A stretch of DNA of 33,205 bases, taken from the IMG/VR virus record IMGVR_UViG_3300009788_000081, positions 1-33,205 of that record; one strand, given 5' to 3'. Both the position numbers and the translations under genes were made by a program. The notes under the pieces were generated by a model. It saw only the letters and a program-made list of their open reading frames with translations. It did not search any database and was not told the origin of the DNA. Positions 1 through 33,205 of this stretch are shown piece after piece (positions within the stretch are counted from its first letter, which is position 1; every line of letters starts with the position of its first letter). Source of the DNA: a virus.

Positions 1-123
1 TACTGAAGTTGGTGAAAGAGAAGCACGGATTCATGGTGAGGCAGTAGGCACTTCTGATAAAAATGCAAGGATTACTGGTCAAGATACAGATAATTCAGGG
101 CGAGAAGCTAGGATAACTGGTAA
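1..123. repeat. Terminal overlap, left copy
   Basis: Bases 1-123 are identical to bases 33083-33205. The copies lie in the same reading frame of the tail-fibre gene, so joining them restores one uninterrupted frame. An exact terminal overlap of this size is what an assembler leaves on a circular or circularly permuted genome. The overlap falls in a repeat-rich gene, so a false join through repeats is possible, but neighbouring repeat units diverge at the DNA level and no other 123-base match was seen. Confidence 0.9.
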
Positions 124-705
124 AACATTCACTTCAGAAAGAGATGCACGAATTACTGGACAGGATACAGGAAATAGTGATAAACAAGCCAGAATTACAG
201 GTCAAGATACTGCTCAAGATACAAAGGAAGCTAGGATAACTGGTGAAATCACAGATAATTCAGATAGAGAAGCAAGGATTCATGGGCAAGTAACTGATAA
301 TAGCAATAGGTTGGGTAGGATTCATGGTAAAACTACTGGTATCTCAACTAAAGAGGCTAGAATACATGGGCAAACCACAGAAGATGAGGTAAGGGAAGTT
401 AGGATAACTGGTAAAGATACTGCTAATTCAGAGCGAGATGCAAGGGTTTATGGACAAGATGTTGCCCAAGATACCAAAGAGGCTCGAATACACGGGCAGA
501 CAACGGCTAACAGCGTTAGAAACGCTAGAATAACTGGTCAGGTATCTGATAATTCAAACAGGTCAGCTAGGATAACTGGTGAGGCAGTAATTAGTGGAAG
601 AAATGCAGTTATTAAGGGTATGGCTGTAATCTCAAGTGAAAGACTGGCTACTGTTACTGTAGTAGGGATTGGCTCAGAAAGAAGTGCAAGCATAGTTGGT
701 GCTAA
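2..705 (+). repeat. Fibre repeat array B (left-edge part)
   Basis: Tandem 42-bp coding units (14 residues, sometimes 13) with an invariant core ARI-T/H-G-Q/K/E. Together with 32886-33205 they make about 21 units once the circle is closed. The DNA copies are diverged enough to be told apart. Two further units sit before the propeller-like domain at about 31742-31850. Confidence 0.85.
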
Positions 706-823
706 ATGTCCTTGGTTTGAAAAAGAAGATATTGATTGGCAAAGTAAAGATGAAGTTGATTGGTTTACTAGGGTTAAAAAGAAGATTTATAGACAATCAA
801 GAAAGATTATTTGCAATGAATGA
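2..823 (+). CDS. Tail fibre, C-terminal part (gene continues across the contig junction from 30699)
   Basis: The frame is open from base 2 to the TGA at 821-823 with no start needed, because it continues the gene that begins at 30699. The joined product is 1068 residues. This part is mostly an array of about 14-residue repeats of the pattern xARI(T/H)GQ(D/V)T(D/A)NSxR, decaying into looser valine/isoleucine-rich units near base 600-700. It ends in a distinct tail of about 50 residues with tryptophans (CPWFEKEDIDW, VDWF) and a basic C-terminus. The ATG at 311 is an internal methionine-like site without a Shine-Dalgarno, so I do not take it as a start. Repetitive beta-rich fibres of this kind typically act in host attachment. 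The function is inferred from architecture. Confidence 0.85.
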   Translation, partial: TEVGEREARIHGEAVGTSDKNARITGQDTDNSGREARITGKTFTSERDARITGQDTGNSDKQARITGQDTAQDTKEARITGEITDNSDREARIHGQVTDNSNRLGRIHGKTTGISTKEARIHGQTTEDEVREVRITGKDTANSERDARVYGQDVAQDTKEARIHGQTTANSVRNARITGQVSDNSNRSARITGEAVISGRNAVIKGMAVISSERLATVTVVGIGSERSASIVGAKCPWFEKEDIDWQSKDEVDWFTRVKKKIYRQSRKIICNE

Positions 824-832
824 TGTTATAAT
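824..832 (+). promoter_or_regulatory. Extended -10 promoter for the head-tail connector operon
   Basis: TGtTATAAT lies directly after the tail-fibre stop codon and before the adaptor gene. The same TGnTATAAT form recurs at 22213, 24723 and 29164. No convincing -35 is seen, as expected for extended -10 promoters. Confidence 0.55.
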
Positions 833-835
833 TTG

Positions 836-852
836 AAGGAGGTGTTTAATTT
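836..852 (+). promoter_or_regulatory. Late-gene leader motif with strong SD
   Basis: AAGGAGGTGTTTAATTT abuts the ATG at 853. The same AAGGnGGTG plus TTTAATTT or AATAAWTAA block precedes the genes at 2980, 9226, 11484, 24797, 25495 and 29488. Confidence 0.8.
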
Positions 853-1527
853 ATGGCAAGCAGACGAAGATACACAACCAGCGATGAAATATCAGAATAC
901 GCTGATATTATAATTGATGATAGCACTGAAGCCGATGACCAGATAAGTCAGGCTGAAGAAATGATAGATGCTTACGTTGGTTTTCAGAATAAACATATTA
1001 GAGTTAAATATGAAGGCATGGCTACAGGTGGTACAACTACTACCTTGCTTGATACTTCTAGCGATTCACCACTTGGCTACAACGATAATTACTTTAATTA
1101 TTGTGAAGTAGAAGTAGTAGCTGGTACAAATGTAGGTGAAATCAGACAAATCGCTTCTTCAGATGGGTCAGCTAATTCAATCACAGTTAACACAGCTTTT
1201 ACAGCAGCTATTGATTCAACTTCTGTTTATATAATTAGGCAATTAGGTAAATTCCCAAGAGTAGAAGATATTTTTACTAAGATAGTTGATAGTGAATCAA
1301 TTTACTACAAATCAATTCCTGAAGCAGTTAAAAGGGCTGTTGCTGCTCAACTCCAGTACATAATTGAAAAAGGTGTCGAGTTTTTTGCAGGAGCAACTGA
1401 TAAAAGTTCAGAAGTTATTGGCGATTATCAATATACAGTTAAAAAAGGTGCTGAAAGACTAATTGCACCTAAAGCTCGAATGTTGCTTAAAGGCATTATG
1501 AATAGAAAAGGGAGGCTGGTAGCATGA
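853..1527 (+). CDS. Head-tail connector (adaptor) protein
   Basis: This 224-residue protein is probably the adaptor ring that docks under the portal, equivalent to SPP1 gp15 or HK97 gp6. The N-terminal stretch (about 1-45) is acidic and helical with a T-x-x-E-I-x-x-Y pattern typical of connectors. A beta-rich insert spans about 50-130 (glycine/threonine-rich). The helices at about 135-224 include a long amphipathic segment, IPEAVKRAVAAQLQYI. The basal family is about 100-120 residues, so the central insert is extra. It overlaps the next gene by 4 bp (ATGA). Position between capsid-side genes and the stopper supports the call. Family assignment rests on size, fold pattern and order. Confidence 0.7.
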   Translation: MASRRRYTTSDEISEYADIIIDDSTEADDQISQAEEMIDAYVGFQNKHIRVKYEGMATGGTTTTLLDTSSDSPLGYNDNYFNYCEVEVVAGTNVGEIRQIASSDGSANSITVNTAFTAAIDSTSVYIIRQLGKFPRVEDIFTKIVDSESIYYKSIPEAVKRAVAAQLQYIIEKGVEFFAGATDKSSEVIGDYQYTVKKGAERLIAPKARMLLKGIMNRKGRLVA

Positions 1528-1835
1528 AGCATTTGTTTAGACAAACAGTAACTTGCTATCCTACCCCAAGTAAAGATGAATATGGCAGAGAGAGCTTTTC
1601 AGCAAGCACAGCTTATCGAGGCAGATTTGTCTTGAAATCAATCATTATCATTGATTCTAAAGGTGAAGAAGTCCAAGCTGACGCTGTTTGTTACTTGCCA
1701 AATACTGTTGCTGATTTAGATGTCGGGGATAAAGTTGAATATAACAGTATTTCTTATAGGATAATTAAACTAGAGCAACCAATGGATGATTTGAGTGTTA
1801 AGTTTATAAAAGTTACTTTAAAGAAAAAGTTATGA
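1524..1835 (+). CDS. Head closure (stopper) protein
   Basis: A 103-residue protein matching the short head-tail joining/stopper family (SPP1 gp16-like): basic N-terminus MKHLFRQTVTCY, a DEYGRESF turn, and the late DVGDKVEYNSISYRI segment followed by a beta hairpin, a layout common in these proteins. It should seal the connector below the adaptor and prevent DNA leakage. It overlaps both neighbours by 4 bp, implying translational coupling. Confidence 0.7.
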   Translation: MKHLFRQTVTCYPTPSKDEYGRESFSASTAYRGRFVLKSIIIIDSKGEEVQADAVCYLPNTVADLDVGDKVEYNSISYRIIKLEQPMDDLSVKFIKVTLKKKL

Positions 1836-2185
1836 AAATAGTTTGGGATACTAAAGATTTTGATATAAAGTCAGCTAAAGCAACACCTGCCATGATTCAA
1901 GTTGCAAGTAAAGCAGTAGGCGAAGCAGGAGATGAGCTTTTAAGGCTGTCTGCTTTAGAAGTGCCACATGATACTGGTCATCTACAAGGTACTGGTAAAG
2001 TCAGTAAAAAAAAATTAGAAGCAGCAATCAGCTATAACACGCCTTATGCTGTTAGATTACATGAACATCCAGAATTTAAGTTTCAGAAAGGTAGGAAAGC
2101 TAAATATTTAGAAAGTCCACTTAAAAATAATGTGGGTGTATTTAAAAGCATAATTTCTGAAAGAATTAAACAAGGATTAAAATAA
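1832..2185 (+). CDS. HK97 gp10-like neck / minor head-tail protein
   Basis: A 117-residue protein with the signature of the HK97-gp10/minor capsid family: a helical first half, then PHDTGHLQGT and the ISYNTPYAVRLHEHPEF segment, then a basic stretch and a closing helix (YLESPLKNNVGVFKSII). These proteins sit at the head-tail joint, between stopper and tail terminator, which is exactly the position here. Confidence 0.75.
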   Translation: MKIVWDTKDFDIKSAKATPAMIQVASKAVGEAGDELLRLSALEVPHDTGHLQGTGKVSKKKLEAAISYNTPYAVRLHEHPEFKFQKGRKAKYLESPLKNNVGVFKSIISERIKQGLK

Positions 2186-2337
2186 TGCCATCGGGAGTTT
2201 ATAAACACAAACCACATTCTGAAGTAACTAAAAAAAAGATAGGCATTACTAATAGAAAACAACAAAAAAGATTATGGCAAGACCCAGAACATAGAAAATA
2301 TATGATTGAAGCTTTCGGTAGAATTATAAAAAAATAA
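2185..2337 (+). CDS. NUMOD3-like DNA-binding scrap, possibly from a homing endonuclease
   Basis: A 50-residue basic protein whose start overlaps the previous stop (TAATG). The segment KPHSEVTKKKIGITNRK closely resembles the NUMOD3 motif (H-S/T-E-x-T-K-K-K-I) found in GIY-YIG and HNH homing endonucleases. No nuclease core follows; the frame stops at 2335-2337. It may be a remnant of a mobile endonuclease or a small stand-alone DNA-binding protein. A related 28-residue scrap lies at 23629. Confidence 0.55.
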   Translation: MPSGVYKHKPHSEVTKKKIGITNRKQQKRLWQDPEHRKYMIEAFGRIIKK

Positions 2338-2359
2338 AAGTTTTCTAAGGATGTATTAA

Positions 2360-2749
2360 ATGGCAAACAAACCAATAGACAATCTAGCTAAATATTTAGA
2401 AGACAATGAAATAGGTACGTTGGCTGAGGATTTATTCAAAGCCTATTTACCTGATAAGCCCAACGATGTAGTTGTGGTTTATGACACAGGTGGATTTGAG
2501 CCTGATGTTTATTTACCAACTGGAGTACCCACTTTTCAAATCTTTGTTAGAAGTACAAATTATACTGCTGGCAAAGCAAAAGTAGATGCAATAGTAGCCC
2601 TTGTTAATAGGAAGGCTAATCTTCAATTAGTTTCAGGCGGTGTTTATTTTTACTACCTGACTTTAATGAGTGAGCCAGTCCATATTGGCAGAGATGAAAA
2701 TGAGCGTGATGAGTTTAGTATTAACGTAAGAAGCATGATTAGAAGATAG
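2360..2749 (+). CDS. Tail terminator protein
   Basis: A 129-residue protein consistent with the tail terminator/minor capsid 3 family (SPP1 gp17-like), which caps the tail tube and joins it to the head. Visible features are an N-terminal helix (IDNLAKYLEDN), the VVVVYDTGGFEPDV beta segment, the FQIFVRSTNYTAGKAKVDAI strand-helix typical of this fold, and a final strand ending DEFSINVRSMIRR. It lies between the neck protein and the major tail protein, as in SPP1-like phages. Confidence 0.75.
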   Translation: MANKPIDNLAKYLEDNEIGTLAEDLFKAYLPDKPNDVVVVYDTGGFEPDVYLPTGVPTFQIFVRSTNYTAGKAKVDAIVALVNRKANLQLVSGGVYFYYLTLMSEPVHIGRDENERDEFSINVRSMIRR

Positions 2750-2753
2750 TTTG

Positions 2754-2762
2754 TGTTAAAAT
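2754..2762 (+). promoter_or_regulatory. Possible extended -10 (TGtTAAAAT)
   Basis: A TGnTAAAAT element sits 15 bp before the Com-like gene and resembles the TGnTATAAT elements elsewhere in the window. No -35 was recognised. Confidence 0.3.
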
Positions 2763-2776
2763 AGGTATTAAGTATT

Positions 2777-2977
2777 ATGATAAAAGTAGATGGCAAAGTA
2801 TATAGAGAGTTTAGATGTACTAAATGCAGGAATCTGCTTGCTTTAGAAAATATTTATGCGGGCAGACTACAAATTAAGTGTCCTAAATGCAATACTATGA
2901 ATAATATAAACTTTAAGACAACTAGAGCAGAATTATTAAAATTAGCTAATAAAACTTTTAAGGAGGTGAATAATTAA
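2777..2977 (+). CDS. Com-like zinc-binding protein
   Basis: A 66-residue protein with two CxxC knuckles: RCTKCRNLLALEN (about residues 14-17) and IKCPKCNTMN (about 35-38). The pattern CxxCxxLL-x(n)-IKCPxC is that of the Mu Com family, an RNA-binding translational activator of mom. It has no visible SD of its own and is followed within 3 bp by the major tail protein, whose leader motif (2960-2979) lies inside this coding sequence. Role here unknown: it could bind RNA to control late gene translation, or be a small virion zinc protein. Confidence 0.6.
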   Translation: MIKVDGKVYREFRCTKCRNLLALENIYAGRLQIKCPKCNTMNNINFKTTRAELLKLANKTFKEVNN

Positions 2978-2979
2978 TT
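2960..2979 (+). promoter_or_regulatory. Late-gene leader motif before the major tail protein
   Basis: AAGGAGGTGAATAATTAATT abuts the ATG at 2980. It is the best SD of this operon and matches the block upstream of the scaffold and capsid genes. Confidence 0.8.
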
Positions 2980-3489
2980 ATGGCAGCAGACATTACAAAT
3001 GTAAAACTAGGTGTTTGTAATATTACTTTCAACGATGTTGATTTGGGTCATACCAAAGGCGGAGTTGTTGTAACTTACACTCCAGAATATCACGATGTTA
3101 CCGTAGATAAATTTGGTAATACTATAGTTGAGAAAGTGCTTATAGGTGAAAAATTGACAGTTAAAGCACCTATAGCGGAAGCAACTATGTCCAATTTAGC
3201 AGTCGCTATGCCTGTAACCTCAGGCGATACAAGCAAGACTACTATTGGCGACCAAGTTGGTACAGCGTTAGCAACTTTAGCCAAACAATTAGTGCTTCAC
3301 CCTATTGCTAACGATGCAGCAGACTTATCAGAAGACGTTGTTTTGTATAAGGCAATAGTTGGAAGTGAAATTGCATTAGATTACACATACGATGGTGAAA
3401 GAATTGTTGAAGTTACTTTTGAAGCATTGTTAGACGAAAGCAGAAGTGCAGGAGACTATCTAGGTTTAATTGGAGATTCAACAACTTAA
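2980..3489 (+). CDS. Major tail (tube) protein
   Basis: This 169-residue protein should form the tail tube by stacking hexamers. It is beta-rich: N-terminal VKLGVCNITFNDVDLGHTKGGV is a frequent opening of siphovirus tube proteins, followed by a strand reading VVVTYTPEYHDVTVDK and a late strand IVEVTFEALLDES. It comes after the tail terminator and before the chaperone pair and tape measure, and it carries the strongest leader motif in the tail operon, as expected for an abundant protein. Confidence 0.8.
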   Translation: MAADITNVKLGVCNITFNDVDLGHTKGGVVVTYTPEYHDVTVDKFGNTIVEKVLIGEKLTVKAPIAEATMSNLAVAMPVTSGDTSKTTIGDQVGTALATLAKQLVLHPIANDAADLSEDVVLYKAIVGSEIALDYTYDGERIVEVTFEALLDESRSAGDYLGLIGDSTT

Positions 3490-3492
3490 TAA

Positions 3493-3530
3493 GTAATTAG
3501 CATTTGAGACAGGTAATGTCCGCCAATTAC
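3493..3530 (+). promoter_or_regulatory. Hairpin leader before the tail chaperone gene
   Basis: GTAATTaGC (3493-3501) pairs with GCcAATTAC (3522-3530), and an inner GACA/TGTC stem (3508-3511/3517-3520) closes a GGTAA loop. The hairpin ends four bases before the ATG at 3535. No ordinary SD is visible, so the hairpin may set the low chaperone-to-tube-protein ratio. Confidence 0.45.
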
Positions 3531-3534
3531 GACT

Positions 3535-3915
3535 ATGAAAAGTATAAATGTAAAAATTAATAACAAAGACGTTGTTATTAAGAAACTACCTCTTGGTAAA
3601 TATGCTGAGGTATTAGGTGCGTTAGATAAACTTCCAACAAAAGTTGGAGATTTTGATAAGTTATCTCAAGATAAAATTATTGCATCTTTACCTAAGCTAA
3701 TATCCGAGTCCTTCCCTGAATTGATTAAGATTATTTCTATTGCTTCTGGTGTTTTAGAAGAAGAATTAACTAATGAGTATGGATTAGATGATGTTACCCT
3801 TTTGATTAAGGGTATTTTTGATGTAAATGACTTTAACTTAGTAAAAAAAAATATTCAGGGGCTACTCAAAAAAAAGGAGGTAGCCAAAAAAGTAGGTACT
3901 GGCTTGAAAAAGTAA
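3535..3915 (+). CDS. Tail assembly chaperone (G-type, short product)
   Basis: A 126-residue protein located between the tube protein and the tape measure, where siphophages encode their tail assembly chaperones. It is helical and acidic in the middle (ISIASGVLEEELTNEYGL), with an N-terminal MKSINVKINNKDVVIKKLPLG strand pair common to such proteins. A run of eight A at 3868-3875 followed by GG offers a slippery heptamer A AAA AAG in phase (3870-3876), so part of the ribosomes are expected to shift by -1 into the frame that ends at 4229. Confidence 0.75.
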   Translation: MKSINVKINNKDVVIKKLPLGKYAEVLGALDKLPTKVGDFDKLSQDKIIASLPKLISESFPELIKIISIASGVLEEELTNEYGLDDVTLLIKGIFDVNDFNLVKKNIQGLLKKKEVAKKVGTGLKK

Positions 3916-4229
3916 TAGACACTTTTGCAAATGAGTATGGTTGGACAAAACACTATATCTTAGAAAAGGTCTATCCTGATGAAGCATTAGTAATGTTAGA
4001 TTTGATTAGACAAAGAAACAATCAAAACTACTTAATGCTGTTAATGATTGCCCAAAATCCTTATACTAAAGAGCCACAAAGACTTAGTGATTCATTAAGG
4101 GATAATGTTAGGATGACAGCAATTAGCGATGACATAAACAAAACAAGTGAGGTTTTAGATAAAGATGGGGTTAAAAAATTGAAAAGATTATTAAAGAAAA
4201 CTCCTAAATCAAGAATGGGAGCAAAATAA
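3876..4229 (+). CDS. Tail assembly chaperone T-extension, made by -1 frameshift
   Basis: After slippage at 3870-3876 the -1 frame reads GGSQKSRYWLEKVIDTFANE and stays open to 4229, giving a 231-residue fusion (114 + 117). The segment WLEKVIDTFANEYGW-x(4)-YILEKVYPDEALVML resembles the T region of G/GT chaperones, which recruits the tape measure. Without the shift, the nearest ATG (3993) has no SD and would discard this conserved-looking stretch, so I favour the fusion. The extension ends 1 bp before the tape-measure start. Confidence 0.7.
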   Translation, partial: GGSQKSRYWLEKVIDTFANEYGWTKHYILEKVYPDEALVMLDLIRQRNNQNYLMLLMIAQNPYTKEPQRLSDSLRDNVRMTAISDDINKTSEVLDKDGVKKLKRLLKKTPKSRMGAK

Positions 4230-4230
4230 T

Positions 4231-6477
4231 ATGAATTTAGGCACACTGATAGCCAAAATCAAAGCAGATACAACTGGTTTTAAAAAAGGACTTACAGGAG
4301 CAAAGAAAGATATAAAATCCTTTCAAAAAACGGTAGGTTCTAGTATGCAAAAAGCCAAGACTTCATCTTTAATGGTAGCTGGTGCTATTACAGCAATTGG
4401 AGTTGCTTCTTTTAAATTAGGAGATGTTGCTGGTAAATATGAAAGCATAAGAGATGCTTTTGGCTCAATGACTAAAGAGATGGGTATTGGTGTTGAAGAT
4501 TTTGAAAAGAAAGTTGCTGACGCTTCAAGAGGTACATTAGATAGATTAACTATTCTTCAGGGTGGTACTAGGGCTTTATCTCTTATAGGTAGAGAAGCCT
4601 TCTCAGATTTTGGCAATCAGTTTGCTCAAATGGCTGCTCTTTCTAAAAAGGCAGCTAGGGCTACTGGTCAAGAGGTAACATTTATGTTTGATTCATTAAT
4701 TACTGGTATGTCTAGGGAGTCTAAAATGATTTTGGATAACCTAGGAATCACAGTAGATTTGACTCAAGCTAAAAAAGATTATGCTGAAGAATTGGGTAAA
4801 AGTACAGAAGAATTAACGATAAGTGAAGAAAAAACTGCTGTTTTAAATCACACTCTTGAAAAATTAGAAGAAACTTATGGCGATGTAGCAGTTTCAGGTG
4901 GTGGCTTTGCTGGAGCAATGTCAGCATTAAAAACTTCGATTACTAATGCCAGTATTGAGATAGGTACTGCTTTGTTACCAGCCTTAAATCATTTGGTTAG
5001 GATACTTACTCCACTTATCGAAGAATATATACCAAAACTTATTGGTAGGATGAAAAGCATTATTGATTGGCTTAAACAAAATGAATGGGCTGTTTATGGT
5101 TTAGCAGGAGCAATCATAGGAGTATTAGTCCCTGCATTTTATGCTTTGGCTGTAGCAATATGGACTGCAATGACTCCACTCCTTCCATTTATTGCTATAG
5201 GTGTTGCCATAGGATTAGCTATATGGGGAATTATAGAAGTTGTAAAAATACTTATTAAGGAGTGGTCAAAGATGGTAAAGATTTTTGAGCAACTCCCTGG
5301 CAAAGAAGTAGTGGCATGGGGAGTTAAAATGAAAAAAGCTTTTGAGGACTGGATAGAGGAAACATCAAAAAAAGTAATCAAATTTTTTCAAACACTTCCA
5401 GAAAAGGTAAAAAAAGGACTCGAGAAGCTAGTAGGGATAATGATTGATTACAATGTTAGGACTTTAGAAAGATGGGGTACTCATTTAATAGAATTAGAAG
5501 AAAAAATTAGAGTTTGGTTTGAAGAATTGCCTGGTAAAGTAGAGACTTGGTTGATTACAACAGGGGAAGTGATTTCAGCTTGGTGGGATGAAACAAAATT
5601 GGCTATTGTAAATAAGTTAATGGAGTGGGGAGAAGCCATTAAAGTTTGGTTTGAAGAATTGCCAAATAGAATAAAAGAATGGCTATCTTCAATTAAAGCA
5701 GCATTTTTAACTGGGTGGGATGAAATTAAAACAAATACAGTACAAAAATTAACTGAAATAAAAGAAGGTATAAAACTATGGTTTGACAATTTGCTGGTGA
5801 GTTTTAAAGAATGGTTCACAAATCTAGGTAAAGTAACACCTAAAAGCATTGTAGAAGGATATGAGTCGGAGCGACTTTCAATGGCTGGCAAAATAGTTGC
5901 TTATATATTAGGATTTATAGGTTTAGTATTGATTACTTTAGTTGTAGGATTTATTGATGTAGCAATAAAAGCTACCACAGCATTACGCAAGAAGTTAATA
6001 GAAGGACTTGAAAAAGTAAGGGCTTGGGCTATAAAGAAAATTGGTGAGATAGTAACTGGTGTTTATAATAAATTTCTTGAGTTGCCTGGTTTAATAAGAG
6101 ATGCAGCTAGTAAAATTAAAAATGCTCTTATTCAGCCATTTAAAAATGCTTGGGATTCTATTAAGGGTTGGCTTGATAAAATAAATCAAGGAATAAAAGA
6201 TGCACTTGATAAAGATACAAAAGGGAGTCTTTCAATTCAACAAACATTAGACGAAACTGTTGCTGCTGTTAAAAACGCTTATAGTGAATTAGGAAATATA
6301 GCTTTACCTTCAATGTCTAGAACAGTAACACCAGCAATAGCACCAGTGGCTACTGCTACCAGGGGAGTAGTACAGCATAATAAAATTGGACAAGTTGTGA
6401 TTCAAGAGCCTATGGATATTGATACTTTTATGCGAAGATTAAGTTTTGATTATAGAACTAGAGGAGATTTAGGATGA
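4231..6477 (+). CDS. Tape measure protein
   Basis: This 748-residue protein is the largest tail gene and should set tail length and help DNA entry. It starts MNLGTLIAKIKADTTGFKKG, the classic opening of phage tape measures (LxxxIxADTxxFxxGL). A conserved N-terminal region (about 1-250) is followed by hydrophobic segments at about 285-345, long helical repeats rich in W and E with recurring WFEELPGK/WFEELPNR units (about 370-540), and another hydrophobic segment at about 550-580. No lytic transglycosylase or peptidase motif was recognised. From length alone the tail should be roughly 110 nm, assuming 1.5 A per residue. Confidence 0.9.
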   Translation: MNLGTLIAKIKADTTGFKKGLTGAKKDIKSFQKTVGSSMQKAKTSSLMVAGAITAIGVASFKLGDVAGKYESIRDAFGSMTKEMGIGVEDFEKKVADASRGTLDRLTILQGGTRALSLIGREAFSDFGNQFAQMAALSKKAARATGQEVTFMFDSLITGMSRESKMILDNLGITVDLTQAKKDYAEELGKSTEELTISEEKTAVLNHTLEKLEETYGDVAVSGGGFAGAMSALKTSITNASIEIGTALLPALNHLVRILTPLIEEYIPKLIGRMKSIIDWLKQNEWAVYGLAGAIIGVLVPAFYALAVAIWTAMTPLLPFIAIGVAIGLAIWGIIEVVKILIKEWSKMVKIFEQLPGKEVVAWGVKMKKAFEDWIEETSKKVIKFFQTLPEKVKKGLEKLVGIMIDYNVRTLERWGTHLIELEEKIRVWFEELPGKVETWLITTGEVISAWWDETKLAIVNKLMEWGEAIKVWFEELPNRIKEWLSSIKAAFLTGWDEIKTNTVQKLTEIKEGIKLWFDNLLVSFKEWFTNLGKVTPKSIVEGYESERLSMAGKIVAYILGFIGLVLITLVVGFIDVAIKATTALRKKLIEGLEKVRAWAIKKIGEIVTGVYNKFLELPGLIRDAASKIKNALIQPFKNAWDSIKGWLDKINQGIKDALDKDTKGSLSIQQTLDETVAAVKNAYSELGNIALPSMSRTVTPAIAPVATATRGVVQHNKIGQVVIQEPMDIDTFMRRLSFDYRTRGDLG

Positions 6478-7328
6478 TAGAAACTATAGTAATACCAAAA
6501 GCCAGTGATGGTAGCGATTTTACCATTTATACCAGTGCAGGTTATGCTACTTTATTGGTTGGACAAGATGGGTTTAGTAGTCCAGCAACTAGGATTGTTA
6601 GAGATGACTACCCAATTAAGCATGGTGGGGAATTAATCAGCCAATATTATAAAAAAAGAAGAATTGTTTTAAGGGGTATGCTTCTAAAAACCACCAAGGC
6701 TTTGTTTATGAGCCACAGAAGGGATTTAATAGATGCTTTTACTTTTAACAACGCTGAAAAAACAATGGTGGTTACTTTAATGGATGATACAGTGATTCAA
6801 ATTGCTGTTATTGGCATATCTGAATTAAGGATGTCTCAAAAAGGGTTGATGGCAGAGTGGGAAATTGAAGTTGAAGCTAATGACCCTATCTTTTACAGCA
6901 ATACCCTTAATTCTGAGACTGGCTATGTTACTACTATTGCAGGTGGGGCTACTATACCTGCTACGATTCCCCTGGCTTTATCTGGTGGAATTACTAATGA
7001 ATTAGAGATTACTAATAGTGGTAATGCTAAAGTTTATCCTACTTCTTTTCAAATTCATGGTCCTGGGACTAATTTTGTCATTGATAATAGAGAAGCAGGA
7101 GAAGCTCTTTATTACAATGCTGAAATTCCTGATGGAAGTTATGTTGATATAGATTTTAAAACGAGGACTGCTTTATTAAATGGATTAACTAATGTTTATA
7201 CAAATATTAGCGGAGATTTTTGGAAAGTAGGGATAGGAACAAATACTATCACTTTAACTGTTGGTACTGGAAGTGAAGCTGGTACTAGAATTGAAATTAG
7301 CTGGCGTGATGGCTACTGGGGGGTGTAG
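6474..7328 (+). CDS. Distal tail protein (Dit)
   Basis: A 284-residue protein with the organisation of siphovirus Dit proteins: an N-terminal tail-tube-like domain with the RIVRDDYPIKHGGELISQYYKKRRIVLRGML region (about 40-75), then a C-terminal galectin-like beta domain (about 140-284). It forms the hexameric ring connecting the tube to the hub. The start overlaps the tape measure by 4 bp (ATGA), and the gene follows the canonical order. Confidence 0.8.
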   Translation: MIETIVIPKASDGSDFTIYTSAGYATLLVGQDGFSSPATRIVRDDYPIKHGGELISQYYKKRRIVLRGMLLKTTKALFMSHRRDLIDAFTFNNAEKTMVVTLMDDTVIQIAVIGISELRMSQKGLMAEWEIEVEANDPIFYSNTLNSETGYVTTIAGGATIPATIPLALSGGITNELEITNSGNAKVYPTSFQIHGPGTNFVIDNREAGEALYYNAEIPDGSYVDIDFKTRTALLNGLTNVYTNISGDFWKVGIGTNTITLTVGTGSEAGTRIEISWRDGYWGV

Positions 7329-8350
7329 TGATTAAATATCAAATAAAAATTACTGATTTAGATGGAAATGAGCAAGGGGAATTTGAAAACTTCAAAAGCC
7401 TTTACTTTGACCATGTTTTAAACAGGGAAGGTAGTTGTAAATTTAAGGTTAGGCTAAGCGATAACAAACTAAATACAAGCATGATTCAGCTTGGTAAAAG
7501 GGAAGTCCATATTTATAGGGAAAACACTAAAGTATGGGGTGGAAACATAATCCTTTTACAAGGGGCTTTAAGTAAAAATAATGATGATGTAACTATTTAT
7601 GCTAAGGGCTTTTTTGACTTATTTAAAACTAGATATACTGGAGCTTTAAGGGAATTTTCTTCTACTGATGCAGGAGCAATAGCATGGACATTGATTGATG
7701 AAAGTCAGAGTTTAACTGATGGGGATTTTAGTATAACTGAAAGTGATATTGACACTTCTGTTGATAGAGATAGGACTTATCAATATAAAAATATTTATGA
7801 TGCGATTATTCAATTATCAGAAGTAAAAAATGGGTTTGATTTTGAGATAACTGCTGCTAAAGAATTTAAAGTCCATTATCCACATAGGGGTGATGATTTA
7901 TCAGACAGTCAGGTTTTAGAATGGGGTAAAAATATAGAAAAGATTAGTAGGTTTGAACTTGATTTTAGCGAGCCAGCTAATCAAATAACTGTTTTAGGGT
8001 CTGGTCAAGGCGAAGCAATGAATACTGCTACTAGGACTAATACAACCATGAGGAGTGCTTATAAATTAAGGCAGTTAATTTATCCTTATAAAGATGTAGA
8101 AGGCATATCGTTTTTAGAAGCAAAAGGTGATGAATTATTGATAAAAAAAGCCCATGTTAGAAGTGAATATGAGGTTGTCCAAAAAGCAGAAAGCTATCCT
8201 ACCTATGGGATTTTACAGATAGGCGATTGGATTAGGATAAAAGTAAGCTATAATCTGCTAGAATTATTTGATGTAGTTAAAATAAGAAAACAAGGAGTTT
8301 ATGTTAATGGAGGAAAAGAAGTTATGGTTTATAACTTCCAATACAACTAA
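7328..8350 (+). CDS. Tail hub / Tal-like protein (gp37-like)
   Basis: A 340-residue protein starting with GTG and overlapping Dit by one base. It resembles the N-terminal hub domain of Tal/gp27-type proteins, with KYQIKITDLDGNEQGEFENF, VLNREGSCKFKV and a middle domain containing YQYKNIYDAIIQLSEVKNGFDFEIT. The length fits the bare hub without the C-terminal peptidase or fibre found in longer Tal proteins. It should close the tail tip under Dit. Confidence 0.7.
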   Translation: MIKYQIKITDLDGNEQGEFENFKSLYFDHVLNREGSCKFKVRLSDNKLNTSMIQLGKREVHIYRENTKVWGGNIILLQGALSKNNDDVTIYAKGFFDLFKTRYTGALREFSSTDAGAIAWTLIDESQSLTDGDFSITESDIDTSVDRDRTYQYKNIYDAIIQLSEVKNGFDFEITAAKEFKVHYPHRGDDLSDSQVLEWGKNIEKISRFELDFSEPANQITVLGSGQGEAMNTATRTNTTMRSAYKLRQLIYPYKDVEGISFLEAKGDELLIKKAHVRSEYEVVQKAESYPTYGILQIGDWIRIKVSYNLLELFDVVKIRKQGVYVNGGKEVMVYNFQYN

Positions 8351-8994
8351 TGCCACTAAGTCAATTTGATTATATTTTAAACAAGTTAAAGGATTTTGAA
8401 GGCAGGTTAAAAAACATGGAGGCTTTTAACCAAGTCAAAAAGATTATCCTACAAGATGATACTGGAGAAAATAGGATTTTATTAGATGGGATTGAAGGGG
8501 AATTTAAGATTTCAGAAGCTGGATATGATGTAGTAACGTCTGCTGATGCTAACCTTTTAATTAGGGTTGGAGCTAATATCTTTTTAAGACTAGGAGAATT
8601 TGCTTATGCTGTTGACCCTGGAGAAAGACAGTGGACTCCTAATACTGCTTGGACAAATATAAGTGCTACTCAATTTAAAGTAAATGGAGACAGTTTTAAA
8701 TTTACTAAGGTTTACTTTGAAGTGTTAGGCTGTGTAGAAACTGGTGGTAGGACTGGTTATTATAGAATTTATAATGTTACTGATAGCGAAGCCTTGGCTG
8801 ACTCAGAAGTTTCAACTACTGCTGTTTCCAATGTAGGGGAAGCGTGGATAAATGCAGAGATTATGAGAAGCGGGGCATTAACTATCCCATCTGGAGAAAA
8901 AGAATATAGATTACAATTTCATCAAAACGTAGCAGGTAATGGGGGTGATACTACCCAGTTTTTTAAAGGAGGATTATATTATGCACAAGATTAA
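8350..8994 (+). CDS. Baseplate/receptor-binding-like protein
   Basis: A 214-residue protein with a helical N-terminus (FDYILNKLKDFEGRLKNME), likely for trimerisation, a short strand unit with LQDDTGENRILLDG, and a beta-rich C-terminal domain (about 90-214) that looks like a jelly roll. The layout is common for tail-tip proteins that bind carbohydrates. No catalytic motif is visible. It overlaps the hub gene by one base. Confidence 0.5.
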   Translation: MPLSQFDYILNKLKDFEGRLKNMEAFNQVKKIILQDDTGENRILLDGIEGEFKISEAGYDVVTSADANLLIRVGANIFLRLGEFAYAVDPGERQWTPNTAWTNISATQFKVNGDSFKFTKVYFEVLGCVETGGRTGYYRIYNVTDSEALADSEVSTTAVSNVGEAWINAEIMRSGALTIPSGEKEYRLQFHQNVAGNGGDTTQFFKGGLYYAQD

Positions 8995-9196
8995 AACAGG
9001 AAAAGAGATAATTAAACTTTTTGAAAAAGAAACTGGCAAAAAAGCCTTAAAAGGAAATGTAATCACAAAACAGTTTTTAAAATGGCAAGATAAAAAAGGC
9101 ATTTTTGCATTATCTGAAACAGTATCTAAAAGTATTTTAGAAAAGATTACTAATTTAGAAAATAGAATTAAAAAGTTAGAAAAAGCTAAGAAATAA
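8981..9196 (+). CDS. Small basic coiled-coil protein
   Basis: A 71-residue lysine-rich protein, MHKIKTGKEIIKLFEKETGK onward, ending in a heptad-like ILEKITNLENRIKKLEKAKK coil. I place the start at 8981 because AAAGGAGG at 8966-8972 precedes it at good spacing; the longer open frame from 8939 has no SD and lies within the preceding gene. The first 14 bases overlap that gene. Function unknown; the tail-tip context suggests a minor structural or assembly role. Confidence 0.6.
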   Translation: MHKIKTGKEIIKLFEKETGKKALKGNVITKQFLKWQDKKGIFALSETVSKSILEKITNLENRIKKLEKAKK

Positions 9197-9225
9197 TGTT
9201 AAGATAAAAGAGAGGTGTTTAATTT
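9197..9225 (+). promoter_or_regulatory. TGtTAAGAT element and late-gene leader motif
   Basis: TGtTAAGAT (9197-9205) resembles an extended -10. It is followed by AGAGGTGTTTAATTT (9211-9225) directly before the ATG at 9226, another member of the shared leader family. Confidence 0.5.
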
Positions 9226-10305
9226 ATGGCACATTATGTAGCGATTAGAAATCAAATGACAAACTGTCAGGATAATGACCTGATGACCTTGGCTAGAGAT
9301 TTATTGGGAACTAATTCAGGAATAAGGGATAGTGGTCATTATTTAGTAGCTGAAAAAGACCCTGTGGCAATGGCAGTTGGAGTAGCGACTGGCGTAGCCT
9401 ATGTTTATTCTTCTTCTCTTGGTATCCACATGAGGACTAATTTAGACACTGCTGTTACTAAGACTATTGATTCCAATTCTTCAGGCTCTACTAGAATTGA
9501 TATTATCTGTATAAAAATTGATACTGCTGCAACTGCTGATGCTAATGCTTCAAATATTGCCAGCGTTGATGTAGTTAAAGGGACTCCTGGTGAAGGTGCA
9601 CCATCTACCCCTGCTAATTATTATAAGTTAGCTGAAGTTAGTGTTGCTGATGGCGAAACTGAAATCACTGATACAGAAATTACTAGCAAAAGCAGTCAAA
9701 TAATTCAACTTGCTGGAACAGATTTAGATATTCCTACAGGAGGAAAAGTTAATCTTCCTAGTGGTGGTAACATTGAAGAAGCGGATACTGACCCTTATAA
9801 AACTATTGACTTATACCCTGGATTTTTAAAACCAACTGCCACTGATGGTTGTGCGGCTTCAACTCGAAGTGAAACATCAGGACAAAAGATTTGCTATGAC
9901 ACTTTAGATTTTGACAAAGATGCTGATGAATACGCTTATGCTTGGGTGCATATGCCTGATAACTGGGATGGTCTAAAAATCCAATTTAGGTTTATTTGGG
10001 AAGTTACTGGTGGAGGAGCTGCTGAAACACTCGTTATGGAGTTATCAGGTAGAGCTTTTGCTGATAATGACGCTTTAGACCAAGCAGTAGGAACTGCTAT
10101 TGAAGTTGAAGATACCTGGCACGCTGATGAAGACGAGCATATCTCGCCTTGGTCTGGTGATGTTACTTTAGCTGGTACTTTAGCAGGAGGACAAGAAATA
10201 TACTTTTTGATTATGAGGGATATTACATCAGATGATTTAGGCGGAGATGCCAAAATAAAGTGTGTGCAGATTAGATATAAAGAGAAACAGTATAATCATT
10301 ATTAA
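9226..10305 (+). CDS. Baseplate/tail-tip protein with upper-baseplate-type N-terminus
   Basis: A 359-residue protein. The N-terminal half contains GIHMRTNLDTAVTKTI, STRIDIICIKIDT, GAPSTPANYYKLAEVSVADG, the pattern of upper-baseplate or fibre-anchor domains in siphophages. A short collagen-free linker (about 165-190, TGGKVNLPSGG) leads to a C-terminal beta-sandwich-like domain (about 200-359) with WVHMPDNWDGLKIQFRFIW. It carries the late leader motif, so high expression is expected. Likely a structural adhesin; ligand unknown. Confidence 0.55.
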   Translation: MAHYVAIRNQMTNCQDNDLMTLARDLLGTNSGIRDSGHYLVAEKDPVAMAVGVATGVAYVYSSSLGIHMRTNLDTAVTKTIDSNSSGSTRIDIICIKIDTAATADANASNIASVDVVKGTPGEGAPSTPANYYKLAEVSVADGETEITDTEITSKSSQIIQLAGTDLDIPTGGKVNLPSGGNIEEADTDPYKTIDLYPGFLKPTATDGCAASTRSETSGQKICYDTLDFDKDADEYAYAWVHMPDNWDGLKIQFRFIWEVTGGGAAETLVMELSGRAFADNDALDQAVGTAIEVEDTWHADEDEHISPWSGDVTLAGTLAGGQEIYFLIMRDITSDDLGGDAKIKCVQIRYKEKQYNHY

Positions 10306-10313
10306 AGGTAATT

Positions 10314-11468
10314 GTGGCACAATGGCTTTCAAATGAACGATGGGGTAATGGAGCTGATGGAGCTTTAAACATTACTGAAGATACTACTGAAGTTCCAATA
10401 GACAGTTCTTGTAGTGGTTCAGCTGCTGGAACTGAATTATCAGCTACCAATGCTTCTTTTGAGGCTAATCAAATTGTTTTAATTCACCAATTAAGGGGGA
10501 CAGGGGCAGGACAATGGGAATTAAATGTAATAAGTGGTTACGTTGAAGGAACAATTACTACCAAATATGATTTGACTTACACATACACCGATGATGGTGA
10601 TTCACAGGCTCAAGTTAGGGTTTTGAAACAATATTCTTCAGTTACAATTGCCAACACAAAAAATTACACCTCTAAAGCCTGGGATGCAAATGTAGGCGGA
10701 ATTATAGGATGGATGTGTAATGGAATAACAACAGTAACTGGAAATGTAATAGCAGATACCAAGGGCTTTCTAGGAGGAAGCGACCAAACAGCTCCAGGTG
10801 GCAGTGGTTATATTGGATATACGGGAGAAGGAACAGGCGGTGCAAGGAATACAAGACAACAGGCGGCAAATGGAAGCGGTGGTGGTGGAGGGACTTTTTC
10901 TGGCAGTAGTGAGGGAGGTGGAGCTGGAGGAGGTCATGCTGCTGCTGGTACTGCTGGAAACGATGATAATGGTGGCAAGGGTGGTGTAGCTGGAGAAGCC
11001 AAAGGAAGTGCTGACTTAACAACAATGGTTTTTGGAGGAGGAGGAGGAGGAGGAGGAACAACCAATACTAGCAATAGTGGTGGTGGTGGAGGAAATAGTG
11101 GCGGAATGGTGGCGATTTTTTCAAACGATATTGTAATAACAGGGACAATTAGTTCTGATGGTGGTGATGGTGACACTTCTGGACACAGTGATATTGCTGG
11201 AGGAGGAGGAGGAAGCGGAGGAGCGGTTTTAATAAAGGCTAATACTGCAATATTGGGGGCAAATTTAATAGACGTAGTTGTTGGTGATGGAGGAGCTGGT
11301 GCTGCAGCAGCAAACGGAGGACCTGGTGCTGTAGGGAGAATAGCATTACACTATGGAACATCTTATACTGGTTCAAGCACGCCAAGTTTGGATGCAACCC
11401 TAGATAATGATTTAAGACCAGTAGGTGGCAATGTAGTGCTTATGAGTGGAGGAGTATGTGCAGGATAA
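10314..11468 (+). CDS. Glycine-rich tail fibre / adhesin
   Basis: This 384-residue protein starts with GTG at 10314, next to a weak AAAGGTAA. Residues about 1-130 are a beta-rich anchor. From about 150 to 345 the sequence is dominated by runs of glycine with N, S and T (GGGGGGGGTTNTSNSGGGGG), a polyglycine-II-like composition seen in adhesin tips of some phages. The purine-rich GGAGGAGGAGG DNA creates long antisense frames that I discard. It probably binds the cell surface. Simple-sequence DNA here may change length by slippage. Confidence 0.6.
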   Translation: MAQWLSNERWGNGADGALNITEDTTEVPIDSSCSGSAAGTELSATNASFEANQIVLIHQLRGTGAGQWELNVISGYVEGTITTKYDLTYTYTDDGDSQAQVRVLKQYSSVTIANTKNYTSKAWDANVGGIIGWMCNGITTVTGNVIADTKGFLGGSDQTAPGGSGYIGYTGEGTGGARNTRQQAANGSGGGGGTFSGSSEGGGAGGGHAAAGTAGNDDNGGKGGVAGEAKGSADLTTMVFGGGGGGGGTTNTSNSGGGGGNSGGMVAIFSNDIVITGTISSDGGDGDTSGHSDIAGGGGGSGGAVLIKANTAILGANLIDVVVGDGGAGAAAANGGPGAVGRIALHYGTSYTGSSTPSLDATLDNDLRPVGGNVVLMSGGVCAG

Positions 11469-11483
11469 GGGGGTGTTTAATTT
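11467..11483 (+). promoter_or_regulatory. Late-gene leader motif before the holin-like gene
   Basis: AAGGGGGTGTTTAATTT overlaps the stop of the previous gene and abuts the ATG at 11484. Confidence 0.75.
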
Positions 11484-11666
11484 ATGGCAAAACAGAAGTT
11501 TTTTAATTTCAATACCTTTGATGCTACAGACTTAATAGCAGCAATTACTATTATAGGTGGTCTTATTTTAATGGGACTTGGTATTAATTCAATAGTTGGT
11601 GGGCTTTTAACCTTAGTTGCAGCCTATTATTTTGGAGTTAAGAAGAATGGTAAGGATAATCAATAA
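11484..11666 (+). CDS. Holin-like small membrane protein
   Basis: A 60-residue protein with two hydrophobic segments (about 16-35, LIAAITIIGGLILMGLGI, and 38-52, VGGLLTLVAAYYFGV) separated by a short turn and flanked by a lysine-rich C-terminus. This is the shape of a class II holin, and it stands at the end of the tail operon where lysis genes usually lie. No endolysin accompanies it, so holin function is inference from topology and position. Confidence 0.5.
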   Translation: MAKQKFFNFNTFDATDLIAAITIIGGLILMGLGINSIVGGLLTLVAAYYFGVKKNGKDNQ

Positions 11667-11674
11667 AGCCCGTT

Positions 11675-11707
11675 AAGCGATGGCTAAGAGCCTTATAACA
11701 CGCTTTT
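11675..11707 (+). terminator. Weak terminator-like hairpin after the tail operon
   Basis: AAGCG (11675-11679) pairs with CGCTT (11701-11705), with an inner GGCT/AGCC stem (11682-11685/11689-11692) and a TTTT run at 11704-11707. It is the only candidate end for the tail/holin transcript, but the stem is interrupted. Confidence 0.35.
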
Positions 11708-11781
11708 AAACAGCCACTCGCAGGATTTCTTAAATAATCAGATAATCAAAACCACTTTGAATAATTATCATTAAATTGGAC

Positions 11782-11810
11782 TTGATATTTACTTTAATAT
11801 AAACTAAAAT
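11782..11810 (+). promoter_or_regulatory. Promoter, TTGATA-17-TAAAAT
   Basis: -35 TTGATA (11782-11787), 17-bp spacer, -10 TAAAAT (11805-11810). It lies in the intergenic region and points toward the replication gene. A start-stop pair ATGTAA after AGAAAGG (11825-11836) lies in its predicted leader. Confidence 0.5.
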
Positions 11811-11837
11811 ATGAATAATTAACAGAAAGGATGTAAG

Positions 11838-11866
11838 TTGATTTCTTAAAAGTAACAATTTATAAT
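11838..11866 (+). promoter_or_regulatory. Promoter, TTGATT-17-TATAAT
   Basis: -35 TTGATT (11838-11843), 17-bp spacer, perfect -10 TATAAT (11861-11866). Transcription is predicted to begin near 11873, within CAATGATTA (11872-11880), which equals half of the palindrome at 12891-12908. The initiating base would fall at or next to the ATG at 11874. Confidence 0.6.
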
Positions 11867-11873
11867 ATAAGCA

Positions 11874-11999
11874 ATGATTAAAATATTAGGGATTAAATCA
11901 CTTTTTTTGTCAGGTTGTCTAGTTAAAGTAGGCAACCCTAATAGCCTTAATCAGGCTAGGCAATCTGGCAAAGTAAGTGATTTTTTTATTATTAATTAG
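11874..11999 (+). CDS. Possible leaderless 41-residue peptide
   Basis: An open frame of 41 codons starts at the predicted transcription start of the 11838 promoter, so it would be leaderless. It reads MIKILGIKSLFLSGCLVKVG and continues to a stop whose TAG overlaps the SD (AGGAGG) of the next gene, suggesting coupling. It runs straight through the inverted repeat at 11895-11983, so it may only be a chance frame across a structured leader. Unknown family. Confidence 0.3.
   Translation: MIKILGIKSLFLSGCLVKVGNPNSLNQARQSGKVSDFFIIN
11895..11987 (+). promoter_or_regulatory. Foldable leader / inverted repeat before the replication gene
   Basis: AAATCACTT (11895-11903) pairs with AAGTGATTT (11975-11983) and is followed by a T run. 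Inside, two foldings compete. One is a 15-bp stem (11908-11922 with 11956-11970, counting G-U pairs). The other is two hairpins: GGTTGTCT/AGGCAACC (11913-11920/11930-11937) and TAGCCT/AGGCTA (11942-11947/11953-11958). The second gives a three-way junction. It could act as an attenuator, a terminator for late transcription, or a DNA-level site. Confidence 0.6.
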
Positions 12000-12014
12000 G
12001 AGGTACTATAACAA

Positions 12015-12885
12015 ATGTCAAAGTACCTCAAGAAAGGATAAAAGTCTGGACAATCCAAATGTCATAAGACAATTATTCGAGGAGTTTCAGGAAAAGCCCA
12101 TTGCCTATCAAAGAGTTTATTCAGAGATTACAGGCAGTGTAGTAGCAGGTTTAGTGTTATCACAATTAGTTTATTGGGATAAAACCATGAAGCATAAGTG
12201 GTTTTATAAAACAGACCAAGACTTTTCAGATGAGTTAGGAGTTAGTGTTTATGAGCTAAGAGCAGCCAAAAAGAAGATTAAAGAGCTTAAATTGGTTGAA
12301 ACAAAGCTAAAAGGTGTGCCAGCAAAGACTAATTATAAGGTAAATATTGATTTATTAATCAATAAAATTGTCAGTTTGCGTAAAAGTCGTAAACTAGATT
12401 GTGTAAAAACCACAAACAAGATTAAGGGAAAATCGCAATCTATTACAGATAATAATACAGATAATAAATCAGATATTAATAATTATAATTTATCGCATGA
12501 TAAATCAGCGATAGCAAGTAAAAATAAAACAATTAAGAAGACGTATAAGAAGAATTACAAACAAGCACATCCTATAAGCCAATTTTTAGATGAATACAAT
12601 CACTTAAAGGATAAAGAAGTCTTAACTGAAGCTATTAAATACTACATTGATTGTTATGGCGAGAAGGTTGGCACTACACCATCAAACATCAAGGTAGCTC
12701 AATGGCTTAAAGTAGAAACCAACTTAAATGCTTTTCAAGATGAAAATGGCTTAGGTGAAGATGATTGGATATTATTATTAGAGCAATGGTTTAAAAAGAT
12801 TAAAGACACAGATTTCAACATAATCCATTTTGCTACAGGTGAAATTATGCAAAATTGTCTTTTTAATGCAGGATTATATAATTAG
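12015..12885 (+). CDS. Replication initiation / winged-helix protein, start frame disrupted
   Basis: The main frame (stop 12885) encodes a winged-helix domain of the phage/plasmid replication type: PIAYQRVYSEITGS, VAGLVLSQLVYWDKTM, WFYKTDQDFSDELGVSVYEL, then a wing and LKGVPAKTNYKVN. A lysine/asparagine-rich linker and a second helical domain (about 200-290, DEYNHLKDKEVLTEAIKYYI) follow. No ATG, GTG or TTG lies between 11980 and the conserved region in this frame. The strong SD AGGAGG (11998-12003) points to ATG 12015, which reads MSKYLKKG and then TAA. A +1 shift at GGA-TAA (12036-12041) joins it to the main frame. This is either an indel or programmed frameshifting; a GTG at 11977 without SD is the alternative. 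Confidence 0.6.
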
Positions 12886-12890
12886 CACTT

Positions 12891-12908
12891 TCAATGATTA
12901 ATCATTGA
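12891..12908. promoter_or_regulatory. Palindromic operator
   Basis: TCAATGATTAATCATTGA is an 18-bp perfect palindrome placed one base upstream of a consensus -35. Such a site would suit a dimeric repressor or activator acting on the 12910 promoter. The half-site CAATGATTA occurs again at 11872-11880. No obvious repressor gene is encoded in the window. Confidence 0.6.
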
Positions 12909-12909
12909 T

Positions 12910-12938
12910 TTGACATTTGACTTAGATTTTATTAAAAT
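12910..12938 (+). promoter_or_regulatory. Promoter, TTGACA-17-TAAAAT
   Basis: Consensus -35 TTGACA (12910-12915), 17-bp spacer, -10 TAAAAT (12933-12938), overlapped by a TATAAT at 12938-12943. Predicted start near 12945, exactly at the base of the first hairpin of the structured RNA. Confidence 0.7.
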
Positions 12939-12944
12939 ATAATT

Positions 12945-13156
12945 GCTTCAGATAGAAACTTCTTTTTTATCTGACGCAACCATATTTAGTAGGCTTTACC
13001 TCCTACTAAGTCCTTTCTAGCGTAGGTTTTGCTAAACGCCTACGGCTAAAACCTTTTACTGCTGGTAGTAGCACTCACCAGAAAGGTTGAAAGAAGTGCT
13101 TAGATTTAGATTTAGAATGAAGGGGTGGGCGTTAGAAATAACTCTCACCCTTTTAT
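12945..13156 (+). ncRNA. Candidate ~210-nt structured phage RNA, unknown class
   Basis: No convincing gene lies between 12886 and 13225, but the stretch holds five successive hairpins between a promoter and a terminator. P1: GCtTCAGATA (12945-12954) with TATCTGAcGC (12968-12977). P2: TTAGTAGG (12986-12993) with CCTACTAA (13002-13009). P3: 13018-13029 with 13034-13048, a long stem with small bulges and a TGCT loop. P4: AACCTTT (13050-13056) with AAAGGTT (13082-13088), then CTGGT/ACCAG (13062-13066/13077-13081). The last is the terminator at 13120-13153. A linker at 13100-13116 repeats TTAGAT units. I recognise no known RNA family. Confidence 0.6.
13120..13154 (+). terminator. Rho-independent terminator with GNRA loop
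   Basis: AAGGGGTG (13120-13127) pairs with CACCCTTT (13146-13153) including one G-U pair. G128-G129 stack on T145-C144, and an inner GTTA-GAAA-TAAC hairpin caps the stem. TTTT (13151-13154) follows. It closes the transcript that starts near 12945. Confidence 0.7.
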
Positions 13157-13169
13157 ATTCAACTACTAC

Positions 13170-13199
13170 TTGACATTGACTTTAGAATAGTTTTATAAT
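13170..13199 (+). promoter_or_regulatory. Early operon promoter, TTGACA-18-TATAAT
   Basis: Perfect -35 (13170-13175) and perfect -10 (13194-13199), 18-bp spacer, directly after the terminator and 26 bp before the first small early gene. Confidence 0.75.
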
Positions 13200-13225
13200 A
13201 GGGTAAATCAAGAAAGCGGGTAAAT

Positions 13226-13414
13226 ATGAAGATAACTCAAACAAAGAAAATCAAATTCACTTATGAAGATAAGAAGGATAGAGGTGTTACTTTTTCTACT
13301 ATTAAAAGAAAACTAACTCACATTCATTGGGATTTGCCTTATGAAAAGGGCTTAGATGATTTAAGGTTTCAATCCAGAGCGATTACTAGATTTTTAAAGG
13401 ATATTAAAAGATGA
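13226..13414 (+). CDS. Hypothetical early protein
   Basis: A 62-residue basic protein, first gene after the strongest promoter of the window. It carries no recognisable motif; the C-terminal DDLRFQSRAITRFLKDIKR looks helical. Weak SD AAGCGGG precedes the ATG. It overlaps the next gene by 4 bp (ATGA), so the two are likely coupled. Small first-in-operon early phage proteins are often host-takeover factors, but nothing here shows this. Confidence 0.6.
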   Translation: MKITQTKKIKFTYEDKKDRGVTFSTIKRKLTHIHWDLPYEKGLDDLRFQSRAITRFLKDIKR

Positions 13415-13677
13415 CAGATATATTTAAAGATGATAATTGGGCTGAAGTAGAAATCTTTAGGATAGTTAAAGATGAATTACCTAATGAAAAAAATTCTAAA
13501 GGTTTTAATATTAAAAAAGAAACAGCTAAAGCATTAAGAATCTTGGCAAAAGAGCTAATGAATAAAGATGAAAGCAAATTGCCAAATAGATTCAATGTAG
13601 CTTCAATTATGTATTATGCAAGTAAATTACTAGATAAAAAAACAAAGGAGTCATGTCATTATGAAAAAAACTTATAA
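13411..13677 (+). CDS. Hypothetical early protein
   Basis: An 88-residue charged, mainly helical protein with no motif I recognise (KETAKALRILAKELMNKDES in the middle). It overlaps the preceding gene by 4 bp and the following one by 17 bp, with an AAAGGAG SD for the next gene inside its end. Function unknown. Confidence 0.55.
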   Translation: MTDIFKDDNWAEVEIFRIVKDELPNEKNSKGFNIKKETAKALRILAKELMNKDESKLPNRFNVASIMYYASKLLDKKTKESCHYEKNL

Positions 13678-13858
13678 AAGAAGAATTGAAGACTTGAAGG
13701 ATATATGTAATATCCAATGTTCTAAAGACAATTATGACGTTAGTGAATACATGAGAGGAATGGCAAATGGTTTATTATTAGCTGTTTCTTGTTTTGATGA
13801 TAAAGAGCCAAAGTATTTTCCAGCACCTAAACCTAAATGGTGGGAGTTTTGGAAATGA
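13661..13858 (+). CDS. Small conserved-type phage protein (YMRGMANGL motif)
   Basis: A 65-residue protein with an N-terminal basic region, the motif DYDVSEYMRGMANGLLLAVS typical of a widespread small phage protein group of unknown function, and a tryptophan-rich end (PKWWEFWK). A good SD (AAAGGAG at 13645-13651) sets the start inside the end of the previous gene. Family likeness is from memory of the motif. Confidence 0.6.
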   Translation: MKKTYKRRIEDLKDICNIQCSKDNYDVSEYMRGMANGLLLAVSCFDDKEPKYFPAPKPKWWEFWK

Positions 13859-13886
13859 CTAATTTAAAATATATAAGGAGATAGTT

Positions 13887-14030
13887 ATGAAAGATAAAAA
13901 ATGTAATCATAATTGGAAATTTACTGGTTATGGTAGAGATAGGAGTAATAAAAGCTACTTAATTGCTCTTTGTAGTAAATGTGGAAAAGTAAAAGAAAAA
14001 ATATTAACTATTTCTCCGATAACCAAATAA
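13887..14030 (+). CDS. Small zinc-ribbon-like protein
   Basis: A 47-residue protein preceded by AAGGAG (13875-13880). It has C6 and H8 (KKCNHNW) and a later CSKCGK knuckle (about residues 31-34), giving a CxH-x(n)-CxxC arrangement that could bind one zinc. Basic, no other features; function unknown. Confidence 0.55.
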   Translation: MKDKKCNHNWKFTGYGRDRSNKSYLIALCSKCGKVKEKILTISPITK

Positions 14031-14058
14031 TTATGATAAATAATATAAGGGGATTAAA

Positions 14059-14316
14059 ATGAAAGGCAAATATCAACCATATACTTTAAATGTTGATTTA
14101 TTCAATAAAACCTATCGTGCTTTAGGTGGCGTAGAAAAGTACATAAAACTTAGACTACAAGGCAAATCTTATAAGCAAATAGGTAAATACTTTGGATTTA
14201 CTACTCAAAGAGCACACCAGATTGGAAATGTTTTGCAAAGTCAAGGATTAGTCCCAAAGCGTGCAGGTATAGAGGCAGCTTTACTTAGAAATATTGCGAA
14301 GGGGGTTAAAAAATGA
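14059..14316 (+). CDS. Helix-turn-helix protein, sigma region 4-like
   Basis: An 85-residue basic protein. Residues about 31-56 (LRLQGKSYKQIGKYFGFTTQ then RAHQIGNVL) match the helix-turn-helix of sigma-70 region 4/LuxR-type domains, in which the pattern G-x-S/T-x-x-x-I-x-x-x-x-G-x-T-x-x-R-x-x-Q-I is typical. A good SD (AAGGGG) precedes the ATG. It lacks the rest of a sigma factor, so it may be a small transcription regulator of early or late genes. It overlaps the next gene by 4 bp. Confidence 0.6.
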   Translation: MKGKYQPYTLNVDLFNKTYRALGGVEKYIKLRLQGKSYKQIGKYFGFTTQRAHQIGNVLQSQGLVPKRAGIEAALLRNIAKGVKK

Positions 14317-14771
14317 AAGACTCAGTAATTTTTGAAGCGTTGAAGGTGGCTATCTTGAGGGCGTTTTTTGTGGCTCAGCCTGTTATGGACGCACAGGGCA
14401 ATCAGGTGTACACAGGTGGTCAAATCTCTGAGGTAGTTAGGCAGATAATGGAGTCTTCTGAAATGAAAAAGCTGGTTGAAAAATTGGCAGAAGGCGTTTT
14501 GAAAAAAAAGGATATTATCGAAAAGAAGGTGCTTAAAGAGCTAGAGAGCTATGTAAAAGAAAGAACCGAAAGCCTAATTAAATGTGAGTATTCAATGGAT
14601 AGTTGGATAAAAGAAGTTATGAATGAAATCGCCAAGCCAGTTATTGAGGAAGCTCTACAAAAAGACCAAAAACTTAAAGATAGAATTGCAAAGCAGGTCA
14701 ATATCGAGGATTACAACTTAGACATTAATGTTTCGGTTAATATCACCAAAAGGGAAAGAGGCAAAAAATGA
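14313..14771 (+). CDS. Hypothetical protein, helical
   Basis: A 152-residue protein, highly charged with long helices rich in K and E (about 45-130). The N-terminal half contains FVAQPVMDAQGNQVYTGGQI; the C-terminal end has alternating strand-like DYNLDINVSVNITKRERG. No family recognised. Codon use in the first 100 codons is a little more GC-rich than its neighbours. It overlaps flanking genes by 4 bp on each side. Confidence 0.5.
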   Translation: MKDSVIFEALKVAILRAFFVAQPVMDAQGNQVYTGGQISEVVRQIMESSEMKKLVEKLAEGVLKKKDIIEKKVLKELESYVKERTESLIKCEYSMDSWIKEVMNEIAKPVIEEALQKDQKLKDRIAKQVNIEDYNLDINVSVNITKRERGKK

Positions 14772-14923
14772 AAGTAAGTAGAAAAAGTGAAGTAGAGTTG
14801 CTAGGGGCAAAGATATTATTAAGTAAAAGTAAAAGTCTTAATTTGCTTAAACAAGTAAATGGGGAGTTAGAGAAGTTTAGTAAAAAATATAAATTCGTTG
14901 TTAATAAAGGAGGTAAAAAGTGA
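14768..14923 (+). CDS. Small hypothetical protein
   Basis: A 51-residue lysine- and leucine-rich protein beginning at the ATGA overlap with the previous gene and ending inside the start of the next, whose SD (AAAGGAGG) lies in its last codons. Likely helical (EVELLGAKILLSKSKSLNLL). Unknown function; the tight overlaps support it as a real gene. Confidence 0.5.
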   Translation: MKVSRKSEVELLGAKILLSKSKSLNLLKQVNGELEKFSKKYKFVVNKGGKK

Positions 14924-15435
14924 TTACTAAACAATACATAATGGAAGCAGTTTCAAGGGGTTGGTGTAGTGATAAGAATAAGAAGAAAGTTTTTGATGTA
15001 GATTTAGCAAAAGAAATAGTGTCAGAAGTTATGAAGGTTTTAGATGATAGAAAAAAAGGTACAGTAACAGCAAAAGCTAGAGTTAAAACACTAGAAGATA
15101 TTAAGGATGAGTTATTAGAAAAAGCAAAAGCAAAAGATGTTAAAGCATTCATGCAATATGACATACATCTTAACTATCAAAGCGATGATTTAATTCAGGC
15201 TGATAAAGATGGTGATGCTATTACATGGAGGCATACTATGGAGTTACGAAATACTGATTGTCTCAGATTTCAATTTCCACCAGATACAAGTCCATTTGAT
15301 GTAATTAGGGCGTTGGATAAAATCAAGGATTGTATTAAAGATAGTATGAAAAGAGGTTTCAGGAAAGAAGAAATAGTTAGGCATACAAAGCCAAAGTCTA
15401 AGCCAGAAGGCATATCACCAGATATTCCTTTCTAA
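14920..15435 (+). CDS. Replication-associated hypothetical with SSB-like C-terminal tip
   Basis: A 171-residue protein started by GTG after AAAGGAGGT. The N-terminus (YIMEAVSRGWCSDKNKKKVFDVDLAKEIVSEV) resembles a region of small phage early proteins. A central strand-rich part contains TMELRNTDCLRFQFPPDTSPFDVI. The last residues are GISPDIPF: the D-I-P-F end is the peptide by which bacterial SSB recruits replication and repair partners. The phage's own SSB (19365) lacks this tip. I infer a link to DNA replication or recombination, but not a specific role. Confidence 0.55.
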   Translation: MITKQYIMEAVSRGWCSDKNKKKVFDVDLAKEIVSEVMKVLDDRKKGTVTAKARVKTLEDIKDELLEKAKAKDVKAFMQYDIHLNYQSDDLIQADKDGDAITWRHTMELRNTDCLRFQFPPDTSPFDVIRALDKIKDCIKDSMKRGFRKEEIVRHTKPKSKPEGISPDIPF

Positions 15436-15452
15436 GTAAAAGCGTTTGGCGA

Positions 15453-15513
15453 TATGAGGTCAGTTAGGATTCACCAAGAGTTATCGTCTTAACAGGTACA
15501 AGCAATCCAATAG
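15453..15513 (+). repeat. Intergenic ~60-bp direct repeat, copy 1
   Basis: TATGAGGT, a short variable gap, then GGATTCACCAAGAGTTA (15467-15483), then TCG, a variable stretch and TACAAGcAATCC (15497-15508). Copy 2 is at 16671. GGATT can pair with AATCC, and GTTA with TAAC inside this copy, so an RNA fold is plausible. It lies in the gap before the membrane glycosyltransferase gene. Confidence 0.75.
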
Positions 15514-15547
15514 ATTTTTATTGTAATAGAAAATAGTAAGTGAAAAA

Positions 15548-16216
15548 ATGATTGAAGGATTAGCAAAACCTTGGGGTGAATTAGCTTTGTATAATAGATA
15601 CGCTACCTATTTGTGGGAAAGCAAGCTTCCTTATGTGGATTTCTTTCTTGAATATCCACCATTATCTTTGCCGTTCTTTTGGATTGCTCAAGTATTTGGG
15701 GAAAAGTGGTTTACTTTAACTTGGTATGGATTGATTGGATTGTTCGTTTTAGCAACCTTTTTGATGATTAAGAAGATGGGTGGTAGAGGATTTGCTTTTA
15801 TAGCTTCTATTTTGCCTCTGGCTGGCTTATTTTGGGATAGGTTTGATATGATACCAGCCTTTTTCAGCCTATGGGCGGTTATCCTTTTAAAGAAAGAAAA
15901 GTATTCTCAAAGTTGGTTCTTTTTAGGATTGGCTATCTTAGTCAAAATTTATCCAGTTGTTCTACTGCCTTATTTTTTAGTAAAAACCCCGCTTAAATCA
16001 ATTTTAAGGTGTCTATTACCATTAACTATACCTATCCTATTACTTTTAGGAATCATAAGCCTCTATGGTGGCTTAGAAGGCTTAAAGGGGTTTGCTAAAT
16101 TCCAAGGGGTAAGAGGGGTTCATTTAGAAAGTGTTAGAGCAATCCCTTATTTATTAGACAAGGAGAATTCAGTTACAGAATTTCGCCATAATACTTTTGA
16201 GATTGGAGAAAAATGA
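15548..16216 (+). CDS. GT-C-type membrane glycosyltransferase (GT87/DUF2029-like), N-terminal part
   Basis: A 222-residue polytopic membrane protein with about six hydrophobic segments. The ALYNRYATYLWESKLPY and FFLEYPPLSLPFFWIAQ signature is that of polyprenyl-phosphate-sugar-dependent GT87-like transferases; WDRFDMIPAFFSLWAV and ILVKIYPVVLLPYFLV fit the following helices. Usual members exceed 400 residues and have an extra N-terminal helix bearing the acidic catalytic residue; this copy starts just after it would end. No SD precedes the ATG. It ends in ATGA shared with the next frame, which encodes the C-terminal part. Likely to transfer a sugar at the host membrane if functional. Confidence 0.65.
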   Translation: MIEGLAKPWGELALYNRYATYLWESKLPYVDFFLEYPPLSLPFFWIAQVFGEKWFTLTWYGLIGLFVLATFLMIKKMGGRGFAFIASILPLAGLFWDRFDMIPAFFSLWAVILLKKEKYSQSWFFLGLAILVKIYPVVLLPYFLVKTPLKSILRCLLPLTIPILLLLGIISLYGGLEGLKGFAKFQGVRGVHLESVRAIPYLLDKENSVTEFRHNTFEIGEK

Positions 16217-16524
16217 GAATACCATTTTTATTAATCTTATTATCAATCTTGATTAGTAACACTTTTTCTCCTCAGTATTTAATTTGGTTAGCTCCCTTTG
16301 TAGCTTTCTTAGATGATGAAGAAATTGGTCTATTTATTTCCGCTTCTTTTTTGACTTGGGTTTATTTTAGACATTGGAGTGATTTAATCCAACTTCAACC
16401 TGTGGTGATATGGGTATTGATTATAAGAAACTTATTGTTAATCTTATTATTTTTGGTTTCAATTTATAAAATATGGGCAAAGAGTCGAAGAAAGGAGCTA
16501 AATGGCAGACATAAATCTTCTTGA
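16213..16524 (+). CDS. GT-C-type glycosyltransferase, C-terminal part (split gene)
   Basis: A 103-residue membrane protein with about three hydrophobic segments. NTFSPQYLIWLAPFVAF is the characteristic late helix of GT87-like transferases, so this is the missing C-terminal region of the frame ending at 16216. The 4-bp overlap could couple the two halves as subunits, or GAAAAATGA could allow a -1 slip. Sequence or natural frameshift decay is the alternative. Compared with full-length relatives, some helices in between appear to be absent. Confidence 0.6.
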   Translation: MRIPFLLILLSILISNTFSPQYLIWLAPFVAFLDDEEIGLFISASFLTWVYFRHWSDLIQLQPVVIWVLIIRNLLLILLFLVSIYKIWAKSRRKELNGRHKSS

Positions 16525-16675
16525 GGAAATCGAAAGAGTTATGGATTTCTTAGAAGAAAGAAAGACGATTGCTGGCAGAAGTGGTAAGGCGAGATTATTA
16601 GCAATAGCAATTACACACCTTGAGACAGCAAGATTATTTATAAAAGAATCAGAGCAAAAGTTTCGGCAATTATGA
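16502..16675 (+). CDS. Acb2/Tad1-like small helical protein (candidate anti-CBASS/anti-Thoeris)
   Basis: A 57-residue protein with a good SD (AGAAAGGAG at 16489-16497), overlapping the previous gene by 23 bp. Two helices are evident: LLEEIERVMDFLEERK and, after a GRSGKARL turn, LAIAITHLETARLFIKESEQ. The second matches the hallmark of the Acb2/Tad1 hairpin family, a helix of the form LALTKLEEAxMWxxxA, whose members sponge cyclic nucleotide signals of CBASS or Thoeris defence. Known members are longer (about 80-120 residues), so this is a minimal or divergent case. Assignment is from motif resemblance only. Confidence 0.45.
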   Translation: MADINLLEEIERVMDFLEERKTIAGRSGKARLLAIAITHLETARLFIKESEQKFRQL

Positions 16676-16730
16676 GGTAGTGGGATTCACCAAGAGTTAA
16701 TCGCCAATGAAAGTTACAAGTAATCCATAG
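16671..16730 (+). repeat. Intergenic ~60-bp direct repeat, copy 2
   Basis: Matches copy 1 at 15453-15513: TATGAGGT (16671-16678), GGATTCACCAAGAGTTA (16683-16699), TACAAGtAATCC (16715-16726), then ATAG. The middle differs in sequence and length. It overlaps the stop codon of the 57-residue gene. The two copies flank the glycosyltransferase and Acb2-like genes. Confidence 0.75.
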
Positions 16731-16742
16731 TTTAAGTTACAG

Positions 16743-16800
16743 TGAGGGGCGAAAATCCCTTCAAGTGTTAGTTTTATTACTAACTTTGAGGGGAATTTTC
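16743..16800 (+). promoter_or_regulatory. SD-masking hairpin with competing upstream decoy
   Basis: GAAAATCCC and following bases (16751-16772) pair with 16779-16800 in a 21-bp stem with two single-base bulges and a six-base loop. The stem buries the SD GAGGGG (16788-16793) of the ATG at 16801. A second TGAGGGG at 16743-16749 can instead pair with CCCTTCA (16757-16763), which would free the SD. The two foldings exclude each other. Confidence 0.65.
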
Positions 16801-17292
16801 ATGGGCGTTTATGATTTTAAAAAAGATTTAGTAGAAGGTCATAAAGCAGAAGAAGAAGTTTTAAAAGTTATTAGGAGGACATATTCGAAAGCATATAGGG
16901 TTGAGGGATATTTTAAGTATTATGATATTGTTATTCCAGAGATAAATAAGTCTGTTGAAGTCAAATTTGATTGGGCTGCTAGAAACACAGGTAACTACTT
17001 TATAGAAACAGAGTTTAACAAAAAAGATGAGTATGGCGACATTGTTTCTGTTGAGTCTGGAATTTTAACAACTACAGCTAATTATTGGTGTGAAGTTGAC
17101 CATGAATTAATTGTCTTTATTGAATTAGAAACCTTAAAACATCTTCTTCAAGACTATCAAATAGTGGTACTTCCACCAAAGAAAACAAGCCTAGGCGTTA
17201 AAGGGTATTTAGTGCCTAAAAACAAACTCATATTTAGTCCTTATGCCATAGTTATTGATAAGTCAGATAAAGAGAAGAAGTTAAGTTTATGA
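16801..17292 (+). CDS. PD-(D/E)XK-type nuclease
   Basis: A 163-residue protein with the layout of a small PD-(D/E)XK nuclease: an N-terminal helix with conserved E (EGHKAEEEVLKVI), D42 in YYDIVIPE, and E53-V-K55 (SVEVKFD) on the next strand. A GNYFIET strand resembles phage resolvase-like and VRR-type relatives. It probably cleaves DNA during recombination or host-DNA attack. I use 16801 because GAGGGG lies 7 bp upstream; an in-frame start at 16765 falls inside the hairpin and adds only a hydrophobic leader without homology. It overlaps the next gene by 4 bp. Confidence 0.65.
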   Translation: MGVYDFKKDLVEGHKAEEEVLKVIRRTYSKAYRVEGYFKYYDIVIPEINKSVEVKFDWAARNTGNYFIETEFNKKDEYGDIVSVESGILTTTANYWCEVDHELIVFIELETLKHLLQDYQIVVLPPKKTSLGVKGYLVPKNKLIFSPYAIVIDKSDKEKKLSL

Positions 17293-18635
17293 ATGATTTA
17301 ATTACAGTTGGTTCAAAATTATCTGTGGAGAAAAATGACAAAGTTAGCATTATTATCCTTTGCTGGAATAATGTTAGATATACTGAGGCTTGTGTTGAAC
17401 AACTTTACAAAGTAACCTCTCCAGGCTTTGAGCTAATTCTTGTAGATAATTTTTCTACTGATAATACTAAAAATGTGATTAGTGCTTTAAAGGAGAAATA
17501 TCGAAAACAAGGACACAGTATAAAATGTCTTTTTCATGAAAAGAATCTTGGATTCGCTAAAGGCAATAATAATGCACTTAAAATAGCAACCAAACCATAT
17601 ATTTGTTTTTTAAACAATGATATTTTACCTCAATATAATTGGCTAGAAAAAATGGTTGATGTTTTAAAAGTAAAACCTAAAGCTGGTGTAGTTGGTGCAA
17701 GGCTGTATTTTCCTAAAGACTTAAAAAGAGGATGGGTAATCCAACATGCAGGAATCACTTTTATAAATGGCGAACCCAAACATATTGGCAGAAACCAAGA
17801 AGATGCTTATGTTAAGCAAGCAGGAATTAAAGAAGTAGAAGCAATAACAGGGGCTTGTATGCTTGTTAGAAGAAAGTTAGCTAGATTCAATGAAGAATTT
17901 ATTAGAGGATATTATGAAGATGTTGATTTATGTTTAAGAATCAGAAAAAGAGGTTATAAGATTTATGTTAATCATGAAGCAAAACTTGTTCACTATGAAG
18001 GAGTAAGCCATGATATTGCTAAAGAAGAAAATAGGTCAAACTTTGATGAAATTACTTTAAGAAATGAAGCACTATTTCATAGTCTTTGGGATGAGAGAAT
18101 AAAGAGATTGCCTCAAATTTCAGAAAGAACAGATACTTCAAGAATATCTCATGTTAAAAAAATAGAAATAGGCGGTGGCATAAATCCACTTTATTATAAC
18201 TATGGTCAAGTTGATTTGAGAAAAATTTTCAATGTCAAATATGTGAATGATGCAAGAATGTTGCCCTTCCCTTCTAATTCTTTGTCAGATATTTGTTCAT
18301 GCTATATGTTGCAATGTTTAACAGGAAGAGAAGCAGAAATTGCACTAATTGAATGGCATCGTTGCTTAAAGTTTGGAGGCAAACTAGAACTTCATGTACC
18401 TGATTTAGAAAAAGTAATGAAAGTGTTTATTTCTACAAAAAATGAGAGCCTGTTAAGAGAAATCTATGGAGAACAAAAACATGAATTAGACCACTATAAA
18501 TATGGGTGGACTTTCCAAACACTGAATAAGCTTTTATCGAAAACTAATTTTATAAAAACAACACGAATAAAAAGTCTTAAAAACAAACCTTATTCCCTAT
18601 CAGTAATCGCTTATAAACCAGATGGAGATATTTAA
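17289..18635 (+). CDS. Glycosyltransferase family 2 fused to a SAM methyltransferase-like domain
   Basis: A 448-residue soluble fusion. Residues about 18-260 are a GT-A fold GT2 (rhamnosyltransferase-like): VSIIILCWNNVRYTEACVEQ, LILVDNFSTDNT, NLGFAKGNNNAL, the metal-binding LNNDILP, ITGACMLVRR and GYYEDVDLCLRIRKRGYK. Residues about 290-448 resemble a class I methyltransferase: IEIGGGINP (SAM loop), NDARMLPFPSNSLSDI, WHRCLKFGGKLELHVPDLEK. It could add and methylate a sugar on host surface glycan or on virion proteins. The GT2 domain is confident; substrate unknown. The gene has no clear SD and is coupled to the nuclease by a 4-bp overlap. Confidence 0.8.
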   Translation: MNDLITVGSKLSVEKNDKVSIIILCWNNVRYTEACVEQLYKVTSPGFELILVDNFSTDNTKNVISALKEKYRKQGHSIKCLFHEKNLGFAKGNNNALKIATKPYICFLNNDILPQYNWLEKMVDVLKVKPKAGVVGARLYFPKDLKRGWVIQHAGITFINGEPKHIGRNQEDAYVKQAGIKEVEAITGACMLVRRKLARFNEEFIRGYYEDVDLCLRIRKRGYKIYVNHEAKLVHYEGVSHDIAKEENRSNFDEITLRNEALFHSLWDERIKRLPQISERTDTSRISHVKKIEIGGGINPLYYNYGQVDLRKIFNVKYVNDARMLPFPSNSLSDICSCYMLQCLTGREAEIALIEWHRCLKFGGKLELHVPDLEKVMKVFISTKNESLLREIYGEQKHELDHYKYGWTFQTLNKLLSKTNFIKTTRIKSLKNKPYSLSVIAYKPDGDI

Positions 18636-18685
18636 TAATGGCAAAGATTATTGCAAACATTGCAGTATAAAAATGCCAAGCGGAT

Positions 18686-19048
18686 ATGAAAACAACTAAA
18701 AATCACTTTAATCTATTCAAAAAAGAAGTTAAGAAATGGGTTGATATATTTGAGTTAAATGACTGGCAAGTATATTTTAAACATAAAGCAAGTAAGGGAG
18801 TGTTTGGAGTTTTAAGGACAACCTTAAAAGGAAAAGTAGCGACTTTTTTCTTTACTCAGAATTGGGATGATTATGCCTGTCCTTTGACTAAGAAGAATAT
18901 AAAGAAAACTGCTAGACATGAGGCGACTCATTTATTGTTGGCTCGATTTAGTTGCTTGGCTTCTGAAAGATATATAAGTGGAAATGAGCTTGAGGAAGCT
19001 GAAGAAGAAGTGGTTAATAAGTTAGTAAATCATGCTTTAGAAATGTAG
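18686..19048 (+). CDS. HExxH putative metallopeptidase
   Basis: A 120-residue protein with HEATH (about residues 77-81), a perfect HExxH zinc-peptidase motif, in the helix TARHEATHLLLARF, followed by an acidic helix (NELEEAEEEVVNKLV) that may give the third ligand. It resembles short SprT-like proteins in phages. Target unknown; a cell-wall role is possible but it has no signal peptide. The ATG at 18686 lacks a good SD. Confidence 0.6.
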   Translation: MKTTKNHFNLFKKEVKKWVDIFELNDWQVYFKHKASKGVFGVLRTTLKGKVATFFFTQNWDDYACPLTKKNIKKTARHEATHLLLARFSCLASERYISGNELEEAEEEVVNKLVNHALEM

Positions 19049-19075
19049 TATAATCCATTCGAAAGGAGTTAAATT
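19047..19075 (+). promoter_or_regulatory. TATAAT and SD before the 79-residue gene
   Basis: TATAAT overlaps the stop of the HExxH gene, and GAAAGGAG (19060-19067) stands 8 bp before the ATG at 19076. No -35 was recognised. Confidence 0.35.
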
Positions 19076-19315
19076 ATGCCATTACCAAACTTTCATGTAT
19101 GTAGGATAGTTTCACCAGGAAGATTTCAAGAAGGTAGTTTTAGAAATATTACTAGAGGTAGAGGTGAAAACAGAGTTCAACTTGTAATTGCCAGAAAAAA
19201 AGGACAAACTACAACTTCTACTCAATCTGTCAGGTATCCAATAGACGTTTGGAGTGTAGATAGGGCTGAGAGGCATTGTAAAGAATTAGAGGGCACATTT
19301 GAGCGAGCCAGCTAA
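19076..19315 (+). CDS. Small conserved-type phage protein
   Basis: A 79-residue basic protein starting MPLPNFHVCRIVSPGRFQEG and ending with RYPIDVWSVDRAERHCKELEGTFE. The opening and the RYP-x(3)-W-x(4)-A-x-x-HC-x(4)-G-x-F pattern recur in small phage proteins and in peptides attached to head proteins, role unknown. A clear SD supports the start. Confidence 0.6.
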   Translation: MPLPNFHVCRIVSPGRFQEGSFRNITRGRGENRVQLVIARKKGQTTTSTQSVRYPIDVWSVDRAERHCKELEGTFERAS

Positions 19316-19364
19316 ATGATATAAGTGATGGGGTTTGCATAGATTTAGTTAAAGAGGTATCAAA

Positions 19365-20189
19365 ATGTCAAAAACTATAAATAAAGTTATCTTAGTAGGT
19401 AATTTAGCCCGTGACCCTAAGACAAATCAAACTAAAAAAGGCGATTATGTCTGTAATGCTACTGTTGCGACAGATACTTCACCCAATAACCAGCCACAAT
19501 TCACAGATATTGTCCTTTGGAGTAAATCAGCAGAGCTTTTTCCTCAACTAGCGATTAAAGGCAGTAGAGTTTATATTGAAGGCTATCTCAACACTTTTAC
19601 TAACCAAAATCGTCAGAGGACAGAAGTGGTTGTTTCTGATTTTATTGTCCTTAATCGTTTAGAAAGACATATAAGCGAATTTGTTGGAGATTCATTAAAA
19701 GATAAATCATTAGCAATTCAAGTAATAAAAGCAATTAGTGATACTTATAAACACAGTGATGTTTTAGTTGTTTCGGAAGGTGGTAAAGATGCTGAAAGGT
19801 TGAATTTACTTATTTCTAAGGCTTTTGATGGTAGTTTCCCTTATCAAGTAATTAGTTTTGAATCGTTTCCAGGCTTAGAAGATAGACCAGCAAAGAAATG
19901 GTTAGATGAGCCTAAATTTAGTTGTGAGGAATGTGGCAATGAATGTAAAACAAAAAGAGCATTGAAAGCTCACTATACTAAAAAACATCCTAAATTAGAA
20001 AAACCTCGAGTATTTATTAAAGTTAGCGGTTCTGTTAGCAAAAAAGAACGGATAAATGCTTTTAGGAAATATCTTGAAAAGAATCCTAAAGAAATCTTAA
20101 TTCTACAACGCACTGATGACTCTGCTTTTATTGAAACCCAAAAAGATATTAGACCATTAAAGTATTTAGATGAGGAGGATAAATTATGA
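19365..20189 (+). CDS. ssb: Single-stranded DNA-binding protein with zinc-finger extension
   Basis: A 274-residue protein. Residues 1-105 are a bacterial SSB OB-fold: MSKTINKVILVGNLARDPKT, ATVATDTS, FTDIVLWSKSAELFPQLAIK, GSRVYIEGYL. Ordinary SSBs then have a flexible linker and an acidic DDIPF tip. Here a structured region (about 106-180) leads to a C2H2-like finger (CEECGNECKTKRALKAHYTK, then KH; about 186-208) and a C-terminal domain ending EEDKL. It protects ssDNA in replication; the extension could bind DNA or a partner. It overlaps the terminase small subunit by 4 bp. Confidence 0.85.
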   Translation: MSKTINKVILVGNLARDPKTNQTKKGDYVCNATVATDTSPNNQPQFTDIVLWSKSAELFPQLAIKGSRVYIEGYLNTFTNQNRQRTEVVVSDFIVLNRLERHISEFVGDSLKDKSLAIQVIKAISDTYKHSDVLVVSEGGKDAERLNLLISKAFDGSFPYQVISFESFPGLEDRPAKKWLDEPKFSCEECGNECKTKRALKAHYTKKHPKLEKPRVFIKVSGSVSKKERINAFRKYLEKNPKEILILQRTDDSAFIETQKDIRPLKYLDEEDKL

Positions 20190-20728
20190 GTGATGAAGTA
20201 AAACAACCTGTATCAGAATCTGATACAAGTCCACATCCTAATACACCTAAGAATATTGATTGGGTAGCAGCTCAACAATATTACCTTGAGTCCTTTACTC
20301 GGACTTATCTTGAAGTGGCTAAGAAATTCAAAGTATCACTTACTTTAGTAGAGCAACATGGTAGTGATGAGGATTGGGTTAAGACTAGGAAAGAATTGGG
20401 TGAAAAAGCACTACAAGAGTTTGAAGCAAATAAGATTTACGAGATAGCACAAGTCAATTCTAAGCATTTAAGGGTTTTCAGAGGATTATTGTCAGTTGCC
20501 ACTAAACATTTATTCGTACTTCAAAATGCTAAGGTTATCAAAACAAGTGATTTAAAGAATATAGCCGATACTTGCGAGAAGGCAGTTAATGGTGAAAGAC
20601 TAATCTTTGGTTTGCCTACTAGAGTATCTAAATCTGAAATCATGGGTAAACTTACTACTGATTTACAACTATCGCCTGAGCACATGGCAAAAATGGATAA
20701 ATTCTTTAAAGATGAAACACCAAAATGA
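20186..20728 (+). CDS. terS: Terminase small subunit
   Basis: A 180-residue protein immediately before the large terminase, with a helix-turn-helix (about 25-65: WVAAQQYYLESFTRTYLEVAKKFKVS) of the kind found at the N-terminus of phBC6A51-type small terminases, and a helical oligomerisation region (about 75-160). It should recognise the packaging site. SD GAGGAGG lies at 20172-20178. It overlaps the large subunit by 4 bp. Confidence 0.75.
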   Translation: MSDEVKQPVSESDTSPHPNTPKNIDWVAAQQYYLESFTRTYLEVAKKFKVSLTLVEQHGSDEDWVKTRKELGEKALQEFEANKIYEIAQVNSKHLRVFRGLLSVATKHLFVLQNAKVIKTSDLKNIADTCEKAVNGERLIFGLPTRVSKSEIMGKLTTDLQLSPEHMAKMDKFFKDETPK

Positions 20729-22200
20729 AAAGTATCAGTGCCTTAATCGAAGAGTTTGGTAGACTAGAAACCAAGGCATATCTTCTTAAATTCTTTGAAG
20801 ATGAAAACAATCTAAAGTATTTTGCTTCTTTATTTCCTGACCACATAGAATCACCACTTCCTGATTATCAGCGTGAGCTACACGCAATCATTCCTAAATA
20901 CAGCAGAATAGCGATTGCTGCTCCTAGAGGCTCTGGTAAGACGACAACCATAGATTTAGTGATATTAGCCTATTATTCTTTATTTGGTAAATCTCCATTT
21001 TCACTTCTTATTTCAGACACCATGCCACAATCAAGACTTCATTTAGAAGCGTTGGCTAATGAATTAGAAGTTAATGAAGCTATCCATTTCTTATTTGGTG
21101 ATGTTAAAGGCGATGTATGGGGTGCTGATAGCATTATGATTAAGACTAGCTATGGTGAATCCTTAATTTTGGCTAAAGGTGCAGGACAGAAAATCAGAGG
21201 ATTAAAGTTTAGAAACCATAGACCGCATTTAGCCTTAATAGATGACTTAGAAAATGATGAATCAGTTGAGTCAGATGATAGGCGTATTAAATTAGAAAAT
21301 TGGTTTAGATTTAACTTCCTAAGAGGATTGACTAAGAATGGCAGTAAGGTAATCATGCTTGGTACTATTTTGCATGAAAATGCTTTACTCAAGAAGATTA
21401 TAGATAAGAAAGAAGCCTATCAGGGTTGGGAAGTTAGGAAGTATAAAGCTATTAAAGCTGATAATACTTCATTTTGGGAAGCTGAATTTCCAATGTCTTA
21501 TTTAATAGATATTCGGGATAACCCACTACACCCTGAATATGCAGGTAGCATTGTTTTTGCTCAAGAGTTTCAGAATGAGCCTAGAAGTGAAAAGGATAGG
21601 ATTATTAAAGCTGCTTGGCTCAAGTTTTATCACTCTAGTAGTAAAACAGATGATGAAGATTGGTTAGAAAAACTACAAATTATCGGTGGTGTTGACCCTG
21701 CTATTTCAGAAAAAGAAACTGCTTCTTATTTTGCCTTTACTACTATAGGAATTGATAAAGAAGGTCATGCTTGGCATTTAGAAACTATCAGAGGTAGATT
21801 TAGTGGGTTAGAGCAAGCTCAGAAGATAGTTGATTGTTACAAGCGTTTTAAGCATGATAAAATCGGGATAGAATCAATAGCTTATCAGAAAGTATTGAGT
21901 CAGTTAGTTAAAACAGAAGGTGCTAAAGAAAAAGCGTATCCTAAGATTAAAGAAATCTATACTGATAAGGATAAAGTAAGAAGAATGGTAGCTTTGTCAG
22001 CTAGGTTTGAAGGTGGCTTTGTCCACTTAGACAATGATAGTGTTGAATTAGAAAATCTTAAAAAAGAAATCTTGGCTTTTCCAGCTAAACCAAATGACTC
22101 AGTTGATAGTTTAATGTTAGCGCTTGAGACTTCTACGAAACCCAAGGCTCGTACTTTTAAAAGAAAGGCTAAAATATTTAGTAGTCCTGAATTAAGATAA
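20725..22200 (+). CDS. terL: Terminase large subunit
   Basis: A 491-residue packaging motor. The ATPase domain has Walker A APRGSGKTTT (about 66-75), a hydrophobic strand ending IDDLEND (Walker B with the catalytic acid, about 171-177) and a coupling motif near KVIMLGTI. The C-terminal RNase H-like nuclease begins with IGGVDPAISEKE (about 321-332), where D324 is the first metal ligand, and has later acidic residues in IGIESIAYQ and the PNDSVDSLMLALE region. Length and motifs match phage large terminases. Confidence 0.92.
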   Translation: MKSISALIEEFGRLETKAYLLKFFEDENNLKYFASLFPDHIESPLPDYQRELHAIIPKYSRIAIAAPRGSGKTTTIDLVILAYYSLFGKSPFSLLISDTMPQSRLHLEALANELEVNEAIHFLFGDVKGDVWGADSIMIKTSYGESLILAKGAGQKIRGLKFRNHRPHLALIDDLENDESVESDDRRIKLENWFRFNFLRGLTKNGSKVIMLGTILHENALLKKIIDKKEAYQGWEVRKYKAIKADNTSFWEAEFPMSYLIDIRDNPLHPEYAGSIVFAQEFQNEPRSEKDRIIKAAWLKFYHSSSKTDDEDWLEKLQIIGGVDPAISEKETASYFAFTTIGIDKEGHAWHLETIRGRFSGLEQAQKIVDCYKRFKHDKIGIESIAYQKVLSQLVKTEGAKEKAYPKIKEIYTDKDKVRRMVALSARFEGGFVHLDNDSVELENLKKEILAFPAKPNDSVDSLMLALETSTKPKARTFKRKAKIFSSPELR

Positions 22201-22212
22201 AGAATTATATAA

Positions 22213-22242
22213 TGTTATAATGAAAAAGCAAGTGAATTAATT
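22213..22242 (+). promoter_or_regulatory. Extended -10 and leader before the portal gene
   Basis: TGtTATAAT (22213-22221) follows the terminase stop. AGTGAATTAATT directly precedes the ATG at 22243 and is a weakened version of the GGTGAATAATTAATT leader, with AG in place of a full SD. Confidence 0.5.
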
Positions 22243-23610
22243 ATGATTAAACCATTAGCAGATAAATTTCCTTACTCAACTCATGTAAACAGATTGAATG
22301 AGTATTATGTAAACAATCAACTCTTAGAAGGTCAACACTTCAATGCCTTTGCACTTCAAGGCGACAAAGAATTTACTCAAAGATATGCTCAGCTTAGATA
22401 TATAGTTTGTAACTTTGCTGGATTAGTTTCCAAGGTTATTGCGGATATTCTTTTTGGTGAAGAAGTACAGATAATCACAGAAAATAATCAAGAGTGGTTA
22501 GAAGATTTAATGTTTAAGAATCAGATGAAGATGCAAAACTATGAGTCGGCGATGTCTAACTCAGCTAAAGGTGATGCTCTTTATAAGATTAGAGTAGAAG
22601 ATAAAGAAATCTTTATTGATGACATTAATCCTGCTATTTACTTCCCACATTTAAACTCAGGCAATCCTAGAAAGAAACCAACAGTCGAAGAATTAGCTTG
22701 GACAGAAGAAATAGGCAAGACTAAATATTTAATTAGAGAAATCCACAGTTCAGGTAAAGTAGAAACTCAAGTGCATGAGTTAGATGGTAAAGGCAACATT
22801 GATATTGAAGTACCTGTTGATGATTATAATAAGATTGCAGATACTAGCTATGTAGCTTCAGTTGCAACAGGTATTAAGAAAAACCTTCTAATTCACATTC
22901 CCAATTATCGTTATTCAGGTAAGTATTTTGGTGTTTCTGATTATGTAGATATCAACAATCTTATGTTTGCTCTAAATAACAGAATGACTAAGATTGACAA
23001 TATTTTAGATAAGCACTCAGACCCAATTTTAGCTGTACCAGAAGGGGTTTTAGATGAAGAAGGCAAGGTTAAGAAAGAAGCCTTTGGAATGATTGAGGTT
23101 ACTGAAGAAGGCAATAAACCTGAGTATATTGTCTGGAATGCGAAATTAGAAGTTGCTTTCAAAGAGATTGATAAGTTGGTTGAATTTATGTTTATGTTTT
23201 CTGAAACCAGTCCTGATGTATTGGGATTGGGTAAAGGGCAAGCAGAATCAGGTAGAGCTTTAAAGATGCGATTACTTCGCACTCTAGCTAAAAGAAACAG
23301 AAAACAACTTTATTATGACCAAGGCATTAAAGAAACATTATTAGTTGCTCAAGAATTATCTAAGGCTAAAGGATATACAATTAATGGTAATAAAGCTAAA
23401 GATGAGCCAGCAGTACCTCACCTTAAATGGTCAGATGGTGTTGTAGATGACCCTTTGGAAAACACTCAAATTGAAACCATGAAAATTGAGTCAGGACTTT
23501 CATCAAGAAAGAGGTCAATTATAAAACTGGAAAATGTGGAAGAAGATGAGGCAGACAAGATTGTTAAAGAGATTGATAGTGGAAAAGCAGACTTTGAGAG
23601 TAACTTATAA
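22243..23610 (+). CDS. Portal protein
   Basis: A 455-residue protein of the SPP1 gp6-type portal family: HVNRLNEYYVNNQLLEGQH at the start, VCNFAGLVSKVIADILFGEE, a mixed wing region, the VDINNLMFALNNRMTKIDNIL helix, SETSPDVLGLGKGQAESGRA (crown/stem region) and an acidic C-terminus. It forms the dodecameric DNA channel. It follows terL and precedes the MuF-type protein, as expected. Confidence 0.85.
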   Translation: MIKPLADKFPYSTHVNRLNEYYVNNQLLEGQHFNAFALQGDKEFTQRYAQLRYIVCNFAGLVSKVIADILFGEEVQIITENNQEWLEDLMFKNQMKMQNYESAMSNSAKGDALYKIRVEDKEIFIDDINPAIYFPHLNSGNPRKKPTVEELAWTEEIGKTKYLIREIHSSGKVETQVHELDGKGNIDIEVPVDDYNKIADTSYVASVATGIKKNLLIHIPNYRYSGKYFGVSDYVDINNLMFALNNRMTKIDNILDKHSDPILAVPEGVLDEEGKVKKEAFGMIEVTEEGNKPEYIVWNAKLEVAFKEIDKLVEFMFMFSETSPDVLGLGKGQAESGRALKMRLLRTLAKRNRKQLYYDQGIKETLLVAQELSKAKGYTINGNKAKDEPAVPHLKWSDGVVDDPLENTQIETMKIESGLSSRKRSIIKLENVEEDEADKIVKEIDSGKADFESNL

Positions 23611-23622
23611 ATATCATATAAT
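23594..23622 (+). promoter_or_regulatory. Promoter, TTGAGA-17-TATAAT
   Basis: -35 TTGAGA (23594-23599) inside the portal C-terminus, 17-bp spacer, -10 TATAAT (23617-23622). The ATG at 23629 lies six bases beyond the -10, so the message would be leaderless. Confidence 0.5.
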
Positions 23623-23628
23623 TAAGAT

Positions 23629-23715
23629 ATGACAAAAGGAATTTATAAGCGAAGCAAACCAGCTTGGAATAAAGGTAAAAAATTATCTGAGTTGAGAATG
23701 TTTGCAAAACCTTAA
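23629..23715 (+). CDS. 28-residue basic fragment, homing-endonuclease-like
   Basis: MTKGIYKRSKPAWNKGKKLS resembles the N-terminal basic motif (P-x-W-N-K-G-K) that precedes NUMOD3/HNH modules in homing endonucleases. The frame stops after 28 codons, so this is probably the remnant of a mobile gene, although it retains a promoter-like sequence. The start is similar to that of the scrap at 2185 (GVYKHKPH versus GIYKRSKP). Confidence 0.4.
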   Translation: MTKGIYKRSKPAWNKGKKLSELRMFAKP

Positions 23716-23717
23716 AT

Positions 23718-23891
23718 ATGAAATTGAAATTATTTATTCTATTAGTAACTGCCCTTATTATTGGTTTATTTTCTTATGGCTTTTTTCAAATATCTTCTTT
23801 AAAAAAACAAGTCCAAAGTTTTAAAGTTATTCCTGAAGAAATCATCAAAGAAATAGATGCTGAGCAGGGTGATTTTGAAAGTGCAGTATGA
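23718..23891 (+). CDS. Small single-pass membrane protein
   Basis: A 57-residue protein: short basic start (MKLK), one hydrophobic helix (about 5-25, FILLVTALIIGLFSYGFFQI), then a soluble tail with EEIIKEIDAEQGDFESAV. It overlaps the next gene by ATGA. It sits between portal and MuF protein, an unusual place for a membrane protein; no recognisable family. The tail end DAEQGDFES resembles the portal's closing residues (KADFES). Confidence 0.5.
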   Translation: MKLKLFILLVTALIIGLFSYGFFQISSLKKQVQSFKVIPEEIIKEIDAEQGDFESAV

Positions 23892-24703
23892 AGACTGGGG
23901 TTTTAGTCTTATTTTATAAGAGTGCGTCTAAGAAGATAATCAAAACAATTAATGCTGGTACTCCTTTTAGTAGAGCTAGGAAATTAGCTACCTTAAAACA
24001 GATAGATGTAATATTAATTGAACTAGATAATAAAACCAGAAAGTGGGTTAATCGTGAAACTAAAAATGCCTATTCGCAGGGTAAAGAGGATACTAAAAAT
24101 CTTTTGGCTAAAGCTAAAATTAAAATTGAAACATCTTTTAACAAAATAGATGAAGAAGCAGTTAAGATATTAGCCAGCGACACTCAACTTCATTTCGCTG
24201 AAGCCATAAGTGGGGTTAAAAGATATTCAGCTAGGATTTTAGATAAAGCCAGTAAAGAAAGAATTAAAGCCATCTTAGTTGAAGGTAGAATAAGCGGTGC
24301 AACCAAAAAGGCAATTTCTGATAATATTGCTGGTCAACTAAAAGAAGGATTTATTGCCTTAAAAGATAAAGCAGGTAAGAATTGGAAGATAGAAACCTAT
24401 GCTGATATGTTGGCTCAGACTAAGATGACTGAAGCCACCAATCAAGGATTGCAGAATCAGCTATTACAAGAAGATTACGACTTGGTACAGGTAACAAAGC
24501 ATGGTACTAAATGCCAGCTTTGTAAACCTTGGGAGGGTGAAATACTTTCAATAAGCGGTAATTCAAAAGAATATAAATCAGTAAGTAAAGCTGAAAGTGC
24601 AGGAGTATTTCATCCAAGATGTCAGCATAGATTCGTGCCTTACCATGAAGATTTTGCTAAACATTCAAAACAATGGTCAAGTAAATTAGAAAAGTATATT
24701 TGA
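23888..24703 (+). CDS. MuF-like minor head protein
   Basis: A 271-residue protein of the phage minor capsid/MuF type: a helical first part (about 1-170), the SGATKKAISDNIAGQLKEGF stretch, and the conserved C-terminal module with QVTKHGTKCQLCKPWEG (CxxC) and GVFHPRCQHRFVPYH, giving a likely zinc site. These proteins sit inside the portal region and often help DNA ejection. The order portal-MuF-scaffold-capsid is standard. Confidence 0.8.
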   Translation: MKTGVLVLFYKSASKKIIKTINAGTPFSRARKLATLKQIDVILIELDNKTRKWVNRETKNAYSQGKEDTKNLLAKAKIKIETSFNKIDEEAVKILASDTQLHFAEAISGVKRYSARILDKASKERIKAILVEGRISGATKKAISDNIAGQLKEGFIALKDKAGKNWKIETYADMLAQTKMTEATNQGLQNQLLQEDYDLVQVTKHGTKCQLCKPWEGEILSISGNSKEYKSVSKAESAGVFHPRCQHRFVPYHEDFAKHSKQWSSKLEKYI

Positions 24704-24722
24704 TTTGAGTTAAAATCAACTA

Positions 24723-24796
24723 TGTTATAATGAAAATAATTAAAACCTTTACGGGTCAAACCCGTTAAAAAATGTTAAGGGGGTGAATAATTAAAT
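24723..24796 (+). promoter_or_regulatory. Scaffold/capsid leader: extended -10, 5' hairpin and leader motif
   Basis: TGtTATAAT (24723-24731), with TTGATT or TTGAGT upstream at poor spacing, is followed by a hairpin ACGGGT-CAA-ACCCGT (24751-24765) and by AAGGGGGTGAATAATTAAAT (24777-24796) against the ATG at 24797. The hairpin may stabilise the abundant capsid mRNA. Confidence 0.6.
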
Positions 24797-25462
24797 ATGT
24801 CAGATAAAGACAAGTCAAAAGGGAAACAGAGTGCGGACTCTGATAAAGATAAAAACAAAATTACCGATAACTCCCAAGATGACGGTAAGCAAGATGCTAC
24901 TTTGACAGATGAGCAATGGGAAACTGCTTTTAAGCATTCCCGTTTTAAGTCTCTCAATGAGCGAGCTTCTAAAGCTGAGAAAGCGTTAGCGAAACTAACG
25001 CAGAAGGCTGACGAAGATGCCGAAGGCAAGCTCAAAGATGATAAAAAGTGGCAAGAGTTGGCTGAGAAGAAAGAAAAAGAAGTCGAAGCATTAAATGCTC
25101 GTGTAACTTTAGCTTCTAAAACTCGGTCAATAATTGAGGAAGCGATAAAACTAGGGATTAAAGATACAGACGCAGCGACCAAGCTGATTGATTTAAAAAC
25201 CATTGAGCTTGATGAGGATGGGAAACCAACCAACGCAGCAGAAGTTGTTAAAGCCTTAGCAAAAGCCAAACCTTACTTGATTACTGGAGAGCCAGCAAAA
25301 GATATTGGGGCGAATATAAACCCTGATACAACTGATGGACAAAAGAAAGTTTGGAAATCATCAGAATTGCGAGAAAAAATGCGTGATTCAAAATGGTATC
25401 GCAAACATAGAAAAGAAATTGACAAAGCCTATGAAGATGGGCGAGTCGATTTTAAAAAGTAG
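24797..25462 (+). CDS. Capsid scaffolding protein
   Basis: A 221-residue, highly charged, low-complexity start (KDKSKGKQSADSDKDKN), then a coiled coil (about 50-100: LNERASKAEKALAKLTQ, KKEKEVEALNARVTLA) and a basic C-terminal helix region (SELREKMRDSKWYRKHRKEI) as in scaffolds that bind the capsid through a basic tail. It immediately precedes the major capsid gene. The DNA is somewhat more GC-rich than its neighbours, which produces a long antisense frame that I discard. Confidence 0.75.
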   Translation: MSDKDKSKGKQSADSDKDKNKITDNSQDDGKQDATLTDEQWETAFKHSRFKSLNERASKAEKALAKLTQKADEDAEGKLKDDKKWQELAEKKEKEVEALNARVTLASKTRSIIEEAIKLGIKDTDAATKLIDLKTIELDEDGKPTNAAEVVKALAKAKPYLITGEPAKDIGANINPDTTDGQKKVWKSSELREKMRDSKWYRKHRKEIDKAYEDGRVDFKK

Positions 25463-25472
25463 TCATTTCTTT

Positions 25473-25494
25473 AAGGGGGTGAATAAATAAAATT
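25473..25494 (+). promoter_or_regulatory. Late-gene leader motif before the major capsid gene
   Basis: AAGGGGGTGAATAAATAAAA and two more bases lead into the ATG at 25495. It is nearly identical to the leader at 29467. Confidence 0.8.
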
Positions 25495-26403
25495 ATGGGT
25501 ACAGATAGATTAACAACAACACAACTTCAGTATCATATTCCCGAAGTATGGGCTAATAAGGCACTTGGGTACTTACCTAAGTATCTTAACTTGGTCAAGA
25601 CTGTTACAGTGGATTTTGATGCTGATGAAATCAAACAATACGGAGATATAATTAATATAGCTAAGCGTGGAAGTTTAAGTGCTAATGACAAAGATGCAGA
25701 TGCAGATGTTACGAGACAGCAAGTTTCTGATTCTAGGGTATTTATTACTCTGAATCAGCACAAAGAAGTTACCTTCTCACCAGAAGACGTAGCTCGTGCT
25801 TTCTCAAAACCAGATGTTATTGAAGGATACATGGATGATGCAGCTATGGTGTTAGCCGAAGCGGTAGAAGATACTTTGGCAGCACTTTATGCTTCAGCAG
25901 GTAGTACATACGATGCTGGTACAGCAGTTGAATTAGCAGATTTAAGAGCAGGTCGCAGAGTGCTTGTCACAAACAAAGTTCCTCAAAATGCGCCTTTATA
26001 TGCTTGGTTAGATGAATACGCAATCGAAGATTTGCCTTTAACAGATGCGTCTGTTTTAGGTTATGCTGCACCTGTATTGGAAGGTTCTATTGCAAAACTG
26101 GGAGGTTTCAATATTTTTGAAACTCAGATGGTAAAAACATCTGGTTCTCCTAGCACTTACCACGATTTGCTCTACGCAAAATCAGCAATGGCTCTAGCGG
26201 TTAGACCGCTGCCTATGGATGCTGAAATATTTGGCGGAGCAAAACAAGCGGTTGTAAATGATGCAAGAAGTGGTCTTTCAATTCGTGTAACAATGTCTTA
26301 CGATGCTAATGCCTTAGCACCTCAAATTACTTTAGATATTCTTTGGGGAGTTAAAGTTCTAAGAGCAGAGCATTTAATTGACTTTTATCACACTAACGCC
26401 TAG
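25495..26403 (+). CDS. Major capsid protein
   Basis: A 302-residue protein of HK97-like fold by context and pattern (P22/SPP1-type group): N-terminal TTTQLQYHIPEVWANKAL, the FITLNQHKEVTFSPEDVA strand, a spine-helix-like MDDAAMVLAEAVEDTLAAL (about 118-136), APLYAWLDEYAIEDL, and the GFNIFETQMV and LLYAKSAMALAVRP segments common in capsid C-terminal domains, closing with VLRAEHLIDFYHTNA. It is preceded by scaffold and a very strong SD. Confidence 0.85.
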   Translation: MGTDRLTTTQLQYHIPEVWANKALGYLPKYLNLVKTVTVDFDADEIKQYGDIINIAKRGSLSANDKDADADVTRQQVSDSRVFITLNQHKEVTFSPEDVARAFSKPDVIEGYMDDAAMVLAEAVEDTLAALYASAGSTYDAGTAVELADLRAGRRVLVTNKVPQNAPLYAWLDEYAIEDLPLTDASVLGYAAPVLEGSIAKLGGFNIFETQMVKTSGSPSTYHDLLYAKSAMALAVRPLPMDAEIFGGAKQAVVNDARSGLSIRVTMSYDANALAPQITLDILWGVKVLRAEHLIDFYHTNA

Positions 26404-26433
26404 TTAGTAGATAAATGAAGTATTTAAAAGAAG

Positions 26434-26478
26434 CCTAACACCTCCTTTAATTCGCTAAGGGTTATTGGTGGTGTTAGG
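26434..26478 (+). terminator. Hairpin after the capsid gene
   Basis: CCTAACACC (26434-26442) pairs perfectly with GGTGTTAGG (26470-26478), and an inner CCTT/AAGG stem shortens the loop. TTGTTGTATTTT follows, a poor T-run, so termination may be partial or the hairpin may protect the capsid message. Confidence 0.6.
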
Positions 26479-26509
26479 TTGTTGTATTTTGTTAAGCAAA
26501 ACTATAAAC

Positions 26510-26538
26510 TTGATATTTCTATAAAATTGAATTATAGT
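26510..26538 (+). promoter_or_regulatory. Promoter, TTGATA-17-TATAGT
   Basis: -35 TTGATA (26510-26515), 17-bp spacer, -10 TATAGT (26533-26538). The ATG at 26545 begins seven bases after the -10, so this message would also be leaderless. Confidence 0.5.
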
Positions 26539-26544
26539 TAAAGT

Positions 26545-26787
26545 ATGAAGAAATGCTCCAAATGTAAAAAGACTAAACCTTTGTCTGGTTTTAATAAAGA
26601 CCCAAAAAGCCCTAATGGATTAAGTTATTTATGTAGTCAATGTGGTAGTATAATTAGTAGAAATTGGTATAGAAATAATCTTGAAAAGGTATTGAAATAC
26701 AGACAAGAAAATCGAGATAAAATAAAAGCCTACCAGAAAAAATATTATCAAGACAATAAGAGTAATCTGAATATAAAAAAGAGTTAG
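26545..26787 (+). CDS. HNH-associated zinc-finger protein, truncated
   Basis: An 80-residue basic protein: MKKCSKCKKTKPLSGFNKDP, then SYLCSQCGSIISRNWYRNN and repeats of YRQENRDKIKAYQKKYYQDN. This matches the zinc-binding region and lysine-rich helix that precede the catalytic core of many phage HNH endonucleases (CxxC...F...CxxC...Y-x-x-N-x-x-K). No HNH core follows; downstream bases to 26880 hold stop-ridden residue of similar composition. Probably a decayed mobile endonuclease. Confidence 0.6.
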   Translation: MKKCSKCKKTKPLSGFNKDPKSPNGLSYLCSQCGSIISRNWYRNNLEKVLKYRQENRDKIKAYQKKYYQDNKSNLNIKKS

Positions 26788-26880
26788 AAGAAATGGAGAG
26801 ACAATAACTTAGAACAGTAGCATACATTAGAAATAGTAGAAAACAGGCAAAAAAGTAATAAGTATTAAGGAGATAATGAA

Positions 26881-28083
26881 ATGTATTTAGTCAATCCAAG
26901 TAATAGAATAGTTGAAGTAACTGATAAGAGGATGTTAAAAGAGCTTCTTATTACTGATGGTTTTAGAAAGGCTACTGATAAGGAAATAGCAGACTTTTTT
27001 GAAAGCAAGAAAGTTAAAAACCATAAGGCAATCAAAAAAGACGTTTTCGGTGTTTACTTACAAACAGTTACCACTACTCCAGATGGTTATGGTCAATCCT
27101 ATGAAATATTACTCAATTCACTTAAAAATAAGGGAATTAATGTTTCTTTAAAATACTCCAATCAAAAAATAGGGATTTTATACTCCTATCCCTATGGTAT
27201 TACTCGACTACAAACTCCAGTTAAAATCATTTACACAATGTTTGAATCCACCAAGATACCTAAAGAGTGGGTGGATTTTTTAAAAATGGCAGATAAAATA
27301 TTCGTACCTTCTAAGTTTTGCCAGAAAGCATTTCAGAAAGCAGGAGTTGATGTAAATGTAATTCCTCTTGGGTATGACGATGATGTTTTCAAATTTAAAG
27401 ATAAGATTCGAGAAAATGATAATGAAGCTTTTACATTTCTACACTATGACGCTTTTAATACTAGAAAAGGGTGGGATTTAGTTTTCAAGGCTTTTACAGA
27501 AGAATTTACTGATAAAGACAAGGTTAAACTAATCCTTAAAACAAATAAAACAAGCCTTCCTTTTCCTATCCTTAAAAGTCAGTATCCTAATATAAATGTT
27601 ATCAAACAATCATTTTCTAAAGAGTCATTAGCTAATTTAATTCATAAATCAGATTGTTTTGTATTCCCATCAAGAGGTGAAGGCTTTGGATTACCACCAC
27701 TAGAAGCTCTAGCTTGTGGTACTCCTGTAATCGTGCCTAATGACTCAGGTATGAGTGAATACTTTAACAAAAAGTATTTCTTTGAATTAAAGATTGATTG
27801 TTTAAAACCAGCTTTATATCGAAGATTTAAGGCAATAGATACGGGCTTTATGATTGAGCCTAGTTTGAAAGATTTGAAGAAAAAGATGCGATATGCCTAT
27901 GAGCATAAAGAAATAGGTTTAAAGATGGCTAGGGAAGGTGCTAAGTGGGTTAAAAAGAATTACAGCATTAAACAGACAGCAAATAAGTGGGAATCTGTTT
28001 TAAATAGTTTCAAATCATCAAAATCTGATAGTTTAGTTAAACCTCAAATAGTTGGAAATATATTGAAAGTAGAGGAAGTTTAA
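26881..28083 (+). CDS. GT4-type glycosyltransferase with phage-type N-terminal extension
   Basis: A 400-residue GT-B enzyme. Residues about 1-42 (MYLVNPSNRIVEVTDKRML, then GFRKATDKEIADFFE) look like a short module that also occurs alone in phages. The catalytic part runs from about 55: an N-lobe with GYGQSYEILLNSL, and a C-lobe with FLHYDAFNTRKGWDLVFKAF, SDCFVFPSRGEGFGLPPLEA (E-x7-E nucleotide-sugar motif) and CGTPVIVPNDSGMSEYF. Sugar and acceptor are unknown. It lies with a second GT4 between capsid and connector genes and shares one base with it. Confidence 0.85.
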   Translation: MYLVNPSNRIVEVTDKRMLKELLITDGFRKATDKEIADFFESKKVKNHKAIKKDVFGVYLQTVTTTPDGYGQSYEILLNSLKNKGINVSLKYSNQKIGILYSYPYGITRLQTPVKIIYTMFESTKIPKEWVDFLKMADKIFVPSKFCQKAFQKAGVDVNVIPLGYDDDVFKFKDKIRENDNEAFTFLHYDAFNTRKGWDLVFKAFTEEFTDKDKVKLILKTNKTSLPFPILKSQYPNINVIKQSFSKESLANLIHKSDCFVFPSRGEGFGLPPLEALACGTPVIVPNDSGMSEYFNKKYFFELKIDCLKPALYRRFKAIDTGFMIEPSLKDLKKKMRYAYEHKEIGLKMAREGAKWVKKNYSIKQTANKWESVLNSFKSSKSDSLVKPQIVGNILKVEEV

Positions 28084-29138
28084 TGAATATAAAATTTTTA
28101 TCTTGTTTTTTAGACCATAGTGAATATGCTCGAGCAGCTAGAAGTTCTCTTTTAGCCATGACAAAAGCTGGAGTCAATGTATCAACACAAATTTTGTCTT
28201 ATCAGGTAAAGACAAGTGATTTTGGCGAAGGCAAAAAACTAGCAAAAAAACTAGAAAATAAAAAGATTAAGTATGATACTAAGTTAATAATGCTTACTCC
28301 TGATAAGGCAGCACTTCAAATGGAAAAAGGTAAATGTAATATTTGTGCAATGCTTTGGGAAGTGTTGGGGTTGAATGAAGAATGGGTAGAAAACATGAAT
28401 AGGTTCGACAAAATCTGGGTAGCTTCTCAGACGCTTGCAGATACTTTTAAGCAAAATGGTGTTCATAAACCCATTAAGGTTGTTAAGTTACCCATTAAGG
28501 TTACAGATAAACGTAAACATAAAAGGCTTAAAATTTTAGGGTTTAATGGTTTTCTTTTCTATTCTATTCTTCAATGGGCAGGAAGAAAGAATCCTAAAGC
28601 ATTACTCGAGGCTTATTGGAAAGCTTTTGAGAACAAAAAAGATGTAGGTTTATTGTTAAAAGTTTATAGAGCAAGCTTCAGTGAAGATGAAAAAGAATTA
28701 ATTAGGAAAAACATTAAAGAATGGAAACAAGAATTTAATTTAAGTCACTATCCTAAAGTGTTTTTAGTATTTGGGGAATTAAGTAATGAAGAATCAATGA
28801 GATTGCATAGTACAGGAGATTGTTTTGTATCAACTTATAAAGGAGAGGGTTTGGGGTTATCACAGATAGAAGCTATGTCTATCGGTAATCCTATTATTTC
28901 TGCCAATTTTGGTGGGATTCATAAACTTTTTAATGATGAAAACTCGTGGCTTGTTGATTATAAGCAGACACAGGCATTTAATATGATACATAAACAACTA
29001 TGGGCTGATGTAGATGTTGAGCAATTAAGAAAAAGCATGTTAAAAGCATATCTTAATAGAAAACTGACTGCTCAAAAAGGAAAACTTGCTAAAACTTTTA
29101 TTAGGGATAATTTGAGTATGGGTAAACATTGGCAATAA
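28083..29138 (+). CDS. GT4-like glycosyltransferase
   Basis: A 351-residue GT-B-like protein. Visible are FDKIWVASQTLADTFKQNGV (end of the N-lobe), ILQWAGRKNPKALLEAYWKA, VFLVFGELSNEESMRLHSTG and CFVSTYKGEGLGLSQIEAMS, then GNPIISANFGGIHKLF, the E-x7-E donor-binding segment. It starts at the A of the previous stop (TAATG). It may act with the enzyme upstream in making or attaching one glycan. Domain assignment is confident, substrate not known. Confidence 0.8.
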   Translation: MNIKFLSCFLDHSEYARAARSSLLAMTKAGVNVSTQILSYQVKTSDFGEGKKLAKKLENKKIKYDTKLIMLTPDKAALQMEKGKCNICAMLWEVLGLNEEWVENMNRFDKIWVASQTLADTFKQNGVHKPIKVVKLPIKVTDKRKHKRLKILGFNGFLFYSILQWAGRKNPKALLEAYWKAFENKKDVGLLLKVYRASFSEDEKELIRKNIKEWKQEFNLSHYPKVFLVFGELSNEESMRLHSTGDCFVSTYKGEGLGLSQIEAMSIGNPIISANFGGIHKLFNDENSWLVDYKQTQAFNMIHKQLWADVDVEQLRKSMLKAYLNRKLTAQKGKLAKTFIRDNLSMGKHWQ

Positions 29139-29163
29139 AAACATCAAAAGTTTTTATTATCAA

Positions 29164-29172
29164 TGCTATAAT
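29164..29172 (+). promoter_or_regulatory. Extended -10 promoter TGcTATAAT
   Basis: It lies between the glycosyltransferase stop and the ATG at 29182, which is nine bases past the -10, so the 5' leader would be only a few bases. No clear -35. Confidence 0.5.
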
Positions 29173-29181
29173 GAAGATATT

Positions 29182-29484
29182 ATGTCACCCTCAAAAGAAG
29201 TTAAGGCAAAAATCACTGATATTAAAGTAAATAAAGAAAAAGGCTTTGCTATAGTAGGGGTAGAAATTACAACAGGTACTAGAAAGTATCACAAGGCATT
29301 TCAAGTCAAATCTACTCAAAAAGTAACTTTCGATGACTTCAAATTAAAGTTAGTAGATATGGTCAAAGCGGATATAGAAAAGGAAAAGAATAGTATTGAT
29401 AATATGAAAGAATTAGAGAAACATAAAGGCATCCAGTTTAAATTAAAATTGGATACTAAAACCACTAAGGGGGTGAATAAATAA
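29182..29484 (+). CDS. Hypothetical protein upstream of a virion gene
   Basis: A 100-residue basic protein with a beta-strand start (VKAKITDIKVNKEKGFAIVG, VEITTGTRKYHKAFQV) and a helical end (KLKLVDMVKADIEKEKNSI). No family recognised. The strong leader motif of the next gene overlaps its last codons. Probably a minor structural or assembly protein by context. Confidence 0.5.
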   Translation: MSPSKEVKAKITDIKVNKEKGFAIVGVEITTGTRKYHKAFQVKSTQKVTFDDFKLKLVDMVKADIEKEKNSIDNMKELEKHKGIQFKLKLDTKTTKGVNK

Positions 29485-29487
29485 AAT
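29467..29487 (+). promoter_or_regulatory. Late-gene leader motif before the 188-residue gene
   Basis: AAGGGGGTGAATAAATAAAA and T lead into ATG 29488, nearly identical to the major capsid leader. Confidence 0.8.
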
Positions 29488-30054
29488 ATGGCAACATTTA
29501 CATGGAATTTACAAGGTGTAGCAGACACAGAATTAGAAGATACAGATAAACTTCAATTCGCAGGAGCAGCTTTTGATGATGCTGTCACTGTTTCTGAGTA
29601 TCAAGATTCAACTCACGTTGAAGCAGCAGGAGGTGCTGATGATTCAGATGGTAATACTCCAAACAATGTGAAATTTATTTCACAAGCTGGTGGAGGTGGA
29701 GGCGATTCACAAGCAGATTGGGGTGATGGTACAGAAGATATTGACGCAATTTTGGAAGCAGAATGTACTTTAGATATTCTATTCAATCATGGGTCATCAG
29801 TTATCACTGAAAATGCTATTTTCTTTGCTTACGATGGTACTACTCCAGCCACAGGTCCAACAGGAGTTACTTTCCAAGCATTTGAATTAGGAGATACTAA
29901 CTTCACAAATTGTGAAGGAAGTGGGTCAGCTTTAGACATAGAGGATGACACAACTGCTGAAGACCACCACTACTTTATTGGTGTATCAGCAAGTCCAGAT
30001 TCAGTAGGTCTAAAAACAGCATTTAAGATGCGTATTGAGTTGACTTACGCTTAA
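29488..30054 (+). CDS. Probable abundant virion protein (beta-rich, acidic)
   Basis: A 188-residue, acidic, strand-rich protein: MATFTWNLQGVADTELEDTD, a glycine-rich loop (ISQAGGGGGDSQADWGDG), and C-terminal VGLKTAFKMRIELTYA. Its leader is almost the same as that of the major capsid gene, so it is likely made in quantity, for example as a head decoration or a tail/fibre structural protein. No family recognised. Confidence 0.5.
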   Translation: MATFTWNLQGVADTELEDTDKLQFAGAAFDDAVTVSEYQDSTHVEAAGGADDSDGNTPNNVKFISQAGGGGGDSQADWGDGTEDIDAILEAECTLDILFNHGSSVITENAIFFAYDGTTPATGPTGVTFQAFELGDTNFTNCEGSGSALDIEDDTTAEDHHYFIGVSASPDSVGLKTAFKMRIELTYA

Positions 30055-30078
30055 AATCAGTATTATTAATTAAGGGAT

Positions 30079-30134
30079 GTTAAAATCACTTTTAACAACC
30101 GCTTAGTTGAATGAGGAAACTAATTTGACTAAGC
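30079..30134 (+). promoter_or_regulatory. Two hairpins between the virion gene and the 140-residue gene
   Basis: GTTAAAA-TCAC-TTTTAAC (30079-30096) is a perfect stem. GCTTAGT (30101-30107) pairs with ACTAAGC (30128-30134) around a loop holding ATGAGGA. They may end or stabilise the upstream message. An extended -10-like TGTTAAAAT overlaps the first stem. Confidence 0.4.
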
Positions 30135-30155
30135 AAAAGTATTTCGGAGGTATTT

Positions 30156-30578
30156 ATGAAAGTTAAAATAAATGTATTCAAAAATAAATGCAGATGGTTT
30201 GCGTCATTATCCAATGGTGAAAATGCAGTAGAAGGCAAAGATAAGTTTGAAGAAATTAAAGGTGAAATATCACCTTGGCAAAAGCTATTAGCATATATTG
30301 AAAAAAACAAGCTTACCATTACAGGTATGCAGATTAGAGCAGAAGGTAAAGTCTTTACTCTGCCCTCAACTGAGCCTAAATTTGGCGGCGAAGTCCCTTT
30401 AGGATATAAGTATTTCAGAAAAGCAGTAGCAGATATGATGTCTGACAATCCTAAAGATTTGCACTTAGCAGAGCTTTATATTTGCATACAAGCTATCTAC
30501 AAGAATTTCACAGTTAGCTTATGGGTTGATGAAAATAATAGTAAAAATTCTTGGGTTAGTGTAGAATTAAACAAATAA
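30156..30578 (+). CDS. Hypothetical protein
   Basis: A 140-residue protein with SD CGGAGG just upstream (30145-30150). N-terminal strands (KVKINVFKNKCRWFASLSNG), a middle region with LTITGMQIRAEGKVFTLPST, a helix (FRKAVADMMSDNPKDLHLAE) and a final strand (NSWVSVELNK). No family recognised. It stands between a virion gene and the tail fibre, so a structural or accessory fibre role is possible. Confidence 0.5.
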   Translation: MKVKINVFKNKCRWFASLSNGENAVEGKDKFEEIKGEISPWQKLLAYIEKNKLTITGMQIRAEGKVFTLPSTEPKFGGEVPLGYKYFRKAVADMMSDNPKDLHLAELYICIQAIYKNFTVSLWVDENNSKNSWVSVELNK

Positions 30579-30587
30579 ATTAAAAAC

Positions 30588-30691
30588 TGTTGGAGCTTTT
30601 GGCTACAATTCAAGATTTAATATAGAATTGCCTTATTTCTAAGGAAACCTATATTACTTCTGAGTTATAGTCTCCAACAAGGAGACTTTTT
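30588..30691 (+). promoter_or_regulatory. Attenuator-like structured leader of the tail fibre gene
   Basis: TGTTGGAG (30588-30595) pairs perfectly with CTCCAACA (30672-30679) and encloses three hairpins: CAATTC/GAATTG (30606-30611/30625-30630), CCTTA/TAAGG (30631-30635/30640-30644) and CTATA/TATAG (30649-30653/30666-30670). This forms a four-way junction. The same CTCC is also the 5' arm of the terminator at 30670-30691, so the two structures exclude each other. Confidence 0.65.
30670..30691 (+). terminator. Rho-independent terminator that overlaps the fibre gene SD
   Basis: GTCTCC (30670-30675), loop AACAA, GGAGAC (30681-30686) and TTTTT (30687-30691). AAGGAG (30679-30684), the only SD candidate for the ATG at 30699, lies in its 3' arm. 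It could end upstream transcription fully or be a regulated stop. Confidence 0.75.
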
Positions 30692-30698
30692 CATTTTA

Positions 30699-33205
30699 AT
30701 GAACAACACACATTCAATTGATTTTGAGCGAGATTTTTCTCAATGTAGTTATATTCTTGATAATGTCCCACTTTCTATTACTGCCGACATTTCTATTGAG
30801 ATGTGGGTTAAATTCGAGACACTGCCTTCTGTTGTTGGCTCTAGTAATTATTTATTATCTAAATACGCTGGTGATGTACGGTCTTATACTCTAGGTATTG
30901 ATGTAAATGATAAACTCTTTTTCATTGCTAGTGATGGTGGTGAAACTCCAATTTATACCTCAACAACTTCGACTGATGCTGTGGTTGGTTCGACTGGAGT
31001 GTGGATACACGTAGCGGTAACATGGGATGCTTCTGAGAAACTATCGGGAATAACTTTATACAAAAATGGTTCACCAATAGCTGTTACTGGTGGCAACAAT
31101 CAAACAACTACCATGATGGATAGCAATGTCCCTTTTGTTGTTGGTGGAATCGGTGACAATCCTCCTTTTTCAAATTATCCTGACGCTAAGATAAATAATG
31201 TAAGAGTTTTTTCAGATGTCCGTACCCCACAAGAAATTATAGACAATCGGTATCAAGTTCTTACTGGTACAGCTAATAACCTAGTTGGTAGCTGGTATGC
31301 TTCTGAAACCCATGATGATTTAGCAGGAAGCAATGACTTGACAGCTCTTGGCTCACCTGTATTTTCAACTGACACACCTTTTTGGACAGGAAGCCAAACA
31401 GTAACAGCTAAAGGTAGTATTCAAAGACAATTTGCTCAAACAATAACTGCAAAAGCTTCAATCAGAAAATCGTTCATACAAACTGTAGCTACTAAGGGAA
31501 GAATTCAAAAGCAGTTTATTCAAACTATCCAAGCTAAAGTTTCTATAAAGAAATTTGGGCAAAGTCAAACAATAACTGTCAAAGCTGCTATCCAAAAACA
31601 GTTTAGTCAAACTATAAATTCTAAAGCACGAATTGAAAAAGAATTTTCTCAAACTATTCAGGCTAAAGCTCGAATAACAATAACCTCCAGTCAGACAGTA
31701 ACAGCTAAAGGTAATATCTCAAAACCAGGAAATAGTACAAAACTAGCAAGAATTACAGGTCAAGATACTGCTGATAAATCTAAATTAGCAAGAATTCATG
31801 GACAGGATACAGATAACTCAGCTAGAAGTGCTGTAATCGCTGGTGAATATAGAATGATTGCCTATCCTTGGCAAAGAAAGACATGGTTTGAAGGTGCTAG
31901 GGCTTGGAGAGCATTATTTAATCCAACTGAATCAAGAATTGAATTTTGGTATTCAGATGATTACGCACAATCTTGGACAGAAAATACTAATGCAAGAATT
32001 ACAGATGCAGGAGTTTCAACAGACTTCTTTGTTAGAGATAAACCAACAATCCAAGTAGTAATTGCTTATTCAAATGGTCAAGACATTCTAATAAGGGAAA
32101 ATAGTGGCACTTATCCAGGCACAGCTTGGGCATGGGAAGCTGCTTCAACAATAACTTCAGGTGGGGCTAATGATAAATATATTTATCCTGCTTTAGCTTT
32201 ACTTAAAAATATTAAATGGCAGGTTTCTTATACTCACCACGATACTAATATTGCTGATTATTACTATATTGAATCTAGGAAATCTACAACTCCTAATCAA
32301 ACAGTTAATTGGGATGGCATAACAGTTTTAAGTAACAATACAAATGCTTCACCTAATTGTTTTTCATCCATTGGCAGAGTTGGTGTAGCTCAAGAAGATA
32401 CCTTGTGTGTTTGGGTAAGGGATGACGCTTTAGAATATAAAGAAGAAGATAATGGCTCTTGGGATGTTTCTGCTACTTCAATAGCAACAGTTTGTGGTTG
32501 TTATCCTGAATTTGGATTTGCTCTTGATAACTATACTGTATCAGGTGAAATTCATATAGTTTATGTTAAAGCTGATGGCACAATTTGTGAAAATGATTTT
32601 GTACATGACTCAGGATTACAAGGTGAAGAAGTTTTAGAAGCAACTCCAGGTGGTAGATTTCCAACTGTCGCAGAGCATTCAGAAGGCGAAGCTCATTACT
32701 TCTGGATTAGAGGCACTGACCTTTATACTTATCAAGAAGGTGTTGGTAAATCAATCGTACAAGGTGGGTTATCACGCTATGCTTCTTGGTTAAATGTAAA
32801 CCAAAATGCTTCATTTGAAGTCTTATTTGTAACTTGGCAAGAATTTGACACTATAAATTCTATATTTGTAGAAGGTCAATCCCAAGATGCTAGGGAAGCT
32901 CGGATACATGGTCAAGACACAGATACTAATGATAGGTTGGCTAGGATTACTGGTCAAGTAACTGACAACTCAGATAAGTTAGCAAGAATTCATGGGCAAG
33001 ACACAGACGCTTCAAGCAGAAACGCAAGGATTACTGGTAAAACATTTACTGGTGAAAGATTGGCAAGAATTCATGGTCAGGATACTGAAGTTGGTGAAAG
33101 AGAAGCACGGATTCATGGTGAGGCAGTAGGCACTTCTGATAAAAATGCAAGGATTACTGGTCAAGATACAGATAATTCAGGGCGAGAAGCTAGGATAACT
33201 GGTAA
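30699..33205 (+). CDS. Tail fibre with LamG-like, repeat and propeller-like domains (continues at 2-823)
   Basis: The frame from ATG 30699 is open to the right edge and continues across the overlap to TGA 821-823, giving 1068 residues. Order: LamG/concanavalin-like domain (about 8-205: ISIEMWVKFETLPS, VWIHVAVTWDASEKL, ITLYKNGSPI, AKINNVRVFSDVRTPQEI); eight 14-residue repeats of SQTI-x-AKA-x-I-x-K-x-F (about 228-345); two or three ARITGQDT repeats; a propeller-like domain (about 384-729) with a degenerate Asp-box, YSDDYAQSW; then the long array B. SD AAGGAG lies 14 bp upstream. It is most likely a receptor-binding fibre with a glycan-binding head. Confidence 0.85.
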   Translation, partial: MNNTHSIDFERDFSQCSYILDNVPLSITADISIEMWVKFETLPSVVGSSNYLLSKYAGDVRSYTLGIDVNDKLFFIASDGGETPIYTSTTSTDAVVGSTGVWIHVAVTWDASEKLSGITLYKNGSPIAVTGGNNQTTTMMDSNVPFVVGGIGDNPPFSNYPDAKINNVRVFSDVRTPQEIIDNRYQVLTGTANNLVGSWYASETHDDLAGSNDLTALGSPVFSTDTPFWTGSQTVTAKGSIQRQFAQTITAKASIRKSFIQTVATKGRIQKQFIQTIQAKVSIKKFGQSQTITVKAAIQKQFSQTINSKARIEKEFSQTIQAKARITITSSQTVTAKGNISKPGNSTKLARITGQDTADKSKLARIHGQDTDNSARSAVIAGEYRMIAYPWQRKTWFEGARAWRALFNPTESRIEFWYSDDYAQSWTENTNARITDAGVSTDFFVRDKPTIQVVIAYSNGQDILIRENSGTYPGTAWAWEAASTITSGGANDKYIYPALALLKNIKWQVSYTHHDTNIADYYYIESRKSTTPNQTVNWDGITVLSNNTNASPNCFSSIGRVGVAQEDTLCVWVRDDALEYKEEDNGSWDVSATSIATVCGCYPEFGFALDNYTVSGEIHIVYVKADGTICENDFVHDSGLQGEEVLEATPGGRFPTVAEHSEGEAHYFWIRGTDLYTYQEGVGKSIVQGGLSRYASWLNVNQNASFEVLFVTWQEFDTINSIFVEGQSQDAREARIHGQDTDTNDRLARITGQVTDNSDKLARIHGQDTDASSRNARITGKTFTGERLARIHGQDTEVGEREARIHGEAVGTSDKNARITGQDTDNSGREARITG
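31384..31738 (+). repeat. Fibre repeat array A (eight 42-bp units)
   Basis: Coding repeats of 14 residues (one has 15) of the form SQTIxAKAxIxKxF, for example SQTINSKARIEKEF. They share the ARI core and the period with array B, which suggests one ancestral repeat. Confidence 0.8.
32886..33205 (+). repeat. Fibre repeat array B (right-edge part)
   Basis: Seven to eight units of the ARI(T/H)GQDT repeat before the contig edge; the array continues at base 2 (after the 123-base overlap is counted once). Confidence 0.85.
33083..33205. repeat. Terminal overlap, right copy
   Basis: This is the second copy of the 123-base terminal overlap, identical to bases 1-123. If it is redundant, the unique genome is bases 1-33082. 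A real short direct terminal repeat on linear virion DNA is the alternative, but such ends are not normally placed inside a structural coding sequence. Confidence 0.9.

Follow-up and report, generated by a model that had tools for sequence, protein, structure and literature searches.

The window analyzed here is the whole viral record of 33,205 bases, the ends of which form a 123-bp perfect terminal direct repeat. This points to a circular and complete assembly, although the repeat sits in an internally repetitive gene. Because that gene, made of short repeats (RIHGQTT...), is found at both ends of the window (positions 1-823 and 32059-33205), the circular closure could also be a repeat artefact. 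All identified genes (terminase, portal, capsid, tail, tape-measure, a replication gene, SSB and glycosyltransferases) lie on the + strand. A GT87-like membrane mannosyltransferase is split over two overlapping ORFs of 222 and 103 aa (15548-16524), the first of which scores just under the Pfam cut-off; this may be a gene of host origin in decay. A host search of a genome collection with the terminase and GT87 gave no match.

An O-like or DnaD-like replication-initiation gene (11977-12885, + strand; phrog_9773, E = 1.7e-25; phrog_6493, E = 5.7e-10) is directly followed by a gap of 340 nt (12886-13225) that is without a credible ORF: none exceeds 30 aa and none has a convincing ribosome site, in agreement with an earlier, sequence-only reading of the locus. 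Both contig ends and the stretch 30895-31857 excepted, this gap is the longest found between genes. It is followed by small ORFs of 62, 88 and 65 aa, which belong to no toxin family; for the first (13226-13414, + strand), taken from the ORF list, family searches gave no family at all. The sequence-only reading had placed the gap at the boundary of late and early genes, which is only roughly right, since the replication gene stands directly upstream and the structural genes come before that.

Five nucleotides after the end of the replication gene (12885), and one base 5' of a -35 box, inspection of the sequence confirmed a perfect 18-bp palindrome, TCAATGATTAATCATTGA (12891-12908, assigned to neither strand). 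Among the perfect palindromes of the window it is the longest; no other site there resembles it with three mismatches or fewer, and its 14-bp core beside TTGACA was seen in none of the other IMG/VR contigs. From its sequence it is a candidate operator, or else a weak hairpin after the replication gene. Half a copy (CAATGATTAA) is present at 11871-11880.

Two sigma-70-type promoters follow on the + strand. Promoter 1 (12910-12938), the one already described, is a near-consensus TTGACA-17-TAAAAT with its -10 box at 12933-12938; promoter 2 (13170-13199), TTGACA-18-TATAAT, matches the consensus at 12 positions out of 12, for which the expectation is 0.05 per strand per genome. Over the genome, matches at 11 or more of the 12 positions number three on the + strand (12910, 13170 and 23594) and none on the - strand, compared to 0.55 per strand expected from shuffling, and two of the three, including the perfect one, flank the folded RNA described below. 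Promoters 1 and 2 have TTGACATT(T)GACTT(T)AGA in common, in their spacers. Both are probably of an early type, promoter 2 being presumably the first promoter of the early ORFs. When TAAAAT is taken as the -10 box of promoter 1, the predicted start at 12945 is indeed the first paired base of the RNA, as first proposed. However, a perfect TATAAT at 12938-12943 overlaps this box and is an alternative -10; if it is used, the coincidence is lost, and the start may therefore lie near 12950, inside the first hairpin.

Between the two promoters lies a predicted untranslated structured RNA of about 210 nt (12945-13156, + strand), supported by minimum free energy (MFE), z-score and ensemble. Folding of positions 12945-13160 gave an MFE of -72.3 and a z-score of -4.95 (-6.45 when the palindrome was included), and this energy was the lowest among 237 windows sampled on a coarse grid of the + strand. 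The ensemble corresponds to a single well-defined structure, with helix pairing probabilities of 0.79 to 0.99, and the hairpins announced from the letters were confirmed in position. According to folding and pairing probabilities, all on the + strand, these are P1 (12945-12977; an 11-bp stem, 12948-12958/12964-12974, plus 2 bp), P2 (12984-13011; a 10-bp stem) and a three-way junction (13013-13093) made of a closing helix (13013-13017/13089-13093), arm a (13018-13048) and arm b (13050-13088). Three stems have at least nine uninterrupted pairs, and 1% of shuffled sequences reach as many. The GC skew of the RNA is -0.05 compared to +0.21 for the genome, and we counted this neutrality in favor of the reading preferred below, since it is expected of a base-paired RNA.

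Folding places a terminator-like hairpin at 13117-13156 (+ strand), with stems of 13 and 4 bp and a GAAA loop. The hairpin and its loop are as had been claimed, but the U tract is imperfect, with four U that are paired within the stem and then an A, and a simple terminator scan made no call. All the elements named in the sequence-only reading were thus found at their positions. Two loop-linker pseudoknots (12959-12966/13090-13097 and 13070-13075/13095-13100) are noted but not claimed; each had p ~0.02 before correction for five tests, and they share bases. An apparent duplication of the P2 and P3a hairpins (p ~0.017) is not claimed, and a simple duplex scan singled out no antisense target in the phage.

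No relative of this RNA was found. The Rfam 15 covariance models gave nothing at or above gathering, so that the earlier statement that it matches no RNA family holds against that release. When positions 12885-13225 were compared by blastn with 50,697 phage records (NC_001706 included), the outcome was one 28-nt match at chance level, in another phage; homologues were absent from plasmids, phage records and the related contigs fetched. Viral scans made with the O-like gene, the HTH gene (alone and aligned), the terminase, the endonuclease-like protein and the start of the tape-measure gene, as well as with a joined query of three early ORFs and with the operator/-35 DNA pattern, yielded no homologue either. 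A single-sequence covariance model of the RNA recovered only the RNA itself in 621 kb, the best other match having an E value of 4.6.

The slot itself could be compared between related phages. The terminase search returned five contigs at 80 to 89% identity, most of them short, and only L005 and L008, whose terminase is 80% identical, extend to the corresponding junction. These two contigs are identical across the 1,500 bp compared. Their junction spans 1.4 kb, flanked by a lysis gene on one side and the HTH gene on the other, and includes ORFs of 70 and 57 aa; it has no sequence similarity to the RNA, local alignments being no better than shuffled ones, and perfect palindromes of 14 bp or longer are absent from L005. 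Four TTGACA-17 promoters are present at the L005 junction (4007, 4346, 5112 and 5326). The second, TTGACA-17-TAACAT, is followed by an ORF-less RNA of 150 nt (z = -6.2), skew-neutral as well, and by a recognized terminator (4503-4522). This unit (4385-4522, also in L008) resembles the one studied here in its position at the corresponding junction, its TTGACA-17 promoter, its strong fold, its terminator and its lack of an ORF; it differs in being one long hairpin plus terminator, and its sequence has no detectable similarity to the RNA at 12945-13156. A third and more distant phage, L060, provides weaker evidence: a short terminator-bounded stretch just 5' of a TTGACA-17-TACAAT early promoter. 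The arrangement of promoter, folded RNA and terminator recurs at the slot; the sequence and the fold do not. The likeness of the L005 unit may be coincidental, strong hairpins happening to fall within a long gap. For early accessory genes that evolve fast, unrelated sequence is to be expected between phages with 80% terminase identity.

Other elements were noticed in the window and its relatives. A block of about 68 nt (16664-16731, + strand) recurs in L005 (6621-6686), L008 (9606-9671) and contig L011 (1656-1723) with 81 to 83% identity, mostly in the gap 5' of an endonuclease-like ORF, the flanking genes having diverged. It folds by pairing of GGCAATT with AATTGCC, in which one pair is compensated; a GGATT/AATCC pseudoknot may form as well, and there is no Rfam match at gathering. 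As a conserved RNA element, this block makes a stronger candidate than the RNA at 12945-13156. Directly 5' of the replication gene, positions 11782-11990 hold a promoter-like TTGATA-17-TAAAAT, a large imperfect hairpin (28-nt arms at 11895-11922 and 11956-11983, 82% complementary; fold z = -5.08) and a tail of seven T; the similarity of this unit to the RNA at 12945-13156 and to L005 was not significant. Strong folding (z of -4.9 to -5.5) was also seen at 29961-30310, around the gap 30055-30155. In L005, a noncoding stretch (4536-4870) ends in TAGCCGCTTCGGTGAAATCCCGATGTACGGTTA, which by eye looks like domain V of a group II intron; this was not supported by Rfam, and the z-score of the fold is only -1.5.

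Several known systems can be set beside this locus. In lactococcal phages of the c2 type (Ceduovirus), the replication origin occupies a noncoding stretch at the early/late junction that is bracketed by the first two early promoters, has no ORF and is hypervariable, without similarity between groups; its transcript is believed to initiate replication (PMC7150918). The origin transcript of c2 is also annotated in NC_001706. The stretch 12886-13225 has the same anatomy, being ORF-less and bracketed by two promoters, insofar as these are early as we infer; it begins next to a replication-initiator gene, which ends just before the palindrome, and in related phages the same slot is occupied by unrelated sequence, as if replaced wholesale. 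Promoters 12910 and 13170 would then be the equivalents of PE1 and PE2, and the noncoding transcript between them would start phage DNA replication. We consider this unlikely. The c2 and 923-type stretches fold no better than chance (z = 0.18 and 0.48, compared to -4.95 here), and that of c2 has a skew toward G (+0.23, compared to -0.05), whereas the RNA here has a strong single fold, a neutral skew and a terminator-like end, in a genome with all genes on one strand. An R-loop primer is for this reason less favored, and the likeness to c2 is one of position, not of the RNA; the make-up used in this comparison (no excess folding, a G-rich strand), absent here, is our own yardstick and not a published criterion. 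No iterons were found near the RNA and no skew switch at the locus, the neighboring genes in L005 were not recognized as replication genes, and the blastn comparison with the 50,697 phage records revealed no similarity to the known Ceduovirus ori groups.

The fold could instead serve transcription control in cis, which we regard as doubtful, though a little less so than an origin. The hairpins and terminator would shield the early promoter from transcription arriving from upstream, or the RNA would be a put-like or attenuator leader, letting polymerase that starts at 12910 read into a one-directional genome. The single coding strand, the terminal redundancy, the small number of strong promoters and the terminator-like hairpin just 5' of promoter 13170 are all consistent with such a role, and there is a precedent in phage HK022, where put RNAs, which have two stem-loops, lie downstream of early promoters (PMC9378689). 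The RNA resembles put in being a hairpin RNA just 3' of an early-type promoter, with P2 and P3 one unpaired base apart. However, put RNAs are about 70 nt long and act in cis on downstream terminators, whereas this one is 210 nt long, has more elements, and is closed by a terminator-like hairpin of its own, after which comes a second promoter. That promoter, the stronger of the two, begins 14 nt past the terminator, so that the early genes would gain little from read-through, and insulation alone needs the terminator hairpin but not the structured elements 5' of it. That the RNA has no function, the hairpins being chance or relic features of a long intergenic gap with two promoters, is improbable. 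The lack of sequence conservation would fit, and other stretches of the window fold well too (z = -5.5 at 30101 and -4.8 at 12321); against this, the fold has the lowest energy sampled in the window, with promoter and terminator-like ends, and 340 noncoding bp are retained here in a compact phage genome.

Other RNA classes were also considered. RNAs of type III toxin-antitoxin systems consist of tandem pseudoknot-unit repeats followed by a ToxN-like gene; the tandem repeats in this RNA amount to at most 2.8 copies of TTAGAT, and no ToxN-like gene is present among the next ORFs. A prophage-immunity RNA, of the P4 CI or P1 c4 type, is less likely, as no integrase or repressor was recognized among the ORFs and proteins searched. 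Phages also encode RNA anti-CRISPRs (Racrs), which interfere with host defence (PMC10651486); the RNA is, like them, a small phage noncoding RNA immediately 3' of a promoter, but Racrs mimic a CRISPR repeat. The defence role suggested earlier received no direct support, with neither a type III toxin-antitoxin system nor a defence gene nearby.

We conclude that the locus is a well-bounded structured-RNA candidate for which neither a family nor a homologue was found; the RNA is new, the kind of element is not. A discrete noncoding transcript probably exists: the idea of an independent, phage-encoded structured RNA that has a promoter and terminator to itself is well supported by the sequence, the folding energy and the L005/L008 analogue, and it is its transcription that we infer. 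The reading slightly favored over a cis-acting leader or insulator and over a c2-like origin transcript is that of a stand-alone early RNA whose fold acts in trans, to which we give a probability of about 0.38. The RNA, about 210 nt long, would be an early product of host RNA polymerase, which would start at promoter 12910 and stop at the hairpin 13117-13156, independently of the early protein operon that would start at promoter 13170. The folded RNA would bind a host or phage protein, rather than act by base-pairing or by coding, and would be a fast-evolving early accessory RNA.

Related phages place an unrelated folded RNA at an equivalent position, which suggests that the slot is of some importance. 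More speculatively, and with the odds well against it, early phage units made of a promoter, a strongly folded noncoding RNA and a terminator may form a class occupying a fixed slot before the early genes, in which unrelated RNAs are swapped between sister phages. Such a slot would be a hot spot at which effector RNAs evolve fast, as RNA equivalents of the early proteins of host takeover or anti-defence. If real, the RNA described here would extend the noncoding RNAs encoded by phages with one that belongs to no known family, and would allow a direct test between replication start, transcription control and host interference. It would also point to a recurring slot at which unrelated folded RNAs replace one another, and hence to a simple way of finding more of them.
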